64,000 nucleotides of DNA. Source: Acidobacteria bacterium AB60 (GTDB taxonomy: Bacteria; Acidobacteriota; Terriglobia; Terriglobales; Acidobacteriaceae). Where the stretch lies: positions 496,001 to 560,000 of the forward strand of contig VANK01000002.1 of assembly GCA_008682415.1 (NCBI GenBank), in the 5' to 3' direction. This document shows, piece by piece, positions 1 to 64,000 of the stretch. The notes beneath the pieces were generated by a model. That model worked only from the letters and a program-made list of their open reading frames with translations, was not told the DNA's origin and made no database searches. Each line of letters starts with the position of its first letter. The first letter of the stretch is position 1. The position numbers were made by a program, and so were the translations under genes.

Positions 1-320
1 GCTACATCCTGATTCGCCGTCTCCGCGGACCAGCTTTTCTGCTTCTGGTGGGCATCATCGCTCTGCTCCACCAGGCCGACGTTCTGAGCTGGGGCCACGC
101 CTGGCCGCTCTTCCTGATCCTGGCCGGCGTGCTGCTGCTGGCCGAACGCGCAGCCCTCGCCAGCGAAGGCTATCCACCCTACCCGGGCGCCATGCCGGGA
201 CAGTATCCGGCGTCCCCCTACGCGCCTCCAGCGGGCGAACCGGTCCCCCCAGCCTCAACCAGCACTTCCATCGTCCCGGCCACCCAGGACGACTATGAAC
301 GGCGCGGAGGACAGTCATGA
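1..320 (+). CDS. LiaF-type (DUF5668-like) small membrane protein, 5' truncated by window edge
   Basis: The reading frame is already open at the first complete codon (base 3), so the true start lies upstream of the window; an internal GTG at 48 is not needed. Two hydrophobic segments are visible, one around AFLLLVGIIALL and one around WPLFLILAGVLLLAE, which is the paired-helix pattern of the LiaI/LiaF transmembrane region. A proline- and serine-rich soluble tail of about 50 residues follows. The stop codon overlaps the next start in an ATGA tetranucleotide, so translation is probably coupled to the DUF4097 protein downstream. Such pairs are commonly linked to envelope-stress sigma or two-component systems; that role is inference here because the upstream genes are missing. 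Confidence 0.75.
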   Translation, partial: YILIRRLRGPAFLLLVGIIALLHQADVLSWGHAWPLFLILAGVLLLAERAALASEGYPPYPGAMPGQYPASPYAPPAGEPVPPASTSTSIVPATQDDYERRGGQS

Positions 321-1942
321 GCAGCACACCTCCTTACACTCCTCCGGGGGGCGGCGCGCCGCCCCCTTACGATCCCAAGGCGCAGTGGCGGGCTTATCAA
401 GATCAGCAGAAGGCCGCCTGGCGCGCCCAGCGCGAGGCCTGGCGGGTTCAGCGTCACGCCTGGAAGCACGGCGGCTTCGACTACGCGCCCCGCGTGCCCT
501 CCGTCGTTGGTCCCCTCATCCTCGTCGGCGTTGGCATCATTGCCCTGCTCATCTATGCCGGCAAAATCGACTCCGCCGAGTTCTGGGACTGGTATGCCAA
601 GTGGTGGCCCCTCCTCCTCATCGGCGCCGGCCTGGCCATGCTCGGCGAGTGGGCCCTCGATCTCAAACGCGAAACTCCGGTGCGCCGCGGCGGCAACTTC
701 GTCGGCATCCTCATCTTCCTCGCCGTAGTCGGCGTCGTCTCCGCCTGGAGCCACAACCACTGGGACAACTGGCGCTCCAACTGGGGCGACCACGATGACT
801 TCTTCAACATGTTCGGGCGGCCCCAGCATGACCAGGACCAGCAGGTGCTCAACACCCAGGTTCCGCCCAACGCCGTCATCTCCATTCAGAACCCCCGCGG
901 CGACGTGAGCGTAACCGCCGGCGACGGGCCCAACGTGCAGGTGGAAGCCCATGAGGTCGCCTACGCCGACTCCGACACCGAGGCGAAGAAGATCTTCTCC
1001 GCCGAGGCCGCGCACGTCACCGTCAGCGGCAGCACCGTGCTGGTCAAGTCCGAGGGCCACGACAGCGGCCGGCTCGACCTCCGCGTCACCGTTCCCAAAA
1101 GCGCGCAGGTCACCACCACCGCGGGACGCGGCGATGTCACCGCCGCCGGCCTCGGCAACGGCGCCACCATCACCGCCGCCCACGGCGACATCCACCTCAG
1201 CACCATCAATGGCTCCGTCCAGGTCCACTTCTCCACCGACAAAGGCGACTTCTCCGCCCATCAGGTCAACGGCGACGTCACCGCCGACGGGCGCTGCAAC
1301 GACCTGACTCTCTCTGAGATCAAGGGCAAGATCACCGTCAGCGGCGACCTCTTCGGCACCGTGCACATGGAAAGCCTCACCGGCCCCGTGCATCTGCATA
1401 CCTCCGTCACCGATATGCAGTTCGGCGAGCTGCCGGGCGACATGACCCTCGACCCCGAAGACCTCCGCGTCACCGAGGCCAAGGGCAACGTGCGCATCAC
1501 CACCCACTCCAAGAACGTCGACCTCAGCCAGATCTACGGCGACACCTACGTCGAGGACCGGGACGGCAATATCTCCATCGCCCCTGCCGGCCCCTACAGC
1601 ATTCAGGCCTCCAGCAGCAGCGGCAACGCAGATCTGGAGATCACGCTTCCACCCAACGCCTCCGCGACCGTCGACGGACGCACCCGCAATGGCGACATCA
1701 TGTCGGACTATCCGCTGACGATTAATGGCGAAGAGAGCAAGACCATCACCGGCAAAATCGGCAACGGCAACGCCAAGATCTCCATCAGCACCGACGTCGG
1801 GGATGTGCGCATCAAGAAGGGCTCCGGGTTCCCGGCGACTCCGCCCACCGTGTCTATGAACCCGCCCACGCCGCCGGCAGCTCCCAATGTGCCGCATCTG
1901 AAGGCGCCCAAAACACCTCCCGCGGAACCGGTTACGCAGTAG
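317..1942 (+). CDS. Membrane-anchored DUF4097 (putative adhesin-like beta-helix) protein
   Basis: A 541-residue protein. The N-terminal ~55 residues are rich in Pro, Gln, Arg and Trp. Three hydrophobic segments follow at about 62-82, 95-112 and 127-144, resembling the LiaF-type region of the gene before it. From about residue 185 to 500 there are recurring strands of the form G-D-V/I-x-V-x-x-x-x-G, typical of the DUF4097 beta-helical fold, and then a proline-rich tail. The start overlaps the preceding stop (ATGA), giving a two-gene operon closed by a strong terminator 24 bases after the stop. The family is widespread in Acidobacteria and Firmicutes near envelope-stress regulators, but its biochemical role is not established. 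The repeat domain is probably extracytoplasmic. Confidence 0.8.
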   Translation: MSSTPPYTPPGGGAPPPYDPKAQWRAYQDQQKAAWRAQREAWRVQRHAWKHGGFDYAPRVPSVVGPLILVGVGIIALLIYAGKIDSAEFWDWYAKWWPLLLIGAGLAMLGEWALDLKRETPVRRGGNFVGILIFLAVVGVVSAWSHNHWDNWRSNWGDHDDFFNMFGRPQHDQDQQVLNTQVPPNAVISIQNPRGDVSVTAGDGPNVQVEAHEVAYADSDTEAKKIFSAEAAHVTVSGSTVLVKSEGHDSGRLDLRVTVPKSAQVTTTAGRGDVTAAGLGNGATITAAHGDIHLSTINGSVQVHFSTDKGDFSAHQVNGDVTADGRCNDLTLSEIKGKITVSGDLFGTVHMESLTGPVHLHTSVTDMQFGELPGDMTLDPEDLRVTEAKGNVRITTHSKNVDLSQIYGDTYVEDRDGNISIAPAGPYSIQASSSSGNADLEITLPPNASATVDGRTRNGDIMSDYPLTINGEESKTITGKIGNGNAKISISTDVGDVRIKKGSGFPATPPTVSMNPPTPPAAPNVPHLKAPKTPPAEPVTQ

Positions 1943-1965
1943 GAATTGTTCGAACCTCACGACAG

Positions 1966-1991
1966 CGGCGAGACTTCGGTCTCGCCGTTTT
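1966..1991 (+). terminator. Rho-independent terminator after the DUF4097 gene
   Basis: A perfect 9-bp stem (CGGCGAGAC at 1966-1974 with GTCTCGCCG at 1979-1987) closes a TTCG tetraloop and is followed by four T residues. It sits 24 bases after the DUF4097 stop codon. Confidence 0.85.
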
Positions 1992-2134
1992 GCCGCGCGG
2001 GCGAGAAGCGTTGTTGGAAGGCGGACTCGTACTCTGGCGCCAACCTGCAGGCACTCGTGCGGTGAGATGCGCGAAGCGTATACTCCTCGCGTCGAACCGA
2101 GGATGGCCGATCCTCGCGCCGATCGCCAATTCCG

Positions 2135-2638
2135 ATGACCCGCCCCCTGCACACTCCCGACCTTGCTCAGCAACGCGCGGCCATGGCTAAGCTCGCCTTT
2201 CTCCTCGGAAGGTGGTCGGGGCACGCTCATGTCCTGCGCGGGCCCGGTGAACCCGTTTTGCTCGCTCAGACTGAGGAAGCTCAGTACAAGCTCGACGGCC
2301 TCGTCCTCATGATCGAGGGAATCGGGCGAACCGTGCCCGCGAACAACCCCGTCCTGCAGGCCGTTGCCATCGTCTCCTATGACGACGAATCGCAGACCTA
2401 CCGCATGCGCGCCTTCAACGACGGGCGCTTCCTGGAGAGTGAGCTCAATCTCCTCGAGAATGACAAGGGCCTGACGTGGGGATTCTCCCTCGGCGAGTTC
2501 CAAACCCGCTCTGTTCTCGAAATCAATGAAGACGGCGAATGGACCGAACGGGCCGAACTGACTATCGGTTCCCAGCCGCCTAAACGACTCATGGACCTGA
2601 CGGTGCGGCGGGAGCCCGAGGATCACGGCGGGTCGTGA
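2135..2638 (+). CDS. DUF1579-like small soluble protein (putative beta-barrel)
   Basis: A 167-residue protein without signal peptide or membrane segment. The first third contains the pattern M-x-x-L-x-F-L-x-G-x-W-S-G-x-A, and later come alternating beta-strand stretches (EEAQYKLDGLVLMIEGIG, YRMRAFNDGRF). This resembles DUF1579/nitrobindin-like lipocalin-type barrels, but I cannot assign a ligand. No good ribosome-binding site precedes the ATG at 2135; an alternative ATG at 2183 (MAKLAFLLGRW) would still keep the conserved part. The gene stands alone, with a terminator-like hairpin about 150 bases beyond the stop. The family assignment is tentative. Confidence 0.65.
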   Translation: MTRPLHTPDLAQQRAAMAKLAFLLGRWSGHAHVLRGPGEPVLLAQTEEAQYKLDGLVLMIEGIGRTVPANNPVLQAVAIVSYDDESQTYRMRAFNDGRFLESELNLLENDKGLTWGFSLGEFQTRSVLEINEDGEWTERAELTIGSQPPKRLMDLTVRREPEDHGGS

Positions 2639-2680
2639 TCTCGCGCACATCTTCCGCGCAGCAACCCGCCCATACTGCAG

Positions 2681-2792
2681 TCAGGCTCTCGGAAGCCGGC
2701 GGGATTCGTGTCTTCGGCGCTCTCCGGTTTTGAGAAGCAGGCGAGGGGTACCCCCTCCCCCCCCCCGCGGATATCCAGCGTTTCGCCTCGGG
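2681..2792. repeat. Intergenic imperfect repeat, copy 1 (upstream of the GH74 gene)
   Basis: Blocks shared with 5294-5430: TCAGGCTCTCGnAAGCC, GGGATTCGTGTC, a TACCCCCTnCCCCCC tract, and GATATCCnGnGTTTCGCCTnGG, in the same order and orientation. Spacing between blocks differs, so this is a diverged dispersed element rather than a recent duplication. Confidence 0.6.
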
Positions 2793-2827
2793 CGGGGAGG
2801 CTGATCGGCCTCCCCGCCCTTCTCCTT
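2790..2827 (+). terminator. GC-rich hairpin with pyrimidine tail, possible terminator
   Basis: An 11-bp perfect stem, GGGCGGGGAGG (2790-2800) with CCTCCCCGCCC (2809-2819), has an 8-base loop and a TTCTCCTT tail. It lies between the DUF1579-like gene and the GH74 gene and could end transcription of the former. The T-tract is interrupted, so strength is uncertain. Confidence 0.5.
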
Positions 2828-2924
2828 GCGCCACAAAAGAGGCCAAATCCCCGGTCCCCCGGTTAAAACGATTGTGTTTGCCAGCCTCGCCGGCCCCTGC
2901 GTAGAATGCCCGGCGGAGGTCCCC

Positions 2925-5159
2925 ATGCCATCGCTCTCCCGCTCTTCCAAAGTAAGCGTTTACATCGCCGCCCTCCTCGCCGCCCTCCTTCTGGGCCCCG
3001 CCGCAACCCACGCCGACCCCTATCACTGGCAGAACGTCAAGATCGTCGCCGGTGGCTTTATCACCGGCATCCTCCCCGACCCCCACATTCCCGGCGTCAT
3101 GTACGTCCGCACCGACATCGGCGGCGCCTACCGCATCGACCCCATCACCAAACGCTGGCAGCCGCTCACCGATATCTTCAGCCAGAACGACTGGAACCTC
3201 GGCGGCACCGAGAGCCTCGCCATCGACCCGACCGACTCCTCCCGCATCTACCTCGCCCAGGGCGACTACACCGAAACCTGGGCCGGCAACGGGGCCATCC
3301 TCCGCTCCCACGACTTCGGCCTCACCTTCGATCGCGTGAATCTCCCCATCCAGCTGGGCTCCAACGAGCCCGGCCGCTACTCCGGCGAGCGCCTCGCCGT
3401 CGATCCGCAGCACCACAACGTGCTCTACTTCGGGTCGCGCCGCAACGGCCTTTGGCGGAGCGCCGACTTCGGCCAGACCTGGGCCCAGGTCACGACCTTC
3501 CCCGTCACCGGACCCACCAGCGGCGTGGGCGTGATCTTCGTCCTCTTCCAGCCCACCAGTCAGAAGCCCCTCCGCGAAACCATCTACGGCGGCGTCTCTG
3601 ACACCGCCACCGGCCTCTACAGCAGCATCGACGGCGGCGTCACCTGGGCCCCCGTCGCCGGACAGCCCACCGGCTTTTATCCCACCCACCAGACCCTCAG
3701 CCCCGACGGTTCCCTCTACGTGACCTACGGCGACGGCACCGGCGCCGACGGCATGGGCGGACAGCGCATTGGAAATGGAGCGGTCTGGAAGTACAACACC
3801 GCCTCCGGCGTCTGGACCAACATCACCCCCGTGGGACCGTGGTTCACCACCAGCCTCTGGTACGGCTTCGGGGCCGTCGCCGTCGATCGCCAGCATCCCA
3901 ATACCGTCATGGTGTCCACCCTGGACCGCTGGTGGCCCGGCGACGAGGTCTACCGCAGCCTCGATGGCGGCGCAACCTGGGTCGCCCTCGGCTCCGAGCC
4001 CGCCGGCAGCGAGAACGGACCCCTCGACAACTACTCGGTGCGCAACGATGCGCTCTCCCCCTATCTCAGCGGCCTGAGCAACAGCTCCTCCTGCTCGCCC
4101 ACCGGCTGCGACCTCACCGCCGCGGGCTTCGGCTGGTGGATCGGCGCCCTCGCCATCGATCCCTTCGACTCCAACCACGTGCTCTACGGAACCGGCGCAA
4201 CCATCTGGGAGACCCACGATGTCACCAACGTCGACGCCCAGAAGATGGTGGACTGGACGGTCGGCGCCGACGGCATCGAAGAGACCGCTGTGACCGCCCT
4301 CGCCAGCCCGCCCGCCGGAGCGCACCTGATCAGCGGCCTGGGCGACATCAGCGGATTTCGGCACGACGATCTCACCGTCTCCCCCGTAGCGGGCATGAGC
4401 CAGCCGGCCTTCACCCCCTCCTCCATCGACTTCGCGCAGAACAATCCCGCCCTGGTTGTGCGCGCCGGCGGAACTAACGGCGCGGTCTCCACCGATGGCG
4501 GCGCCACCTGGACCGGCTTCACGCTGCCGATCAACGCGCAGGACACCGCCATCGCCGCCGATGGAAAACACTGGGTGGCCGCCCCCTGGAGCGGAACACC
4601 CGTCTACTCGCTCGACAACGGGACCACTTGGGCCAGCTCGACCGGCGCGCCGGCCGGCGATCCCGTCGTCTCCGACCGCGTTAACCCCCTCAAGTTCTAC
4701 AGCTTCGATCCGGCCAGCGGTACGCTCTACGTCAGCACCGACGGCGGCGTGACCTTCGCCCCGGCCGCCACCGGCCTCGCCGGCGGCAAGCTGTATGCCT
4801 CCTGGGCCGCCGAGGGCGATCTGTGGCTGGCCACCAACAACGGCCTCCTCCACTCCGCCAACTCCGGTGCCACCTTCAACCAGGTCGGCAGTGCCCAGCA
4901 GGTCTACGCGCTCGGATTCGGCAAGGCCGCGCCCTGGTCCAAAAACCTCACCCTCTTCATCTCGGGTCAGGTCAACAACGTGCAGGGCGTCTTCCGCTCT
5001 ACCGACGGCGGCGCCTCCTGGACGCGCATCAACGACAACCGCCATCAATGGGGTTCGCTCAACCCTGTGATCGGAGACCCGCGCGTCTTCGGACGCGTGT
5101 ACATCGGCACCAACGGCCGCGGCATTGTGCGCGGCGACGATCCCGAGGCCGGCGACTAG
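2925..5159 (+). CDS. GH74 family xyloglucanase / oligoxyloglucan hydrolase, secreted
   Basis: A 744-residue protein. The start at 2925 is chosen because GGAGGT lies four bases upstream and the product then begins with a typical Sec signal peptide (about residues 1-30, ending AATHA). The frame is open further upstream but without such a signal. The mature part matches GH74 architecture: many beta-propeller blade repeats with D-G-G-x-T-W or S-x-D-x-G-x-T-W motifs, the early GGFITGILPDPHIPGVMYVR segment, and RTDIGGAYR near the N-terminus. GH74 enzymes cleave the beta-1,4-glucan backbone of xyloglucan in the periplasm or outside the cell. The gene is monocistronic and is bracketed by related intergenic repeats. 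Endo- versus reducing-end specificity cannot be told from the sequence alone. Confidence 0.88.
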   Translation: MPSLSRSSKVSVYIAALLAALLLGPAATHADPYHWQNVKIVAGGFITGILPDPHIPGVMYVRTDIGGAYRIDPITKRWQPLTDIFSQNDWNLGGTESLAIDPTDSSRIYLAQGDYTETWAGNGAILRSHDFGLTFDRVNLPIQLGSNEPGRYSGERLAVDPQHHNVLYFGSRRNGLWRSADFGQTWAQVTTFPVTGPTSGVGVIFVLFQPTSQKPLRETIYGGVSDTATGLYSSIDGGVTWAPVAGQPTGFYPTHQTLSPDGSLYVTYGDGTGADGMGGQRIGNGAVWKYNTASGVWTNITPVGPWFTTSLWYGFGAVAVDRQHPNTVMVSTLDRWWPGDEVYRSLDGGATWVALGSEPAGSENGPLDNYSVRNDALSPYLSGLSNSSSCSPTGCDLTAAGFGWWIGALAIDPFDSNHVLYGTGATIWETHDVTNVDAQKMVDWTVGADGIEETAVTALASPPAGAHLISGLGDISGFRHDDLTVSPVAGMSQPAFTPSSIDFAQNNPALVVRAGGTNGAVSTDGGATWTGFTLPINAQDTAIAADGKHWVAAPWSGTPVYSLDNGTTWASSTGAPAGDPVVSDRVNPLKFYSFDPASGTLYVSTDGGVTFAPAATGLAGGKLYASWAAEGDLWLATNNGLLHSANSGATFNQVGSAQQVYALGFGKAAPWSKNLTLFISGQVNNVQGVFRSTDGGASWTRINDNRHQWGSLNPVIGDPRVFGRVYIGTNGRGIVRGDDPEAGD

Positions 5160-5164
5160 GCGCG

Positions 5165-5210
5165 CCGGGGGCCCAGGTCTCGCTTCTCGCGGGGAAACCT
5201 GGGACCCCGG
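5165..5210. repeat. Long inverted repeat containing the CCCAGGT...ACCTGGG element
   Basis: Arms 5165-5178 and 5197-5210 pair at 13 of 14 positions (one G-A mismatch) around an 18-base loop. The inner part, CCCAGGTCTC...ACCTGGG, also occurs in the hairpin at 28838-28868, suggesting a dispersed 3'-end element. It starts 6 bases after the GH74 stop and may act as a terminator or RNA-stabilising stem, although there is no T-tract. Confidence 0.6.
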
Positions 5211-5293
5211 ACAGCCCGCCTTCCGCGTCGGTTGTCACAGGAGCTGGTGAGCCTCCGCACAGCGCCCAACGCCGGCGGCCCACGATACTCGTC

Positions 5294-5430
5294 TCAGGCT
5301 CTCGCAAGCCAAAGGGGATTCGTGTCCGAAAACCGTCAGATCCCGGTCTCGTATCTCCCGGATCCCCGGCCTCTCGCCCTCCTCCACCTACCCCCTACCC
5401 CCCCATGGGATATCCCGGGTTTCGCCTGGG
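5294..5430. repeat. Intergenic imperfect repeat, copy 2 (downstream of the GH74 gene)
   Basis: The same ordered blocks as copy 1 at 2681-2792: TCAGGCTCTCGCAAGCC, GGGGATTCGTGTC, TACCCCCTACCCCCC and GGGATATCCCGGGTTTCGCC. The middle is longer than in copy 1. The two copies bracket the GH74 gene in direct orientation. Confidence 0.6.
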
Positions 5431-5507
5431 ATGATTCCCAGGAAGTTGAAGGGAAATGGGTTAAACGAGAAGCCTTCATCGAGCCTTCGCTTTTTGGGGA
5501 TATCCCT

Positions 5508-6236
5508 TCAGGCCGCCAGCTTGAAGTCCGCCACGAGCGGCAGATGATCCGAAGCGAAGAGCGCCTTCCGCGTGCGCCACAGCTTCGTATCCACCAGCCG
5601 CAGCGGCGGCTCGTAGTAGCAGTGGTCCAGCGACAGCAGCGGCAGCAACCCCGGAAACGTCCGCGGAAACTCCCCCGGACGCCGCGCATGCAGCGTCTGG
5701 AACTGGCTCCGCAACAGGCGCGTGGTCAACCCGTGCGTCCACTCATTGAAGTCCCCCAGCACCAGCCGCGGGCCGCGCAGGCCGGGCTGGCACAGCACCT
5801 CGGCATTGAACAGCTTCCGCGCCTGGTAGCGCCGCTCCATGTGTCCCGTGCCCAGGTGCACGTTGAAAAGGTGGACGAGCCTTCCCGAGTCCAGCTCGAT
5901 CTCGCTCTGCAACACCCCGCGCGGCTCCCGCCGCCGCCGCGACAGGTCGTGATTGCGCGTGGAGACGATCGGAAAGCGCGATAGCGTGAGGTTCCCGTAC
6001 GTTCCCCCGCGATACTCCCGGTTGGCTCCGAAGGCCGAGTGAAACCCGGGAAACGCGCGCACCAGCTCCTCCGCCTGGTTCAGGTTGGGCTGCACTCCAG
6101 GCGCGTTGATCACCTCCTGGATGCAGAGGATATCGGCCTCCAGCTCGAGCACCACCTCCACGATGCGCTCGGGCACAATGCGGAAATCGAATCCCCGCGC
6201 CTTATGAGTATTGTAGGTAGCAATCCGGAATTGCAT
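5508..6236 (-). CDS. Endonuclease/exonuclease/phosphatase (EEP) family hydrolase
   Basis: A 242-residue single-domain protein with the EEP (DNase I-like) motifs in order: TYNTHKA near residue 7-13, the metal-binding Glu41 in CIQEV, NVHLGTGH near 125-132, LVLGDFNEW with Asp162 and Asn164, and SDHLPLVADF with Asp230 and His231 at the end. All key catalytic residues appear present. No signal peptide is visible, so it probably acts in the cytoplasm. The PLD-type phospholipid enzyme ends only 9 bases upstream and both are on the minus strand, so they are likely co-transcribed. A phosphodiesterase acting on a lipid or nucleic acid substrate is plausible, but the exact substrate is unknown. Confidence 0.82.
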   Translation of the reverse strand: MQFRIATYNTHKARGFDFRIVPERIVEVVLELEADILCIQEVINAPGVQPNLNQAEELVRAFPGFHSAFGANREYRGGTYGNLTLSRFPIVSTRNHDLSRRRREPRGVLQSEIELDSGRLVHLFNVHLGTGHMERRYQARKLFNAEVLCQPGLRGPRLVLGDFNEWTHGLTTRLLRSQFQTLHARRPGEFPRTFPGLLPLLSLDHCYYEPPLRLVDTKLWRTRKALFASDHLPLVADFKLAA

Positions 6237-6245
6237 ATCGTTTGC

Positions 6246-7547
6246 TTACTGCTGCCGCTCGATGACCCAGCCTAACAGCTCGGTGGCCCGCTCTGTGAGA
6301 GGACGATGCCGCCAGTCCTCGACTGTGATCCGTTGACTCTGACGAAGATCGGCAGCATTGTCCTCCGCCAGCCGCAAAGCCAGTGCCCTGTCCCGCACCG
6401 CCAGGTTCACCTCATCGTTGATGCCGAAGGAACGGTTGTCGAAGTTCGTCGAGCCCACCACCGCCCACAGCTCATCCACGATCAGCACCTTGGCGTGAAT
6501 CATCGACGGCTGGTACTCATATACCTCAGCACCCGCCTTCAGCAGTTCGCCGTAGCCGCCCCGGCTCGTGCTGCGCGTCAGCATATGGTCGCTCTTTGTG
6601 CCGGGAACCAGGATCTGTACCTTGACCCCGCGCTCCACCGCCGCGCAGAGCTCGCGCATCAGGCTCTTATCGGGCAGGAAGTACGGCGTCGTGATGGAGA
6701 TGCTGCGCCGCGCCGATGCCAGCAAAATCTGCATGAGGATCCGCGCTCGCGTCGATCCTCCCACCGTCGGCGTGCTGTTGATCACCAGTGCGGTCGTCGG
6801 ATCCGGACAATCAATGTCGGGGAAGAAGGCCTTGCCGGCGAGAAGCTCTCCCGAGGCCTGCAGCCAGTTCTCCGCGAAGGTCGCCTGCAGATTGGGGACT
6901 GCGGCGCCTTCGACCCGGATCATGGTATCGCGCCAGCGCAACCTGCCCTTTACTCCGGTGAACCACTGGTCGGCGACTCCGGCGCCGCCAATAAATCCGA
7001 TCTTGCCGTCAACGATCACCAGCTCGCGATGCGTGCGGTGGTCCATGCGCAGCATGGCATACCACGTCAGCCGGTTATAGCGTTCCACCCTGCCGCCAGC
7101 TTCCACCAGAGGCCGGAAAAACGACCTTGGCGCGCCCAGGCTGCCGAAGGCATCCAGCACCAGGTTCACCTGCACCCCGGCTCGTGCGCGCTCGGCAAGC
7201 ACCTCCACATACTGGCGGGCGATCTCACCCTTTTGGAAGATGTACGCTTCGACGCTGACGCTGTGCTGCGCCGAGCGGAACGCGTCAAGAATTGCCGGAT
7301 AGAACTCCGGGCCGTTGGTGAACACCCGTAGCGTACCGCTCCGATTGATCACCGCATCGACGAGAGACTCCAGCAAGAGCAGAAAAGAGTCGGAGGAGTT
7401 CTCCGGGATCTCCTCGGCGCCGCGAATCTGGTACCGCGGCATCGGGCCGAAGATGCCGGCCAGCAGGTAAGCGGTCATGAGCAGCAGCGCAACCATGCCC
7501 AGGACGAACCAGCCGGTCGATACGGTGATGACGAGACCAAGATGCAC
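6246..7547 (-). CDS. Phospholipase D superfamily protein, cardiolipin synthase-like
   Basis: A 433-residue protein. A GTG start at 7547 is chosen because AGGGGAG lies six bases upstream and the product then begins with an N-terminal membrane helix (about residues 4-30). The frame is open further upstream, but those residues look non-coding. Two PLD domains are present. The second has a canonical HxKxxxxD motif (His351, Lys353, Asp358, followed by GSTNFDNRSF). The first reads HRELVIVD (His173, Glu175, Asp180), with Glu where Lys is usual. The family transfers phosphatidyl groups to make cardiolipin or hydrolyses phospholipids at the inner membrane. Cardiolipin synthase is the best guess, with the altered first motif as a caution. 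The EEP hydrolase follows in the same direction. Confidence 0.8.
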   Translation of the reverse strand: MHLGLVITVSTGWFVLGMVALLLMTAYLLAGIFGPMPRYQIRGAEEIPENSSDSFLLLLESLVDAVINRSGTLRVFTNGPEFYPAILDAFRSAQHSVSVEAYIFQKGEIARQYVEVLAERARAGVQVNLVLDAFGSLGAPRSFFRPLVEAGGRVERYNRLTWYAMLRMDHRTHRELVIVDGKIGFIGGAGVADQWFTGVKGRLRWRDTMIRVEGAAVPNLQATFAENWLQASGELLAGKAFFPDIDCPDPTTALVINSTPTVGGSTRARILMQILLASARRSISITTPYFLPDKSLMRELCAAVERGVKVQILVPGTKSDHMLTRSTSRGGYGELLKAGAEVYEYQPSMIHAKVLIVDELWAVVGSTNFDNRSFGINDEVNLAVRDRALALRLAEDNAADLRQSQRITVEDWRHRPLTERATELLGWVIERQQ

Positions 7548-7745
7548 GTGAATCTCCCCTGCGGGACAGTCAGGAGCGCCGCTTTGCGGCGATACGTGAA
7601 TCTTAGATGCTTGGGACCAGAGAGGCAGGAAGCGGAGAGGAGCCGATCCGGAGGCCGCTGCTGGAAGCAACCTCCGGGACTCACTACGGGCTGGGGAAGA
7701 ACCACTGGTGGGGAAGAGAACCGCGGGCAACCTGCCCTGGCGCGC

Positions 7746-8138
7746 TTACTCTCCGCGAATGGTGTGAACCGGACGATCTTCGTTGAGGTGCTGCTTCTTG
7801 TCGAGCTGCGGGGTGGCCAGCGCGTTGTACTGAATGGAGTGCAGCGCGTAACCTTCAGCCGTGGGATCGAACTTCAGAACCACGCCCTGGGAGCCAGGAG
7901 CCGGTTCGCCGGGAACGATCATCCAGTTGAAGCTCTGCTTGCCATCCGGCGTGGTCAGCGTGACGAAGTTGCCGCGCAGATCGCCGTTGACCCTGTATTC
8001 GCCTGCGGGAAGAGCTTTGCCGGAGACGGTGAACGAAAAGGGAACGTGAAGCACCGCGGCTGAGGCGGTCTGAGTGGTGACAGCTGCTGCCGCCAGGATC
8101 GCCGGCGCCAGAATCAGGGAATGAAGGTTGAGCCGCAT
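7746..8138 (-). CDS. Small secreted protein, acidobacterial type
   Basis: A 130-residue protein with a signal peptide (about 1-27, cleaving near TASA). The mature part begins with LHVPFSFTVSGKALPAGEYRV, a pattern seen in many small exported acidobacterial proteins, followed by beta-strand-rich sequence (NFVTLTTPDGKQSFNW) and GVVLKFDPTAEGYALHSIQY. No enzymatic motif is recognisable. It is likely a periplasmic or cell-surface protein of unknown function. It lies downstream of, and in the same direction as, the large wHTH-ATPase regulator but 119 bases away, so co-transcription is uncertain. Confidence 0.75.
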   Translation of the reverse strand: MRLNLHSLILAPAILAAAAVTTQTASAAVLHVPFSFTVSGKALPAGEYRVNGDLRGNFVTLTTPDGKQSFNWMIVPGEPAPGSQGVVLKFDPTAEGYALHSIQYNALATPQLDKKQHLNEDRPVHTIRGE

Positions 8139-8257
8139 GTCTTATTCCTCCTACGCAGCTCACAGTAGCCCTGTTCGAGAATCGAAGTCGTCAAGATCCC
8201 ATCCAGAAAGCGTCAAGCTTCGCCACCTGTTGTGAATCCGTGACGAACTCGGGAAAC

Positions 8258-10030
8258 TCAGGGACGAGTGGCGGGGGCGTCAGAGTCAGAGAGAAAGGGA
8301 GCGATCTCTTCCGCAACAAGCGCGCGCTGTTGTGCAGGCAGATTGTCTGCGATGCGCAAGGCGTCGCGCAGCAGATCCTGCATGACCCGCTGCGATTCGC
8401 GTTCGCTCGCGTGTTGCGCAGCAGCCTGCAGCGCGCGGATGGCGGCCATCCAGTTGCCGGCGGCCTCGTAGTGGATGGCCATCTCGCGCGCGACGTGTGT
8501 CTCTCGGCCCGCGAACAGAGCAGCGAGACGCTGTGCGACGCGGATGTGGCGCTCGGCGCGGCGGGCCGGAGCCTGTCGCTGATAGAGCACCTCGCGATAG
8601 AGGCCATGCGCAAAGACATAGAAGGCAGAGGGCGCGCCGCCCGGCAACTCGTCGTATCCGGCGCGCCGCACAAAGAAGAGCCGCCGCGCCAGGGCGTCGC
8701 AGGCCTCCTCCACCGATGCCGGGTCTTCATCCAGAGCCGCGGCCACGCCCCAGGCAGGGAAGGCGACGGTGAAGAGGCTGGCCGCCTCAAGCAAGCGCTG
8801 ATCCGCTGGCGCGAGAGACTGCACGTCGAGCTCGATCATGTGCGCCTGTTCGTCGGGAACCGCAAGCTCCAGCGTGTTGACCGGCTGACTGAGCTCCCAT
8901 GGACCTGCCCCGCCTGCATCCCTTCGGAGGAGCATCTCCTGCGTGATAAGGTGCTTCAGCATCCCGAGCGCGAACATGGGATTGCCCTCGGAGTGGCGGT
9001 GCACGAAGGTGTCGAGGTCCGCGGGCAGATCGGGCTGCCGCAGCGTTGCCGCCACTAGTTCACGTAAGGCGCTCTTGCTGAGCGGCTGCAGCGCAATCTC
9101 GCTGCAGTGGCCACGCATGCCCAGGTCCTGCCTGAGTACGCGTAACGGATGCGCCACGGCCGGATTCTGCGGGTTCATCGCCGCGATGAGCAGGATCCTT
9201 GCCGGGGCCCGGCGGCGCGCCAGCGCGGAGATCAGCGCAAGCGTCGACTCATCAGCCCAGTGCAGGTCTTCCAGAATGAGGACCAGAGGACGATGCAAGG
9301 CGATCTCTTCCAGGGCTGCGCAGAGTTCGCCGGGGCCGCGCATGCTTCCCGCAGGCGCAACCTGGCGTCCCAGGGCCGCAAGCCACGCAGGCGCAACGCG
9401 GGCCAGAACCGCACACACGTGCTCTCCCTCTTCCGAGGCGCACAGGCCAGCCAGCGCTTCCATCACGGGATAGTACTCTTCGCGATGCGCTACGCCCTGC
9501 ACGCATTGACCGCGCGCAAGGGAGGCCGGCACGGATGGTCCGAAGGCTCCAGCGAATGCGTCGAGCAGCGCGGTCTTCCCGATTCCCGAATCTCCTGTCA
9601 CAAAGACGATCTGGCGGCGGCCTTCCTTCGCAAGCTGAAACAGGCTCTGCAGGGTTTGCAGTTCACGCTCGCGGCCCACCAGCGCCGGAGCGGCCTCGAC
9701 CCCGTGCGCACCGTTCACGTGCGACGACTCGGTTACGGGCGCTACAAAACAGTAGCCCCGCTTGGGTAACGACTGGATGAATCGCGGCTGCCGCGCGTCA
9801 TCGCCCAGCAGCTTGCGTAGTTCCAGCACGTAGGTGCGAAGCACCTGGGGCTGCACGTAGGTGTCCGGCCAAAGAGCATCGAGGAGTTCGTCGTGCGTCA
9901 CCAGCCGCCCTGGATTTTCGGCCAGGTAACGAAGCACTGCAAAAGGCTTGGGCGGAAGAGCGATCTGGGCTCCGTCCTGCCACAGGCATTGATTTGAGGT
10001 ATCCAGCGCGAAGCCGGCAAACCGCTTCAT
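8258..10030 (-). CDS. wHTH (OmpR/PhoB-type DNA-binding) transcriptional regulator with AAA ATPase domain
   Basis: A 590-residue protein. Residues 1-97 form an OmpR/PhoB-type winged helix (LRYLAENPGRLVTHDELLDALWP, then VLRTYVLELRKLLGDDA and IQSLPKRGYCF). An AAA ATPase domain follows, with Walker A GDSGIGKT at 146-153 and a Walker B-like LVLILEDLHWAD near residue 260. The C-terminal half is helical and alanine-rich, like the solenoid of SARP/LuxR-LAL-type ATPase regulators. There is no receiver domain or membrane segment, so the signal is probably a cytoplasmic ligand or protein. The start is the ATG that places the wHTH at the very N-terminus. Targets are unknown. A 500-base region without genes lies upstream. 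Confidence 0.85.
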   Translation of the reverse strand: MKRFAGFALDTSNQCLWQDGAQIALPPKPFAVLRYLAENPGRLVTHDELLDALWPDTYVQPQVLRTYVLELRKLLGDDARQPRFIQSLPKRGYCFVAPVTESSHVNGAHGVEAAPALVGRERELQTLQSLFQLAKEGRRQIVFVTGDSGIGKTALLDAFAGAFGPSVPASLARGQCVQGVAHREEYYPVMEALAGLCASEEGEHVCAVLARVAPAWLAALGRQVAPAGSMRGPGELCAALEEIALHRPLVLILEDLHWADESTLALISALARRRAPARILLIAAMNPQNPAVAHPLRVLRQDLGMRGHCSEIALQPLSKSALRELVAATLRQPDLPADLDTFVHRHSEGNPMFALGMLKHLITQEMLLRRDAGGAGPWELSQPVNTLELAVPDEQAHMIELDVQSLAPADQRLLEAASLFTVAFPAWGVAAALDEDPASVEEACDALARRLFFVRRAGYDELPGGAPSAFYVFAHGLYREVLYQRQAPARRAERHIRVAQRLAALFAGRETHVAREMAIHYEAAGNWMAAIRALQAAAQHASERESQRVMQDLLRDALRIADNLPAQQRALVAEEIAPFLSDSDAPATRP

Positions 10031-10351
10031 TACGTTCCTCAGAGGAGCCAGGGTTCACAATTTGGACGCGGGCGGGTCCGAATCCGATTCGGCAGTTTTC
10101 ACATCTCTTCTCGCCCAGGGAAGCGCGACCTCGGGGCCGCTGGGTTGATGCGGCTCGCAACGCTCTCCGATCCTTCCATGGTAACGGGTTGCGTGTGGGC
10201 GACGTTGTTGCAGCGTCTTGTATTGGACGGTTGCGGCTGGATTTCGCCCCGTGCTGGTGTCAAAAACGTACCTCGCGCGTCCGCGCCCCGCGACACTTCA
10301 ACCAGCGGACTCTACCTGCGCTCCCTGGCTCTGGGGAGCGTGGATGGGGGC

Positions 10352-10385
10352 GTTCAGAGTTCAGGGAACAGGGAACAGGGATCAG
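10352..10385. repeat. Short direct repeat (GTTCAG / GGGAACA units)
   Basis: Two GTTCAG units followed by two GGGAACA units and a degenerate GGGATCA unit in tandem. It lies in non-coding DNA and looks like a low-copy intergenic repeat; function unknown. Confidence 0.55.
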
Positions 10386-10498
10386 TTGCGGGCGTTAGGA
10401 AACACGCAAAGGAAGGGACCATGAAAGAGCAGTCACAGCGTGCATGCCGAGACCATTTGAAAGAGTGAATCGCAACTAAGCCCGGTCGCGGGTCTTTG

Positions 10499-10530
10499 TT
10501 CACTTCTTCACTCTTTCACTTCTTCACTGT
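10499..10530. repeat. GTGAAGAA-type tract at the 3' end of the 10533 gene
   Basis: Read on the minus strand this is ACAGTGAAGAAGTGAAAGAG followed by TGAAGAAGTGAA, a tandem of GTGAAGAA-like heptamers/octamers starting two bases after the stop codon. A closely similar 32-base tract lies at 56429-56460, also just after a minus-strand stop codon. Confidence 0.6.
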
Positions 10531-10532
10531 CT

Positions 10533-11075
10533 TTACTCCGCGGCCGGCGGCGGGAGCAGCGGGCGTCGATTGCTGAGCTCGTCGCGCACCAGGGTCAGCC
10601 CCAGGATGCAGCGCTCAAACCAGTCGGAGAGCCGGCTGAAGAGCGGCGCTTCCTGCTCATATTCGAAGAGGTTGAACTGGCTGACGATGTAGTAGCTTTC
10701 CTTGCCGGCGGCCACCAGTTCGTTGAGAGACGGATGATGAGAACGGCGGCGGCGCCAGGAGTCGACCGCTTCCGGGTACATGCCTGCCACGAAGAGCGCG
10801 TAATCGCCAATGTGCTTGCGGACCATGCGCTCGGCGTCGAAGGACGGCGCGGAGCCGTGGACGGGATCGGAGGCGTCGATGAGCGACTTCAGCTCGGCGA
10901 TCGGGCGCCCCATCTCATCGCGAAACTTGTACAGCTTGTCGGAGCGAGAGAACTCGGCCAGCAGATGCGCGACATATCCGGTGACGTCGGGATCGTTGAG
11001 CCCAAGCTTGCCTTCGTAACTGTTGCGCACGGCCTGGTGAAAGAAGTGCTCGAGCGGATTGTTCTGCGGCTGCAT
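10533..11075 (-). CDS. Conserved hypothetical protein, paralogue A of the twin pair
   Basis: A 180-residue soluble protein, clearly paralogous to the product of 12179-12715. Shared landmarks in order are P-L-E-x-F-F-x-x near the N-terminus, EGKLGxNDPxxTxYxAxxL, a DASDPVxGxAPSFDAER segment, RKHIGDYALFVAGMxPEAVDS, HPSLxELxxAGKESYxxVSQFNxFEY, and APLFxRLSxxFERxxLGLxLVRxEL. The composition is helical. It has no signal peptide and no recognisable catalytic motif, so the function is unknown. A GTGAAGAA repeat follows its stop codon. The two paralogues flank a toxin-antitoxin pair, all on the minus strand. Confidence 0.7.
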   Translation of the reverse strand: MQPQNNPLEHFFHQAVRNSYEGKLGLNDPDVTGYVAHLLAEFSRSDKLYKFRDEMGRPIAELKSLIDASDPVHGSAPSFDAERMVRKHIGDYALFVAGMYPEAVDSWRRRRSHHPSLNELVAAGKESYYIVSQFNLFEYEQEAPLFSRLSDWFERCILGLTLVRDELSNRRPLLPPPAAE

Positions 11076-11332
11076 AGGGACCTCCCTTGAAAGCGGCTCA
11101 CTTCAGAAGCACGCTCAACACGAGCAACGGTGCCAATCACTGTGCTCCCAGCCGTGCGCAAAGATCTTGCTCCAGCGCAAGGCTCATTTACATTGCTTTG
11201 ACAAAGAGAGTAGCCGAACTGTTGCGCCGGTCAAGAGGGGCGGATGCAGTTTTTTGGCACTGTGCGGGCGAGACTGCAAAGCGCGCGGGCGGAGCGATGC
11301 GTGTCGCTTCCGCAACAGGTTCAAAAGGCGCG

Positions 11333-11812
11333 TCATTTGCGAATACGGCGTAAGAAGTAGTCGTTCAAGTCCGGAGAGGTACGAAGGGTCGTCTGTTCGA
11401 TCAACACACGGTATGCGTGCGGCAGATCAATCAGGCCCGCTTCTCCCGCCTCCAGGAGGACCCCCAACGTTCCCGTGGTGGAGAGGCCGCGGCGCGCCGC
11501 TTCCAATCGACCCTTTCGTTCGTCGATCAACAGCAACCGAGCGCCACGTTCCTCCGCGACTTGGATTGCCTCCCGCTCACCGCGATCAAGATAACCCAAC
11601 TCGGGTTGTGCAGAAGAGGCCAGAGGATGAATCTCCGACCAATCAGGAGTCACCTCCACCCATGACTTGATGGACAGAGGGGCCTTGGGGCTTCTCCATT
11701 CTTCGATCACGCCAACCGGCACCAGGACTTTTCGATATAACCGCGGAAGAACGTGGTCGCAATGTATCTGAATGAGGTAGTTGAGCGGCGACGTATCCGC
11801 AACAACAATCAT
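11333..11812 (-). CDS. DUF3368 PIN-domain toxin
   Basis: A 159-residue protein. It begins IVVADTSPLNYLIQI, with the first PIN acidic residue (Asp6) in the V-x-D-T/S-S-P-L pattern typical of DUF3368. A conserved E(E)WR region follows, then LDRGEREAIQVAEERGARLLLIDERKGRLEA with the D-x-G-E-x-x-A and L-L-I-D-E motifs carrying further acidic residues. It is expected to be a metal-dependent ribonuclease toxin. Its start overlaps the stop of the UPF0175 gene by four bases (ATGA), so the two are translationally coupled with the antitoxin first. The UPF0175-DUF3368 pair is a known type II TA arrangement. The target RNA cannot be inferred. Confidence 0.85.
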   Translation of the reverse strand: MIVVADTSPLNYLIQIHCDHVLPRLYRKVLVPVGVIEEWRSPKAPLSIKSWVEVTPDWSEIHPLASSAQPELGYLDRGEREAIQVAEERGARLLLIDERKGRLEAARRGLSTTGTLGVLLEAGEAGLIDLPHAYRVLIEQTTLRTSPDLNDYFLRRIRK

Positions 11813-12078
11813 GCGGCGGGGAGAAGTCCCTTGGCTCGAAGCTGCCGCAGTGCTTCCTCGTCTTGCTCGAAGTCGGCAAGGTCATAGGCGTGCTCGTAAA
11901 CCTGCCGTTCCTTGAGGAAGCCGTCGAATTCAAAGCGGTCCAGGCCCAGCAGGTGACTTGCCTGATGATGGGAGAGAGTACCTGCCCGGTATCCTTCGAT
12001 GACCAGCGCCTCAAGAGCTTCGCGCCCGGGGTTCGGGTGCGTGGCAAGATCATCCGGTAGATGGACCGTAATCTCCAT
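11809..12078 (-). CDS. UPF0175 family antitoxin
   Basis: An 89-residue protein beginning EITVHLPDDLA, followed by REALEALVIEGYRAGTLSHHQASHLLGL, which is the UPF0175 helix-turn-helix-like core (small helical DNA-binding protein with a G-x-L-S-x-x-x-x-x-x-L-L-G-x-x-R/D signature). The acidic C-terminus (DFEQDEEALRQL) probably contacts the PIN toxin. It is the first gene of the coupled TA pair. Autoregulation of the promoter is usual in type II systems, but no operator was identified here. Confidence 0.82.
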   Translation of the reverse strand: MEITVHLPDDLATHPNPGREALEALVIEGYRAGTLSHHQASHLLGLDRFEFDGFLKERQVYEHAYDLADFEQDEEALRQLRAKGLLPAA

Positions 12079-12178
12079 TGCTCAATCTTAGCAAAGTGAG
12101 AAATTTCAGAACGAGGACAGCACGCCACACAGATGCCCTGCTCGCAGAAGCTTAATTCCGAAGAACAATCGCCCTGGA

Positions 12179-12715
12179 TCAGCCGAACTGGGGCGTCATC
12201 GCAAGCCGCTTGCCCAGCTCTTCGCGAACCAGCGCAAGGCCCAGCACGTAGCGCTCAAACTGCTCGGAGAGACGCGCAAAGAGGGGCGCTTCCTTCTTGT
12301 ACTCGAAGACATTGAACTGGCTCACCACGAAGTAGCTTTCCTTGCCGGCGTGAATCAGCTCGCCGAGCGAGGGATGCCGTTGCGGTCCGCGATTGCCCGA
12401 ATCGATGGCTTCCGGAACCATGCCGGCAACAAAGAGCGCGTAATCGCCGATGTACTTGCGCATGGCCCGCTCCGCATCAAAGGAAGGCGCGGTCCCGTAG
12501 ACCGGGTCAGAGGCGCGGATCATGGCGATCAGTTCTTCGATGGGGTGGCCGGCGGACGGGCGTGCCAGGAACAAGCTGCCCTCCTCGGAAAAATTGCAGA
12601 GAACCCGCGCAATATAAGCGGTCAGCTCCGGATCGTTGATCCCCAGCTTGCCTTCGAAGATCGCGGACAGCTCGTGCTGAAAGAAGGGTTCGAGAGGGTG
12701 GGCCTGCGTTTCCAT
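12179..12715 (-). CDS. Conserved hypothetical protein, paralogue B of the twin pair
   Basis: A 178-residue protein homologous along its whole length to the product of 10533-11075, with the same conserved blocks: EGKLGINDPELTAYIARVL, RASDPVYGTAPSFDAERAM, RKYIGDYALFVAGMVPEAIDS, HPSLGELIHAGKESYFVVSQ and APLFARLSEQFERYVLGLAL. The two are moderately diverged, so this is an old duplication. Differences cluster in the first third (FSEEGSLFLARPSAGHP here versus FSRSDKLYKFRDEMGRP). No function can be named. It starts opposite the ECF sigma operon. A Crp/Fnr-type palindrome lies about 145 bases upstream of its start codon. Confidence 0.7.
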   Translation of the reverse strand: METQAHPLEPFFQHELSAIFEGKLGINDPELTAYIARVLCNFSEEGSLFLARPSAGHPIEELIAMIRASDPVYGTAPSFDAERAMRKYIGDYALFVAGMVPEAIDSGNRGPQRHPSLGELIHAGKESYFVVSQFNVFEYKKEAPLFARLSEQFERYVLGLALVREELGKRLAMTPQFG

Positions 12716-12859
12716 AAATATATCTCTCTCCGACTACGCACACTAAGGTCGAGTGGAAAGCCTCGGTTGCAACGTGCGCAGCATGAGGCTGAAGCCCGGC
12801 CATGCCTGTGAGTCTCTTGCTATTTGAATTGAGATTACAGCAATGGCTGATATTTGCAA

Positions 12860-12873
12860 GTGATTTAAATCAC
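12860..12873. promoter_or_regulatory. Candidate Crp/Fnr-family operator
   Basis: The perfect 14-bp palindrome GTGATTTAAATCAC contains the GTGA-N6-TCAC core recognised by Crp-type regulators (and resembles Fnr-type half-sites). It sits in unusually AT-rich DNA between the divergent gene 12179-12715 and the ECF sigma gene. No regulator of this family is encoded in the window, so binding is inference. Confidence 0.45.
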
Positions 12874-12983
12874 GGTTTTGCGGAAAAGCAAACATGCCAT
12901 TGTGTTTCCTAACACTTTCGCGGGTATCGCCGTCGCCACCTTCAGGCCATTGCATTTAGCTGGGAGAAGCCTCTTTCCGCGAT

Positions 12984-13013
12984 GAACTTTTTTGGAAGGG
13001 GCGCGTACGTTTC
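12984..13013 (+). promoter_or_regulatory. Candidate ECF-type promoter of the sigma operon
   Basis: GAACTT (12984-12989) followed by a T run, an 18-base spacer and CGTTTC (13008-13013), 50 bases before the sigma-factor start codon. A GAAC-type -35 with a CGT-type -10 is the general form of ECF-dependent promoters, which suggests autoregulation. A CCGCACG...CGTGCGG hairpin lies between it and the gene. Confidence 0.45.
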
Positions 13014-13063
13014 TGCATCCCCCCGCACGCCGTCGTGCGGATAAGAGAGTAGAAGCGAAACGC

Positions 13064-13582
13064 ATGGCCCACGACTGGCAACCTGAGCTGGAACGCCTCC
13101 TGGACGAACACCAGTCCATGGTCTTTTCGCTCGCGCTTCGCATGACCGGAGACCGCGGTGTGGCCGAGGAGATCGCCCAGGACGTGTTTCTGGAGATGGA
13201 CCAGCATCTGGGCAAGATGCGATCGCCGGAGCACGCACGGTTCTGGTTGCGGAGGGTGACGATGAGCCGCTCCACCGATGCGTTGCGCCGGCGGAGGGTG
13301 CGGGGAGCTGACTTGTGGGTGGAACTGGAAGACGTTCACGCGGTCCAGAGCCAGGAGCGGGTTTCGCCGGTAGGGACGCGCTTGGAGCATCTGCTGACGA
13401 CCTTGCCGGAGGCGCAGCGGGCGGCATTGATTCTGCGTTACCAGGAAGACATGCTGCCGGATGAGATTGCGGCGGCGCTGGATGCGCCGGTTGCGACCGT
13501 CAAGAGCAACCTGCAGCGCGGGCTCAAGCTGCTGCGGGCCAAGGCTATGAGCCATTTGAGGGAGTTTATCCGTGGAGCATGA
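13064..13582 (+). CDS. RNA polymerase sigma factor, ECF subfamily (sigma-70 regions 2 and 4)
   Basis: A 172-residue protein. The start at 13064 (MAHDWQPELERLLDEHQ) places region 2 at the N-terminus as usual; the open frame upstream lacks homology. Region 2 reads FSLALRMTGDRGVAEEIAQDVFLEM, followed by FWLRRVTMSRSTDALRRRR. Region 4 reads LPEAQRAALILRYQEDMLPDEIAAALDAPVATVKSNLQRGLKLLR, a normal sigma region-4 HTH. The stop overlaps the next gene by 11 bases, making a coupled four-gene operon with a membrane anti-sigma-like protein and two exported proteins. A candidate ECF promoter lies just upstream, suggesting positive autoregulation. The signal is unknown. Confidence 0.88.
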   Translation: MAHDWQPELERLLDEHQSMVFSLALRMTGDRGVAEEIAQDVFLEMDQHLGKMRSPEHARFWLRRVTMSRSTDALRRRRVRGADLWVELEDVHAVQSQERVSPVGTRLEHLLTTLPEAQRAALILRYQEDMLPDEIAAALDAPVATVKSNLQRGLKLLRAKAMSHLREFIRGA

Positions 13583-13904
13583 AGGATCGGATGGGTTTGA
13601 AAAGGAACTGAGACAGGCGCTGGAGCGGCGGCCCGCTCCACCCAGCCTGAAGCGGCGGGTGATGGAGCGCCGGGCACAGAGGCGACAGCCGCGCGCCGGC
13701 GTGATGTGGATGCGGGTGGCGGCGGCGCTGCTGATTGCCGCAATCCTGGGCGGCGGTTTGCGTTGGGGGATACAGAAGCGCGAAGAACGGCGGCAGGGAG
13801 AAGAGGCGCGACGGCAGGTGATGCTCGCGCTGAGGATCGCCGGAAAGGCATTGAACCGGGTTAATACCAGGCTCGCGGCCCACGACCGCGGAGAGGATGA
13901 GTGA
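13572..13904 (+). CDS. Small single-pass membrane protein, putative anti-sigma factor
   Basis: A 110-residue protein with a GTG start at 13572 inside the end of the sigma gene. It has a short cytoplasmic N-terminus rich in Arg and Glu (FEKELRQALERRPAPPSLKRRVMERR), one membrane helix (about 47-64, MRVAAALLIAAILGGGLRW) and a basic C-terminal helix. This size, topology and position directly after an ECF sigma gene are typical of anti-sigma proteins. However, there is no HxxxCxxC zinc motif, so it is not a ZAS-type factor, and the assignment rests on context. It overlaps the next gene by four bases. Confidence 0.65.
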   Translation: MEHEGSDGFEKELRQALERRPAPPSLKRRVMERRAQRRQPRAGVMWMRVAAALLIAAILGGGLRWGIQKREERRQGEEARRQVMLALRIAGKALNRVNTRLAAHDRGEDE

Positions 13905-14476
13905 TGAAGATTCGGAACGCAGTTTTGCCTTTAGCGGCTCTTGTGCTTTGCGGAATGGCGGCGGCACAGGAATCGCCTCTGCTTTTGCCACCGGCGGTGG
14001 AGAAGGAGCTGGCTGCGCGCGCCTCCGACGTGACCGAGGTGACGCTGGGCAAGAGCATGCTGGGGTTTGCCGCCAAGTTCATGAACGGCAAGGACGAGGA
14101 CGATGCGGCGACCCGCAGGCTGATCGAGGGGCTGCAGGGCATCTACGTCCGGGAATACGAGTTCGACAAAGAGGGCCAGTACTCGATGGAGGAGATCGAG
14201 CAACTGCGCAAATCGTTTGAAACCGGCGAGTGGTCGCCGGTCGTGCGCGAACGCGAGCGCAAAAAGAATGAGACGACCGAGGTCATGGTGAAGCTGGTGA
14301 ATGGCGAGAGCCACGGGCTGTTCGTGCTGGAGGCCGGGCCGAAGGATCTGACGATTGTGCTGATTCTGGGGCCGATCAAGGTGGATGATCTGGCACGGCT
14401 CAAGGGCCTGTCGGGGCTGGGCTCACTGGGCGACGTGCAGAAGGACGTCAAGGGGAAGAAGGGAGGCGGGGAATGA
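13901..14476 (+). CDS. Exported DUF4252 domain protein
   Basis: A 191-residue protein with a signal peptide (about 1-23, ending MAAA). The mature part runs from KELAARASDVTEVTLGKSML through LIEGLQGIYVREYEFDKEGQYSMEEIEQLRKS and GEWSPVVRERERKKNETTEVMVKLVNGESHGLFVLEAGPKDLTIVLILGPI. That order (short helix, I-x-V-x-x-Y, W-x-x-V, then a beta strand with G-x-x-V/L) is characteristic of DUF4252. The C-terminus is Lys/Gly-rich (KDVKGKKGGGE). It is third in the sigma operon, overlapping its neighbours by four bases on each side. The role is unknown; a periplasmic sensor or effector of the sigma regulon is a reasonable guess. Confidence 0.75.
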   Translation: MMKIRNAVLPLAALVLCGMAAAQESPLLLPPAVEKELAARASDVTEVTLGKSMLGFAAKFMNGKDEDDAATRRLIEGLQGIYVREYEFDKEGQYSMEEIEQLRKSFETGEWSPVVRERERKKNETTEVMVKLVNGESHGLFVLEAGPKDLTIVLILGPIKVDDLARLKGLSGLGSLGDVQKDVKGKKGGGE

Positions 14477-14970
14477 GGCGCTTTGTGTTTGTGCTGGCGT
14501 GTTTGGCCGCCCTAACGGTTCCCGTAACCGTGTTGGCCAGCGGCGGGGAATCCGGCTTTAACGGCGTGGTGCGCACCCTGGAGGTGAAGTATCACGTGCA
14601 CGCGAACCGCATCCCGTTCCTCGGCCTGATCAGCTTTGTGATGGGCAAAAACGCAGAGTACGGAGTGAGCAATCTCCATGTGGCGGAGTTCGAGGACTTC
14701 CGCGATGCGATGGATGGGGAAGAGCTCAACAGCATGGTCGAGCAGAAGCTGGGCCCCCAATGGCAGCGGGTTATTCGCGAGACCAGCCGCTTCGGCCAGG
14801 ATCAGACACTGATCTTCATGCATCCCGAAGGCCGGCGCATGGGGCTGTTTGTCCTGGATGCCAGCGGGCACGAGTTGGACGTGGTGCAAGTCTCCGTAGA
14901 CGGCGAGCACCTGAACGAGAAGATCGGCCAGTACCAGCATCACTCGCATCGGCAGGACGAGGACGATTGA
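14473..14970 (+). CDS. Exported protein, distant DUF4252-like, last gene of the ECF operon
   Basis: A 165-residue protein with a signal peptide (about 1-22, ending VLAS). The body contains VEQKLGPQWQRVIRETSRFGQDQTLIFMHPEGRRMGLFVLDASGHELDVVQVSVDGEHLNEKIGQY. The W-x-x-V-I-R, T-L-I-F and G-x-x-L-D-V-V-Q-V-S-V-D-G elements parallel the C-terminal half of the DUF4252 protein before it. It ends in a His/Asp-rich tail (HHSHRQDEDD) that could bind metal. It overlaps the preceding gene by four bases, so all four genes form one translationally coupled unit. The function is unknown. Confidence 0.7.
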   Translation: MRRFVFVLACLAALTVPVTVLASGGESGFNGVVRTLEVKYHVHANRIPFLGLISFVMGKNAEYGVSNLHVAEFEDFRDAMDGEELNSMVEQKLGPQWQRVIRETSRFGQDQTLIFMHPEGRRMGLFVLDASGHELDVVQVSVDGEHLNEKIGQYQHHSHRQDEDD

Positions 14971-15060
14971 ATGCGGCGGGCCAGAGCGCAGACCTAGCCA
15001 GGCCGCGAACCAAGAGCGATATATCCCTGCACCCATCACGTACTTAGAATCGATGCCAGC

Positions 15061-15990
15061 ATGGGCAGCTCGAGTACCTTGCAGGCATCGGGATATCGCG
15101 GAAGGCTCGCGCCTTCCCCCACCGGCTATCTGCATGTGGGCCATGCGCGCACGTTTTGGACCGCATGGCAGCGGGCTCGTGATGCCGGCGGCGCGCTGGT
15201 GATGCGGATGGAGGATCTCGATCAGGACCGCAGCCGGGCGCAATACGTTGAGGCGGCGTACGACGATCTGCGCTGGTTAGGCATCCGGTGGCAGGAGGGA
15301 CCGGATCGCGGGGGTCCGTACGGACCTTATGTTCAAAGCAAACGCCACAACCTGTATCTCGAGGCCTGGCGCAAGCTGCACCGCGGCGGTTTTCTGTTTC
15401 CGTGTAAATGCTCGCGGCGCGATCTGGAGTCGGCGCTGGGCGCCCCACACGAGGTGATTGCGCGCTCGGCGGGAAAGCTTGAGCCGCTCGATGATGAGCC
15501 GCTGTATCCCGGAACCTGCCGGCGAAACCCTGACTACGCGCCGCAGCTCCCCAGCCCCGCGCGGCACGAGCTGGAGACGCCCGAGGGCGCCAACTGGAGG
15601 TTTCGCGTGCCCGAGGGCGAGGCAATCGAGTTCAACGACCTCAACCTCGGCCCGCAACGGTTCATCGCCGGAAGGGACTTTGGGGACTTTGTGGTGTGGC
15701 GCCGCGATGGCACGCCGAGTTATCAGCTAGCCTGCGTGACCGACGATGCGCAGATGCGGATCACCGAGGTGGTGCGCGGAGCGGATCTCTTGAAATCCAC
15801 GGCGCGGCAGATCCTCTTGTACCGCGCCCTCGGAATGCAGGCGCCGCAATGGTTCCACTGCCGGCTGGTGCTGGATCAGCACGGCCGGCGGCTCGCCAAG
15901 CGAACCGACGCCCTGAGCCTGCGGCTGCTGCGCCAGCGCGGCCTCACGCCCATGAACATCCTTGCCGCAGATCTGCCGCGCAGCGCTTGA
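15061..15990 (+). CDS. gluQ: Glutamyl-Q tRNA(Asp) synthetase
   Basis: A 309-residue class I aminoacyl-tRNA synthetase paralogue consisting only of the GluRS catalytic half, as expected for GluQ-RS, which glutamylates queuosine in the anticodon of tRNA-Asp. The N-terminus has RLAPSPTGYLHVGHAR, where HVGH is the HIGH motif. MRMEDLDQDRSR and the zinc-site cysteines (FPCKCSRRDL and later LYPGTCR) are present. The KMSKS-equivalent region is LAKRTDALSLR near residue 280. There is no C-terminal anticodon-binding domain, which rules out GltX. The gene stands alone between the sigma operon and a convergent aldo/keto reductase. Confidence 0.92.
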   Translation: MGSSSTLQASGYRGRLAPSPTGYLHVGHARTFWTAWQRARDAGGALVMRMEDLDQDRSRAQYVEAAYDDLRWLGIRWQEGPDRGGPYGPYVQSKRHNLYLEAWRKLHRGGFLFPCKCSRRDLESALGAPHEVIARSAGKLEPLDDEPLYPGTCRRNPDYAPQLPSPARHELETPEGANWRFRVPEGEAIEFNDLNLGPQRFIAGRDFGDFVVWRRDGTPSYQLACVTDDAQMRITEVVRGADLLKSTARQILLYRALGMQAPQWFHCRLVLDQHGRRLAKRTDALSLRLLRQRGLTPMNILAADLPRSA

Positions 15991-15991
15991 A

Positions 15992-17017
15992 CTAAACGGG
16001 CAGCGGGTTACGTTCCGGGAAGTTGCGCTGGTGCCAGTACGGATAGATTGGGGAGACCGCGCTGGCCTCATCCAGCTTCTTTACCTGTTCGGTCGAGAGA
16101 TTCCACCCCACAGCACCCAGGTTCTGCCTCAGCTGCTCTTCATTGCGGGCGCCCAGAATGACGGACGAGACGGTGGGCCGCTGCAACAGCCAGTTGAGGG
16201 CGATCTGCGGAACGGACTTGCCCGTCTCCGCAGCCACCTCGTCGATGGCGTCGACAACCTTGTAGAGATACTCATCGGCCAGGGGCGGCCCGGCATCTGC
16301 GGTCTTGTGCAGCCGGCTCTGGGCGGGAATGGGCTGGCCCCGGCGGATCTTCCCGGTGAGGCGGCCCCAGCCCAGGGGGCTCCACACCAGCGCACCCACG
16401 CGTTGATCGGTGCCCAGCGGCATGAGCTCCCACTCGTACTCCCGGCCCACCAAGGAGTAATAAACCTGGTGCGCGACGAAGCGCGTCCAGCCATAGCGAT
16501 CCGCAATGGCCAGCGACTTCATGAGGTGCCAGCCGGAGAAGTTGGAGCAGGCGATATACCGGACCTTGCCGTCGCGAACAAAGGTGTCGAGAGTCTGCTG
16601 CACCTCCTCGATGGGCGTCAGCGCGTCGAAGCCGTGCAGGTGGTAGATGTCAATGTAGTCGGTATTGAGGCGGCGGAGACTGGCTTCGAGAGCGCGGGTG
16701 AGGGCGAAACGCGAGGTGCCGCGGTCGTTAGGGCCCGGCCCCATCGGGAAGTACGCCTTGGTGGAGATCAGGGCCTGGTCGCGGCGTCCCTGGAGGGCGG
16801 CGCTGAGAACCTCCTCGGAGCGGCCGTCGGAGTAGCCGTTGGCGGTGTCGAAGAGATTGATGCCGGCCTCGAGGCAGATATCGATCAGGCGCCTGGCTTC
16901 CTCGACTTCGGTATTGCCCCAGGCGCTGAAGAACTCGTTGGTGCCGCCAAAGGTTGCGGCGCCGAAGCTGAGAGCAGAGACCTTGAGGCCGGAGCCTCCC
17001 AGAAGACGGTATTCCAT
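15992..17017 (-). CDS. Aldo/keto reductase
   Basis: A 341-residue (alpha/beta)8 NAD(P)H-dependent oxidoreductase. The catalytic tetrad is visible: Asp57 in NLFDTANGYSDG, Tyr62, Lys87 in LISTKAYF and a His in DIYHLHGFD near residue 126-128. The C-terminal part has the cofactor-binding pattern SSVILGARNEEQLRQNLGA. It resembles the YajO/Tas subgroup of general aldo/keto reductases; the substrate cannot be predicted. The stop codon is two bases beyond the convergent gluQ stop, and the hicBA pair lies upstream in the same direction. Cytoplasmic; no signal peptide. Confidence 0.88.
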   Translation of the reverse strand: MEYRLLGGSGLKVSALSFGAATFGGTNEFFSAWGNTEVEEARRLIDICLEAGINLFDTANGYSDGRSEEVLSAALQGRRDQALISTKAYFPMGPGPNDRGTSRFALTRALEASLRRLNTDYIDIYHLHGFDALTPIEEVQQTLDTFVRDGKVRYIACSNFSGWHLMKSLAIADRYGWTRFVAHQVYYSLVGREYEWELMPLGTDQRVGALVWSPLGWGRLTGKIRRGQPIPAQSRLHKTADAGPPLADEYLYKVVDAIDEVAAETGKSVPQIALNWLLQRPTVSSVILGARNEEQLRQNLGAVGWNLSTEQVKKLDEASAVSPIYPYWHQRNFPERNPLPV

Positions 17018-17065
17018 GGCGCTTTGGATGCGTAGAGATTCCGTTAGATGCGAGACTTGGGAACC

Positions 17066-17287
17066 TCAGATTCGCTCTAAGAACTCCTCTACCGTAATGC
17101 CTGCAGTTCGGATTAGACCGCGGAGCGTTCCAGGAGCGAGTTCGGGATGTTGCGGGATAGTCAGATTGTGTCGGAGTCCAGTCTTGGTCATGACAACATG
17201 ACTACCAACCTGGCCGCGAACTTCCCAGCCGAACTTCTGAAAGGCTTTGACCGCCTCTTTGCCGGAGATGTTCGCGAGCCTTCCCAT
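17066..17287 (-). CDS. hicA: HicA family mRNA interferase toxin
   Basis: A 73-residue protein from the ATG at 17287 (MGRLANISGKEAVKAFQKFG). The longer frame to 17317 adds ten residues with no family support. It has the compact HicA double-stranded RNA-binding fold signature: SGKEAVKAFQKFGWEVRGQVGSHVV, with the catalytic His30 in GSH, then a beta strand and PQHPELAPGTLRGLIRTAGITVEEFL. HicA cleaves mRNA and tmRNA independently of translation. The HicB gene lies upstream on the same strand, the less common antitoxin-first order. Confidence 0.9.
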   Translation of the reverse strand: MGRLANISGKEAVKAFQKFGWEVRGQVGSHVVMTKTGLRHNLTIPQHPELAPGTLRGLIRTAGITVEEFLERI

Positions 17288-17372
17288 TCCATTCGCCTGA
17301 CCCAATGATATCCACAAGACGAATGTGGATTAGCTCTGAAGATTCGGTCCCGACGCTGCAAAAACTGCCCAC

Positions 17373-17582
17373 TCAAACTGCGACAACGACTGGCGTCTGG
17401 CCACCTGGGAGTGCCTGGGCCGCTTTCTGATCTTCGGCCCAAAGCCACGCCGTGATTGCTTCTTTGATATTCGCCAGCGCTTCCTGTTCCGTCTTTCCTT
17501 GAGAGAAGCAACCGGGCAGAGCTGGGCACTCGGCCACGATCCAGCCTTGCTCATCAGGTGTCAGGACCACGTGAAACAACAT
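17373..17582 (-). CDS. hicB: HicB-like antitoxin, short form
   Basis: A 69-residue protein with the HicB partial RNase H-like fold: FHVVLTPDEQGWIVAECPALPGCFSQGKTEQEALANIKEAITAWLW. The E-C-P-x-L-P-G-C and G-x-T-x-x-E-A-L-x-N-I-K-E-A-I blocks are diagnostic. It lacks the C-terminal ribbon-helix-helix or HTH DNA-binding domain found in longer HicB proteins, so it probably neutralises HicA by binding but may not autorepress by itself. It is the first gene of the pair; about 85 bases separate it from HicA. Confidence 0.88.
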   Translation of the reverse strand: MLFHVVLTPDEQGWIVAECPALPGCFSQGKTEQEALANIKEAITAWLWAEDQKAAQALPGGQTPVVVAV

Positions 17583-17672
17583 GGGAAGCTCCAGAACCCA
17601 AGTTTACACACAACAACAGTTGGTCACTAGCGCGAGTAAAAGTGCGGTACTCTCTAGCTGAAAGGAGCTTCC

Positions 17673-18221
17673 ATGAGGACACTGGTAGCGGCCGCCCTGC
17701 TCCTGGTTTCAGGCGCGGCCATGCTCGGCCAGCAGCCAACCGAACCGGCTCCGCTCAAGGTGGGCGAAGATGCGCCGAACTTCACCCTCACCGCGACGAC
17801 CGGCGCCAAGGTGACGCTGTCCGATTTCAGGGGCAAGAATCCTGTGGTCCTGGCCTTCTTCCCCGCCGCGTTCACCGGTGGCTGAACCAAGGAGATGACA
17901 GCGTACCAGGCTGGTATCGCAAAGTTCGAAGGCAATGACACCAAGGTTTTCGGCATCAGCGCCGACAACGTTCCCTCCCTCCGGGTCTTCGCCGACCAAT
18001 TGAAGTTGAGCTATCCCCTATTGAGCGATTTCAGCACCCGCTCCACGCTGAAGGCGTATGGCGTTCTGCGGCCGGACGGCATGGCGAACCGCGTCACCTA
18101 CGTGGTCGACAAGGACGGCAAGATCGCGTTTGTGGAGGTGGGGAACACGGCGATCGACCCGACGGCCGCTGACACGGCGTGCAGCCGGCTGGCGCACAAG
18201 GCAGCCCAAGGCAAGCCCTGA
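17673..18221 (+). CDS. Selenocysteine-containing peroxiredoxin (AhpC/TSA family), TGA read as Sec
   Basis: One 182-residue protein if the in-frame TGA at 17883-17885 is read as selenocysteine (residue 71). AAAGGAG precedes the ATG by five bases. Residues 1-20 form a signal peptide or anchor, then KVGEDAPNFTLTATTGAKVTLSDFRGKNPVVLAFFPAAFTGG, the stop-like TGA, and TKEMTAYQ. The motif PxxxTxxC, invariant for the peroxidatic cysteine of peroxiredoxins, is here P64-AAF-T68-GG-U71, so the TGA replaces exactly the catalytic Cys. The same frame continues for 111 more codons of typical peroxiredoxin sequence (VFGISADNVPSLRVFADQL, YPLLSDF, RVTYVVDKDGKI). Cys170 could be the resolving residue. It would reduce peroxides, probably in the periplasm. 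A hairpin at SECIS distance supports recoding. Treating it as two genes or a pseudogene is less likely. Selenocysteine machinery genes are not in the window. Confidence 0.85.
17886..17920 (+). promoter_or_regulatory. Candidate bacterial SECIS element
   Basis: Directly after the TGA, bases 17901-17907 (GCGTACC) pair with 17913-17920 (GGTATCGC) to give a 7-bp stem with one bulged T and the five-base loop AGGCT. The loop begins 22 bases after the TGA, inside the 16-37 base spacing known for bacterial SECIS elements, and has G at loop positions 2 and 3. This fits the requirement for a G in the first two apical positions. The SelB interaction is inference. Confidence 0.65.
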
Positions 18222-18321
18222 GGGGCCGGTACCGGGGGCTTCAGCCTGCGTTGAGGCCCTCCGCCGTTCCCGCCGACGGGGGCGGCCACAGAACCCGCGA
18301 CTGCACCTGAAAGATTCGCGG

Positions 18322-19188
18322 CTACTGCACCGGATGAGGCGAGTTCACGCGGTGCATCCACTTGCGATTGATGTCGGGCCAGAACTCTTTGACGACGTAC
18401 GAGGCGGCGTCGATACCTACGTCCACGCCCCAGGTTGAACCTACGTTCCCGAAGGTCCTTTGGCTGGCCGGGTAGTAGGTCGTCGACAGAGCCGCCGAAG
18501 CCCCGGCTCCCAGAATCTCACTCACATTGAACTGGCGATGCGACGTGTCGGAGCGCGTGACCACAGCCCGGCTCAGTGCATATCCGGTTCGCTTGAAGAG
18601 GCCGCCGCGCCCCAGCGTGTAGTACCGGTTGTCCTGGTGTGCGAGCGACGGGACGACGAACTCGACCAGGTAGTTCTCGGTTGTCTGATCGAGGGCGGAG
18701 TGCCACAGGTATTGCCCATATGCGCCTGGACCGGTGCCGAACTCGGGCGTGGCATTGCGAAGGTACCCGTATCCGGCCAGTGCCACGGGGATGAAGATGG
18801 ATGAGTAGTCGAAGGAATCGTCCGTCGCGGTCAGGAACTTCTCCTTCGCAGTCTGGGGCGGGAGAATGTCGTCGGTGCTGACGGAGCGGAAGTTGGGGAG
18901 CAGGCCGAGGATCCGCTTCGTCTGAGCCGCGCGATCGTTCTGAGACCCCGCCTTAGCCTCCTTCTTCTGCGCGCCCCCGGGAGCAGGCTGATTTTGGGCG
19001 CCGGAGGCAGATGCCGAATCGGGTGTGCGAGCGAGGGGATCGTCTGATCCTCGAGGCGCCTGCATTTCCGGCTGAGCGGCGACTGAATTTCCGCCCTCCT
19101 GCGAACTGGCAATCGGGCCCAGGCTGGCCAACGCCAGGACTAGAAACGAGGAGAAACACCGGCAAGTTGGGGAAGAACGAAAGCGCAT
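18322..19188 (-). CDS. Exported hypothetical protein, acidobacterial family
   Basis: A 288-residue protein with a signal peptide (about 1-29), then a low-complexity Ala/Pro/Gln/Gly region (about 30-95) that looks like a flexible linker. A conserved C-terminal region follows: ILGLLPNFRSVSTDDILPPQTAKEKFLTATDDSFDYSSIFIPVALAGYGY, YLWHSALDQTTENYLVEFVVPSLAHQDNRYYTLGRGG and LSRAVVTRSDTSHRQFN. Gly/Ala-rich hydrophobic stretches (SEILGAGASAALSTTYYP) suggest association with the outer membrane. I recognise the style from acidobacterial genomes but know no function. The convergent selenoprotein gene ends 100 bases away. Confidence 0.7.
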   Translation of the reverse strand: MRFRSSPTCRCFSSFLVLALASLGPIASSQEGGNSVAAQPEMQAPRGSDDPLARTPDSASASGAQNQPAPGGAQKKEAKAGSQNDRAAQTKRILGLLPNFRSVSTDDILPPQTAKEKFLTATDDSFDYSSIFIPVALAGYGYLRNATPEFGTGPGAYGQYLWHSALDQTTENYLVEFVVPSLAHQDNRYYTLGRGGLFKRTGYALSRAVVTRSDTSHRQFNVSEILGAGASAALSTTYYPASQRTFGNVGSTWGVDVGIDAASYVVKEFWPDINRKWMHRVNSPHPVQ

Positions 19189-19363
19189 ATTTCATTGAAC
19201 TACCAAATCGATGCAGATGTTCAAGCGAAATGGTTTTTTGTTCATTGGATTGATACGGTGGTTAGAGGCGGCCCCATGGCTTGGGGACCTGAAACCTGCC
19301 GGGGCCTTTGCCGAAGAGCAGCCGCCGCGCCGGGCGTCTTAGTGCCTCAATTTAGACTGGAGG

Positions 19364-22545
<3,182 letters not shown>

Positions 22546-22707
22546 GGGCGGCAGCTGCCGCTCTTAGATTTGGGTCACCGCGGGTCATAGCCCGCACCTT
22601 TTCCGGCGAATTCTCTTCCTCTTGTTTCGTAGAAGAGCGGCCAAGGTTGCGTCCGACCGGCGCGCCGATTCGGACCAGTACAATTGCTTGCGTCTGGAGG
22701 TCGAGGA

Positions 22708-23760
22708 ATGAGCAAGTTCGGAAACATTACGGAGACGGTCGGGAACACGCCGGTGGTCAGAATCAACCGCCTGGCGCCCGAAGGCGTGAACCTGTACGTC
22801 AAGGTGGAGGCTTTCAACCCGCTGGGGTCGGTGAAGGACCGGTTGGCCCTCGGGGTAATCGAAGAGGCGGAGCGGACCGGGAAGTTGAAGCCGGGGCAGA
22901 CGGTGGTCGAAGCGACGAGCGGCAATACTGGGATCGGTTTGGCGATGGTGTGCGCGGCGAAGGGATATCCCCTGGTGGTCACGATGGCGGAGACCTTCTC
23001 GATCGAGCGCCGCAAGCTGATGCGCTTCCTGGGCGCGAAGGTCGTCATCACACCGGCGGCGGCGCGGGCTGTCGGGATGGTGAAGAAGACCATCGAACTC
23101 GCCGAGAAGCACGGGTGGTACTACACCCGTCAGTTTGAAAACGAGGCAAACGCCGATAAGCACTCCGAGACCACGGCGCAGGAGATTCTGCGGGATTTCA
23201 AGGGAGAACGCCTGGATTACTGGGTCACGGGTTTTGGCACGGGAGGCACCCTGAAGGGGGTTGCGCGAGTGCTGCAGAAGGAACGGCCGGAGACCAAGAT
23301 TGTGGTGTGCGAACCCGACGAAGCGCCGATGCTGTCGGGCGGAGTCGAACAGGAGCGGAACCCGGACGGCTCCGCAAAGGTGGCGCACCCCAGTTGGAAG
23401 CCGCACCCCATGCAGGGCTGGAGCCCCGACTTCATCGCCAAGTTGACCGGGGACGCGATGTCGTCGAAGGCGGTCAGCGAGGTGTTGCGCATCGCCAATG
23501 CGGACGCGATGCGGTGCAGCAAGGACCTGGCGAAGAAAGAAGGCATCTTCGTGGGTGTCTCGTCGGGAGGCACCTTCGCCGGGGCGCTCCAGGTGGCCAA
23601 TAATGCGCCGAAGGGATCGACGATCCTTTGCATGTTGCCGGATACGGGCGAACGGTATCTGAGCACTCCCCTGTTCGGCGATGTGTCGGTGGATATGAAC
23701 GAGGAGGAGTGGGAGATCGCGCGGTCCACTCCGGGATGCATTCTGGAGCCGCCGAAGTAG
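22708..23760 (+). CDS. cysK: Cysteine synthase A (O-acetylserine sulfhydrylase)
   Basis: A 350-residue PLP enzyme of fold type II that makes cysteine from O-acetylserine and sulfide. The ATG at 22708 is preferred because GGAGGTCGAGGA lies directly before it. The PLP lysine is Lys43 in FNPLGSVKDRLA. The substrate loop is EATSGNTGIGLAMV and the phosphate-binding loop GFGTGGTLKG. The ending is longer than in E. coli CysK (FGDVSVDMNEEEWEIARSTP), and an insertion around AMSSKAVSEVLRIANADAM suggests a divergent subgroup. A cystathionine beta-synthase-type relative is the alternative. A strong terminator follows. Confidence 0.9.
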   Translation: MSKFGNITETVGNTPVVRINRLAPEGVNLYVKVEAFNPLGSVKDRLALGVIEEAERTGKLKPGQTVVEATSGNTGIGLAMVCAAKGYPLVVTMAETFSIERRKLMRFLGAKVVITPAAARAVGMVKKTIELAEKHGWYYTRQFENEANADKHSETTAQEILRDFKGERLDYWVTGFGTGGTLKGVARVLQKERPETKIVVCEPDEAPMLSGGVEQERNPDGSAKVAHPSWKPHPMQGWSPDFIAKLTGDAMSSKAVSEVLRIANADAMRCSKDLAKKEGIFVGVSSGGTFAGALQVANNAPKGSTILCMLPDTGERYLSTPLFGDVSVDMNEEEWEIARSTPGCILEPPK

Positions 23761-23781
23761 GTCTGGAACGTGTGCACGGAG

Positions 23782-23810
23782 CGGGCGCGCGTCAGCGCGC
23801 CCGTTTCTTT
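23782..23810 (+). terminator. Rho-independent terminator after cysK
   Basis: CGGGCGCGC (23782-23790) pairs perfectly with GCGCGCCCG (23795-23803) around GTCA and is followed by TTTCTTT. Confidence 0.8.
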
Positions 23811-23892
23811 CGCGTTGCTTCTCTCACCGATCACAGCACCATCCAGGAATAGTGCGGGTGAGGCACACACCGAACGAAGAAAGGACACCCGC

Positions 23893-25257
23893 TTGATACG
23901 CAGAGCTCTCGCACCGATTGCTTTGATTCTGTTGCTGGGAGGTGCGCTCGCGGGCGCGCAATGGGCGCCTCTGGCGCGGGATGCCGGCGCGGACCAGCGG
24001 ATTGCGTGGTGGCGCGAAGCGCGCTTCGGGATGTTCCTGCACTGGGGCGTTTATGCGATTCCAGGACGCGGGGAGTGGGCGCAGTGGAATGAGCAGATTC
24101 CGGTGGAGGAGTACGCCAGGCTGGCGGATCAGTTCAAGCCGGAACATTTCGATCCCGACGCATGGGCAGCACTGGCGAAAGAAGGCGGGATGAAATACAT
24201 GGTGCTGACCTCCCGACACCATGATGGATTTGCTCTCTTTGATGATCCGGGCAGCAATTTCACGGCGATGAAGTCGGCGGCCCACCGCGACATCGTCGCT
24301 GACTACGTGAAGGCCGTCCGTAAGGCGGGACTGGGAGTGGGTCTTTACTACTCCCCGCTGGATTGGAGGTACCCAGGATTCTTCTTTCCCGGCATCTACC
24401 GCGCCAGCGCCGAGGCACTGCGAGCGCAATACGAGCGGCAGATGGGGGAGCTGGAGGCGCGCTACGGCAAGCTGGACGTGCTTTGGTTCGATGGCGGCGG
24501 CGATGAGTGGTTAGGATTCGGCGGGCTGGAATGGGGTGGGCAGGGATGGCACGCGCGCGCAAAGGACAAGCCATATTCGGGAGCATTTGACTGGCACGAT
24601 GCGGAGGTTGTGTCGCACTTGCGCGCCGCGCAACCCGGCATCGTGATCAACGACCGAACCAATGCGCCTGCGGACTTTCGATCGCGTGAGGGGGATGGCG
24701 CCTTGGGCGACTTTGAGAACCGCTATCCCTGGGAGCTTTGCACCACGATTACCGAGGGGGCCTGGGGCTATCAGCCTGACGCCCGGGTGAAGCCGCTGGC
24801 GACCCTCATTCATCTTCTTGCCGGGGCGGCGGGACGCGATGGCAATCTGCTGCTGAACGTGGGACCACAGCCCGATGGGCGGATTCCGGCGGCACAGGCG
24901 GACCGGGTGCGCGAGATCGGCCGTTGGCTCGAAGCCAATGGGGAGAGTATTTACGGAACGCGCGGAGGCCCCTGGCTGCCGGGGCCATACGGAGTCTCAA
25001 CTCACCGGCAGAACGTGATTTACATCCATGTTTTCGAGCCGACCAAGGATGGCAAGCTTGAGCTACCGGAGCTTCCAGTCACCGTGAAGAAGGCGGCGCT
25101 GCTGCACGGCGCCGATCTGAAATTTACGCAGGCGGACCGGAAACTTGTGATCGACCTCTCCGGCGCCTCACTGGATGCGGCCGACACGGTGCTGAAAGTG
25201 GAGATTGACCAACCGTGGACATCGCAAGCCGTGATTCCGGTTCCCGCCTCGTATTGA
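23893..25257 (+). CDS. GH29 alpha-L-fucosidase, secreted
   Basis: A 454-residue protein from a TTG at 23893. This start is chosen because a GAAAGGAC element lies upstream and the product then begins with a signal peptide (IRRALAPIALILLLGGALAGAQ). The longer frame to 23770 runs through the cysK terminator and is not coding. GH29 landmarks are WWREARFGMFLHWGVYAIPGRGEW, KYMVLTSRHHDGFALFD, YYSPLDWRYP, and LDVLWFDGGGDEW containing the presumed nucleophile Asp. LLLNVGPQPDGRIP follows, with a C-terminal beta-sandwich. It removes alpha-linked L-fucose from glycans or xyloglucan side chains, complementing GH74. Confidence 0.88.
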   Translation: MIRRALAPIALILLLGGALAGAQWAPLARDAGADQRIAWWREARFGMFLHWGVYAIPGRGEWAQWNEQIPVEEYARLADQFKPEHFDPDAWAALAKEGGMKYMVLTSRHHDGFALFDDPGSNFTAMKSAAHRDIVADYVKAVRKAGLGVGLYYSPLDWRYPGFFFPGIYRASAEALRAQYERQMGELEARYGKLDVLWFDGGGDEWLGFGGLEWGGQGWHARAKDKPYSGAFDWHDAEVVSHLRAAQPGIVINDRTNAPADFRSREGDGALGDFENRYPWELCTTITEGAWGYQPDARVKPLATLIHLLAGAAGRDGNLLLNVGPQPDGRIPAAQADRVREIGRWLEANGESIYGTRGGPWLPGPYGVSTHRQNVIYIHVFEPTKDGKLELPELPVTVKKAALLHGADLKFTQADRKLVIDLSGASLDAADTVLKVEIDQPWTSQAVIPVPASY

Positions 25258-25309
25258 ATGCGATCCCATCCGGAGTGATACGGCAACTCGAGGGCTCAGC
25301 GTGGGAGAA

Positions 25310-25325
25310 GCGGGTTGCAGCCCGC
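25310..25325 (-). terminator. Weak hairpin between convergent genes
   Basis: GCGGG (25310-25314) pairs with CCCGC (25321-25325) around a six-base loop. On the minus strand it lies 11 bases beyond the stop of 25336-25635 and is followed by TTCTCCC. Only a possible terminator. Confidence 0.3.
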
Positions 25326-25335
25326 GATTTGGGGG

Positions 25336-25635
25336 CTACTCCGAGTCACTGGTGTCAGTAATGTCGTCGTCTTCGCCCTCGACGGAGATGCGCAGGGAGC
25401 GCAGCCACTCGCGGTCGTTCTGGCTGAAGGGAGCCTCGCCCTCGATCTCTTCTTCGGAGGCCTCGCCGTCCTTGGATACCTCATTGAGACCGATCGTGGC
25501 CTCCAGCATGAGGAGCACATCAAATCCATGCTTGCGGATATCCTGAACGACTCCGGCGATCTGCTCGCTTTCGATCACCGACTCGTGGATCGCCTCCCCA
25601 AGCTGCTGAATCAGTTCACGCAAACGGGATGTCAA
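25336..25635 (-). CDS. Small acidic hypothetical protein
   Basis: A 99-residue soluble protein. The N-terminal two thirds are predicted helical (SRLRELIQQLGEAIHESVIESEQIAGVVQDIRKHGFDVLLMLEATIGL), and the C-terminal third is strongly acidic (EASEEEIEGEA, VEGEDDDITDTSDSE). It has no signal peptide, membrane segment or known motif. It is probably a protein-protein interaction module; I cannot name a family. It is convergent with the fucosidase gene and transcribed alone. Confidence 0.6.
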   Translation of the reverse strand: MTSRLRELIQQLGEAIHESVIESEQIAGVVQDIRKHGFDVLLMLEATIGLNEVSKDGEASEEEIEGEAPFSQNDREWLRSLRISVEGEDDDITDTSDSE

Positions 25636-25779
25636 GGGGTACCTCCACGGGCGGCGGCCAGCGCAGTAAGATGCGCGGGAAGCTGATTGAGATTTTATCT
25701 ACCTTAAAGCGGCAGCAACGGAACGGCAACTGCGGAGGTCAAACTCCGCGTTCCGGTCACTGCTACCATCATAGACGGG

Positions 25780-26193
25780 ATGAAACCGCAGACCGTTGGC
25801 AGAGTGCTGGGCGTGGGGCTTCGCGTGGCGGGGCGGATGGCGGGCCAGCGCCTGGCGGGACCCGGCGGCGATAGCTCAGGCGCGGTCGCAGGATCGAGCG
25901 CTCATCCGAACCAGCGTCAGGCCGGACGCCAGGCAGGGCGGACCTCCGCCAACGTGGCGCGTGGGCTGGGCGGATTCGTGCGTCCGTTCAAGCGGGTAGG
26001 CGGGATTCTTGTGCTGGAAGTAACCGGGGTGTTCTTCCTGCTGTTTGTGCTGGTCTTCGGCCAAATGGCATGGCGGGTACGCGCCAGCTATGCGCACGGC
26101 CCGGACCACCAGAAGTTCCTGGTAGCTGGGGGGCTGGCCCTGGTGTTCCTTTACCTGACAGTGAGCTCGTTCTGGCGGGCCCGGCGCAGGTGA
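25780..26193 (+). CDS. Hypothetical two-helix membrane protein
   Basis: A 137-residue protein. It has a basic, Gly/Ala-rich N-terminal half (GRVLGVGLRVAGRMAGQRLAGPG) without conserved motifs, then two clear membrane helices at about 78-99 (ILVLEVTGVFFLLFVLVFGQ) and 113-130 (FLVAGGLALVFLYLTVSSFW). It ends with a positive tail (RARRR). The function is unknown. It lies tail to tail with the 26195-26458 gene, only one base apart. Confidence 0.6.
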   Translation: MKPQTVGRVLGVGLRVAGRMAGQRLAGPGGDSSGAVAGSSAHPNQRQAGRQAGRTSANVARGLGGFVRPFKRVGGILVLEVTGVFFLLFVLVFGQMAWRVRASYAHGPDHQKFLVAGGLALVFLYLTVSSFWRARRR

Positions 26194-26194
26194 G

Positions 26195-26458
26195 CTAGGC
26201 GGCGTCGGTCGCTCCCATCGGGTACGCCGCCGCGCCATGGAGGAGCTGGCGCAGCTGGCGACTGGCCCGGTCCAGGGTAATCAGCACATCGGTTTCGGCA
26301 TCGCAATCAGCCAGACCCTGCTCGAGCAGATGGTCGTAGGCATCGTCCAGGGAGGTTCCGACCTCGGAGCAGTTCAAGCTGGCCCAGAGTTCGTCAATCA
26401 AAGCGATTTTTTCGCGGTAGGTCAGGGCGGCGATCTGGTGCTGACTCAGGATTGACAT
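26195..26458 (-). CDS. Addiction-module component-like protein (putative orphan antitoxin)
   Basis: An 87-residue protein. LSQHQIAALTYREKIALIDELWASLN resembles the L-x-x-x-E-R/K-I-x-L-I-E/D-E-L-W-x-S-L signature of addiction-module component (PF09720/TIGR02574) antitoxins, which normally pair with a RelE/ParE toxin. No such toxin gene is adjacent: the neighbour upstream is the TMEM175-type gene and the one downstream is convergent. It is either an orphan antitoxin or a divergent protein with another role. The assignment is tentative. Confidence 0.55.
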   Translation of the reverse strand: MSILSQHQIAALTYREKIALIDELWASLNCSEVGTSLDDAYDHLLEQGLADCDAETDVLITLDRASRQLRQLLHGAAAYPMGATDAA

Positions 26459-26538
26459 GACGGAAGTGTAGAGTAGCAGTTACTTGTGCGCACATTACAA
26501 AGGTCCATACCCCCTTGACGCGCCCCAAGCCGCCGCAA

Positions 26539-27168
26539 TCACGAGGTGCGGGCACGCGGGAGGCGCGGGGCGATCGCGTAATTCAGCTGCACGAGGACAA
26601 TGATGCCGATGCTGATCCAGGTATTGATCAGGCATAGCGCCGCGCCCGCCGCATACAGGGATTGCGCGATCAGAATGCGCCTGCAGATGCTGTTCCGGAT
26701 TTCGGCGGGCGTGTTCTCTTTGATGAGCCCGGCACGGCTGGCATAGGTCCAGCTCCAGTAGAGCATGCACCCCGGGAGGAGAATGTTCAGCCAGTATGTG
26801 CCGACAGCGATCCGGTAATGGACAAAGTCTCCGAGGAGCCGGGTCGAGAGCGGCATCAGGGTCACCGAGAAGAGGAACCCGAGGTGGATCCAGGTGAGAT
26901 CGCGGGTCCCCTCCTCTATATGGTTGAGCTGCGTCTGCTGGCCGGCCCAGAAGATGCCCAGCGTCAGAAAGCTCATCCCATAGACGACCCACTGCGGACC
27001 CATGGCCGCAAAGGCCTGCAGGAGTTCGGGTTCCGAGTGGATCTGCGCGGGCGATGGGGTGTGGAGATCGAGCACCAGGAGGGTCATGGCGACCGCGAAG
27101 ATGCCGTCGCTCAAGGCCGCCAGGCGTTCAAGGTTGCGTCCCTGGATGCGGTTGTAGAGAGTGAGCAC
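26539..27168 (-). CDS. TMEM175 family (DUF1211) potassium-channel-like membrane protein
   Basis: A 209-residue protein with six membrane helices. The first carries ERLAALSDGIFAVAMTLLVLDLH, the F/L-S-D-G-x-F-A-x-x-x-T-L-L motif that lines the pore of bacterial TMEM175 potassium channels. The remaining helices run from WVVYGMSFLTLGIFWAGQQ to SIGIIVLVQLNYAIAPRL. Bacterial members are tetramers of such six-helix units, half the size of the eukaryotic protein. It would be a potassium-selective or leak channel in the inner membrane. It is followed 21 bases upstream on the same strand by a 56-residue membrane peptide gene. Confidence 0.82.
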   Translation of the reverse strand: MLTLYNRIQGRNLERLAALSDGIFAVAMTLLVLDLHTPSPAQIHSEPELLQAFAAMGPQWVVYGMSFLTLGIFWAGQQTQLNHIEEGTRDLTWIHLGFLFSVTLMPLSTRLLGDFVHYRIAVGTYWLNILLPGCMLYWSWTYASRAGLIKENTPAEIRNSICRRILIAQSLYAAGAALCLINTWISIGIIVLVQLNYAIAPRLPRARTS

Positions 27169-27189
27169 ACCGGACCCTTTCGTGGACGG

Positions 27190-27360
27190 CTAGACCAGGG
27201 GCTTGTTGGGATTGCGGAGAAGGCGCCAGACGCCCAGGGCAATCGCGACCAGTCCCAGCCCGTAGGCCAGCCACGCTTTCTCGCCGGTGTGGATCAGCCA
27301 TCCGCGATACAGGGCGAAGACGCCGAGGGCAAAGAGCAGGACGCCACGAAATGCGTTCAT
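27190..27360 (-). CDS. Small membrane protein (56 aa)
   Basis: An open frame of 56 codons starting at ATG 27360, with GGAG eight bases before it, and ending at TAG 27190. The product begins MNAFRGVLLFALGVFALYRG, has a short polar loop (WLIHTGEKAW), a second hydrophobic stretch (LAYGLGLVAIALGVWRLL) and a basic tail (RNPNKPLV), so it is a two-helix membrane protein. It immediately precedes the TMEM175-type gene on the same strand and could be co-expressed. It is short enough to be missed by automatic callers. Homologues and function are unknown. Confidence 0.6.
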   Translation of the reverse strand: MNAFRGVLLFALGVFALYRGWLIHTGEKAWLAYGLGLVAIALGVWRLLRNPNKPLV

Positions 27361-27496
27361 CGTCAGGTTCTCCGAACCTTTTCCACTCCATGGTAAGCCT
27401 CGGCGAGAGGGTTTGACCCGCGCCGCCAGAACTGCCTATCGTGGGGAAGGAAGAGCCGGCAGGCAGACTTTCTGCGATGCCGGCGAGAGGTAATCT

Positions 27497-28651
27497 ATGG
27501 CCACTCCCGAAGCACCCGCCGCCCCCGCTCTCAAGAAGACTGCCCTGAACGCTACCCATCGTTCCCTGAAGGCGAGGATGGTTGATTTTGGCGGATGGGA
27601 TATGCCGGTGGAGTACCCCGGCAACGGCGGAGGCCTGATCGCCGAGCACATGGCGGTGCGAACAGGCGTGGGGCTGTTCGATGTGAGTCACATGGGCGAG
27701 ATTCAGTTTCGCGGACCGGGCGCGCTCGAAGCGGTTCAGTCCATCACCATGAACGACGTCTCCAAGCTGAAGGACGGACAGGCGCACTATTCGGCGCTCC
27801 TCACGCCCCTGGGAACAGTTGTGGATGACATCCTGGTTTACCGGCTGAGCGAGAACGATTACCTGCTGGTGGTGAATGCGGGAACCACGGACAAAGACTA
27901 TGCCTGGATCCGCAACCAGGTCGGGGGGAGGCCCGGGATCCACATCAGCAACTACTCGCCTTACTACTCCCAACTGGCAATCCAGGGGCCGCGTGCCCTG
28001 GAGACCCTGCAGAAGCTGACCAAGGTGGACCTGGCGCCTATCAAGAACTACTGGTTTACGTGGGGAACGGTTGCGGGGATTCCCAACGTTCTGATTGCCA
28101 GAACCGGCTACTCGGGCGAAGACGGGTTCGAGGTTTATCTGCCGTCGGATGAGCCCACCAGCGTGAAAATGTGGGAGGCGCTGATGGAGGCCGGGGCGGA
28201 GTTCGGCATACGCCCCTGCGGCCTGGGAGCCCGCAATACCCTGCGGCTGGAGGCGGGGATGAGCCTGTACGGCAATGAGATTTCTGAAGAGATCAACGTA
28301 CTGGAGGCCGGCCTGGACCGCTGGCTGAAACTGGATAAGGGCGAGTTCATCGGGCGGGAAGCGCTCAAATCGGTGGTGGCTTCCGGGGGTCCGAAGCGAA
28401 AGATTGTCGGCCTGGAGATGGTCGATCGCGGAATCGGCCGCGATCACTATCCCGTCCTCGATCTGGAGGGGCGGGAGATCGGAGTGATCACCTCGGGATC
28501 ACCGGCGCCCTTCCTCAAAACGAACATCGCGCTCGCAATGATCCCCTCGGAGGTGGCCGCGAGCGGGAGCGATGTGCTGGTGCAGGTGCGCGCGAACCAG
28601 GTGCGCGCGCGGCAGGTGGCCCTGCCGTTTTACAAGCGGGCCAAGAAGTAA
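27497..28651 (+). CDS. gcvT: Glycine cleavage system T protein (aminomethyltransferase)
   Basis: A 384-residue protein. GcvT landmarks include MVDFGGWDMPVEYPGNGGGLIAEHMAVRTGVGLFDVSHMGEIQFRGPGA, HYSALLTPLGTVVDDILVYR, ARTGYSGEDGFEVYLP, GLGARNTLRLEAGMSLYGNEI and the C-terminal beta-barrel ending FYKR. The tetrahydrofolate-binding Asp in DVSH and the GTVVDD loop are intact. It transfers the aminomethyl carbon of glycine to tetrahydrofolate. The gcvH and gcvP partners are not adjacent within the window, and no glycine riboswitch pattern could be recognised in the 130 bases upstream. Start at ATG 27497 with AGAGG nearby. Confidence 0.93.
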   Translation: MATPEAPAAPALKKTALNATHRSLKARMVDFGGWDMPVEYPGNGGGLIAEHMAVRTGVGLFDVSHMGEIQFRGPGALEAVQSITMNDVSKLKDGQAHYSALLTPLGTVVDDILVYRLSENDYLLVVNAGTTDKDYAWIRNQVGGRPGIHISNYSPYYSQLAIQGPRALETLQKLTKVDLAPIKNYWFTWGTVAGIPNVLIARTGYSGEDGFEVYLPSDEPTSVKMWEALMEAGAEFGIRPCGLGARNTLRLEAGMSLYGNEISEEINVLEAGLDRWLKLDKGEFIGREALKSVVASGGPKRKIVGLEMVDRGIGRDHYPVLDLEGREIGVITSGSPAPFLKTNIALAMIPSEVAASGSDVLVQVRANQVRARQVALPFYKRAKK

Positions 28652-28690
28652 GCGCTGGAGGGTGGATTCGAAGCTGTCGCGGAAGATAGA

Positions 28691-28894
28691 ATGGCCGCCA
28701 TGGCGAATCATCCGATCACCTTCGCGATCGTCATTATCGCGGTCTGCGTCATATTTGGACTGGCCAGCTATCGGCGACATCGAAGGTCACTCAGATTCTC
28801 GGCCAGGGGCGCCCCGTTCATGATGGGAGCCACGGTATCCCAGGTCTCCAAAACCGGGAGACCTGGGGCACCCAAGTTTTATCAGCCGCGCTAG
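28691..28894 (+). CDS. Possible small membrane protein (67 aa) ending in a repeat hairpin
   Basis: The frame starts at ATG 28691 (GGAAGATAG upstream; ATG 28700 is an alternative). It encodes one membrane helix (ITFAIVIIAVCVIFGLASY) and a basic stretch (RRHRRSLRF). The last ~20 codons run through the inverted repeat at 28838-28868, so the C-terminus is encoded by a repeat element. That could mean the true product is shorter by frameshift, or that the frame is only weakly coding. It is convergent with the GNAT gene, overlapping it by four bases. Confidence is modest. Confidence 0.45.
   Translation: MAAMANHPITFAIVIIAVCVIFGLASYRRHRRSLRFSARGAPFMMGATVSQVSKTGRPGAPKFYQPR
28838..28868. repeat. Inverted repeat with the CCCAGGTCTCC / GGAGACCTGGG element
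   Basis: An 11-bp perfect stem (28839-28849 with 28857-28867) around a seven-base A-rich loop, flanked by GGTAT and GGCACCC. It shares the CCCAGGTCTC core with the hairpin after the GH74 gene. It lies at the junction of two convergent genes and may serve as a bidirectional terminator. Confidence 0.6.
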
Positions 28895-29898
28895 TAGCCT
28901 GCGTCGCGCCGCCACACGGCCGCGTCGAAGGTGTGTCGGATTTCGTACCCTTCGCTGCGATAGAGCTCGATGGCGCGGGAATTGGCTTCAGTGACGGTGA
29001 GCGAGACTTCGCTGAGTCCCTGGCGCGCGAAACCAGCGGCCGCCACATCCAGCAGCATCCGGCCCAGACCCTGTCCGCGATGACTGGGTTTGACGCACAG
29101 CTGGGTGATGTGGCCACTGATATTGCTCACGCGCGAGCCCAGCACGAGAGCCACGATCTCCCGGGAGGAGCGCTCCAGAATGATGTGAGAAACCTGGGGG
29201 CTGAAGACGCCGCATCCCGAGTAGCGGACGATGTTGTGGAGGAAGCGCAGAGAACCATGCGCGGAACGATATTGATCGTTGATGATGCTGTCGGGGTGCT
29301 CTGCGTAAGCCTCTGAGATCAACTTTCCCGCCGCGTTCAGGTCATCATCCCTCCATGGCCGGATCTCGAGTTGCGGGGGGAGAGCAATCGGGGGCGAGAG
29401 CGGTACGCCGGCCAGAGATTGCACCATGAACAACCGCCGGTACACCTGGAATCCGGCTCGACGAAACGCGCCTGCGTGGGCGCCCGATGGGTGCAGCAAG
29501 AGCTGCGATTCGACCCGATCCACGTGGGGGGAGTTCTGCAAGGTTTCGAACAGATGCCGCAGCAGCGTCATCTCGATCTCAAGGGCGCTCTGGGTTCGCT
29601 CGCGTCCGGGACGGACACCATTCGGAACGTCTGGAGGGACCGCGAAGACATCGCCGATGACAGCCTTGGTCTCTTCATAGACACAGAAGGCGTACCCCGT
29701 CACCCGGCCGGCGTCGACTGCGGCGTACCCGGGGAGCATGCGGCTGTCGAGGTACTGCATCAGGAGCCGGGCGGAGGTGCGGTAATCCCAGTGCAGGCGC
29801 TCCTGCCACACGTCCCCTTCCGTCTCCAGCAAGGGCCGAAGCAGAGGAGCGGTGAAGTGCCGCAGGTCGAGAATCTCCAGGGATACACCCGGTGTCAT
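28891..29898 (-). CDS. GNAT family N-acetyltransferase
   Basis: A 335-residue protein. The C-terminal half is a canonical GNAT fold: motif A is ITQLCVKPSHRGQGLGRMLLDVAAAGF, where the R/Q-x-x-G-x-G/A loop binds acetyl-CoA. LSEVSLTVTEANSRAIELYRSEGYE follows (motif B, with N and Y near the end). The N-terminal half (about 1-170) looks like a degenerate second GNAT domain (GYAAVDAGRVTGYAFCVYEETKAVIGDVF). Tandem GNAT proteins of this kind acetylate small molecules or protein N-termini; the substrate is unknown. Cytoplasmic. Confidence 0.82.
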   Translation of the reverse strand: MTPGVSLEILDLRHFTAPLLRPLLETEGDVWQERLHWDYRTSARLLMQYLDSRMLPGYAAVDAGRVTGYAFCVYEETKAVIGDVFAVPPDVPNGVRPGRERTQSALEIEMTLLRHLFETLQNSPHVDRVESQLLLHPSGAHAGAFRRAGFQVYRRLFMVQSLAGVPLSPPIALPPQLEIRPWRDDDLNAAGKLISEAYAEHPDSIINDQYRSAHGSLRFLHNIVRYSGCGVFSPQVSHIILERSSREIVALVLGSRVSNISGHITQLCVKPSHRGQGLGRMLLDVAAAGFARQGLSEVSLTVTEANSRAIELYRSEGYEIRHTFDAAVWRRDAGY

Positions 29899-30064
29899 GC
29901 CCCTCCCGTTACCGCGGCGCCGTCCCGCCGTGGTTCTTCCCCGGGGTGGGGGGAAGTCATTCGCAGGCCATCTCCGGGATCACCCTGCCTGTGCGGAACG
30001 CGATCCGGTGGAAACGCCTTCCGGTAACTGTGCCATGACTGAACGCGGCATGCAACAGAAAGGG

Positions 30065-31924
30065 TCAACGGGCGCCTACCATGTAGACCTCGAGCCCTTG
30101 TTCGGGCCAGCTGAAGAGCTCTTCGTAGTGCCGGCCTTCGAGGTATTCCTCGAGTGCTGCGGGGGTGTGCAGATCGGCGCCGTTGCGGCCCGTCACCCGC
30201 GCCACCAGGAGGTGCTGCTCGGCCGGAACACCATCTTCCTCGTAGTTCACCACCTCATGATTGCGATAGAAGGCAAGCCCGTACTCCACGTCGCGGCGTA
30301 CGCGGAAGACGGCGACGGTTTCGTTGGGTGGCGCAAGTGCGGCGAGCCGATCGGCCAGGGGACGCGCCGAGTACGAACGGTCCAGCAGCCGTATCACGCG
30401 CTTGGAGGCATCGACCGGCGGTATGCCGAAGACGGGCCCCACGCCGTACAGGAACAGCACCAGGACGACCAGCACCCCGGAGGTGACAAGGCGCAACCGG
30501 GCAACGCCGAACCCGTTGACCACAACCACGATGAGCAGCGCAGCGCCCAGGGCAGTCACCAGGGCGATCAGGAAGGGCTGCAGCGGCGGCATCTTGGGCC
30601 CATGCACCACGAACCACGGCAGTAGCAGAGCGAACATGGTCATAATCGCGGAAAACACCGCGTGCCCCCCCAGTTCCCAGCGGCTGAGACCCGGTCCTCG
30701 ACGGCGGAAAAGGTAGTCCCCCGTAAGGATGGTGATGGGAGGAATGGAAGGGAGGATATAACCGGGCAGCTTGGATTGGGAGAAGGTAAAGAAGATGATG
30801 GGAATCACTGCCCAGATCACCAGAAATTCGGGGAATGCGTCTCCCGGCCGGCCTACCTTGAGCGTGCTGTTGCTGGCATGCCGCAGCCGCCATTCCGCCA
30901 CGGAGGTCTTGATGCCATCCCACAGGGCCCGCGCGGAGATCACCGTCCAGGGCATGATGCCCAGGAAGACGACGACGGCGTAGTACCAGAATGGCTGTTG
31001 ATGCTGGTAACGATTGGTGGCGAACCGCTCGAGATTGTGCTCGAGGAAAAATTCACGGAAGAAGGTGGAATTCTGATGCTGGACCGCGATGAACCAGGGC
31101 AGCACGATCGCAAAGTAGAGAATGATGCCCGGCCACCAGACGGAGCGTTTAATGATGGACCACTCCTTGCGCAGTGCGGCAAACGACGCGATCACCATGA
31201 AGGCAAGGAAAGGCGCAACTGGTCCCTTGGCCAGCGTGGCCACGCCCGTGAAGAAGTAGATATCGAAGAGCCAGAATTTGGAGTCCGTCTCATACCAGGC
31301 GTACCAGCCCAGCAGGCCGATGCAGAGGGGAGCCGCCATCTGCATATCGGTCGATGCGCCACGGGCGAAACCGATGATCGCCGCGCAGCCGACCGTAATC
31401 AGAGCGGCATCCAGATGGCCTCCTCGTCGAAAGCGCCGCATGTGCAGGTAGATAAGCGCTGCCATGATGAAGGCGAAACTGGACGATGGAAGGCGCGCTG
31501 ACCAGTCATGCACCCCGAATTCCTGGAACACGAACATGGCTCGCCAGTAATAGAGGGCTGGCTTCTCCAGCCAGGGACGCCCATACAGGTAAGGTGTAAC
31601 GCAGGCGCTCAGCTTGCCCTTGAGGGTATGGGCCTGGTCAAAGCGGTCAAGCATTTCGTGGGCAATCTGCGCATACCGCGGTTCGTCCGCGCCTACCAGG
31701 CCGAGGCCGTCGCCGCCCAGATATGGAGTCTCTCCATAGGTGATGAAAAAGATAGCGAAGAGCAGAAACACCGTCGCTTCCGCGACAGTGCCCCAGTTCG
31801 GTAGCCGTCGACCGCGGCGCTCTGGCGAAACCGGGACGGATGGTTCCGTATACGTCTCCACTTCGAGAGGTTCTCCAACGGGCGGTTCTACTGCCGTCGC
31901 CGGCGCCCGCTCACACCCGTCCAC
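30065..31924 (-). CDS. ArnT-like (PMT superfamily) polyprenol-phosphate glycosyltransferase
   Basis: A 619-residue integral membrane protein with about 11-12 hydrophobic segments and a basic N-terminal cytoplasmic tail. The first periplasmic loop has LVGADEPRYAQIAHEML. The D-E pair at 80-81 corresponds to the catalytic acidic D-E-x-R/x-Y motif of PMT/ArnT glycosyltransferases. LLGWYAWYETDSK, LAKGPVAPFLAF and FFTFSQSKLPGYILPSIPP (K-L-P-x-Y) are further family markers. It likely transfers a sugar from an undecaprenyl-phosphate carrier to lipid A or another envelope acceptor on the periplasmic side. Neighbours give no clue to the sugar. Confidence 0.83.
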   Translation of the reverse strand: MDGCERAPATAVEPPVGEPLEVETYTEPSVPVSPERRGRRLPNWGTVAEATVFLLFAIFFITYGETPYLGGDGLGLVGADEPRYAQIAHEMLDRFDQAHTLKGKLSACVTPYLYGRPWLEKPALYYWRAMFVFQEFGVHDWSARLPSSSFAFIMAALIYLHMRRFRRGGHLDAALITVGCAAIIGFARGASTDMQMAAPLCIGLLGWYAWYETDSKFWLFDIYFFTGVATLAKGPVAPFLAFMVIASFAALRKEWSIIKRSVWWPGIILYFAIVLPWFIAVQHQNSTFFREFFLEHNLERFATNRYQHQQPFWYYAVVVFLGIMPWTVISARALWDGIKTSVAEWRLRHASNSTLKVGRPGDAFPEFLVIWAVIPIIFFTFSQSKLPGYILPSIPPITILTGDYLFRRRGPGLSRWELGGHAVFSAIMTMFALLLPWFVVHGPKMPPLQPFLIALVTALGAALLIVVVVNGFGVARLRLVTSGVLVVLVLFLYGVGPVFGIPPVDASKRVIRLLDRSYSARPLADRLAALAPPNETVAVFRVRRDVEYGLAFYRNHEVVNYEEDGVPAEQHLLVARVTGRNGADLHTPAALEEYLEGRHYEELFSWPEQGLEVYMVGAR

Positions 31925-32018
31925 GCAAACCGGACGTCGTGACTCTGATGACCAGCCTCAGTGCTTCCGGCGTTCGACAGCACAAGGCTAACAGATTGCC
32001 CACCATGCTCTTCTGGGC

Positions 32019-33098
32019 TCAGGTCTGGCCCGTTTTGGCGCGAAGCTCGTTCAGAATCCGCTCGAGCGCCTGCGGAAGCGGCCCCTCCAGCGTGACTCCA
32101 GCGGCATTCTCATGTCCCCCGCCACCTAGTTTGACGGCAATACCGGCCACATCGACACCTCCCTTGCTACGCAGGCTGAGCCGGATCGCACCCTCGGGCA
32201 GTTCGCGCAGGAATATGGCCGCCTCAACTCCCGCGATGGAAATGGCATAGTTGACGATCCCTTCGCAGTCTTCTTCTGCAGCGCAGCTCCGAATCATGTC
32301 CTGATTCGTGATCCAAAGCCAGGCAATCCGGCCCTCGCGATGCAGGTTGCTCAATGCCGCTCCCAGCAACAGCAGGCGTGCCATGGGGGTGGAGAAGTAG
32401 ACGTCGCGGGCGATGCGGATCGGGTCGGCGCCGGCCAGGGTGAGTTCCTCTGCGAGCGCAAACGTGGAGGCCCGTGTTCCTCCGTAGCAGAATCCGCCGG
32501 TGTCCGTCAGGATCGTGGTGTAAAGGCACGCGGCCATCTCCGGCGTTACGGTAGCGCCGGCGGCTTTGACCATCCGGTGCACCAGTTCGCCGACACTGGC
32601 CGCTCCGCGGTCGATCCAGTTCAAATGCCCGAATGCGCGTGCGCTGGCATGGTGGTCGATGTTAATCAGGAAAAAAGGCTCGAGTCCGCGCAACTTCGCC
32701 CGTTCCAGGCCATCACACTCCAGCATGACCACCGCATCGTACGGCCCATGCACGCGCAATGCGCATCGGATGCGGTCGGCGCCGGGGAGTTCGCGATAGA
32801 CGTTAGGGATGCGATCGGCGGTCACCAGGTCGGCACGCTTGCCCATCTGCTCGAGGAGCATGCCCGTGGCCAGCATCGAGCCGACCGCGTCGCCGTCCGG
32901 GCGCGAATGCGAACAGACCAGGAATCGCTCGCCGCGGCGCAATACCTCGAGTATCTCCAGAACGGCAGGGTCGACGGTCTTCGCGGCCGAAACCGCGGGA
33001 TTCCCCGCCGCCCACTCCGACACGCCGCCTCCCTGTTGCTCGCTGCCTGCCACGGTCAACTCCGGGGCAGGGACCCGGCGCGGCTCTTGAAGATCCAT
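32019..33098 (-). CDS. nrnA: DHH-family oligoribonuclease / pAp phosphatase (NrnA type)
   Basis: A 359-residue protein. DHH phosphoesterase motifs in order: CSHSRPDGDAVGSMLA (residues 63-78, motif I), VVMLECDG (motif II), INIDHHASARAFGHLNWID with DHH at 148-150 (motif III), and YTTILTDTGGF (motif IV). The C-terminal DHHA1 domain ends in GGGHENAAG. NrnA degrades nanoRNA and dephosphorylates pAp. About 45 residues precede motif I, longer than usual, so the start could lie further in. It follows rbfA by six bases, the classical rbfA-nrnA operon order. Confidence 0.9.
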   Translation of the reverse strand: MDLQEPRRVPAPELTVAGSEQQGGGVSEWAAGNPAVSAAKTVDPAVLEILEVLRRGERFLVCSHSRPDGDAVGSMLATGMLLEQMGKRADLVTADRIPNVYRELPGADRIRCALRVHGPYDAVVMLECDGLERAKLRGLEPFFLINIDHHASARAFGHLNWIDRGAASVGELVHRMVKAAGATVTPEMAACLYTTILTDTGGFCYGGTRASTFALAEELTLAGADPIRIARDVYFSTPMARLLLLGAALSNLHREGRIAWLWITNQDMIRSCAAEEDCEGIVNYAISIAGVEAAIFLRELPEGAIRLSLRSKGGVDVAGIAVKLGGGGHENAAGVTLEGPLPQALERILNELRAKTGQT

Positions 33099-33104
33099 GA
33101 GCGC

Positions 33105-33494
33105 CTACTCCACCTGCGCCTTTTGCCGCTTGCGAGAACGCGCCATAAGTTCCTCGATACGCGCCTGGAAGCGCCCGGACCGATCGGCAAAGAAGGCCAG
33201 GTCGGGCACGTGGCGGACTCCCATCCGCTCCTTCAACTCAAATCGGATATAACCCTTCGCCGCTTCCAAACCCGCCACCGTGTCCGTCTCCACCTTGGCG
33301 ATGTCCGGAACCGTTGCATCCACGGCCACATAGACGCGCGCGGACTTCCCGCCCGGATTCAACACCACCTCGCTGACGTGGCAAAAACCGATGCGCGGAT
33401 CTGACAGTTCGCCCTCGATCATCGCGCCAATCTCTTCCCGCAGAGCTTCTGCCACGCGATCCTGGTGGTGTTTTCGGCCTCGATGCTCCGGCAT
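33105..33494 (-). CDS. rbfA: Ribosome-binding factor A
   Basis: A 129-residue protein. The ATG at 33494 is chosen because AGGAGG lies ten bases upstream; the TTG at 33503 would touch the ribosome-binding site. It is a type II KH-fold protein with RVAEALREEIGAMIEGELSDPRIGFCHVSEVVLNPGGKSARVYVAV and GYIRFELKERMGVRHVPDLAFFADRS, the RbfA signature. It helps mature the 30S subunit by processing 16S rRNA 5' ends and in cold adaptation. nusA-infB, usually just upstream, is not here: the region beyond is the divergent lipoprotein gene. Confidence 0.92.
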   Translation of the reverse strand: MPEHRGRKHHQDRVAEALREEIGAMIEGELSDPRIGFCHVSEVVLNPGGKSARVYVAVDATVPDIAKVETDTVAGLEAAKGYIRFELKERMGVRHVPDLAFFADRSGRFQARIEELMARSRKRQKAQVE

Positions 33495-33670
33495 GTGCAG
33501 CAACCCTCCTGGGTTAATCGGCTGACCCCGCGCGATTGAGGGCGAGCGGTGGGTAAACCACTCAGGATATCAGAGGCCAGCGATACTGGACTCGCAGCCC
33601 TGCTTCTTTCCAAACCCGCAATCAGCTCTCGCCAGCCGTCGCGCAGTCCATCTCCTGCTATCCTTCTAGA

Positions 33671-34231
33671 GTGATCCCCCGCTTCAGATCCAGTTTCTGG
33701 GCCCCCGTGGTCTGCGTCGCATTGATGTGCAGTACTGGCTGCCGTAAAGAGGAACAGGCCGTCACAGGAGCGGCCCGAAACGCTGTACAGGTTGAGCAAA
33801 AGGTCCAGGCCGCCGTCACCCAACGGGACCACGAACGCGATGAGCTCGCCAAAGTTCCGCTTCCCACGAAAAGCCTTTACATCAATATCCATGAAGCCGG
33901 CGAATGGGAGAACCCCTTCATCAGCGCGGATGCGGATTATCTGACGCTCCGGGTCACCATGGCCGATGCCAACCCCAGCTCCATGGGCGAAGGAGGACTG
34001 TTGCGTCCCCCCGCTGCGCGCCGTCAGGAGTTGCAGATTCGTCCCGAGGCTTTGCCCGACGCGTTGATCGCTCTGCCCGCAGGTGCCTGGCATTATGGAC
34101 GCGTCGTGGCCGTAAGTGAATCGCCGCTCGCCGATCGCAAGAGGCGGGCTGCCGTGCGGCGCAACGTCGAGTCAGCGATCCAGAAACTCAATGACCTGGG
34201 CGTCGTCGTCGAGGAGTGGCCGTCACGATAA
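33671..34231 (+). CDS. Putative exported lipoprotein of unknown function
   Basis: A 186-residue protein from a GTG at 33671. Its N-terminus is a lipoprotein-type signal (RFRSSFWAPVVCVALMCSTGC, lipobox-like C-S-T-G-C), so it is probably anchored in the periplasm. The mature sequence has a helical region (AVQVEQKVQAAVTQRDHERDEL), then SLYINIHEAGEWENPF, DADYLTLRVTMADANPS and IALPAGAWHYGRVVAVSESPLADRKRRAAVRRNVESAIQKLNDLGVVVEEWPS. The last part suggests a compact alpha/beta domain. It has no recognised catalytic motif. It is divergent from rbfA and shares its promoter region. Confidence 0.65.
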   Translation: MIPRFRSSFWAPVVCVALMCSTGCRKEEQAVTGAARNAVQVEQKVQAAVTQRDHERDELAKVPLPTKSLYINIHEAGEWENPFISADADYLTLRVTMADANPSSMGEGGLLRPPAARRQELQIRPEALPDALIALPAGAWHYGRVVAVSESPLADRKRRAAVRRNVESAIQKLNDLGVVVEEWPSR

Positions 34232-34328
34232 GACCGGCAAGCGCATCGTTGCCTTGAGCGTCCGGCACGGAAGACGGTGTGATGGCGATCGTTTTCAACA
34301 ACTCTCAGCGGGTATACCCTTGGGAGCG

Positions 34329-35870
34329 ATGAACGAGATTACCCGCCGCAGATTCCTCGCTACCACCGCCCTCTCTTTCGCCGCCACCCGACTGCCGGCG
34401 CAAAACTCCGCTAATTCGCGCATCACTTTGGACGTTTCCGGGGAGGCTGCCGGACCGCACATGCCCGCCGATTTCGTGGGCCTCTCGTACGAAGTGCGGC
34501 AGCTCGCGGATCCCTCCTTCTTTTCCGCCGCTAACATCGGGCTCATCGAGCAGTTCAAAGCGCTCTCTCCGCACGGAGTGCTGCGCCTTGGCGGAAACAC
34601 CAGCGAGTTCGCCTGGTTCAAGCCAACTCCCTCCACCCCTGAGCCGCCGCACCCGCCCACGCGCGAAGTGGAAGGCGAGCCCAAGGCCGACTACTATGCG
34701 GTCACCGCCGAGGCCGTGCGTAACCTCGCGGCCTTCCTCAAGGCAACAGGATGGACCTGTCTGTACGGCATCAATATGGGGACCAACACCCCGGAACGCG
34801 CGGCCGAGGAGGCGGCCTTTGCGGCGAAGACACTGGGAGAGGGCCTCCAGTACTTCCAGATCGGTAATGAAGCCGACCTCTACAACCGCCACCTGCGCGA
34901 CCCGAAGACCTGGGGGCCGGCCACCTACCTCAACGAGTGGCTGGCTGTCGCGCACGCGGTCACGGCACGGGTTCCCGAGGCGAAATTCGGCATTCCGGAT
35001 GTTGCCGCCGATATCGACTGGCTGACAGAGATCGCCAGCCGCTGGTCGTCGATTCAGCATCCGCCGCACGTCACTCGTCTCACGCACCACTACTACTTCG
35101 GGGGACCAGCCACCAATCCCGAGGTGAACATCCCCAACCTGTTGAAGCCGGCCACCATGCAAAAGGTGCAGAAGACCGCGGACATCGCCACAGCCGCCGC
35201 GCAGAAGATGGATGTCCGGGTGCGCATGACGGAAGGGAATACCTGTTATCGAGGCGGTAAGCCTGGAGTCTCCGACGTCTTCGCCGCCGCGCTCTGGGCT
35301 GCGGACTACTCCCTGCTGTTGGCCAGCAAGGGTTATACGGGAGTGAATTTGCACGGCGGCACGGGAAAGATCATCGCCAGCGGGCTGGGCGGGTTCCTGC
35401 CCGGCGACGTGCTGTTGCAGCAACAGGGCGCGACTCAGGAGCAGATCGCCTCGCATCCCCACCCGTTCTACTCGCCGATCGCCACCCAGGACTTTCATCA
35501 CTTCACGATGGAACCGGTAGCGTACGGCTTGAAGTTCGCCGGCTCGTTCAGCGGAAGCACCTTCCTAAAGACGGATCTCTCTGCGAAGCTGCAGGCCACC
35601 GGTGTGAACGCCACCGCCTATGCCGCGAAACTCCCGAATAACCGCGCCTCAGTCATCATTCTGAACAAAGATGCCGACAAGAACCTGGAACTGACAGTGA
35701 ACTTCGGGGCGACTGGGACCGGCGCGGTTGCCATCGAGACACTGCATGCGCCGGCGCTCGACAGCCGCGAAGCTCATTTAACGCCCGCGGCCGAACACGG
35801 CAGGCTCAAGGAAGGTAAATACGAGGTAACGGTGCCGCGATCTTCCGGCCTGCGTCTGACCTTGATCTAG
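34329..35870 (+). CDS. GH79 family beta-glucuronidase-like glycoside hydrolase, Tat-exported
   Basis: A 513-residue protein. ATG 34329 gives a Tat-type signal (RRRFLATTALSFAATRLPAQ); the longer upstream frame overlaps the previous gene and is not coding. Catalytic residues for clan GH-A are visible: acid/base Glu181 in QYFQIGNEADLYNRHL and nucleophile Glu302 in RMTEGNTCYRGG. VLRLGGNTSEF near 85-95 is also typical of GH79. The closest characterised type is the Acidobacterium capsulatum beta-glucuronidase. It would remove glucuronic acid or its methyl ether from glucuronoxylan or proteoglycans in the periplasm. The C-terminal beta-sandwich is present. Confidence 0.85.
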   Translation: MNEITRRRFLATTALSFAATRLPAQNSANSRITLDVSGEAAGPHMPADFVGLSYEVRQLADPSFFSAANIGLIEQFKALSPHGVLRLGGNTSEFAWFKPTPSTPEPPHPPTREVEGEPKADYYAVTAEAVRNLAAFLKATGWTCLYGINMGTNTPERAAEEAAFAAKTLGEGLQYFQIGNEADLYNRHLRDPKTWGPATYLNEWLAVAHAVTARVPEAKFGIPDVAADIDWLTEIASRWSSIQHPPHVTRLTHHYYFGGPATNPEVNIPNLLKPATMQKVQKTADIATAAAQKMDVRVRMTEGNTCYRGGKPGVSDVFAAALWAADYSLLLASKGYTGVNLHGGTGKIIASGLGGFLPGDVLLQQQGATQEQIASHPHPFYSPIATQDFHHFTMEPVAYGLKFAGSFSGSTFLKTDLSAKLQATGVNATAYAAKLPNNRASVIILNKDADKNLELTVNFGATGTGAVAIETLHAPALDSREAHLTPAAEHGRLKEGKYEVTVPRSSGLRLTLI

Positions 35871-37975
35871 CTGCGGAAGGGCGAGGCTGGGATGCCTGGG
35901 ATGGCTTCCTCAGGAGCGATCGGCATATTGCGCACGCGCACTCCCGTAGCGGCGAAGATCGCGTTGGCGATGGCTGGCGCCACGCCGATGAGTCCGATCT
36001 CGCCGGCGCCTGCCGGTGGAAGATCCTTCCGGTCGACGAGCACGATCTCGATCTTAGGCGTGTCGCTGAAACGCGGCAGCCGGTAACGCGCGAACTGCGG
36101 ATTCAGAATCTTGCCCTGGCTGAAGAGGATCGCTTCGAACAGCGCGCCTCCCAAAGCCTGCACCACGCCCCCCGAATTCTGATTGTTCAGCCCGTTGGGA
36201 TTGATCACAGCGCCGGACTCCCAGGCCTGCACCACGCGCCGTACCCGGATCGTCTTGTCGGAGTCGATCTCCACCTCGGCGCAAGTAGCCACGTAGCCGC
36301 CCTTATCGGAGCCGCACGCCAGGCCGTAGCCGCATGTTGCGTTTGACTTGGCTCGATCCCATCCAAACTTGTCCGCGGCCGACTGCAGCACCGCCTTGAG
36401 CCGCGCGTTGCTCAGGTTCTTCATCCGGAACTGCAGGGGATCCATTCCAGCGGCATGGGCTAGCGCGTCCATGTGCGACTCGCGCGCAAAGTTGTTGGCC
36501 GTGCCCGCCAGCGCGCGATACGATCCCTGCCGGAGCGGCGTTTTGGTCGGATGATACTGAATCAGTTGATTGGAGACATCGTACGGCGTATTGATGGTGG
36601 CGTTTCCGGCGTTGTAGTTGTGATGCTCCCAGGCGACCAGCGTGCCATCGCGACGAACGCCGGCGTGAATTTCGATCAGCGCAGCGGGGCGTAGATAGGC
36701 CCAGGTGAACTCCTCGCGCCGTGTCCACAGCAGCTTCACGGGCTTGTTCGCGGCTTTGGCCAGCCGCGCTGCCTCTACTGCCGCTTCGCCGCTGTGCTTC
36801 CCGCCGTAGCCGCTGCCCATGTCCGGCTGAATCACCCGCACTTGCGACTCAGGGATGGAGAAGTGTTGGGCCAGCTCCTCCCGTACCCCGAACGGCCGCT
36901 GGGTTCCCGTCCACACCGTGAGCTTGCCGTTGTTCCATTCCGCCACCGCCGCGCGCGGCTCCAGAGGCGCGTGCGCGATGTATTGCACGGTGTAACGCTC
37001 TTCCACCTTGATCTCAGCATTGCGCATGCCGTCTTCCATTGACCCGGACTGGTGGTCGGGATGCCGCGGCTCGCTGGTTTCCGGATTGTTCTTCAGGTAC
37101 TCGAAGAGGTTCTCGTTCGAGGGCTGCTCCGGCACATCCCACGCGGCGTTCACCATCGCCGCGGCGCGATGAGCCGTAAAGGCATCGGGCGCAACCACGC
37201 CGATGAAGTCGCCGTCACGCACCACGGTTACGCCGGGCAGACTCTCCGCGGCCTTGCTGTCCACGGAAATGAGCTTCGCGTGGAAGCCCTCCGGCCGCAC
37301 GATGGCACCGAACATCATGCCCGGGCGCACGATGTCCGAGGGATACTTGTGCGCGCCCGTAACAAAAGCGCGCCCCTCCGGCTTCGGCGCAGAGGTTCCG
37401 GCGACCTTCCACTCGGATGCGGGGGTCAGGCTCTGCTCGGCTGTGACCACTTTCACGAGCTTCTCGCCCTGCGTCAGCTCGCCATAGCTGATGGAACGGG
37501 ATCCATCGCCGTTGAGGATTTTGCCATTGGCCGCGCGCAGCGAGCTTGCGTCCACGTTCCACGCCTGCGCGGCCTGTTCCAGCAGCATCTGCCGCGCTGC
37601 GGCTGCCATCGTCCGCAACCGCGGTCCCATATCCGGAGTCGTGCGGCTGCCAAACGTGCCCATGTCCCAGGGCACAAGGTCGGTATCGCCCATCACCATC
37701 TCAACGCAGTCAAAGGGCACACGCAGCTCTTCGGCAACCTGCTGCGCCAGCGAAGTGCGAATATTCTGTCCCACTTCGACTTTCCCGGTGAATGCGGTCA
37801 CCCGGCCGTCGCTGCCGATGTGCAGCCACGACCCAATGTCCTTCGGCATCTCATGCCCGCGGAATCCGCGTCCCGATTCCTGTTGCGCGACACCCGCGCT
37901 CTCCGCCAACACCACCAGCAGGCCGGCTCCGGCTCCTTTGAGAAACGCGCGACGATCCCAGGCGAAGGTGGTCAT
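35867..37975 (-). CDS. Xanthine dehydrogenase family, molybdopterin-binding large subunit (IorB-like), Tat-exported
   Basis: A 702-residue protein. The ATG at 37975 overlaps the small-subunit stop in ATGA and starts a Tat signal (DRRAFLKGAGAGLLVVLAESAG). The body has molybdenum hydroxylase motifs: WLHIGSDGRVTAFTGKVEVGQNIRTSLAQQVAEEL, MVMGDTDLVPWDMGTFGSRTTPDMG, QPDMGSGYGGKHSGEAAVEAARLAK and a C-terminal PPAGAGEIGLIGVAPAIANAIF with the catalytic Glu context. It resembles isoquinoline 1-oxidoreductase and aldehyde dehydrogenase beta subunits. It would hydroxylate an aldehyde or N-heterocycle in the periplasm, passing electrons through the 2Fe-2S subunit. No cytochrome or FAD subunit is adjacent. 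Confidence 0.87.
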   Translation of the reverse strand: MTTFAWDRRAFLKGAGAGLLVVLAESAGVAQQESGRGFRGHEMPKDIGSWLHIGSDGRVTAFTGKVEVGQNIRTSLAQQVAEELRVPFDCVEMVMGDTDLVPWDMGTFGSRTTPDMGPRLRTMAAAARQMLLEQAAQAWNVDASSLRAANGKILNGDGSRSISYGELTQGEKLVKVVTAEQSLTPASEWKVAGTSAPKPEGRAFVTGAHKYPSDIVRPGMMFGAIVRPEGFHAKLISVDSKAAESLPGVTVVRDGDFIGVVAPDAFTAHRAAAMVNAAWDVPEQPSNENLFEYLKNNPETSEPRHPDHQSGSMEDGMRNAEIKVEERYTVQYIAHAPLEPRAAVAEWNNGKLTVWTGTQRPFGVREELAQHFSIPESQVRVIQPDMGSGYGGKHSGEAAVEAARLAKAANKPVKLLWTRREEFTWAYLRPAALIEIHAGVRRDGTLVAWEHHNYNAGNATINTPYDVSNQLIQYHPTKTPLRQGSYRALAGTANNFARESHMDALAHAAGMDPLQFRMKNLSNARLKAVLQSAADKFGWDRAKSNATCGYGLACGSDKGGYVATCAEVEIDSDKTIRVRRVVQAWESGAVINPNGLNNQNSGGVVQALGGALFEAILFSQGKILNPQFARYRLPRFSDTPKIEIVLVDRKDLPPAGAGEIGLIGVAPAIANAIFAATGVRVRNMPIAPEEAIPGIPASPFRS

Positions 37976-38451
37976 CGGGTGCCTCCCAGCGCGCCGATAC
38001 GCGCGGCATGCTTCACCGCTTCTACAATGCGCGGGTAAGTCCCGCACCGGCACACGTTGCCGTTCATCGCTCGCTCGATCTGCTCATCGCTTGGATTGGC
38101 TCGCTCTGAAAGCAAAGAAGTAGCCGACATGATCATGCCCGCAGTACAGTAACCGCACTGGAATGCCTCCTCCTCCAGAAACGCCTGCTGCACCGGGCTC
38201 AGCTTGCCATTCTTCTCCAGGCCCTCAATGGTGGTGATCTTCGCCTGGGCGGCTGACTGCACCGTGGTCTGGCAAGCGCGCACGGCCCGACCTTCCATCA
38301 GCACCGTGCACGCGCCGCACTGCCCTTCGCCGCAGCCGTACTTGGTTCCCGTAAGATCGAGCCGGTCGCGCAGTACCGAGAGCAGAGTCTCCTCCTGCGC
38401 GGCGCTTACTCGAAGTTTTCTGCCGTTAATGTTCAGCTCGTAATTCGCCAT
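37972..38451 (-). CDS. Xanthine dehydrogenase family 2Fe-2S subunit (IorA-like)
   Basis: A 159-residue protein from ATG 38451 (MANYELNINGRKLRV); the longer frame adds ten unlikely residues. The plant-type ferredoxin 2Fe-2S cluster is C-G-E-G-Q-C-G-A-C in GTKYGCGEGQCGACTVLMEGRAVRACQTTV. The second C-terminal cluster is FQCGYCTAGMI...NGNVCRCGTYPRI, so all eight cysteines of this family are present. It transfers electrons from the molybdenum centre of the co-encoded large subunit. It has no signal of its own, so it is presumably exported by hitchhiking on the Tat signal of its partner. Confidence 0.9.
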   Translation of the reverse strand: MANYELNINGRKLRVSAAQEETLLSVLRDRLDLTGTKYGCGEGQCGACTVLMEGRAVRACQTTVQSAAQAKITTIEGLEKNGKLSPVQQAFLEEEAFQCGYCTAGMIMSATSLLSERANPSDEQIERAMNGNVCRCGTYPRIVEAVKHAARIGALGGTR

Positions 38452-38546
38452 TTGGAACTCCTGGCGCACCGTGCAGCGCAAGCACCGAAATGATAGCGAA
38501 TCGGGAATGCCTTTGGCGCTGCAGAATCCTCGCCTGCGGTTGTAGG

Positions 38547-40616
38547 ATGACCATGACCTTCACTCGGGGTGTTCCCGTGCCGCACTCTTCTCGTCTCCAC
38601 TCGCGACGCAAGTTCCTCCGGCAAGGCGCGGTGGCGACGGCCGCTTCCGTTCTACCCCCCTTTGCGCGGGCTCTCAGCACGGCGCTGCCTGAGATCGTCC
38701 GCACCAGGGCTCCCCTTGTGCCGGCCGTCTTTACGCCCTTTCCCCTCGGCTCCATCCGCCCCACGGGATGGCTGCGCAGGCAGCTTCAGATCCAGGCGAA
38801 CGGCCTCGGCGGTCATCTCGACGAGACCTGGGGCGATGTGGGTCCGAACAGCGGCTGGCTTGGCGGAACAGGCGAATCCTGGGAACGTGGACCGTACTTC
38901 CTCGACGGTCTGTTGCCGCTGGCCTGGCTGCTGGACGATGCTCGTCTGAAAGCCAAGGCCCAGCGTTTTGTGGATTGGACGCTCGATCACCAGTCGGCGA
39001 ACGGCATGATCGGACCTGCCTCCAACAATGACTGGTGGCCTCGTTTTGTCATCTTGAAGGCCTTGAGCCAATATCACGAGGCAACAGCGGACGCTCGCGT
39101 GCTTCCGTTGATGGAGCGCTACTCCCGCTACCAGCTTGCCGAACTGCCAACCCGCCCGCTGCGCGACTGGGGCCGCTTTCGCTGGCAGGATCAACTCCTT
39201 AGCGTGATCTGGCTATACAACCGGACAGGATCCGCGTTCCTGCTCGATCTCGCTCGGATCCTGCATCAACAGGGGTATGACTGGATCGCTCAGTTCGCGG
39301 ACTTCCCTTATAAGCAGAAGATCACCGCGGAGTTCATCAAGCTCAATGAAGGCGGCGGCCTCAAGGACCTGGCGCTTGCGACACACGGGGTCAACAACGG
39401 ACAGGCGGTGAAGACCGGGCCGGTATGGTCTCTGGTCTCCGGGTCCGCCCAGGACCGTGGCGCCGTACTCCAGATGATCGCCGCGCTCGACCGTTACCAC
39501 GGGCTGCCAAACGGCATGTTCTCCTGTGACGAGCACCTCGCTGGACGCGATCCTTCGCAGGGATCGGAACTCTGCACTGTGGTGGAGTACATGTTCTCTC
39601 TGGAACAGTCCTTCGCTATCACTGGTGACCCGCGGCTCGCCGATCGCCTGGAACGCCTCGCATTCAACGCGCTTCCCGCTGCCTTTAACGACGACATGTG
39701 GGCACATCAGTACAATCAGGAGCCCAACCAGGTTGAGTGCAGCCTCCATCACAAGCCGTGGGTCAGCGATGGCCCAGAATCGAATCTCTACGGATTGGAA
39801 CCAAACTTCGGATGTTGCACGGCCAATTTCCACCAAGGCTGGCCCAAGTTCACGGCCAACCTGTTTCTCCTCAGCGGCGCAAGGGATGCGGAAGATGGGC
39901 TGGTCGCCGCTGCGTACGCACCTTGTGAGTTAAGAACGCGTCTCCGTGGCACTCCCGTTCAGGTCCTCGAAGAAACCGACTATCCCTTCAACGGCGCCAT
40001 CCGCATCACCGTGAATCCTGATTCTCCGGTCCGCTTTCCTCTGCAACTGCGAATCCCCGGATGGGCTTCCTCCGCGAAGCTCCTGGTCAACGGAATCACA
40101 GAACACGCGCCAACGGCTGGAGGGTTCGCACGCATTGATCGCCTTTGGAATGCAGGCGATCGCGTGGAACTCACATTCCCCATGCAACCACGGGTCTCGC
40201 GGTGGTTTAACAACTCACTCGCCGTAGAGAGGGGGCCACTCGTCTTTTCCTTCCCCATCGGCGAGGACTGGGTAAAGCTGCGCGATCGAGGCATGACCGC
40301 GGACTGGCAGGTCTTCCCCGCCAGCGCCTGGAACTACGCCCTCGAGCTTGATGCCTCTAACCCCGCAAAGGACCTTGGCGTAACCGAAGCGGCTGTGGGG
40401 GATGTGCCTTTCGCACGCCAGAATGCCGCTGTCCGTATTACGGCGAAGGCGCACAAGGTTCCAGCATGGCGAGCCGAGGACGGAGCTGCCGACCCGCTGC
40501 CCCAAAGCCCAGTCGCGACCGACCAGCCCGCGGAGACAATTACGCTCATCCCCTATGCAGCCGCCAAACTGCGCGTTACGGCGTTTCCACAGGCCAACGC
40601 GCAACAACCTGCCTAG
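38547..40616 (+). CDS. GH127 beta-L-arabinofuranosidase-like hydrolase, secreted
   Basis: A 689-residue protein. ATG 38547 is a reasonable start (ATG 38553 is an alternative); both precede an R-R-K-F-L twin-arginine-like signal (about 20-42). The zinc site that defines GH127 is complete: Glu341 and Cys343 in SELCTVVEY, and Cys423-Cys424 in FGCCTANFHQGWPKF. They match in spacing Glu338, Cys340 and Cys417-Cys418 of Bifidobacterium HypBA1, the last cysteine pair including the nucleophile. The (alpha/alpha)6 barrel is followed by a beta-sandwich domain. It would release terminal beta-L-arabinofuranose, for example from plant hydroxyproline-rich glycoproteins or pectin. It is convergent with the HAD gene. 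Confidence 0.88.
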   Translation: MTMTFTRGVPVPHSSRLHSRRKFLRQGAVATAASVLPPFARALSTALPEIVRTRAPLVPAVFTPFPLGSIRPTGWLRRQLQIQANGLGGHLDETWGDVGPNSGWLGGTGESWERGPYFLDGLLPLAWLLDDARLKAKAQRFVDWTLDHQSANGMIGPASNNDWWPRFVILKALSQYHEATADARVLPLMERYSRYQLAELPTRPLRDWGRFRWQDQLLSVIWLYNRTGSAFLLDLARILHQQGYDWIAQFADFPYKQKITAEFIKLNEGGGLKDLALATHGVNNGQAVKTGPVWSLVSGSAQDRGAVLQMIAALDRYHGLPNGMFSCDEHLAGRDPSQGSELCTVVEYMFSLEQSFAITGDPRLADRLERLAFNALPAAFNDDMWAHQYNQEPNQVECSLHHKPWVSDGPESNLYGLEPNFGCCTANFHQGWPKFTANLFLLSGARDAEDGLVAAAYAPCELRTRLRGTPVQVLEETDYPFNGAIRITVNPDSPVRFPLQLRIPGWASSAKLLVNGITEHAPTAGGFARIDRLWNAGDRVELTFPMQPRVSRWFNNSLAVERGPLVFSFPIGEDWVKLRDRGMTADWQVFPASAWNYALELDASNPAKDLGVTEAAVGDVPFARQNAAVRITAKAHKVPAWRAEDGAADPLPQSPVATDQPAETITLIPYAAAKLRVTAFPQANAQQPA

Positions 40617-41293
40617 CCGACGCGGCCAACCGGACGACCCAGGATCGACTCTTCGATATGCGCGAGCAAATCCGCGGGATCCCGCCACACCTCCTGGCAA
40701 CCGGCGTCGAGCAGATCTGCGCGCCGCCACCCGCCGCATGTCAGGCCGAGTACCGGAATACCCAGCTTGCCCGCCCCTTGGGCGTCCCACGGCGTGTCCC
40801 CCAGAACAATCGCCTGCTCTGGCTTCATGCCCGCCTTCGCCAGCGCTGCGGAGAAGATGTCCGGCTCCGGCTTGGATGCCTCCGCGTCTCCGCTCGACGA
40901 CGCTTCGTCAACCAGATCCTCCATGCCGACGATCTTTCCATAGGTGGGAAGGTCCTCAGGGTCTGACGACGTCGCCAGAGCGATCTTCATTCCTCTCCTT
41001 GTCAGGTTCTCAAGCAATTGGCGCGCCTTCGCGAACGGGACGATGCGTGGCATGTAGTCGCGGTGGAAGATCTCCTTGCGAAATGCCTTCAAGTCCGGCT
41101 CCAGCCTTTCCCGGTCTCGCTCCGGAAGAAAAGCCGGAATCAGGTGATCGGCGCCTTTGCCAATCTGCCGCCAGGCGGCATCGAGCCCCACCTCGATACC
41201 GAAGTGTTCGAAAGCGCGCCGCCAGGCCTCAGCATGGAGCGCATTGCTGTCTACCAGAGTTCCATCGATATCGGCCAGCAACACATCCGCCAT
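40613..41293 (-). CDS. HAD superfamily phosphatase (phosphoglycolate phosphatase-like)
   Basis: A 226-residue haloacid dehalogenase-fold protein. Motif I is LLADIDGTLVDSN with nucleophile Asp8 and Asp10. An alpha-helical cap follows (AEAWRRAFEHFGIEVGLDAAWRQIGKG). Motif II is ALATSS, motif III the SKPEPDIF lysine and motif IV VLGDTPWDAQGA. All catalytic residues are intact. The cap and overall length resemble phosphoglycolate phosphatase or beta-phosphoglucomutase-type enzymes; the substrate is uncertain. The stop overlaps that of the convergent GH127 gene by four bases. Confidence 0.86.
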   Translation of the reverse strand: MADVLLADIDGTLVDSNALHAEAWRRAFEHFGIEVGLDAAWRQIGKGADHLIPAFLPERDRERLEPDLKAFRKEIFHRDYMPRIVPFAKARQLLENLTRRGMKIALATSSDPEDLPTYGKIVGMEDLVDEASSSGDAEASKPEPDIFSAALAKAGMKPEQAIVLGDTPWDAQGAGKLGIPVLGLTCGGWRRADLLDAGCQEVWRDPADLLAHIEESILGRPVGRVG

Positions 41294-41395
41294 CTGCGCC
41301 TCGCATCTGAGATATCTCGGCGCGATGGGCTGGGGCGCACCTTCTGCCCGAGGCCCACCGCTCCTGTGGAGTTGCCGGGCTGCCCCAGGGCTGCC

Positions 41396-41677
41396 CTACG
41401 CCGCCTGCGAGTAATCAGAAGATTGATTCGACGCATCCGAGCCGTGTTGCTTCACCATCTTGTTGTAGATACCCATTAGCAGGAACGGCGCAGCCCATTG
41501 CCCGATGAAGAGCGACTCGTGCTTCCTGTTGGACAGTTGCAGTGCCACTGAAACAGCCATGGAACCGAGCGCCAGCCCCAAATAGAGGCTGGACGGCGCC
41601 TGCGAGGTCACCTTTTCGATTGCGGATGTCACCTGGTCTTCCCGCGCTTCTCCCTTGCCCACACGATAGTCCGTCAT
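41396..41677 (-). CDS. Small membrane protein, hypothetical
   Basis: A 93-residue protein. Two moderately hydrophobic segments (SSLYLGLALGSMAVSVALQL at about 29-48 and GQWAAPFLLMGIYNKMV at about 59-75) lie between a charged N-terminus (YRVGKGEAREDQVTSAIEK) and a Ser/Asn-rich C-terminus (GSDASNQSSDYSQAA). It has no recognised family. A promoter region of about 160 bases separates it from the TPR gene. It could be a stress-type small membrane protein, but that is a guess. Confidence 0.6.
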   Translation of the reverse strand: MTDYRVGKGEAREDQVTSAIEKVTSQAPSSLYLGLALGSMAVSVALQLSNRKHESLFIGQWAAPFLLMGIYNKMVKQHGSDASNQSSDYSQAA

Positions 41678-41842
41678 GATCAGAGTTTTCTCCTTCGCGA
41701 CACGTGATCGCTTGTCGTGTGATGCGGTGAATGCCTTTAGGAATGGCTTGTCCTTCGGCCCATTTGCGCGGCAGGTGAATGGCGCCCGGAGGCCGAGTCG
41801 GCGGCTTTGATCAAATGGAAATGCAGGCGGCAGAAGGGCGGT

Positions 41843-43687
41843 TTACTTTGCTGTGCTCAACTCTTCTGCGCGGGCACGTTCTGAGGCCGCCTCCTGCCCA
41901 CGCCCCTGGCGATCGTAGGCAACCGCTAACTGCCGATGTGGGTCGGGCAACGTAGGATCCGCCGCGATCGACTCCTGGTATCTCCCAATCGCGTCTGCGA
42001 CCTCCCCTTTTAACATCGACTGGTTGCCGGCATTGAGCGCGAAGTTAGCGCGCTGACGATTGACAGCCGCGCGGCTCAACTCGGCGCTTTGCTTGCGATA
42101 GCCGGCCGCCTCAGTGCGCAATTTTGTCACCTGCTCGCGGATCTGGGCGGCCTTGGGCGGATCGCCGGCGGCCTCCGCCGCTTCCGCCTGCGACGCCAGA
42201 CCCGCGGCCTGGTCTGCCAGCACTCCGGCCAGGGTCACCAGGGTACCGGGTTGTCCCGGCTGCAACGCAATCGCCTTCTCCAGCGCCAGGCGCGCCTCGT
42301 CCAGGCGGTTGTCCTGCTTGAGGGTGCTGCCGAGGATGGCCCACGCATTTCCGTTGTCGGGACGCAGCGTCACTGCTTTCTTCAACTCGGTTACGGCGTC
42401 ATCCAGCTTGCCAAGCTGCATGTAGAGGATGCCCAGCGTGTACGGCGGATCCTCCAGCCCCGGATCCATCTCTCCTGCCTTCGCCAGTTCGGCAACAGCT
42501 TCGTCCATCCGGTCCTTGAACTTGTACGCGAGGCCGAGATCGTAATGCACCTGGGGATCGTTTGGATCCAACGCGAGCGCCGCCTTGAAGTCTTCAATCG
42601 CCTCATCGAACGCCGACAGTTGAATGTGCGCCACTCCGCGATCCTTGATCACTGTCGCGCTCTTTGGATCCAACTCCGCCGCGCGCGCAAGGTACGGCAG
42701 AGCCTCCTTCGCCTTACCCGTGAGAGTTAACGCCAGCCCAAGATTTGCCAGCACGTCGGGATTGCGCGGGTCCGTCTGGAGCGCCTTCTCGAACCAGGGA
42801 ATCGCATCCTCTTGCCGGCCAAGGCGCTGAAGGCTCATCGCGAGCTCAGCCGCAACTCCTGACAGATTCGCATTCATGGAGAGCGCGCGTTCGAAGACCG
42901 GCACTGCCGCATCATCCTGCTGAGTCGCCGCGAGAGTTCGGCCATATTCGGCCAGACCGGCGGGATTGGGCGCATCGCCCCGTGTCAGTGGCTCCAGCAC
43001 CTCTAAAGATGCGGCGTTGTCATGTTGAATCCGCAGCACCGCTCCCAGATGCACACGCGCCTTGGCGTAGGAAGGATCCTCGTCCAGCGCCTTTTGAAAT
43101 GCTGCACGCGCATCGTCCCACCGTCCCAGTTGCGTCAGCACCGTTCCGATCGCGTCATCGATATCGGCCCGCGGCCCGGTGATCTTTTCTTCGGCAAGAA
43201 ACTCCCGCAGCGCATCTGCAGGACGATTCGCCGCGTCCAGTGCGCGCGCGTAGCTGTCATAAAATGCGGGATCTTCTGGCTGCTTTGTTAGCCGCTGCGC
43301 CGCCTCAAAGTGCGACAGCGCCTTCGCGGGGTCGCCCGCGGCGGCATACGCTTGAGCCAGTCCTGCTTCGACTGCTGCATCCTGCGGAGTAAGCCTCTCC
43401 GCCTTCTCCAGTTCAGTAACTGCCTCGCCCGGCCGTCCCAGCGCCGCCAGCACCGACCCAAGCGCCGTATGCCCGGCTGCAATGCCAGGCGCCAGCTTCA
43501 CGACTTCCGCAAAGCGTGCCCGCGCCTCCTCCAGTTGCCCAGCCTGGGACGCCGCTACGCCCGCCTTGAATGCCGCATCAGCTTTGCGCAGTCTCTCTGC
43601 CTCTTGCTGGCTCTGCGCCCGTCCATGCAAAACCGCGTATCCCAAGCCTGCGGCGACAAGCAACGCCCGGATCGTTTTCGCCCTCAT
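41843..43687 (-). CDS. Large TPR-repeat protein, exported
   Basis: A 614-residue protein with a short signal (RALLVAAGLGYAVLHGRAQ). Thirteen or more tetratricopeptide repeats follow, each showing the A-x-x-x-L-G-x-x-L-x-x-x-G-x-x-x-E-A pattern (for example AHTALGSVLAALGRPGEAVTE, and VLANLGLALTLTGKAKEALP). The last ~150 residues include an alanine-rich coiled-coil-like segment (LASQAEAAEAAGDPPKAAQ) and two final TPR units. It is the second gene of a pair starting three bases after the 43691-44740 gene. TPR proteins scaffold multiprotein complexes; in Acidobacteria they often sit beside TonB receptors and ASPIC/UnbV proteins, as here. Confidence 0.82.
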   Translation of the reverse strand: MRAKTIRALLVAAGLGYAVLHGRAQSQQEAERLRKADAAFKAGVAASQAGQLEEARARFAEVVKLAPGIAAGHTALGSVLAALGRPGEAVTELEKAERLTPQDAAVEAGLAQAYAAAGDPAKALSHFEAAQRLTKQPEDPAFYDSYARALDAANRPADALREFLAEEKITGPRADIDDAIGTVLTQLGRWDDARAAFQKALDEDPSYAKARVHLGAVLRIQHDNAASLEVLEPLTRGDAPNPAGLAEYGRTLAATQQDDAAVPVFERALSMNANLSGVAAELAMSLQRLGRQEDAIPWFEKALQTDPRNPDVLANLGLALTLTGKAKEALPYLARAAELDPKSATVIKDRGVAHIQLSAFDEAIEDFKAALALDPNDPQVHYDLGLAYKFKDRMDEAVAELAKAGEMDPGLEDPPYTLGILYMQLGKLDDAVTELKKAVTLRPDNGNAWAILGSTLKQDNRLDEARLALEKAIALQPGQPGTLVTLAGVLADQAAGLASQAEAAEAAGDPPKAAQIREQVTKLRTEAAGYRKQSAELSRAAVNRQRANFALNAGNQSMLKGEVADAIGRYQESIAADPTLPDPHRQLAVAYDRQGRGQEAASERARAEELSTAK

Positions 43688-43690
43688 CCG

Positions 43691-44740
43691 CTACTTCTCC
43701 GATGGTTTGGGCTCGTCCCGGTGCTGAATTTCCACCACCGTCCTGAACTCCCGGTTCGCTTCGTCTACCTGCCCGATCGCCTTATACGCCTGGCCCAGCA
43801 GGTTGTGCGTAATGTAATTGGACGGGTCCATCTGCTCCGCGCGATTGAGATAATGAATCGCCTGGATCGGCTGCTTCAGCTTCAGTAAGGTCTGGCCCAG
43901 CAGGATATAGGGACCGGTAGCATGTGGTTCCAGCAGGACCGCGCGGTTCAATGCCGTCTGCGCCTCTTCGAATTGACCGCTGCGCACATAGGCATCGCCA
44001 AGGCGGTCATAGACCTCTCCGTTCAGAGGATCGATCTTTCGCTCGGCCTCCAGTTCCTGAATGGCTCGAGGCAGATCGCCACTCGCAAGCGCAGCTTCTC
44101 CCAGCAACTCGTGCGCCAGGGGCAGGTTAGGATTCAGCGCCAGCGCCTTCTTCGCCTGTTCAGCAGCCTCGTTCCGCAACTCGCGGCGCAGGAACAGTCG
44201 GCCCGCGAGGAGGTAAGCTTCGGGCGAATCGCCCTCGAACCCGTATTGCGTCGCGAAGGCGTGGCGCGCGTCATCGTAGCGGGCCACATCTGAGTAGCAC
44301 AGGCCGAGCACATACTGCGGTTCCACGTTAGCGTGCTCGACCCGGTCCAGTCGCGCGCGTTCCAGGAAGGGCAGCGCCTCTGGCGAGCGCCCAAGGCGAA
44401 ACAAGCTGATCCCCTGCATCTCCATGGACTCGCGATCATTTGCATCCTGCGCCACTGCCTTCTTGAAGGCTTCCAGCGCGTCGGTGAGCTGATCCTTTTG
44501 ATAGAAGATAATGCCGCGCAGCCGCTCCACGCCCGCAGGTTCCGGCGTCTGGACCGAGAGCTGGTTCAATGCAGCCATCGCCTGGTTCAACCGGCCCTTG
44601 GAGGCGAGGGCTTGTGCATCCTCGAAGCTCCACCTCCGGATCGTCGTGTCGCCAATGCCGATCCCCGATTCGGTGCTCTGTGCGTTCGCAACAACACTCG
44701 CGACGAACGCGATCGTAATTAACGCGAAATGCCGGTACAT
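43691..44740 (-). CDS. TPR-repeat protein with signal peptide
   Basis: A 349-residue protein with a signal peptide (about 1-20, ending VANA). About nine tetratricopeptide repeats follow (SFEDAQALASKGRLNQAMAAL, and later AHELLGEAALASGDLPRAIQELEAERK). It is probably a periplasmic or outer-membrane-associated scaffold. It precedes the larger TPR gene by only three bases, so the two form an operon. The upstream TonB receptor gene ends with a strong terminator, so this pair probably has its own promoter in the 89 bases between that terminator and the start. Confidence 0.82.
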   Translation of the reverse strand: MYRHFALITIAFVASVVANAQSTESGIGIGDTTIRRWSFEDAQALASKGRLNQAMAALNQLSVQTPEPAGVERLRGIIFYQKDQLTDALEAFKKAVAQDANDRESMEMQGISLFRLGRSPEALPFLERARLDRVEHANVEPQYVLGLCYSDVARYDDARHAFATQYGFEGDSPEAYLLAGRLFLRRELRNEAAEQAKKALALNPNLPLAHELLGEAALASGDLPRAIQELEAERKIDPLNGEVYDRLGDAYVRSGQFEEAQTALNRAVLLEPHATGPYILLGQTLLKLKQPIQAIHYLNRAEQMDPSNYITHNLLGQAYKAIGQVDEANREFRTVVEIQHRDEPKPSEK

Positions 44741-44829
44741 GCTGAATCCTGTCCTGATTGTATGTCTAGTCCATGCCTACCCGGTTGGACGCGGCGGCGG
44801 GCGCGTCGCATCCCCCCGACTCGAGCTTC

Positions 44830-44861
44830 GCCCAAGAAGAAGGGGGAGCCGAAGCTCCCCC
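44830..44861 (-). terminator. Strong terminator after the first TonB/Oar receptor gene
   Basis: On the minus strand GGGGGAGC pairs perfectly with GCTCCCCC around a TTCG tetraloop and is followed by TTCTTCTT. It lies 33 bases after the receptor stop codon and before the TPR pair. Confidence 0.85.
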
Positions 44862-44894
44862 ATGTTGAGTTGGTGTTTGCGGCTCCTCGCGGAA

Positions 44895-47800
44895 TTAGAA
44901 CTGGACGCGAAGAGAGAACTCAAGCTGACGTGGCTGATACCCCGCTGCGCCGCCTGTAATGGTGCCGTCCGACTCGATGTTGCCGCCCGGATTGCCGGGG
45001 CTGATGTGGTTGAATGCGTTGTACGCATCGAAGCGGAACTTGATCCCAACGTTCTCATGAATGGCAACGAACTTCGCCAGAGCAAGGTCGGAGTTGAAGA
45101 ATGAGGGGCCAAAATAAGTGTTACGGCCCACGTTCCCAATGTTATCCATACCCGGGTTCTTGAAAACGCCCGTGCCCGGGTCGGTCAGCAGATTGCTGGT
45201 CTGCTTGGTGTAGTATCTCCGTTGGCCCGTGCCGTTGGACTTGGGTTGGAAGCCGGTCAGGCTGGTCTTCATCTTGCCCTTGCCTGCGTAACTGGGATAG
45301 CTCGGAGCGCTTCCCGGGATGTTGGTGCTGGCTTCGTTGTAGTTGAGGGTAAATGGCAACCCTCCCGCCCAGTCAACGGTACCGGCGAGCTGCCAGCCGT
45401 TGATGATCGCGTTCGTTACGCCATTCACGCTCGACGCGTACTGCCGGCCATGACCGAACGGAAGGTCATAGGTGCCATACCAGGTCATCTGCTGCGTGCG
45501 CACGTTGCTGTCGCGTCCGTAGCCAACCTTGCGGTCCCACGTCGCGTAGCCGGTGGCATCGGAGAAGGCGCTGGCCCACTGGTAATTCAAAACGTAGTCC
45601 AGCCCCTTCCACGCGTTCTGCTGCAGCGTAACCTGCAGTGCGTTGAAGTTGGTGTTCAGGTTGTCGCTGTAGTAGGTGATGTCGTTGGTCCAGCCGCATT
45701 GTCCCGGAGAAACGCCGCTAGGCGTCGTGTAATTGGCGTCCTTGCAGGCCGGCAACGAAGCGCCATAGTAGCGGCGCAGGAAGTTATAGGTCTGGGTTCC
45801 GCCGTTGCTCGAGATGGTGCCGGAGGGCACACTCGAGTCATAGTGGAGCGACTGGCCATTCACGCTGAGCGAGGCCGGAAGGTTGATCGCTGCCTCATTC
45901 GGATTGGTCGTGTTGCCGCTGGAATCACCCAGCGTATAGGTGCCCTTGTTTGCGACGTAAGCCACGGTAAGGGCGAGTGTCGGAGTGAGCGCACGCTGTA
46001 ACGCCAGGTTCCAGGCATCGATCTCGGGGAACCGCAGCGGGTTGGGTCGTGCCCTCGAGTTCACCTGGGCGCCTGGATTCGGCAACAGGCCATTTGCGGG
46101 GACTGTGACGGGAGCCGGCGCAGTCGGGCCCTTGTCAAGCGTGAACGCAGAGGTATTGAACGTTGCATTGTTGATGTTCTGGTTCGCCAGCACCGGCAGG
46201 TTCTGCGTCACCGTGTGACCGAAGATCGAACCAAAGATGCCGATGTCGAAGCTACGGCCGTATCCGGTACGAACAACTGTCTTGGGGTCAAGCTGATACG
46301 TGAGGCCGAGACGGGGCGCGAACATCTGGGCCTTATTGATATCCCAGTTCATGTTGCGACCAATCCCGCCGACGCCGGCCACGTGCAGATAGCCGTCGTT
46401 CAGGTTCAACAGCGCTCCATTGCGATCCGCATTAACCTTCTCCGGGAAGTACAACTCCCAGCGCAGGCCGATATTCACCGTCAGTTTGTGGGTTGCGCGC
46501 CACGTATCCTGGCCGTAGAAGAAGGTGCGCTTCTGGAATTCCTTGGCGTTGGTTGAAGTCGAAACATAGCGCCGGAACGACGTCACATCGCCGAGCAGCC
46601 ACGTGGCAAATCCGTTACCGCCCGCCGCAGCTTTGTTAGCGGGGTTTGAGGTTTCATCGGCGTTGGCATTCAGAATGCCCGTGCGGTTATTGTCAGAAGG
46701 CACGCGCAGGTTGCGGGCATAGCGTAGGTCGACACCCACTTTGAAGGCGTGATTGCCCCAGATCTTCGTCCAGTTATTCACGATCTGGAACTGGTCCTCT
46801 TTCTCCGTGAGCGGGCAGTTGCAGCGGTTGACGTTCAGATCGGATCCGAAGACCGGCTGCGTGCTGCCGCCGGGCAGGGTGCCGATGTCGTAGCCGGGCG
46901 AACCGCCGGTGTAGTAGTTGCCGGTGTTGAGACCAGGGATCCCGAGCTGAGTTGCGGATTGTACATTCTGGTCGAATTTGGAGGTGACGATGTTGTACCG
47001 ATAATACGCAAGGCGGAAGTCGGTCAGCAGGTTCGGATTGAGCGCGATGTCCATGCCCGAAGCCAGGCTGTCGTTGGCGCCCCGGGAGGTACCGGCATAG
47101 CCGCCAATGCCGAAGCCGCGGCCGCCAGCAGCGCCAAACTCCGTCTTGCCGGTCAGCGTGTCGGTGAAACGGGAGAAGCGCTCGAACGCGTGCATGTGAT
47201 CGTTGAGCGTATAGTCGACGCGCTCCGTCCATTGGTTGCTGTTGAGTCCCCCAGTCCCGGAGCCGTGGAAGTTGCTGTCAAGGCCATTCAGATTTCCCGC
47301 ACTCCCCAGCCCGATTCCTTTGGTATAGGGCTCGAGCTGCTTGAAGAGCGCGAGCGCGGGCAGCGAGGCCGGTCTCTGAAGGTACGCACGCGGAATGACG
47401 TTGCCAGGGAACGGCGTCGGAGTAGCGCCTGAAGTGTCGTAGATGATTCCGGCGGCGCCGAGCTGAGTCGCATACTCGCTGAAGTCAGCACCGGGAATGC
47501 CGCTAGGGCCAACGGTATTACCAAGAGCGGTTTCCATTAGCAGATTCGTGGGCAGAGTATTCGTCGTCGAGGTGCCCACCTTCTGCCGCTGGCCTTCAAA
47601 GTTGAACAGGAAGAAGAACTTGTCCTTGATGACCGGTCCGCCGATGGTTCCGCCAAAGCGATTCTTGAGCCCAGGCGGCAAGCTGCCTGCTTTCTGGCTG
47701 AATGGGTCCCGCGCGAGATTGGCGTTACTAGTGCGGAAATCGTAAACCGCCCCGTGGAAGTTGTTGGTGCCCGACTTGGTCTGTGCCGTCACAACGGCGG

Positions 47801-48524
47801 AGACTGCCTTGCCGAGCTCGGCGTCGAAGTTCTGCGTCGTGATCTTGGTCTCGGTGACCGCGTCCATGGTCGGATTGATCACGATGATGCCCAGGATCGG
47901 ATCCTGATTATCGGTGCCGTCCAGTTCAAATGCTGTTCCCGCGAATGCCTGGCCGTTCACCATGATCTGCTGCGAAGCCTGCGGGTTCTCAGAGGCCGCA
48001 TGCGACCAGCCCAGCTTCTGCGCGCCCGGAACAAGCAGCTGCAGGTTTGTAAAGTTCTGGTCGCCCACCGGCAACGACGAAACCTGCTGCTCATCGAACA
48101 CGGTGGCCACGTCCGCCTTGTCCACCTTCAGTTCCGGCTGCTGGTCGGCGTTCACCTGCACGGTCTCGCTCGCTCCGCCCACATCCATCATGGGATCGAT
48201 ACGGGGCGCGGAATCGGCTTCCACTTGAATGCCGTTCGTTTGAAAGGTCTTGAAACCCTTGGCTTCCACCTTCAGGTCGTACTTGTCGGGAATGAGATGC
48301 GGAACGCTGTAGTCACCCGAGGCATTGGAGGTGACGGTAACGACTGTGCCCTTGGCTACATCCGTCACGGTGATCGTGGCGCCCGGTACGGCCGCGCCGC
48401 TCTTATCCGTTACGGTTCCAAAGATGGAACCGTATACCGCCTGTGCTCTTGCGGGCGCAACGAGCACCAAACCCGCGCAGGCGAATAACGCCAGCACGAG
48501 GGCTGTGCGAATCATCTTGTTCAT
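44895..48524 (-). CDS. TonB-dependent receptor, Oar-like, with N-terminal carboxypeptidase-regulatory-like domain
   Basis: A 1209-residue outer-membrane protein. Signal peptide about 1-27. A carboxypeptidase regulatory-like (CarboxypepD_reg) domain follows at about 30-115 (GSIFGTVTDKSGAAVPGATITVTD, ASGDYSVPHLIPDKYDLKVEAKGF). The plug region contains NQDPILGIIVINPTMDAVTETKITTQNFDAELG and a K-S-G-T-N-x-F-H-G element typical of the acidobacterial Oar family. A long C-terminal barrel ends in the aromatic FSLRVQF. These receptors import large substrates, probably plant glycans, using the TonB-ExbBD system, which is not encoded in the window. It is followed by a strong terminator and then two TPR genes. 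Confidence 0.86.
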   Translation of the reverse strand: MNKMIRTALVLALFACAGLVLVAPARAQAVYGSIFGTVTDKSGAAVPGATITVTDVAKGTVVTVTSNASGDYSVPHLIPDKYDLKVEAKGFKTFQTNGIQVEADSAPRIDPMMDVGGASETVQVNADQQPELKVDKADVATVFDEQQVSSLPVGDQNFTNLQLLVPGAQKLGWSHAASENPQASQQIMVNGQAFAGTAFELDGTDNQDPILGIIVINPTMDAVTETKITTQNFDAELGKAVSAVVTAQTKSGTNNFHGAVYDFRTSNANLARDPFSQKAGSLPPGLKNRFGGTIGGPVIKDKFFFLFNFEGQRQKVGTSTTNTLPTNLLMETALGNTVGPSGIPGADFSEYATQLGAAGIIYDTSGATPTPFPGNVIPRAYLQRPASLPALALFKQLEPYTKGIGLGSAGNLNGLDSNFHGSGTGGLNSNQWTERVDYTLNDHMHAFERFSRFTDTLTGKTEFGAAGGRGFGIGGYAGTSRGANDSLASGMDIALNPNLLTDFRLAYYRYNIVTSKFDQNVQSATQLGIPGLNTGNYYTGGSPGYDIGTLPGGSTQPVFGSDLNVNRCNCPLTEKEDQFQIVNNWTKIWGNHAFKVGVDLRYARNLRVPSDNNRTGILNANADETSNPANKAAAGGNGFATWLLGDVTSFRRYVSTSTNAKEFQKRTFFYGQDTWRATHKLTVNIGLRWELYFPEKVNADRNGALLNLNDGYLHVAGVGGIGRNMNWDINKAQMFAPRLGLTYQLDPKTVVRTGYGRSFDIGIFGSIFGHTVTQNLPVLANQNINNATFNTSAFTLDKGPTAPAPVTVPANGLLPNPGAQVNSRARPNPLRFPEIDAWNLALQRALTPTLALTVAYVANKGTYTLGDSSGNTTNPNEAAINLPASLSVNGQSLHYDSSVPSGTISSNGGTQTYNFLRRYYGASLPACKDANYTTPSGVSPGQCGWTNDITYYSDNLNTNFNALQVTLQQNAWKGLDYVLNYQWASAFSDATGYATWDRKVGYGRDSNVRTQQMTWYGTYDLPFGHGRQYASSVNGVTNAIINGWQLAGTVDWAGGLPFTLNYNEASTNIPGSAPSYPSYAGKGKMKTSLTGFQPKSNGTGQRRYYTKQTSNLLTDPGTGVFKNPGMDNIGNVGRNTYFGPSFFNSDLALAKFVAIHENVGIKFRFDAYNAFNHISPGNPGGNIESDGTITGGAAGYQPRQLEFSLRVQF

Positions 48525-49189
48525 GCGGTCTCCTGAAGCTGCTCTTGTTTTTTTTGTGTGGACTTATTGAGTTGTTGCCGGCCAATCCGTAAATCGGCCG
48601 TTCTTGCAAGGCTCACCCGCCGCGTTGACAGGTTCGCGAAAGTTTCCGGAGAAGCTGCGCCACAGTGCGGCTTTTGGCAGATGCTTAAAAGGCATTCCCC
48701 GGAGCAAAGCGAAACAATATCCAATGAGGGCGGCTATGTCAACGATCAAATCGGGTTCTTGATCATCCCTCGCGACCCAAGGCCGCACAAGGTCTTCTGC
48801 AAACCTTTACATCGAGTTACGCCTTGCCTGTCATTGATTTGCGGACACACTGAGTCGGTTTCAGCCATTGGCCTGTATAAAGCGATTTACTCTCGAAACT
48901 CTGCCCGATAGGCGCTTCATGCCCTCTTCCCTCGCAAGTTGGATTGAAGACGTTTTCAGGGCGAATCCGGCCGGTACCCGAGCTGTCACCCCGAGAAGTT
49001 GCGAACAGGTCCCAGTCCATCTGCAATCCTCCAAGATCTACTCCCCGGTCCACTCTTTCCGGCCAGCAGGCTCGCGCGCTCCTCGAAGAGCCTGGGCTCC
49101 TCGAATCCAACTTTGATCTAGAATGAAGGCCCGCGCATCTGCCGCCGCCCAGCTGAAAGCAGGCCGCCACATTCGCGCGGAACAGAGCC
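48525..49189. other. Promoter region of the first TonB/Oar receptor; no gene recognised
   Basis: No credible gene was found in these 665 bases. The right part precedes the plus-strand gene at 49190 and the left part is the leader of the receptor gene (an AGGAG site lies just before its ATG). A T8 run (48548-48555) and a LacI-type palindrome (48798-48811) are the only structured signals noticed. Confidence 0.5.
48798..48811. promoter_or_regulatory. Candidate LacI-family operator upstream of the TonB/Oar receptor
   Basis: TGCAAACCTTTACA is a near-perfect inverted repeat matching the TGnnAn-CG-nTnnCA style of LacI-family operators except for the central CC instead of CG. It lies about 275 bases upstream of the receptor start codon. 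The regulator is not in the window, so this is a candidate only. Confidence 0.3.
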
Positions 49190-49543
49190 ATGCTTCTCGA
49201 CCTGGCCAAGGCGCTCTCGTTCTTCGCGTGCATCGTGGTGGTCTACCACGCCGCCATCAACACCTTCTTCGACCCTGGCGTCAGATGGGAAGAACGTCTG
49301 CTCCTGGCCCTGCTCAAGCTGGCCCTCGCCGCTTGTGTTTGTCTCTTCAGCGGATTCCTCTTCACCTGGCCATCAAGCACCAATCCCGATCGCGGACTGG
49401 CTCTCTCCGCGACTCTACCGGTGCGCTTCTTCCTCTGGTCCTCTGCCGCCATCGTCGCGTTGTTCCTCGCCTCCTGGTACTTCAGCGACCTCGTGCAGCA
49501 GGCCGCGCCTTTCATCTCGAGTCGCACGATCCAGCGCTTTTAG
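49190..49543 (+). CDS. Hypothetical three-helix membrane protein
   Basis: A 117-residue protein with three hydrophobic helices (about 4-24 LDLAKALSFFACIVVVYHAA, 38-59 LLLALLKLALAACVCLFSGF, and 76-99 ATLPVRFFLWSSAAIVALFL). It has a polar loop (WPSSTNPDRG) and a short C-terminal tail. It has no known motif. The isoprenoid synthase-like gene starts 50 bases after its stop on the same strand, so the two may be co-transcribed and functionally related. Confidence 0.65.
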   Translation: MLLDLAKALSFFACIVVVYHAAINTFFDPGVRWEERLLLALLKLALAACVCLFSGFLFTWPSSTNPDRGLALSATLPVRFFLWSSAAIVALFLASWYFSDLVQQAAPFISSRTIQRF

Positions 49544-49592
49544 AGCCCCGTGCTATTGGGCAGCGACTGCCGGCCGGTCGGGGAACCGCGGG

Positions 49593-50942
49593 ATGGGCAG
49601 GCGCGTACTCCCCCTCATGAAGGCGCCAGGTATTCAGCAGAAAGTCTTACCCGAACTGGAACGTGCTCTCCACCGCTGGCGCCAGGCCGGTGGATCATGG
49701 CGTCAGGCAACCCCGCCCTACACTCTGGAGGAGCAGCGGCAGAAGGAATCGGCCTACGATCGCGCCTTTGCTGAAGTCGACCAGCACGCCCGCCGTGCGC
49801 GGCGCGTTGCTCGCTCTGAAACCGAATCCCGCCTGATCGCCTCTTTCGCCCGGTTCGCGGTCTCGGCCCTCGATCTGCCCGAAGCAGCGGTCGAAAGCAT
49901 CACCCGCGACTTCCTGCCCATCGGGCGCGAGCTCGCCCGCTGGGCGCGGCGTTTCGACCCCTCCCTCGGCACACCCGACATCGTGCAAGCCTGCCGCAAT
50001 GCCTGGACCGCCTGCGGTATGCAGCCGCTGATGGGCACTCGAATGGAATTGACGGTGCCCATACTCGCCTATAGCCTGCTGTATCCCTACAGCGATAACT
50101 ACCTCGACGACAAAGGAATCAACCGGGAAGACAAGCTGCTTTTCAGCCGGCGGTTTCGCCAACGGCTCCGCGGCGAGCCCCTCACTCCTCGTGGTAGTCA
50201 CGAGATCTCCATCTGGACCCTCGTCGGACTGATCGAGAGCCACTTCCCGCGCCCTCGCTATCCGGGCGTCCATGCAGCGCTGCTCGACATTCACGACGCG
50301 CAGGAAGAGAGTCTCGCGCAGCTCCATGCCGACCGCCACTGCAGCGAGCACGACCTTCTTCGCATCAGCTGCTTCAAGGGCGGCACATCGGTACTTGCAG
50401 ACGCCTGGCTCGTGAATGGCGTGCTCACAGGCCAGCAGATTCGCTTCGCCTTCGATTGGGGAGTCCTGCTGCAGCTGGGCGACGACCTGCAGGACGTGCA
50501 CGAGGATCTGCAACGCGGGTCAACGACGCTCTTCACCCGCGCCATCCATCGTGGCCTGCCCCTCGATGCGCTCGCACTCCAGCTGCTCAACTTCGGGGAC
50601 ACAGTCGCCGCTGAGATGGACGCGCTCCCGCACGGCACCCGCATGCACAAAGATCTGCTACGAATGAGCTGGCGTTCCCTGGTGCTGATGGCCGTCGGCC
50701 AGGCTCAGGAATACTGCACGCCGACGCTGCTCGCCAAACTGGAGCCTTGTTCTCCGTTCCGCTTTGGCTTTCTGCGGGCGCGCCGCAAAAAGCTGGAGGG
50801 CAAATCGGGGCTGTTTCAGAAGCTTTTTCAGCTTTTGCTGGCAAGCGACGATGCCACGCCGGAACTTCTCCCGTCCCCTGTTGCGCGCGCTGCATTTCCG
50901 CCTCGGCATGGCCCCGCGTACCGAGGCGATCTCCCGGCTTGA
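49593..50942 (+). CDS. Putative class I isoprenoid synthase-fold protein
   Basis: A 449-residue, all-helical soluble protein. ATG 49593 is chosen because GGGGA lies nearby; ATG 49617 is an alternative, and the longer frame overlaps the upstream gene. Two aspartate-rich elements resemble trans-prenyltransferases or terpene synthases: Y-P-Y-S-D-N-Y-L-D-D (Asp168, Asp172 and Asp173) and L-Q-L-G-D-D-L-Q-D-V-H-E-D-L-Q-R-G (Asp297, Asp298 and Asp301). Before the second is an F-K-G-G-T-S segment where prenyl synthases have the substrate-binding K-T/K-x-x-x-L. These motifs suggest a metal-binding class I isoprenoid enzyme, but the N-terminal 150 residues and the C-terminal tail match nothing I recognise. 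Adjacent to a membrane protein gene. Confidence 0.6.
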   Translation: MGRRVLPLMKAPGIQQKVLPELERALHRWRQAGGSWRQATPPYTLEEQRQKESAYDRAFAEVDQHARRARRVARSETESRLIASFARFAVSALDLPEAAVESITRDFLPIGRELARWARRFDPSLGTPDIVQACRNAWTACGMQPLMGTRMELTVPILAYSLLYPYSDNYLDDKGINREDKLLFSRRFRQRLRGEPLTPRGSHEISIWTLVGLIESHFPRPRYPGVHAALLDIHDAQEESLAQLHADRHCSEHDLLRISCFKGGTSVLADAWLVNGVLTGQQIRFAFDWGVLLQLGDDLQDVHEDLQRGSTTLFTRAIHRGLPLDALALQLLNFGDTVAAEMDALPHGTRMHKDLLRMSWRSLVLMAVGQAQEYCTPTLLAKLEPCSPFRFGFLRARRKKLEGKSGLFQKLFQLLLASDDATPELLPSPVARAAFPPRHGPAYRGDLPA

Positions 50943-50945
50943 CCG

Positions 50946-51413
50946 TCACCCCTGCCGCATGGCCTGAACCAAGAAGACTGCGATCGCAATGCCGGCGCAA
51001 TCCTCCAAAAGCGCCGCCGGCCAGTCGCGCCGGAACGCCCGAGCGAGCCGCGCACGGACTGCAGCGCCACCCAGCGTTCCCGCAATCGCGCCGGCCGCCC
51101 CCAGCGCAGCATAAGCAACAAGCCCATCGTGCACGGCGCCGATCGTTGCACCGCAAAGCGCACCGCTCACGATTCGTACGAGGAACGGCCCTACCGCCTT
51201 GCGGCTCGGAACAAACGGCAGCTTGTCGGCAATAAGTTCTCCTGCCGCCAGAACCGAAAGAATGATGTGCGTCCAGTGAAATCCCATGAACGCCACGGGC
51301 GACTTATCGACGTTGAGGATCCCCAGCCACGCCGCCCAGCTCACCACGCACGGAGCCAGCATCGACCGCAGGCCCGCCACCACTCCAAGCATCACCGCAC
51401 TCAGCGCAACCAT
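50946..51413 (-). CDS. DUF4126 family membrane protein
   Basis: A 155-residue protein with four or five hydrophobic segments. It begins VALSAVMLGVVAGLRSMLAPCVVSWAAWLG, and LSVLAAGELIADKLPFVPSRKAVGPFLVRIVSGALCGATIGA is a recognisable DUF4126 pattern (G-E-L-x-x-D-K-L-P, then R-x-x-x-G-x-x-x-G). The C-terminal helix ends AIAVFLVQAMRQG. The function is unknown. It is convergent with the putative isoprenoid synthase gene, only three bases apart, and lies just downstream of the ASPIC/UnbV gene on the same strand. Confidence 0.8.
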   Translation of the reverse strand: MVALSAVMLGVVAGLRSMLAPCVVSWAAWLGILNVDKSPVAFMGFHWTHIILSVLAAGELIADKLPFVPSRKAVGPFLVRIVSGALCGATIGAVHDGLVAYAALGAAGAIAGTLGGAAVRARLARAFRRDWPAALLEDCAGIAIAVFLVQAMRQG

Positions 51414-51437
51414 AGAAGAGATTCTCCTGCGCGGCGC

Positions 51438-53348
51438 TCACCCTTTTCTTTTGGCGGCGCTGAGCGCCTCACTCTTCAGCACCTTACCGCCTTCTTCGAT
51501 CACATACAGCCGGTTGGCCTCAAGATCTTTCAGCCTGTCCACCGCTCCGCAAGGCCACTTGATCTCAACCAGGTCCGCCTTCAACGCGTCCCCCAGACCA
51601 AAGTGGATCCGCAGATCGCTGGCCGAGTAGTATCCGTTGCAGCTTCGCACCTCATCCACCTGCGTGAGTGGCGTTCCCGGCTTGGCGTTCAACACCGGTG
51701 TCCCGGTCTGGGCCACAACTTTGATGCGCGCGCCAATGCCCGTCTTGTTCGACTTCGTTCCCACCAGCCGGATCTTGATCCAGTTCCGCTTCCAAGTGGA
51801 GTCGCATCGCAGCAGCTGCGGCAGGGCATTGACGCAGTTCACCACCGCATCCAGATCCCCATCGTTGTCGTAGTCTCCTACCGCAAAACCACGCGCCTTC
51901 GCGGCCGCCGTGATCCCCGCTCCCCCCGTCAGGCTCACGTCTTCGAATTGACCATTGCGCAAATTGCGATACAGGTACTTCCGCTCCGCATAGGCTGCGT
52001 CCACCTGCGTCCCGTCCACCTCCGGATACACGTGTCCGTTCGCCACGAGTATGTCCAGCCAGCCATCGTTGTCGATGTCCAGGAAGCTTACGCCCCAACC
52101 CAGCAGGCGCGTATTGATGCCTAACCCCGCCTGGTAGGTACGATCGTCAAACGAACAACCGCCGAGATTCACATACAGCGAGTCCGTATCCCCGGCAAAA
52201 TTCGTCTTCACAATATCGAGCAGCCCGTCGCGGTTGTAGTCACCTAGGCTGACGCCCATGCCGGCCTGCGGCTTGCCATCAGGCGAGTACGCCACGCCCG
52301 CCTCAATCGCCTGGTCTTTGAACGTGCCGTCCTTCTGATTCACATACAGCGTCGCCGAGGTGGAATCGTTGGCCACGTATATGTCCGGCCATCCATCATC
52401 ATCCAGATCCGCCACCGCGCAGCTCAGGGCATACGTTCCCAGCGTTCCCCACATGCCGGCCTTCTGGCTCACGTCTTCAAAGGTGCCGTCGCCCTTGTTG
52501 CGGTACAGAATGTTCTTCCCGCCATCCAGCCCCGGCGGTCCGCATGCCACCACGATGCCCTTGTAGGTGCAGTTCGCGTCTTCGGGTAACGGCGTCTTCT
52601 TCAGATCGAGGTCGATATAGTTCCCCACAAAGAGATCGAGGTGGCCATCCTTGTCGTAGTCCAAGAAGCTGCACCCCGAGTTCCACCGCAGCCGGTCCTG
52701 CAGCAACCCGGCCTCCTTCGTAACATCCGTGAACGTGCCGTTTCCGTTGTTGCGGAACAGCGCGTTCTGCCCGTAATACGTGACGAAGAGGTCGTTCCAG
52801 CCATCGTTGTTGTAGTCGCCCACGCAACATGCCTGGCCCCAGCCAGTTCGCGCCAGCCCGGACTTCGTCGTGACATCGGTAAATGTGCCATCGCGATTGT
52901 TCTTGAAGAGGTGGCACACCGGTTCGTGTCCCTTGGGAAAGCCTTCAAGCCTCCATCCATTCACGAGGAAGATATCGAGCCAGTCGTCGTGGTCATAATC
53001 GAAGAAAGCCGCGCCGCAGCCGGTGGTCTCCAGTAAGTACCGATTCTTGTGTTCCCCGCCAAAGATGGTTTCAACATTGAGCCCGGCTTCCTTGGCGACA
53101 TCCACAAACCGCACGCCCAGCGGGGTTCCCGTTACCGGAGAAGCAGACCCTTTGGGAGCGGCGCGCACTGGCGCCTCGTACGATTGCCGCGAATTCCCGC
53201 TCGGCTTCTGCTGCCCTTCCTGTCCCCGGAGCGGACGCGCCAGGCTCAGCACATCCTCCAGCGACAACACCATCGCCGTCCGCGATAACGACTTCAGAAA
53301 TCTCCGCCGATCCCAGCTCAATACCCGCGTCTCCAGGTGATGCCGCAC
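51438..53348 (-). CDS. CRTAC1 / ASPIC-UnbV domain protein with FG-GAP/VCBS repeats
   Basis: A 636-residue exported protein with an N-terminal R-R-R-F-L Tat-type signal and a low-complexity Pro/Ser/Gln linker. The core is an FG-GAP/VCBS beta-propeller with repeated D-Y-D-x-D-G-W-L-D-I/L-F/Y-V units (for example FFDYDHDDWLDIFLVNGW, VGDYNNDGWNDLFVTYYG, ADLDDDGWPDIYVANDST). The C-terminal ASPIC/UnbV domain reads DLRIHFGLGDALKADLVEIKWPCGAVDRLKD. The repeats likely bind calcium. In Acidobacteria such proteins accompany TonB/Oar receptors and TPR proteins, probably handling extracellular glycans or other macromolecules. It is not in the same operon as the receptor here. Confidence 0.87.
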   Translation of the reverse strand: MRHHLETRVLSWDRRRFLKSLSRTAMVLSLEDVLSLARPLRGQEGQQKPSGNSRQSYEAPVRAAPKGSASPVTGTPLGVRFVDVAKEAGLNVETIFGGEHKNRYLLETTGCGAAFFDYDHDDWLDIFLVNGWRLEGFPKGHEPVCHLFKNNRDGTFTDVTTKSGLARTGWGQACCVGDYNNDGWNDLFVTYYGQNALFRNNGNGTFTDVTKEAGLLQDRLRWNSGCSFLDYDKDGHLDLFVGNYIDLDLKKTPLPEDANCTYKGIVVACGPPGLDGGKNILYRNKGDGTFEDVSQKAGMWGTLGTYALSCAVADLDDDGWPDIYVANDSTSATLYVNQKDGTFKDQAIEAGVAYSPDGKPQAGMGVSLGDYNRDGLLDIVKTNFAGDTDSLYVNLGGCSFDDRTYQAGLGINTRLLGWGVSFLDIDNDGWLDILVANGHVYPEVDGTQVDAAYAERKYLYRNLRNGQFEDVSLTGGAGITAAAKARGFAVGDYDNDGDLDAVVNCVNALPQLLRCDSTWKRNWIKIRLVGTKSNKTGIGARIKVVAQTGTPVLNAKPGTPLTQVDEVRSCNGYYSASDLRIHFGLGDALKADLVEIKWPCGAVDRLKDLEANRLYVIEEGGKVLKSEALSAAKRKG

Positions 53349-53420
53349 TCTTCACTGGCGGCTCTTCCCCATCCCGAGTATACGGGCGCGGTGATACACT
53401 CCTCCCTTCCGGAGAAGAGA

Positions 53421-54146
53421 ATGAACCTTGTGGTTGCCAATGTTTCCACGCGGATTCCCCACGGCTCTTTTCGGGCTGCCATCCGTGCGATTCAAAAGCA
53501 AGTAACGAATCACTTCAAGGCGGAGTGGAACCTCGGCGCGGAAATCATGCCGATCGCCCTGCCGCTCGGCGCGCGTAAGGCGCCCGTCCAGAAGAATGCC
53601 GACGCCGTCATCTATCTGTGTAACTCCTCCAACGATCCCGCTGTCGGCGTCAAGGATGCTTATGGTTATCACGCGGCGAATAACAAAGGCATCCCGTACG
53701 GCTTCGTCTATCTCGACGTCTGTGCCCAGTCCGATGAGTCCTGGACCTGCACCCTCTCGCACGAGGTGCTCGAGTTGCTTGGCGATCCCGATGCGGTTCT
53801 CACCGTGACCGGCCCGTCGCCCAAGAACCCGCAGAAGACCGTCTACTACGATCTCGAGGTTTGCGACCCCACCCAGGGCGATACCTACACCATCGATGAC
53901 GTGGAAGTATCAAACTTCGTCGGCAGGCGCTACTTCGGGATGTCCGGGGGGAGCGGGCGCACCAACCATCTCAACAGGCGCTTGCCGCAGTTCGGCGTGC
54001 GTCCCGGCGGTTATCTGCAATATGAACTAAGCGGCAAGGCCCACGTGATCTACGGGCCCGAGGTCACGGATGCGCAGAAGGCCGCCAAGAAGAAGATGAA
54101 GCACGTCCGCCGCAACGCCCGTCGCCAGAACCGCCTCGCGCGCTGA
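53421..54146 (+). CDS. Putative metallopeptidase-like protein with HEVLE motif
   Basis: A 241-residue protein. ATG 53421 has GGAGAAGAG just upstream. The centre contains CTLSHEVLELLGDPDAVL (residues 110-127), where HEVLE (114-118) looks like an HExx(E/H) zinc site. Acidic and His residues follow (VYYDLEVCDPTQGD). The family is one I do not recognise by name, but the S-H-E-x-L-E-x-x-x-D-P pattern is reminiscent of small zinc-dependent proteases and phage/tail-associated proteins. The N-terminal part (NLVVANVSTRI..., LPLGARKAPVQKNADAVIYLC) is a compact alpha/beta region, and the C-terminal tail is very basic (KKKMKHVRRNARRQNRLAR). Whether it is active is unknown. Confidence 0.6.
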   Translation: MNLVVANVSTRIPHGSFRAAIRAIQKQVTNHFKAEWNLGAEIMPIALPLGARKAPVQKNADAVIYLCNSSNDPAVGVKDAYGYHAANNKGIPYGFVYLDVCAQSDESWTCTLSHEVLELLGDPDAVLTVTGPSPKNPQKTVYYDLEVCDPTQGDTYTIDDVEVSNFVGRRYFGMSGGSGRTNHLNRRLPQFGVRPGGYLQYELSGKAHVIYGPEVTDAQKAAKKKMKHVRRNARRQNRLAR

Positions 54147-54152
54147 ATTCGC

Positions 54153-54809
54153 TTATACAGCGTGCCGCGCTCTCCTCGCCCGGAACAACAAGTACACCAG
54201 AATCGTCACTGCCAACCCGGCAATTGAGGTTGCAGGATGCCAGTCCGCGAATTCGAGGTGGACGCTACCGGCCTCGCTCAGCGTCGGCCTCACGGTGCGC
54301 ACCTGAATAACGCCGTCAATCGCAGCCATCGCCATAGCGCCCAACAGCGGCCATAGGAACCGTGCCCGTGCCCGCACAGCGGCCCACGCCAGGACGACAC
54401 CCACAACCATCGGCGCATAGAAGTACAACATCCGCCCGGCTCCGAAGTACGCAATCGCCCATCCATCCACCGGCACAAACGGCGTCTTCTCCGCCGGCAG
54501 AAACATCTGCCACCCCGTCCACAAAATCAGCAGCGCGACGCTGTACGCCGCCGCCAGCGCGACAACCGGCGCGACCCCGAAGACAGCCCAGGGGGCCCGT
54601 GCACCCCATCTCTGCAAAGCCGACGCTTCTCCCATTCCGCCCTCCATGGTGGGGAACATGCGTTCCCCGGCCGCCGCTGTCATCACGTTCCATGCGGCGC
54701 GAACGCCGCCCCCGCCGTCTTCCAGCATCGCCTGCAACTCTGCCCCGTAACGCTGCCGCCAACCCCGCGGATACATCCCCACCAGCCAACGCGCCAGGCA
54801 ACGATTCAT
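54153..54809 (-). CDS. Membrane protein downstream of PadR, hypothetical
   Basis: A 218-residue protein. A positively charged N-terminal region (LARWLVGMYPRGWRQRYGAELQAML) is similar to the permease prefix found in acidobacterial ABC permeases. Then come about five hydrophobic segments (PWAVFGVAPVVALAAAYSVALLILWTGW, MLYFYAPMVVGVVLAWAAV, FLWPLLGAMAMAAIDG, SIAGLAVTILVYLLF). There is no transporter signature. The PadR gene lies 13 bases upstream on the same strand, so the pair is probably a PadR-regulated operon. The function is unknown. Confidence 0.65.
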   Translation of the reverse strand: MNRCLARWLVGMYPRGWRQRYGAELQAMLEDGGGGVRAAWNVMTAAAGERMFPTMEGGMGEASALQRWGARAPWAVFGVAPVVALAAAYSVALLILWTGWQMFLPAEKTPFVPVDGWAIAYFGAGRMLYFYAPMVVGVVLAWAAVRARARFLWPLLGAMAMAAIDGVIQVRTVRPTLSEAGSVHLEFADWHPATSIAGLAVTILVYLLFRARRARHAV

Positions 54810-54822
54810 AGCGCCCCCCGGT

Positions 54823-55164
54823 TCATTGTGCCTCCAGCCGTTTCAATCCCGCTTTGCTGAACTGATGAAGCGTGGTGAGTTTGGCGCGCAGAATGCGGAT
54901 CCCGGATGCGGTGATCTTGTACGGCTGCCGGCGTTCCTCCGCCTCCAGCGGCCTGATCAGCCCCTGTTGTTCCAGCCGCGCAATCGCGCCATACAAGGTC
55001 CCGGGCCCCAGCCGCGTCCCGCTCAGCATCGCGATATCTTCAATCATGGCGTGCCCGTGCTTGGGCCCATCCGCAAGGCTCGCCAATACCAGAAGAGGCG
55101 GATCGGAGTAGTGCCCCAAGCCCACCGCTTCGTCCTTCCCATTTACGTCCCGCGTACTACGCAT
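54823..55164 (-). CDS. PadR family transcriptional regulator
   Basis: A 113-residue winged-helix protein. The N-terminal wHTH has LLVLASLADGPKHGHAMIEDIAMLSGTRLGPGTLYGAIARLEQQGLIRPLEAEERRQPYKITASGIRIL, a typical PadR pattern (G-T-L-Y-x-x-L-x-R-L-E-x-x-G-L-I). The C-terminal dimerisation helix is shortened. PadR proteins usually repress a neighbouring gene and respond to a ligand. Here the partner is the membrane protein 13 bases downstream. A candidate operator overlaps its own start codon, suggesting autoregulation. Confidence 0.88.
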   Translation of the reverse strand: MRSTRDVNGKDEAVGLGHYSDPPLLVLASLADGPKHGHAMIEDIAMLSGTRLGPGTLYGAIARLEQQGLIRPLEAEERRQPYKITASGIRILRAKLTTLHQFSKAGLKRLEAQ

Positions 55165-55172
55165 GACGTAGT
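55156..55172. promoter_or_regulatory. Candidate PadR operator overlapping the padR start codon
   Basis: ACTACG (55156-55161) and CGTAGT (55167-55172) form a perfect 6-bp inverted repeat around a five-base centre that contains the padR ATG. PadR regulators usually bind short palindromes near their own promoter, so autorepression is plausible, but this is inference. Confidence 0.45.
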
Positions 55173-55221
55173 TATCGCATAGGCCGAGCCGTGCGTCAAG
55201 CGCGACCCTGCGGCAAAATCA

Positions 55222-56351
55222 TCATTGGGTCGCCTTCCGCAGCATCTCCACCAGTTCAGGCGCGGCAATCTCGCGGTAGTCCGGTGTCAGCAGGCCATAC
55301 GTCTCCGTCGCATCGTACGTGCGCGTTCTGCCGCTCGACTGCGTTCCATTCAGCGGCCAGTAACTCCAGCCGAGCTGCGAATCCTTCGCGAGCACATCGC
55401 GTACGAACCCCTTGAACCACTCGGCATTCCCCGCGCAGTCCAGCTTCTGACACGTTCCCATCTCGCCGAACCACACCGGAGCCCCTGGTTCCATGCGAGC
55501 AAGAAAGCCGGCGCGTTCCTCGAAGCGCTCGTCATCTTTGCCATAGCTGGTGTTATACGCATGCGGCGAATACACCAGCCGGTGATCCACCGGGAGCCTC
55601 ACAGGCAGTTTGTCGACACCTCTGAAATCAGTAGAGTAGTTTGGCCCCTCAACCATGACCAGCAGACGCGAGTTCCCGCGCAGCACCGCCGCGCCGCCGC
55701 GCTCCGCCGCGGCATGCCAGTCCAGCTTCGGGTTGAGGCCGCCCCACGTCGCGCCATTGCGCAGCTCGTTGCGCAGGTCTGCGCCTACCACCCACGGCTG
55801 GTGCGCATAGCGCCGCGCCAGCGCCATCCAGTCCGCCAGCCACTTCTCTTCCGGGTATTGGTCGTTGTACCAGAGCCCATTCCCATCGGTTTCACTGCAG
55901 CACCAGTCAGCCCGGCTCACATGATTGTCGAGGATCACCATGAGATGCGCGCGAGACAGCGCCTCGATCACCGCATCCATCACCTCCATGGCGCGCTTGC
56001 CCTTGAACTGCGGATTGGCCGCCACGGCATAGTCCGGCACCGCCGGATTGCTCTCCACCGTCTCGTTGGCCCACGGCAGACGCACGCTATTGACGCCAAT
56101 CTTCTGGATCAGTTCAATGATGCGCGGCAGAGGCGCATGATCAAGCCCGCCTGGCACGTATTCCTTCTCATCGAAACCGTACCAGTTCACCGACGCCAGT
56201 CGAATCGCGTGACCTGCAGAGTCCACGATGCGATGCCCTTCCGTGTGCAGCGGCGGCACAATCCGCTGCTGCGATGACTGGGCGAAAGAAAATGGACTCG
56301 CAAAGAATGCCAAAGCAAAAATGAGCTGTATGCGAATGTCGACGGTTTCAT
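55222..56351 (-). CDS. GH5 family cellulase/glycanase, secreted; N-terminus uncertain, possible frameshift
   Basis: About 370 residues of a clan GH-A glycoside hydrolase. SVNWYGFDEKEYVPGGL, NSVRLPWANE, VILDNHVSRADWCC, the acid/base Glu in VGADLRNELRN, a later YSPHAYN and the nucleophile Glu in VWFGEMGTC are characteristic of GH5. The in-frame region runs up to 56433, but its ATGs (56433, 56412) lie inside a terminator hairpin and are unlikely starts. An ATG at 56351 preceded by TATACT would give a good signal peptide if one extra base were present in the A5 run at 56317-56321. The coordinates assume that start. Otherwise a non-ATG start near 56337 is needed. It would cleave beta-1,4-glucans or mannans outside the cell. 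Confidence 0.78.
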
Positions 56352-56395
56352 CGACAGAAGTATAGACGCGCCATGTCGTGACCTCTCCGCCCAAG

Positions 56396-56430
56396 AAAAA
56401 GCGGCCCGGCATTGCGCCGGACCGTTTTTT
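56396..56430. terminator. Bidirectional terminator between the second TonB/Oar receptor and GH5 genes
   Basis: Stem 56402-56410 with 56416-56424 (9 positions, one C-A mismatch), five-base loop, T6 on the plus side and A5 before it (T5 on the minus side). It ends the receptor transcript on the minus strand. Confidence 0.8.
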
Positions 56431-56460
56431 CACTTCTTCACTTCTTCACTTGCTCACTGT
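56429..56460. repeat. GTGAAGAA-type tract at the 3' end of the second TonB/Oar receptor gene
   Basis: Read on the minus strand it is ACAGTGAGCAAGTGAAGAAG followed by TGAAGAAGTGAA, beginning ten bases after the receptor stop and leading into the terminator. It is nearly the same as the tract at 10499-10530. Confidence 0.6.
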
Positions 56461-56469
56461 CCACTGAAC

Positions 56470-59400
56470 CTAGTACACCACCTTCAACCCGAACTGCACG
56501 ATGCGCGGCTCAAACGTGCCGGAGATTACCCCACCCCCGGTCGGTGCCGAGCCCAGGGTGCCCGAGAGCCCGCTCGACGGCAAATACAGGTTGGTGTGGT
56601 TGAACACGTTGTACAGTTCCGCGCGGAACTCAATGGACGTGCGCTCGAGGCCAGTCGCGAAGCGCTTGTTCATATCGAGATCCGTCTCGAAGAAGTTCGG
56701 CGAGCGCGCCGGGTTTCGGCCTGAGTTGCCGAACGGGCTCAGCAGAGTCCCATTCGTGTCTTTCGTCGCCGGCAGCACGAACGACGACAGATTCACGTAC
56801 TGGATCGTTCCATTCGCCGCCCGCTGTGACAGGCACGAGTGCCCGTTGGTGCAGGTCGTCACCAGCGTTCCCGGCTGGCGGTTGGGGCGGTATTCGTTGG
56901 CCCCGCGATAGGTCGCCGAAATCTGCGGGCTCACTGCATTCGCCGAGTTCGGCGTGTACGTCAGGTTGAACGGCGTTCCCCCCTGCATGGTATTGATGGC
57001 GCTCACCTGCCACCCGCCCAGCACGCCCTGCACAAGAGGATTCGCGCTTCCCAGCACCGAGTGACCGCGTCCCACCGGAACGTCGTACACCAGGCTGGTC
57101 ACATTTGCGACAGGAAGGTTGTAGTCGCTCTGGCTATAGTCGGCGCGCAGATTGTAACCATCCTGCGGCGAGGGCGTGTTTCCCTCCAGCGATGCCGACG
57201 CGTTGTCCATCGAGTGCTCCAGCGTGAACGAGTTCAGCAGCGTCAGTCCCTGCACGAACCGCTGTTCGTACTTCACCTGCACCGCGTTGTAGTGGGAGAA
57301 GAACACGTTGCCCGCTTCGGTGATATCGCCGCCGTTGAACGTCGTGCCCACATACCCGCCCCACGTCGGATACGGGCGCGTGAATCCGGCCGCCGGATTG
57401 ATCTGGTTGGCGTTGTAGAACCCCTGCAGCTTCAGCCCGTGGTTGCCGATGTACGCCACGTCGACGAGCGTGTTCTTCGCCAGCTCCTTCTGCACGTCCA
57501 GAAAGAAGCTCTCCACGTAGCTGTCCTTGGTGTCCTTGGGGATGTACGTGATGTTGTCCGTCCCTGGGTTGAAGGTCGTCGCCAGTCCCTGTGGGAATCC
57601 CTGGTCCAGCGTGCGGTAACCCGTCGCCGTCACTTTGCTGGGCTGCGCAACAGAGACAAACAGCGCCTGGGGTGCGTTGATCGCCAGAATGTCGCCGGAG
57701 CCAGCGCGCGTGTAATGCACATAGCTCGTGCCGAATCCGCCTCTCACCACCACCGAAGGCGCAACCTGCCACGCAAACCCTACGCGCGGGGCATAGTCGC
57801 CCAGCGACGGATTCACCAGCGTCTTGCCGTACACACCGCTCCCTGAGTAGCTGTTTACAAAGGGCCCCGAATACCCCGGCAGCAGCGTGCGCATCGTCGC
57901 CGTCGCCGGATCGAAGTTGGAGATGTGGTCGTGCTCCTCGGAATAGGGCGATCCATACTCCCAGCGCAGACCCAGGTTCAGCGTCAGCTTCGAGTTCACC
58001 TTCCAATCGTCCTGCGCATAGACGCTGTCGAGGTTCTGCAGCAGGTGCGCCTTGAAGAACGTGGCCAGCGCGTAGTTGTTGGTCGTACCAAACAAAAAGT
58101 CCGCCCAGTAGGTATCGGCTGCGGCCGTCGTGTTCGCGCATGCCGTTCCCGCCCCCGTCGGGCAGGCGCTGTACCCCTTGCCATACGTAAACGACCCGAA
58201 CAGCGGATTCGAATCCTGCACCTCCATCCAGAGATGCTCATACTCGTACCCGAACTTCAGCGAGTGGCGGCCCTTCACCCAGGAGAAGTTGATCTTCGGA
58301 TCCAGCAGCGACGGATTTTGCCACTGCGGATTCGTGCTCTGCCGTCCGAAGGCGCTGAAACCTCCCGAGATGCTGGTTGACGGAATTCCGCCCGCCACTA
58401 CCTTGTCCGTCGGCAGCCCCGGGATCACAATATCGTTCTCGCCGATCGAGAGCGTGTACTTGCCGGCCCGGGTTCCCGAAAGCCCCGCGCGCGCGTCGAT
58501 CACCTTGTTCGCGCTCAACACGTGCGTGTATCCCAGTGCCACCTGCTGGTCCAGAATGCGGATCCTGCCGTTCGTCTGCCCGTCCAGCGGGCCCGGCAAG
58601 GTCCGGTAGTTGATTCCCGTCTCTTTCCGGTCGCTGATCCGCAGGAACCACGAGCTCTTCTCGCTCTGCTGAAAGTCCAGTCGCAGATCACCCTTGTCCG
58701 CGTTGTCCGTAAACGGAGCGTTCGTCGCGCAGTTATTCGGGTCAATGCCAGTTGCCTGGTTGATCCCCGGAGTTCCGGGCGCAATCTGGCATTGCGACGG
58801 CAGCTGCTTGAAGTAGCCCAGAATCTGCTTCGCAATCGGGCTTACATCCGGCGACGTCAGAATCGACGTGCCTGCCTTGTAGTACGTTCCCGGCCGATAC
58901 GGATCCTGGACGTCCACCTTCAGAATTCCGTTGATCTCGTCCTGCGTCGGCACCGTCAACACCACCGTGGGGGTCAGGGTCTGCCGGAATCCCTCGTAAT
59001 CAACAAACCAAAACAGCTTGTTCTTCACAACCGGGCCGCCAAAGTCCGCGCCAAACTGGTTGCGGTTGAATCCCGGCTTCGGGAACTTGTGCGTACCGCT
59101 CTGCGCCTTGATGTAGCCAAACGCATTCAGGTCCGTATTGCGCAAAAACTCGTACAGGGTCGCGTGAAACTGGTTCGTTCCGCTCTTCGACGCTACGTTG
59201 ACCGTCGCGCCCGAAGACCGCCCATACTCTGCGCTCTCGTTGTTCGTCACCACCTGGAACTGCGAGATCGAGTCCGGAGGCGGCTGGATGATCTGATTGT
59301 CGAAACCCTGGTTGCTCTCGCCATAGGCGTTGTTGTCGAGACCATCGAGCATGTAGTTGTTGAACATCGACCGCTGGCCATTGATGTTGTACGACCCCTG

Positions 59401-59949
59401 CCGCACCAGGCTGGTCACCGCGGTCGTGGTCGCAGCCGTCGGCGCCTGCCGCGAGCCTGTCACCAGCGCCAGCAGGTCGCTGTAGTTCCGGCTCACCAGA
59501 GGCAGCGCCTCCGTCTGATAATTCGAAATCTCCTGCCCGCGCTCGCTGGTCTCCGTCTCCAGAGCCAGATCGATCCCCTGTACCTCAACGGTCGTCTCGG
59601 CCGCGCCCACCTTCAGCGTCAGGTCAATGCGCACGCGCGCCGCCACCGCCACATTGATGTCCGTTGCCCGCGCCGGCGAAAATCCGCTCGACTCCGCCAG
59701 GACCGAATAGATCCCCGCCTTCAAATCCGGGAACTCGTAATCCCCCGCGTCGTTCGTCGTCGCCTTCGACACAATCCCCGTGCTGGTCTGCGTCGCCGTC
59801 ACCGTCGCGCCCGAGACCGCAGCCCCCGACGCGTCGTGCACCGACCCCACCAGGCTTCCGTTGTCATACTGTGCGTTTGCTGGAACTCCCAAAACCGCCA
59901 GAATCGCGGCAAAGACCAAAACAAAGAGCCTTCTTGTTGTGTGCTTCAT
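56470..59949 (-). CDS. TonB-dependent receptor, Oar-like, second copy in the window
   Basis: A 1159-residue outer-membrane protein. Signal peptide about 1-27 (ending ANAQ). A CarboxypepD_reg domain lies at about 30-115 (GSLVGSVHDASGAAVSGATVTAT, AGDYEFPDLKAGIYSVLAESSGF). The plug region has LLALVTGSRQAPTAATTTAVTS, the S-R-x-Y-S/N-D-L element and ATVNVASKSGTNQFHATLYEFLRN. A long barrel ends FGLKVVY with a terminal aromatic residue. The overall design is the same as the 44895-48524 product, but the two are quite diverged and lie 8 kb apart. Its likely role is uptake or binding of glycans or peptides with TonB energy. The GH5 gene lies downstream behind a terminator. Confidence 0.86.
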   Translation of the reverse strand: MKHTTRRLFVLVFAAILAVLGVPANAQYDNGSLVGSVHDASGAAVSGATVTATQTSTGIVSKATTNDAGDYEFPDLKAGIYSVLAESSGFSPARATDINVAVAARVRIDLTLKVGAAETTVEVQGIDLALETETSERGQEISNYQTEALPLVSRNYSDLLALVTGSRQAPTAATTTAVTSLVRQGSYNINGQRSMFNNYMLDGLDNNAYGESNQGFDNQIIQPPPDSISQFQVVTNNESAEYGRSSGATVNVASKSGTNQFHATLYEFLRNTDLNAFGYIKAQSGTHKFPKPGFNRNQFGADFGGPVVKNKLFWFVDYEGFRQTLTPTVVLTVPTQDEINGILKVDVQDPYRPGTYYKAGTSILTSPDVSPIAKQILGYFKQLPSQCQIAPGTPGINQATGIDPNNCATNAPFTDNADKGDLRLDFQQSEKSSWFLRISDRKETGINYRTLPGPLDGQTNGRIRILDQQVALGYTHVLSANKVIDARAGLSGTRAGKYTLSIGENDIVIPGLPTDKVVAGGIPSTSISGGFSAFGRQSTNPQWQNPSLLDPKINFSWVKGRHSLKFGYEYEHLWMEVQDSNPLFGSFTYGKGYSACPTGAGTACANTTAAADTYWADFLFGTTNNYALATFFKAHLLQNLDSVYAQDDWKVNSKLTLNLGLRWEYGSPYSEEHDHISNFDPATATMRTLLPGYSGPFVNSYSGSGVYGKTLVNPSLGDYAPRVGFAWQVAPSVVVRGGFGTSYVHYTRAGSGDILAINAPQALFVSVAQPSKVTATGYRTLDQGFPQGLATTFNPGTDNITYIPKDTKDSYVESFFLDVQKELAKNTLVDVAYIGNHGLKLQGFYNANQINPAAGFTRPYPTWGGYVGTTFNGGDITEAGNVFFSHYNAVQVKYEQRFVQGLTLLNSFTLEHSMDNASASLEGNTPSPQDGYNLRADYSQSDYNLPVANVTSLVYDVPVGRGHSVLGSANPLVQGVLGGWQVSAINTMQGGTPFNLTYTPNSANAVSPQISATYRGANEYRPNRQPGTLVTTCTNGHSCLSQRAANGTIQYVNLSSFVLPATKDTNGTLLSPFGNSGRNPARSPNFFETDLDMNKRFATGLERTSIEFRAELYNVFNHTNLYLPSSGLSGTLGSAPTGGGVISGTFEPRIVQFGLKVVY

Positions 59950-60131
59950 AGCTCTGACCGTAACCAGCCACTAAGAAAGCACGGTGAATGCAAGATCAAC
60001 GCCCGTTGAATCGACACCAACAGGCAACCAAGACCTGCGCTACTCTGGACCGGTCGGCGGAGAGCAGCGCCCAGCAAGGTCCCGGGCCGCAACCTGGCCG
60101 ACCCGGGTTCCTTCGCCTCGCCCGCGCGCGC

Positions 60132-60899
60132 CTATTCCTTGCCGCTCACCAACGCAAACATCGCCCCCTGCGGATCCTGCGCGTTTATGATCCAACTGTC
60201 TCCGGGAACCGGCGCCGGCCCGTGCAGAATCTTCCCCCCGCCCGCGTTCACCCGCTTTGCCGCTTCGCCGATCGAATCCACGACGAAGTAAAAGTTCCAG
60301 CAGGAAACCGGCACGTGCGGCGGCTTCGTCATCATCCCGCCGTCCCCCATCGGCTTCTGCTCGCCCTGGTCGAAGATCCGATACGTGCCCATGGGACCCA
60401 TGTCCATATCCGAGAGCTTCGTCCAGCCAAAAAGCTTCCGGTAGAAGTCGGTCGCCCCCTCCAGGTCCGTCGTGTAAAGCTCGTGCCACCCGATCGTGCC
60501 CGGTGCCGGAGGTTCCGGCCGCTGCGGTGTCGGCATCGCCGCATCCGGTGTAAACAGGCAGATCGCCGCGCCCTGCGGATCCGAGAGCACCGCGAACCGC
60601 AGCATGCCCGGAATATCGGTTGCCGGGCGAAACAGCTTCCCGCCCGCCGCCACAACCTTCTCGATATGTGCGTCCACGTCGTCCACGTGAATGTAGCCAA
60701 CCCAGGCCACATGCCCGGGGATGTTCATCATGCCGGCCATTCCCGCGCCGCCAACATTGAAGGTGGTGTAGGGTGTGCCGTCGGGGCTGGGCATCTCCTG
60801 CGTGGTCCATCCCACCACGTCGGAGTAGAACTTGCCGGCCGCTTGCGTGTCGCTCGTCATGAGCTCGTACCAGGCAAATTTGCCTTTGGGTGTGAACAT
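60132..60899 (-). CDS. Tandem VOC (glyoxalase-fold) protein
   Basis: A 255-residue protein with two vicinal oxygen chelate domains, at about 1-125 (GKFAWYELMTSDTQAAGKFYSDVVGWTTQEM, then VGYIHVDDVDAHIEKVVAAGGKLFRP) and 135-255 (IGWHELYTTDLEGATDFYRKLFGWTKLSD, then NFYFVVDSIGEAAKRVNAGGGKI). Each half has the paired beta-alpha-beta-beta-beta layout with W-Y/H-E-L near its start. Both halves end in a conserved D-P-Q-G-A element. It resembles the mycobacterial CFP-30B type and could be a metal-dependent lyase, dioxygenase or resistance-type protein. The substrate is unknown. Cytoplasmic. Confidence 0.85.
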   Translation of the reverse strand: MFTPKGKFAWYELMTSDTQAAGKFYSDVVGWTTQEMPSPDGTPYTTFNVGGAGMAGMMNIPGHVAWVGYIHVDDVDAHIEKVVAAGGKLFRPATDIPGMLRFAVLSDPQGAAICLFTPDAAMPTPQRPEPPAPGTIGWHELYTTDLEGATDFYRKLFGWTKLSDMDMGPMGTYRIFDQGEQKPMGDGGMMTKPPHVPVSCWNFYFVVDSIGEAAKRVNAGGGKILHGPAPVPGDSWIINAQDPQGAMFALVSGKE

Positions 60900-61169
60900 G
60901 GGCGTCTTCTCCTCTTCTCGGATCGGTAAGTCACGACGAACCGATCAGATTCTGTTGATAACAACGAAAGGGTTCCCTGTCAACAGCGCTCCCATGAAAA
61001 AGAAGCCAATGTTATAAAGCGGCTCTGAATCGGCTCTCACAATGGTGCGGTGAACCGGAAGTGGGATACCGGTCGAACCGGTGGGAACGCTACCATCGGA
61101 GAAACATCGTTCCTGACAGGGTCGCGTTTTCCCCCAAAGGGTCCGGATTTTCTGAATCGGAGCCGTTGA

Positions 61170-62756
61170 TTGCCATCCCGCCCGCGCATCGCCGTAGCTA
61201 CAGTTGTCGGACTGTTAGGCTTTGTCGCGCCCATCGCGCTCTCTATCCAATTTGCCTGGAATCAGAGCGTTGCGGGAGCGGAAGCGGTGGGCACCCGCTA
61301 CGCGGCAGAGGTCGTTCGCCGCAGCGAAGTGGCCGCCCGCCAGTTCGGCCGCGCCATCAAAGTGCTCAACCACGACAACCTGCCCCCCTGTTCGCCTCAG
61401 GAGATCGAGTTGATGCGCTCCCTCGACCTCGGCTCCGACTACCTCCAGATGGTGGGACGCGTCTCAGGCAACACACTCGAATGCAGCTCACTCGGCACCA
61501 CCACCCGTATCGACATTGGGCCGCCCACCCTCACCACCGAGCATGGAGCCCAGGAGCGCCTCGACTTCAAGTACGGACCGACCGGATTTGGCAAAGTCAG
61601 CCTCTTGACCGCCAACGGAGTCGCGGCCGCCGTCGACGGAAACCTCCTGCTCGATTTCGACACCGGAAGCGATGGAGCCCGCCTGGCGCTGGTCGTGCCT
61701 TCCTCCCACGATCACACCCGCATCATCCAGTCCTCAGGGGCCTTCGACCCCTCCTGGTTCAACCCGATCGGGCGGGGCGAAAGCAAGAGCTACCTCGACG
61801 GAGAAAACATCATCTCCCACGTCCGCTCGCGCCAGCTCGACATCGAAGCGGTCTCGGTGATCCCCAGCCGCCTCGTCTATCGCCGCGTGCGGCAATTCGC
61901 CGTGGTCTTCGTCCCCATCGGCTGCCTCTGCGGCCTGGGATTCGCCTGGGCGGTGATGTATATCTCCCGCAGCCGCGGCTCCCTCACCGGCCTGCTCCGC
62001 GCCGCCGCACGGAACAACAGCTTCTTCGTCGAATACCAGCCCGTGGTTGAAATCGCTACCCGCCGCGTCGTCGGCGCCGAGGCCCTGGTGCGCTGGAGAC
62101 GCGGCGACACCGTCATCAGCCCGGCCAGCTTCATCGGACTCGCCGAGGAGAGCGGCGTCATCACCGAGATCACCCGCATCGTCATCGAAAACGTCGCCCG
62201 TGACCTGCCGCGCCTCCTCGAGATCTCGCCCGACTTTCGCGTGGCCATCAACTTCACCGCCACCGACCTCAAACACGAGGCCACGGCCAAACGGCTGATG
62301 GAACTCGTCCAGCGCAGCGGCGGCTCGGCGCGCAATATCGTCGTGGAGGCCACGGAACACGGCCTCGTCAGCGGCGTCGAGTGCTCCCGCATGATCTCCG
62401 TCCTCCGCCTGGAAGGCTTCCGCGTCGCCATCGACGACTTCGGCACCGGATACTCCAGCCTCTCCTGCCTGCAGGGCATCGACCTCGATCTCCTCAAGAT
62501 CGATAAAGCGTTCGTCGATACCATCGGCACCGACGGGGTCACCCGCGGCGTCGTCCTTCATATCATCGAGATCGCTCGTTCTCTGCAGCTGACCATGGTC
62601 GCCGAAGGCATCGAGACCGAGCAGCAGGCCAGGTTCCTCCTCGAACGCGGTGTCGAATACGGCCAGGGATGGCTCTTCGGCAAGCCCATGAGTATCGAGA
62701 ACCTCACGAAGATGGCGCGCGAAACCGAATCGGCCCAGCCGCTCGTCCCGGCCTGA
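61170..62756 (+). CDS. CSS-EAL cyclic-di-GMP phosphodiesterase, membrane-bound
   Basis: A 528-residue protein from a TTG start with GGAG seven bases upstream. TM1 at about 8-30, then a periplasmic CSS-motif domain (Cys74-Ser75-Pro, and Cys105-Ser106-Ser107), TM2 at about 242-264, and a cytoplasmic EAL domain from about 285. EAL signatures: EALVR (304-308), a conserved N in AINFTATDLKHE, VVEATEHG, IDDFGTGYSSLSCL, LLKIDKAFVD and VAEGIETEQQA. All residues for metal binding and catalysis appear present, so it should hydrolyse c-di-GMP to pGpG. The periplasmic cysteine pair may be redox-regulated through disulfide formation, as known for CSS domains. No GGDEF partner is adjacent. Confidence 0.9.
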   Translation: MPSRPRIAVATVVGLLGFVAPIALSIQFAWNQSVAGAEAVGTRYAAEVVRRSEVAARQFGRAIKVLNHDNLPPCSPQEIELMRSLDLGSDYLQMVGRVSGNTLECSSLGTTTRIDIGPPTLTTEHGAQERLDFKYGPTGFGKVSLLTANGVAAAVDGNLLLDFDTGSDGARLALVVPSSHDHTRIIQSSGAFDPSWFNPIGRGESKSYLDGENIISHVRSRQLDIEAVSVIPSRLVYRRVRQFAVVFVPIGCLCGLGFAWAVMYISRSRGSLTGLLRAAARNNSFFVEYQPVVEIATRRVVGAEALVRWRRGDTVISPASFIGLAEESGVITEITRIVIENVARDLPRLLEISPDFRVAINFTATDLKHEATAKRLMELVQRSGGSARNIVVEATEHGLVSGVECSRMISVLRLEGFRVAIDDFGTGYSSLSCLQGIDLDLLKIDKAFVDTIGTDGVTRGVVLHIIEIARSLQLTMVAEGIETEQQARFLLERGVEYGQGWLFGKPMSIENLTKMARETESAQPLVPA

Positions 62757-62911
62757 TCGGGCTTTCAGACTCCGCTTCCCCAAAACGAACCCTCTCTGCA
62801 CAAATGAGAGCCCCGTCACATGGCTCCTGGAAGATGACACGTATAATCGGTGCGAACTCTGAGATGCGCCGCGGCCGCAGTCTCCTCCAGCCCTGGCGAA
62901 AGACAGGCATC

Positions 62912-63286
62912 ATGCACCGCTCTCTTTGGCTGGTCTCCCTCTTATCCCTTGCTCTGCCGGCGTTTGCCTCAGGAGAGAAGCGCCCGATCCCCTGCGAGGA
63001 ACTGTGGCCCGCGGTCTCCGCCACCCTCCACAATCCCAGGAACTACCTCGCCGTGGCGGTCGATAATGAAGCCATGCGCGCCAACTTCGTCGTAACCGGC
63101 GCCCTCTATCCCGCCATGAACCTCGTCGAGCTCAAGCCGGGCAAAAAGGGATGCGACCTCCGCCTCCACGTCGGATTCACCGGCGCAGACGATCAGTGGG
63201 CCTTCCGGGTGCGCGTGGCCAAAGCACTCAAAAAACTCGAGGCCGCAAAAGCCTCCATCCCCTCTGGCTCACAGCCGGCCCAGTAG
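62912..63286 (+). CDS. Small exported protein, hypothetical
   Basis: A 124-residue protein. ATG 62912 gives a clear signal peptide (HRSLWLVSLLSLALPAFASG); the longer upstream frame lacks conservation and overlaps the EAL gene. The mature part, RPIPCEELWPAVSATLHNPRNYLAVAVDNEAMRANFVVTGALYPAMNLVELKPGKKGCDLRLHVGFTGADDQWAFRVRVAKALKKL, has two cysteines that may form a disulfide and a compact alpha/beta pattern. No family is recognised. It is probably periplasmic. It follows the EAL gene by 155 bases, so co-transcription is possible but uncertain. Confidence 0.65.
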   Translation: MHRSLWLVSLLSLALPAFASGEKRPIPCEELWPAVSATLHNPRNYLAVAVDNEAMRANFVVTGALYPAMNLVELKPGKKGCDLRLHVGFTGADDQWAFRVRVAKALKKLEAAKASIPSGSQPAQ

Positions 63287-63325
63287 GATTAGCGGTCCCC
63301 AGTCACCATCACGAAATGAACCGCC

Positions 63326-64000
63326 TCACTCTTCCCCTGACCCGGAAGAAGCCCAGGCGTGAACGGCTCCTGACCATGAGCGGCGCGGCGGCAGTTCGGG
63401 CGTGTGCGGGATGAGCTCCCACAGTCCGATGCAGGCAAGCCCCACCAGGTTCGGGAAGAGCATCGGAGCCAGAGGCGGCGCGCCGTTGATCAGGCGATCC
63501 CAGAGGCTGTGCCCCGGCTCCAACAGGTTTGCCTGCAAATGAAACCAGAAGCCGAGAATCCCAACGATGGCCTGCACCAGCAGCACCGCCACGCACAAAT
63601 CCAGAAATCTCCGCCCCACGTTGGCCAGAACGGGAACCAGCAGGAATCCCGTGGCAAAGGCTGAGGAGATGACCGGGATCCACTCGGTCCGTGCGAAGAA
63701 GCCGTTGGACGCGTGGTCGGTCAACGAAAGCACAAAGTTCCCGAAGAATCCTCCCAGCGCCATGAACATCACCCACCGCGCCCACTCTGCGGAACGTGCC
63801 GGAACCATGCGGTTGACCAGGAGAAGAAAGCCGAGCCCCGTATAGGCAAGCGGCGCTGCGAACGGGGCGGCGTACGTGAGGCTCGACAAGGTGCGGTCGA
63901 GGAAGAAACGGCTCTCCAGGTGGTAGAGGACTCCCCCCAGCCCGGTGAGCACCGACAGGCCGCCAACAAGATAGCCAACATCGCGCCACGGTGCGTCGAA
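63326..64000 (-). CDS. Multi-spanning membrane protein, 5' truncated by window edge
   Basis: The minus-strand frame is open to the window edge (F-D-A-P-W-R-D-V-G-Y-L-V-G-G-L before an internal GTG at 63952), so the start is outside. The visible 224 residues contain about six hydrophobic helices (GYLVGGLSVLTGLGGVLYHL, LAYTGLGFLLLVNRM, MFMALGGFFGNFVLSL, VISSAFATGFLLVPVLANV, FLDLCVAVLLVQAIVGILGF, LFPNLVGLACIGLWEL). They alternate with short loops and end in a basic, Ser/Gly-rich tail. It is probably an inner-membrane protein of unknown function. Confidence 0.65.
   Translation of the reverse strand, partial: FDAPWRDVGYLVGGLSVLTGLGGVLYHLESRFFLDRTLSSLTYAAPFAAPLAYTGLGFLLLVNRMVPARSAEWARWVMFMALGGFFGNFVLSLTDHASNGFFARTEWIPVISSAFATGFLLVPVLANVGRRFLDLCVAVLLVQAIVGILGFWFHLQANLLEPGHSLWDRLINGAPPLAPMLFPNLVGLACIGLWELIPHTPELPPRRSWSGAVHAWASSGSGEE

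Follow-up and report, generated by a model that had tools for sequence, protein, structure and literature searches.

An AhpE-like peroxiredoxin with predicted selenocysteine at the peroxidatic position in Acidobacteria bacterium AB60

Introduction

Within the 64,000-nucleotide stretch of Acidobacteria bacterium AB60 DNA analyzed here (the window), a peroxiredoxin reading frame is interrupted by a TGA codon exactly where the peroxidatic cysteine is expected. This arrangement raises the question of whether the codon ends translation, is read as another amino acid or is decoded as selenocysteine (Sec), as the original prediction proposed. Sec peroxiredoxins with a TxxU motif are an established family (PMC1794560, PMC1088965, PMC9312934, PMC13188914, as far as their accessible text goes), and the remark in the original prediction that such bacterial enzymes are already known agrees with the listing of the family in the accessible text of PMC13188914 and PMC9312934. 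The gene adds to this family and its kind of enzyme is already known. Less ordinary here are its spread in Acidobacteriota, its predicted export, about five Sec/Cys switches in a quick tree and the truncated or Trp-like records of its relatives.

Results and Discussion

The reading frame and its in-frame TGA

Translation of the gene yielded a single frame in which the TGA at codon 71 is the sole internal stop, followed by 111 sense codons up to the terminal TGA at codon 183; the frame structure described in the original prediction was thereby reproduced in full (Table 1). The read-through product matched the Pfam family AhpC-TSA with 120.4 bits over residues 30-153 (cut-off 26), which agrees with the assignment of the parts on either side of the TGA to the AhpC/TSA fold, and scored 85.9 against Redoxin. 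The residues around codon 71 read FFPAAFTGG-TGA-TKEM. P64, T68 and position 71 fit PxxxTxxU as had been predicted, and both elements of the AhpC/TSA active-site definition (the domain and PxxxTxxC/U) are present. R123, which we take to be the Prx arginine, is invariant in a 65-row protein alignment. No promoter-like or terminator-like consensus was found at the gene. A HicA/HicB-type toxin-antitoxin pair is located upstream on the opposite strand (window positions 17069-17287 and 17376-17582; HicA_toxin 61.1 bits, HicB_lk_antitox 33.1).

Table 1. Positions of the gene, its signals and related features (window coordinates unless a locus, contig or record is given)
Feature	Location	Strand	Remarks
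AhpE-like peroxiredoxin gene	17673..18221	+	182 residues with TGA as Sec; terminal stop TGA 18219-18221
Shine-Dalgarno-like AAAGGAG	17661..17667	+	5 nt upstream of ATG; sequence inspection
Predicted N-terminal export signal	17673..17732	+	residues 1-20, no lipobox Cys; hydrophobic stretch KD 2.83
In-frame TGA, predicted Sec codon	17883..17885	+	residue 71, peroxidatic position
Internal ATG	17895..17897	+	start used by annotation for a 108-aa truncated product
SECIS-type hairpin, one bulged U (17917)	17901..17920	+	core stem 17904-17908 / 17912-17916; loop GGC 17909-17911
Cys170 codon TGC	18180..18182	+	no variation in the alignments; candidate for the resolving residue, C-terminal helix
AhpD/CMD-like frame, CPY(TGA)	L009:4645-5238	-	CMD 56.2 bits, TIGR01926 100.3 bits, both above cut-off
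Deiodinase-like frame, SYT(TGA)PPF	L009:3879-4625	-	PF00837 102.9 bits, above cut-off
Formate-dehydrogenase-like gene, ARI(TGA)HS	L211, G000:C22:456344-457081		below TIGR01591 cut-off
Trp-at-site homologs	P0002-P0008, P0010-P0012, P0014, P0042, P0078, P0084, P0110		

Nine TGA relatives chosen among the nearest were compared with the gene, and all nine comparisons gave a dN smaller than dS upstream as well as downstream of the TGA. Third codon positions vary most, upstream as well as downstream. These patterns indicate that purifying selection acts on both sides of the TGA.

Codon 71 in relatives and in database records

The best 80 of 531 relative-encoding loci from named genomes were combined with 90 from Acidobacteriota genomes, which gave 170 homologous loci including the window's own gene (L104). 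Five pairs were identical over 330 nt, and their removal left 165 distinct loci. Codon 71 is TGA in 120 of these, TGC in 33 and TGT in 12, with no other codon observed (124, 34 and 12 in all 170). TGG was absent from the 170 loci even though Trp was permitted by one of the two search patterns. A UGA where homologs carry Cys or Sec is a mark of bacterial selenoprotein genes, and it was found here in that every one of the 170 loci has TGA, TGC or TGT. Because nothing else occurs at this codon, a chance TGA can be excluded. Another sense codon in related strains, named beforehand as evidence that would speak against Sec, was likewise missing. A read error can also be excluded, since the TGA recurs in other genomes and short database proteins begin just after it.

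These short proteins were found among the 120 protein homologs listed of 2318 found, in which the residue at the site is Cys in 94, Trp in 15 and Leu in one, while ten do not cover it. All ten are 104-109 aa long, are 93-96% identical over the covered part and begin with MTAYQ, which corresponds to the first ATG after the TGA. Three carry no source label and could be the window's own protein; none of the seven sourced ones is 100% identical to it. The 15 Trp-bearing homologs are all of jgi source. Since no TGG was seen in the 170 loci and all 15 share this source, the Trp records fit a TGA read as Trp and probably result from code-4 gene calling. If so, they would mark other hidden selenoproteins. 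The expectation that automatic annotation would split the gene into two broken genes was thus borne out for the downstream piece, which is recorded alone in ten of the 120 listed homologs, but not for the pair, as the records seen were either this piece or full-length proteins with Trp (15 of the 120) and never two pieces.

Selenocysteine machinery and further TGA-interrupted genes

The source genome (6.65 Mb, 33 contigs) is rated 100% complete. Selenocysteine insertion at codon 71 would demand selA, selB, selC and selD, and the absence of selB, selC and selD had been put forward as grounds for dismissing the proposal. All four were detected above their cut-offs. The tRNA-Sec gene (selC) is located at C22:306861-306951 with 69.1 bits (gathering score 47). 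ARAGORN likewise identified it as tRNA-SeC (anticodon tca), and profile searches of the genome gave 369.7 bits for selB, 372.8 bits for selD and 491.1 bits for selA, each above the curated cut-off. The four genes are clustered within 4.6 kb of one contig, which also carries the peroxiredoxin gene at a distance of about 207 kb.

Three further redox genes of this genome are interrupted by TGA: an AhpD-like gene (CPYU), a deiodinase-like gene (SYTU) and a formate-dehydrogenase-like gene (UHS). The AhpD-like and deiodinase-like frames sit directly downstream of selB. By sequence, the former is a candidate for a further selenoprotein and the formate-dehydrogenase-like gene likely encodes another. 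The deiodinase-like frame has a hydrophobic stretch near its N-terminus and scored 193.9 against NF038285, under the cut-off of 250.

A SECIS-type hairpin downstream of the UGA

Downstream of the UGA, a hairpin of eight pairs can form, GCGUACCA-GGC-UGGUA(U)CGC, whose GGC loop lies 23 nt after the UGA. It was found in the fold starting after the UGA, with an energy of -8.7 kcal/mol (z -2.49). The bSECIS model, in the accessible part of PMC13188914, specifies a loop of 3-9 nt with a G in the first two positions, a stem of 4-16 bp, a distance of 16-37 nt from the UGA and an MFE of at most -7.5 kcal/mol. The window hairpin lies within all of these limits, with its GGC loop at 23 nt, a stem of 8 bp interrupted by one bulge and an energy of -8.7 kcal/mol. 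The four folds that include the UGA all favor another hairpin (CAGC/GCUG, loop GUACCAG). Fold stability was not unusual for the 52 nt after the UGA (z -0.17) or for wider stretches around the TGA (z -1.1 to +0.5).

Conservation was assessed in those TGA loci that have a Cys at +90 to +109. Of these 98 loci, 75 non-redundant ones remained when identity over 60 nt was kept below 90%, and one of the 75 is the window's own. A strict test for a five-pair stem and a G[GU] loop was passed by 43 of the 75 and failed by 32, compared with a mean of 1.4 and a maximum of 6 in 300 synonymous shuffles. Under a looser SECIS-like test, 58 loci passed versus 25.6 expected and 17 failed. The looser test was passed by 19 of 43 Cys loci, nearly all from other subfamilies, versus 12.9 expected, and the stem is incomplete in all four subfamily Cys loci with DNA (L027, L030, L032, L034).

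Pairing was then considered column by column in 49 of the 75 loci, which were picked by their codons at +8 and +10. Columns 25, 26 and 31 are thereby set in advance, so that the pairs 25/31 and 26/30 alone are weak as proof. In the picked loci, 95.6% of cells pair versus 88.0% with partners shuffled. Columns 24/32 are UA in 30 and CG in 19 without exception, columns 23/33 are AU in 44, UA in four and unpaired in one, and the U at column 30, which the choice of loci leaves free, is kept in 49 of 49. Across all 75 loci, 69.3% of cells are paired. Compensatory changes are few as independent events, with five pairs on the best tree, three of them on supported branches and all in the expected direction. 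Judged by the synonymous shuffles, the hairpin is conserved beyond what protein coding explains.

Subfamily TGA loci without a hairpin at +23 include L046, L048, L051, L054, L056, L059, L060, L076 and L161 among others, and those named are of a CAG-CAG-AA type. Their SECIS, if any, would be located elsewhere or belong to another class.

Co-occurrence with SelB in Acidobacteriota

SelB was detected above cut-off in 254 of 396 genomes of the phylum, and 333 contain some match to the window protein. The best-scoring 90 of these 333, the source genome included, were classified by their best match, with SelB scored as present at E < 1e-71. SelB was present in 71 of 73 TGA genomes and in 12 of 17 Cys genomes (Fisher p = 0.0023, with genomes treated as independent and relatedness not corrected), and all 17 Cys best matches belong to other peroxiredoxin subfamilies. 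The window's subfamily accounts for 60 of the 73 TGA best matches, 59 of them in genomes with SelB. The two TGA genomes with no SelB match above cut-off are G266, which is 72% complete and carries the window's subfamily, and G350, which is 93% complete in 820 contigs and carries another. None of four congeners drawn had SelB above cut-off (best E 7.5e-56), and their best match to the window protein had an E-value of 3.7e-21.

Fold, predicted export and the C-terminal cysteine

A structure model obtained with the window protein and 64 homologs reached a mean pLDDT of 88.6, and the solved structures nearest to it are S. solfataricus Bcp4 and M. tuberculosis AhpE. The model contains a helix at residues 3-16, in the N-terminal signal region, with low confidence. 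A hydrophobic N-terminus was found in 66 of the 75 TGA loci (starts by a simple rule) and in 103 of 108 full-length database proteins, as judged by a simple hydropathy test. This property makes export of the subfamily likely.

Cys170 is located in the last helix of the model. It does not vary in either of the two protein alignments, one of them of 65 rows, and a Cys occupies this place in all 120 listed homologs, so that the 94 homologs with Cys at the peroxidatic site all keep the C-terminal Cys as well. At the DNA level, 98 of 124 TGA loci have a Cys at +90 to +109, and the other 26 have either a Cys at +4 (11 loci) or no comparable Cys. The invariance of Cys170 and its place in the modeled helix suggest a resolving residue, a role to which we give an even chance.

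Comparison with known systems and history of the subfamily

The gene shares with the Sec peroxiredoxin family (TxxU; COG1225/PF00578) the AhpC/TSA fold, the PxxxTxxU motif, the in-frame UGA and the sel genes in the genome. Its product differs from the Eubacterium acidaminophilum Sec peroxiredoxin, named PrxU, in that it scored 51.3 bits against the PrxU model NF040737, far under the cut-off of 270; none of the 14 NCBIfam models listed for the product is matched above its cut-off. In TPVU-like TGA loci, a Cys at +90 to +109 is found in none of 15 and a signal-like N-terminus in none of the ten with a start found (five more have no start), whereas the window's subfamily has a Cys at about +99 and a predicted export signal. 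The WFPKAFTGGUTxEC peroxiredoxins resemble the window protein in the TGA at the peroxidatic site and in a signal-like N-terminus (10 of 11), but their second Cys is at +4 and not at about +99. This second TGA group, mostly with WFPKAFTGG(TGA)TxEC, comprises L075, L098, L172, L177, L178, L181, L183, L188-L190 and L193.

Among solved structures, the best sequence match is the 1-Cys peroxiredoxin AhpE of M. tuberculosis (87 bits), and its best-fitting chains align to the model with about 37% identity and an rmsd of 1.2-1.3 over some 152 columns. The window protein differs from AhpE in three respects: a predicted Sec replaces the peroxidatic Cys, a predicted export signal is present and Cys170 is added near the C-terminus. 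Cys homologs within the subfamily are about 55-72% identical to the window protein (BLASTP) and have Cys at the site; in the four with DNA the codon is TGC or TGT and the hairpin is incomplete.

A quick tree of 143 rows gave five TGA/Cys changes without the Trp rows and six with Trp counted as TGA, and its starred branches force at least five changes for the Cys group. The tree counts these changes without a direction, whether gain or loss of Sec. Eleven of the 12 Trp rows in the tree share a starred clade with five TGA loci, the window gene among them, and with no Cys row; the twelfth, P0110, sits among Cys rows. The window gene groups with Solibacteraceae and Terriglobia MAG loci and not with the TGA loci of its own family (L142, L147, L154, L161). 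Judging from this placement away from its family's four TGA loci, the gene may have moved between lineages.

Alternative explanations

Three alternatives deny selenocysteine at codon 71. If the TGA were a true stop, created by pseudogene formation or a sequencing error, the downstream frame would be a relic, and the annotation of close relatives does yield the downstream piece alone in ten of the 120 listed homologs. This account has very little probability in view of a TGA that recurs at exactly codon 71 in 120 of 165 distinct loci, of dN below dS downstream as well as upstream (9 of 9), of a hairpin kept beyond protein-coding expectation and of the whole Sec machinery in the genome. Translation from the internal ATG at 17895 into a 108-residue working product could draw on the open frame and on the relatives of the short product listed in databases; such a protein would have neither the peroxidatic residue nor the initial strands of the fold, yet purifying selection acts on the upstream part, which a separate ribosome-binding site serves, and this possibility is equally faint. 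Decoding of TGA as tryptophan (code 4) is suggested by the Trp in 15 of the 120 listed homologs and is just as improbable: all 15 records come from the jgi source, 11 of the 12 placed in the tree fall into the starred clade with five TGA loci and no Cys row (the twelfth among Cys rows), TGG is missing from the 170 loci despite a search pattern that allowed Trp, and TGA also terminates the same gene at 18219-18221. Moreover, a Trp residue would be unable to carry out the peroxidatic reaction.

A fourth alternative accepts Sec and concerns only the catalytic cycle. AhpE is reported to be of the 1-Cys type and to be reduced directly by a small thiol or a redoxin, and the window protein could work in the same way, with Cys170 in a structural role. 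The titles of PDB entries 1xvw and 1xxu name AhpE as a 1-Cys peroxiredoxin, AhpE is the best solved relative by sequence at 87 bits, and it is also among the top folds for the structure model. The invariance of Cys170 in both protein alignments, the Cys at that place in 120 of 120 listed homologs and the Cys at +90 to +109 in 98 of 124 TGA loci are set against it. We regard the 1-Cys type as a serious contender that falls somewhat short of an even chance.

Proposed mechanism and implications

Residue 71 is very probably selenocysteine. This decoding is inferred from the frame with its TGA, from the set of sel genes, from the conserved hairpin and from the alternation of Cys and TGA among relatives, and the central claim of the original prediction, translation as a selenoprotein, is supported. 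In the mechanism that we favor, SelB and tRNA-Sec would decode the UGA as Sec with the help of the hairpin loop 23 nt downstream, and the N-terminal signal would direct the enzyme to its predicted export. Sec71 would attack the peroxide and become a selenenic acid, Cys170 of the C-terminal helix would likely form a selenenylsulfide with Sec71, and a thioredoxin-like reductant of the envelope would restore the enzyme. As a whole, this explanation is considered highly probable, with export as a likely part of it and the resolving role of Cys170 at an even chance.

In the literature searched, neither an exported Sec peroxiredoxin from Acidobacteriota nor the present subfamily is described. Acidobacteria were credited with three selenoprotein families and four selenoproteins (PMC1794560), and three known selenoprotein genes were counted in Occallatibacter riparius of the Acidobacteriota (PMC12013277). 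As the accessible text of both papers counts these selenoproteins without naming them, the subfamily may already have been sighted before.

A wider proposal is advanced tentatively, at slightly less than an even chance: an undescribed, exported Sec peroxiredoxin subfamily that would extend across the Acidobacteriota, with an extracytoplasmic Sec71-Cys170 selenenylsulfide, at least five Sec/Cys switches and a SECIS hairpin that forces synonymous codon choice to follow the amino acids encoded within it. The codon-by-codon covariation makes this hairpin a clean SECIS for bench testing. If the reading is true, database entries present an entire branch of predicted acidobacteriotal envelope peroxidases as truncated or apparent Trp proteins, and the abundance and activity of this branch would be missed for this reason. 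As its relatives alternate between Sec and Cys in one scaffold, the subfamily would offer a natural test of what selenium gives a peroxidase.
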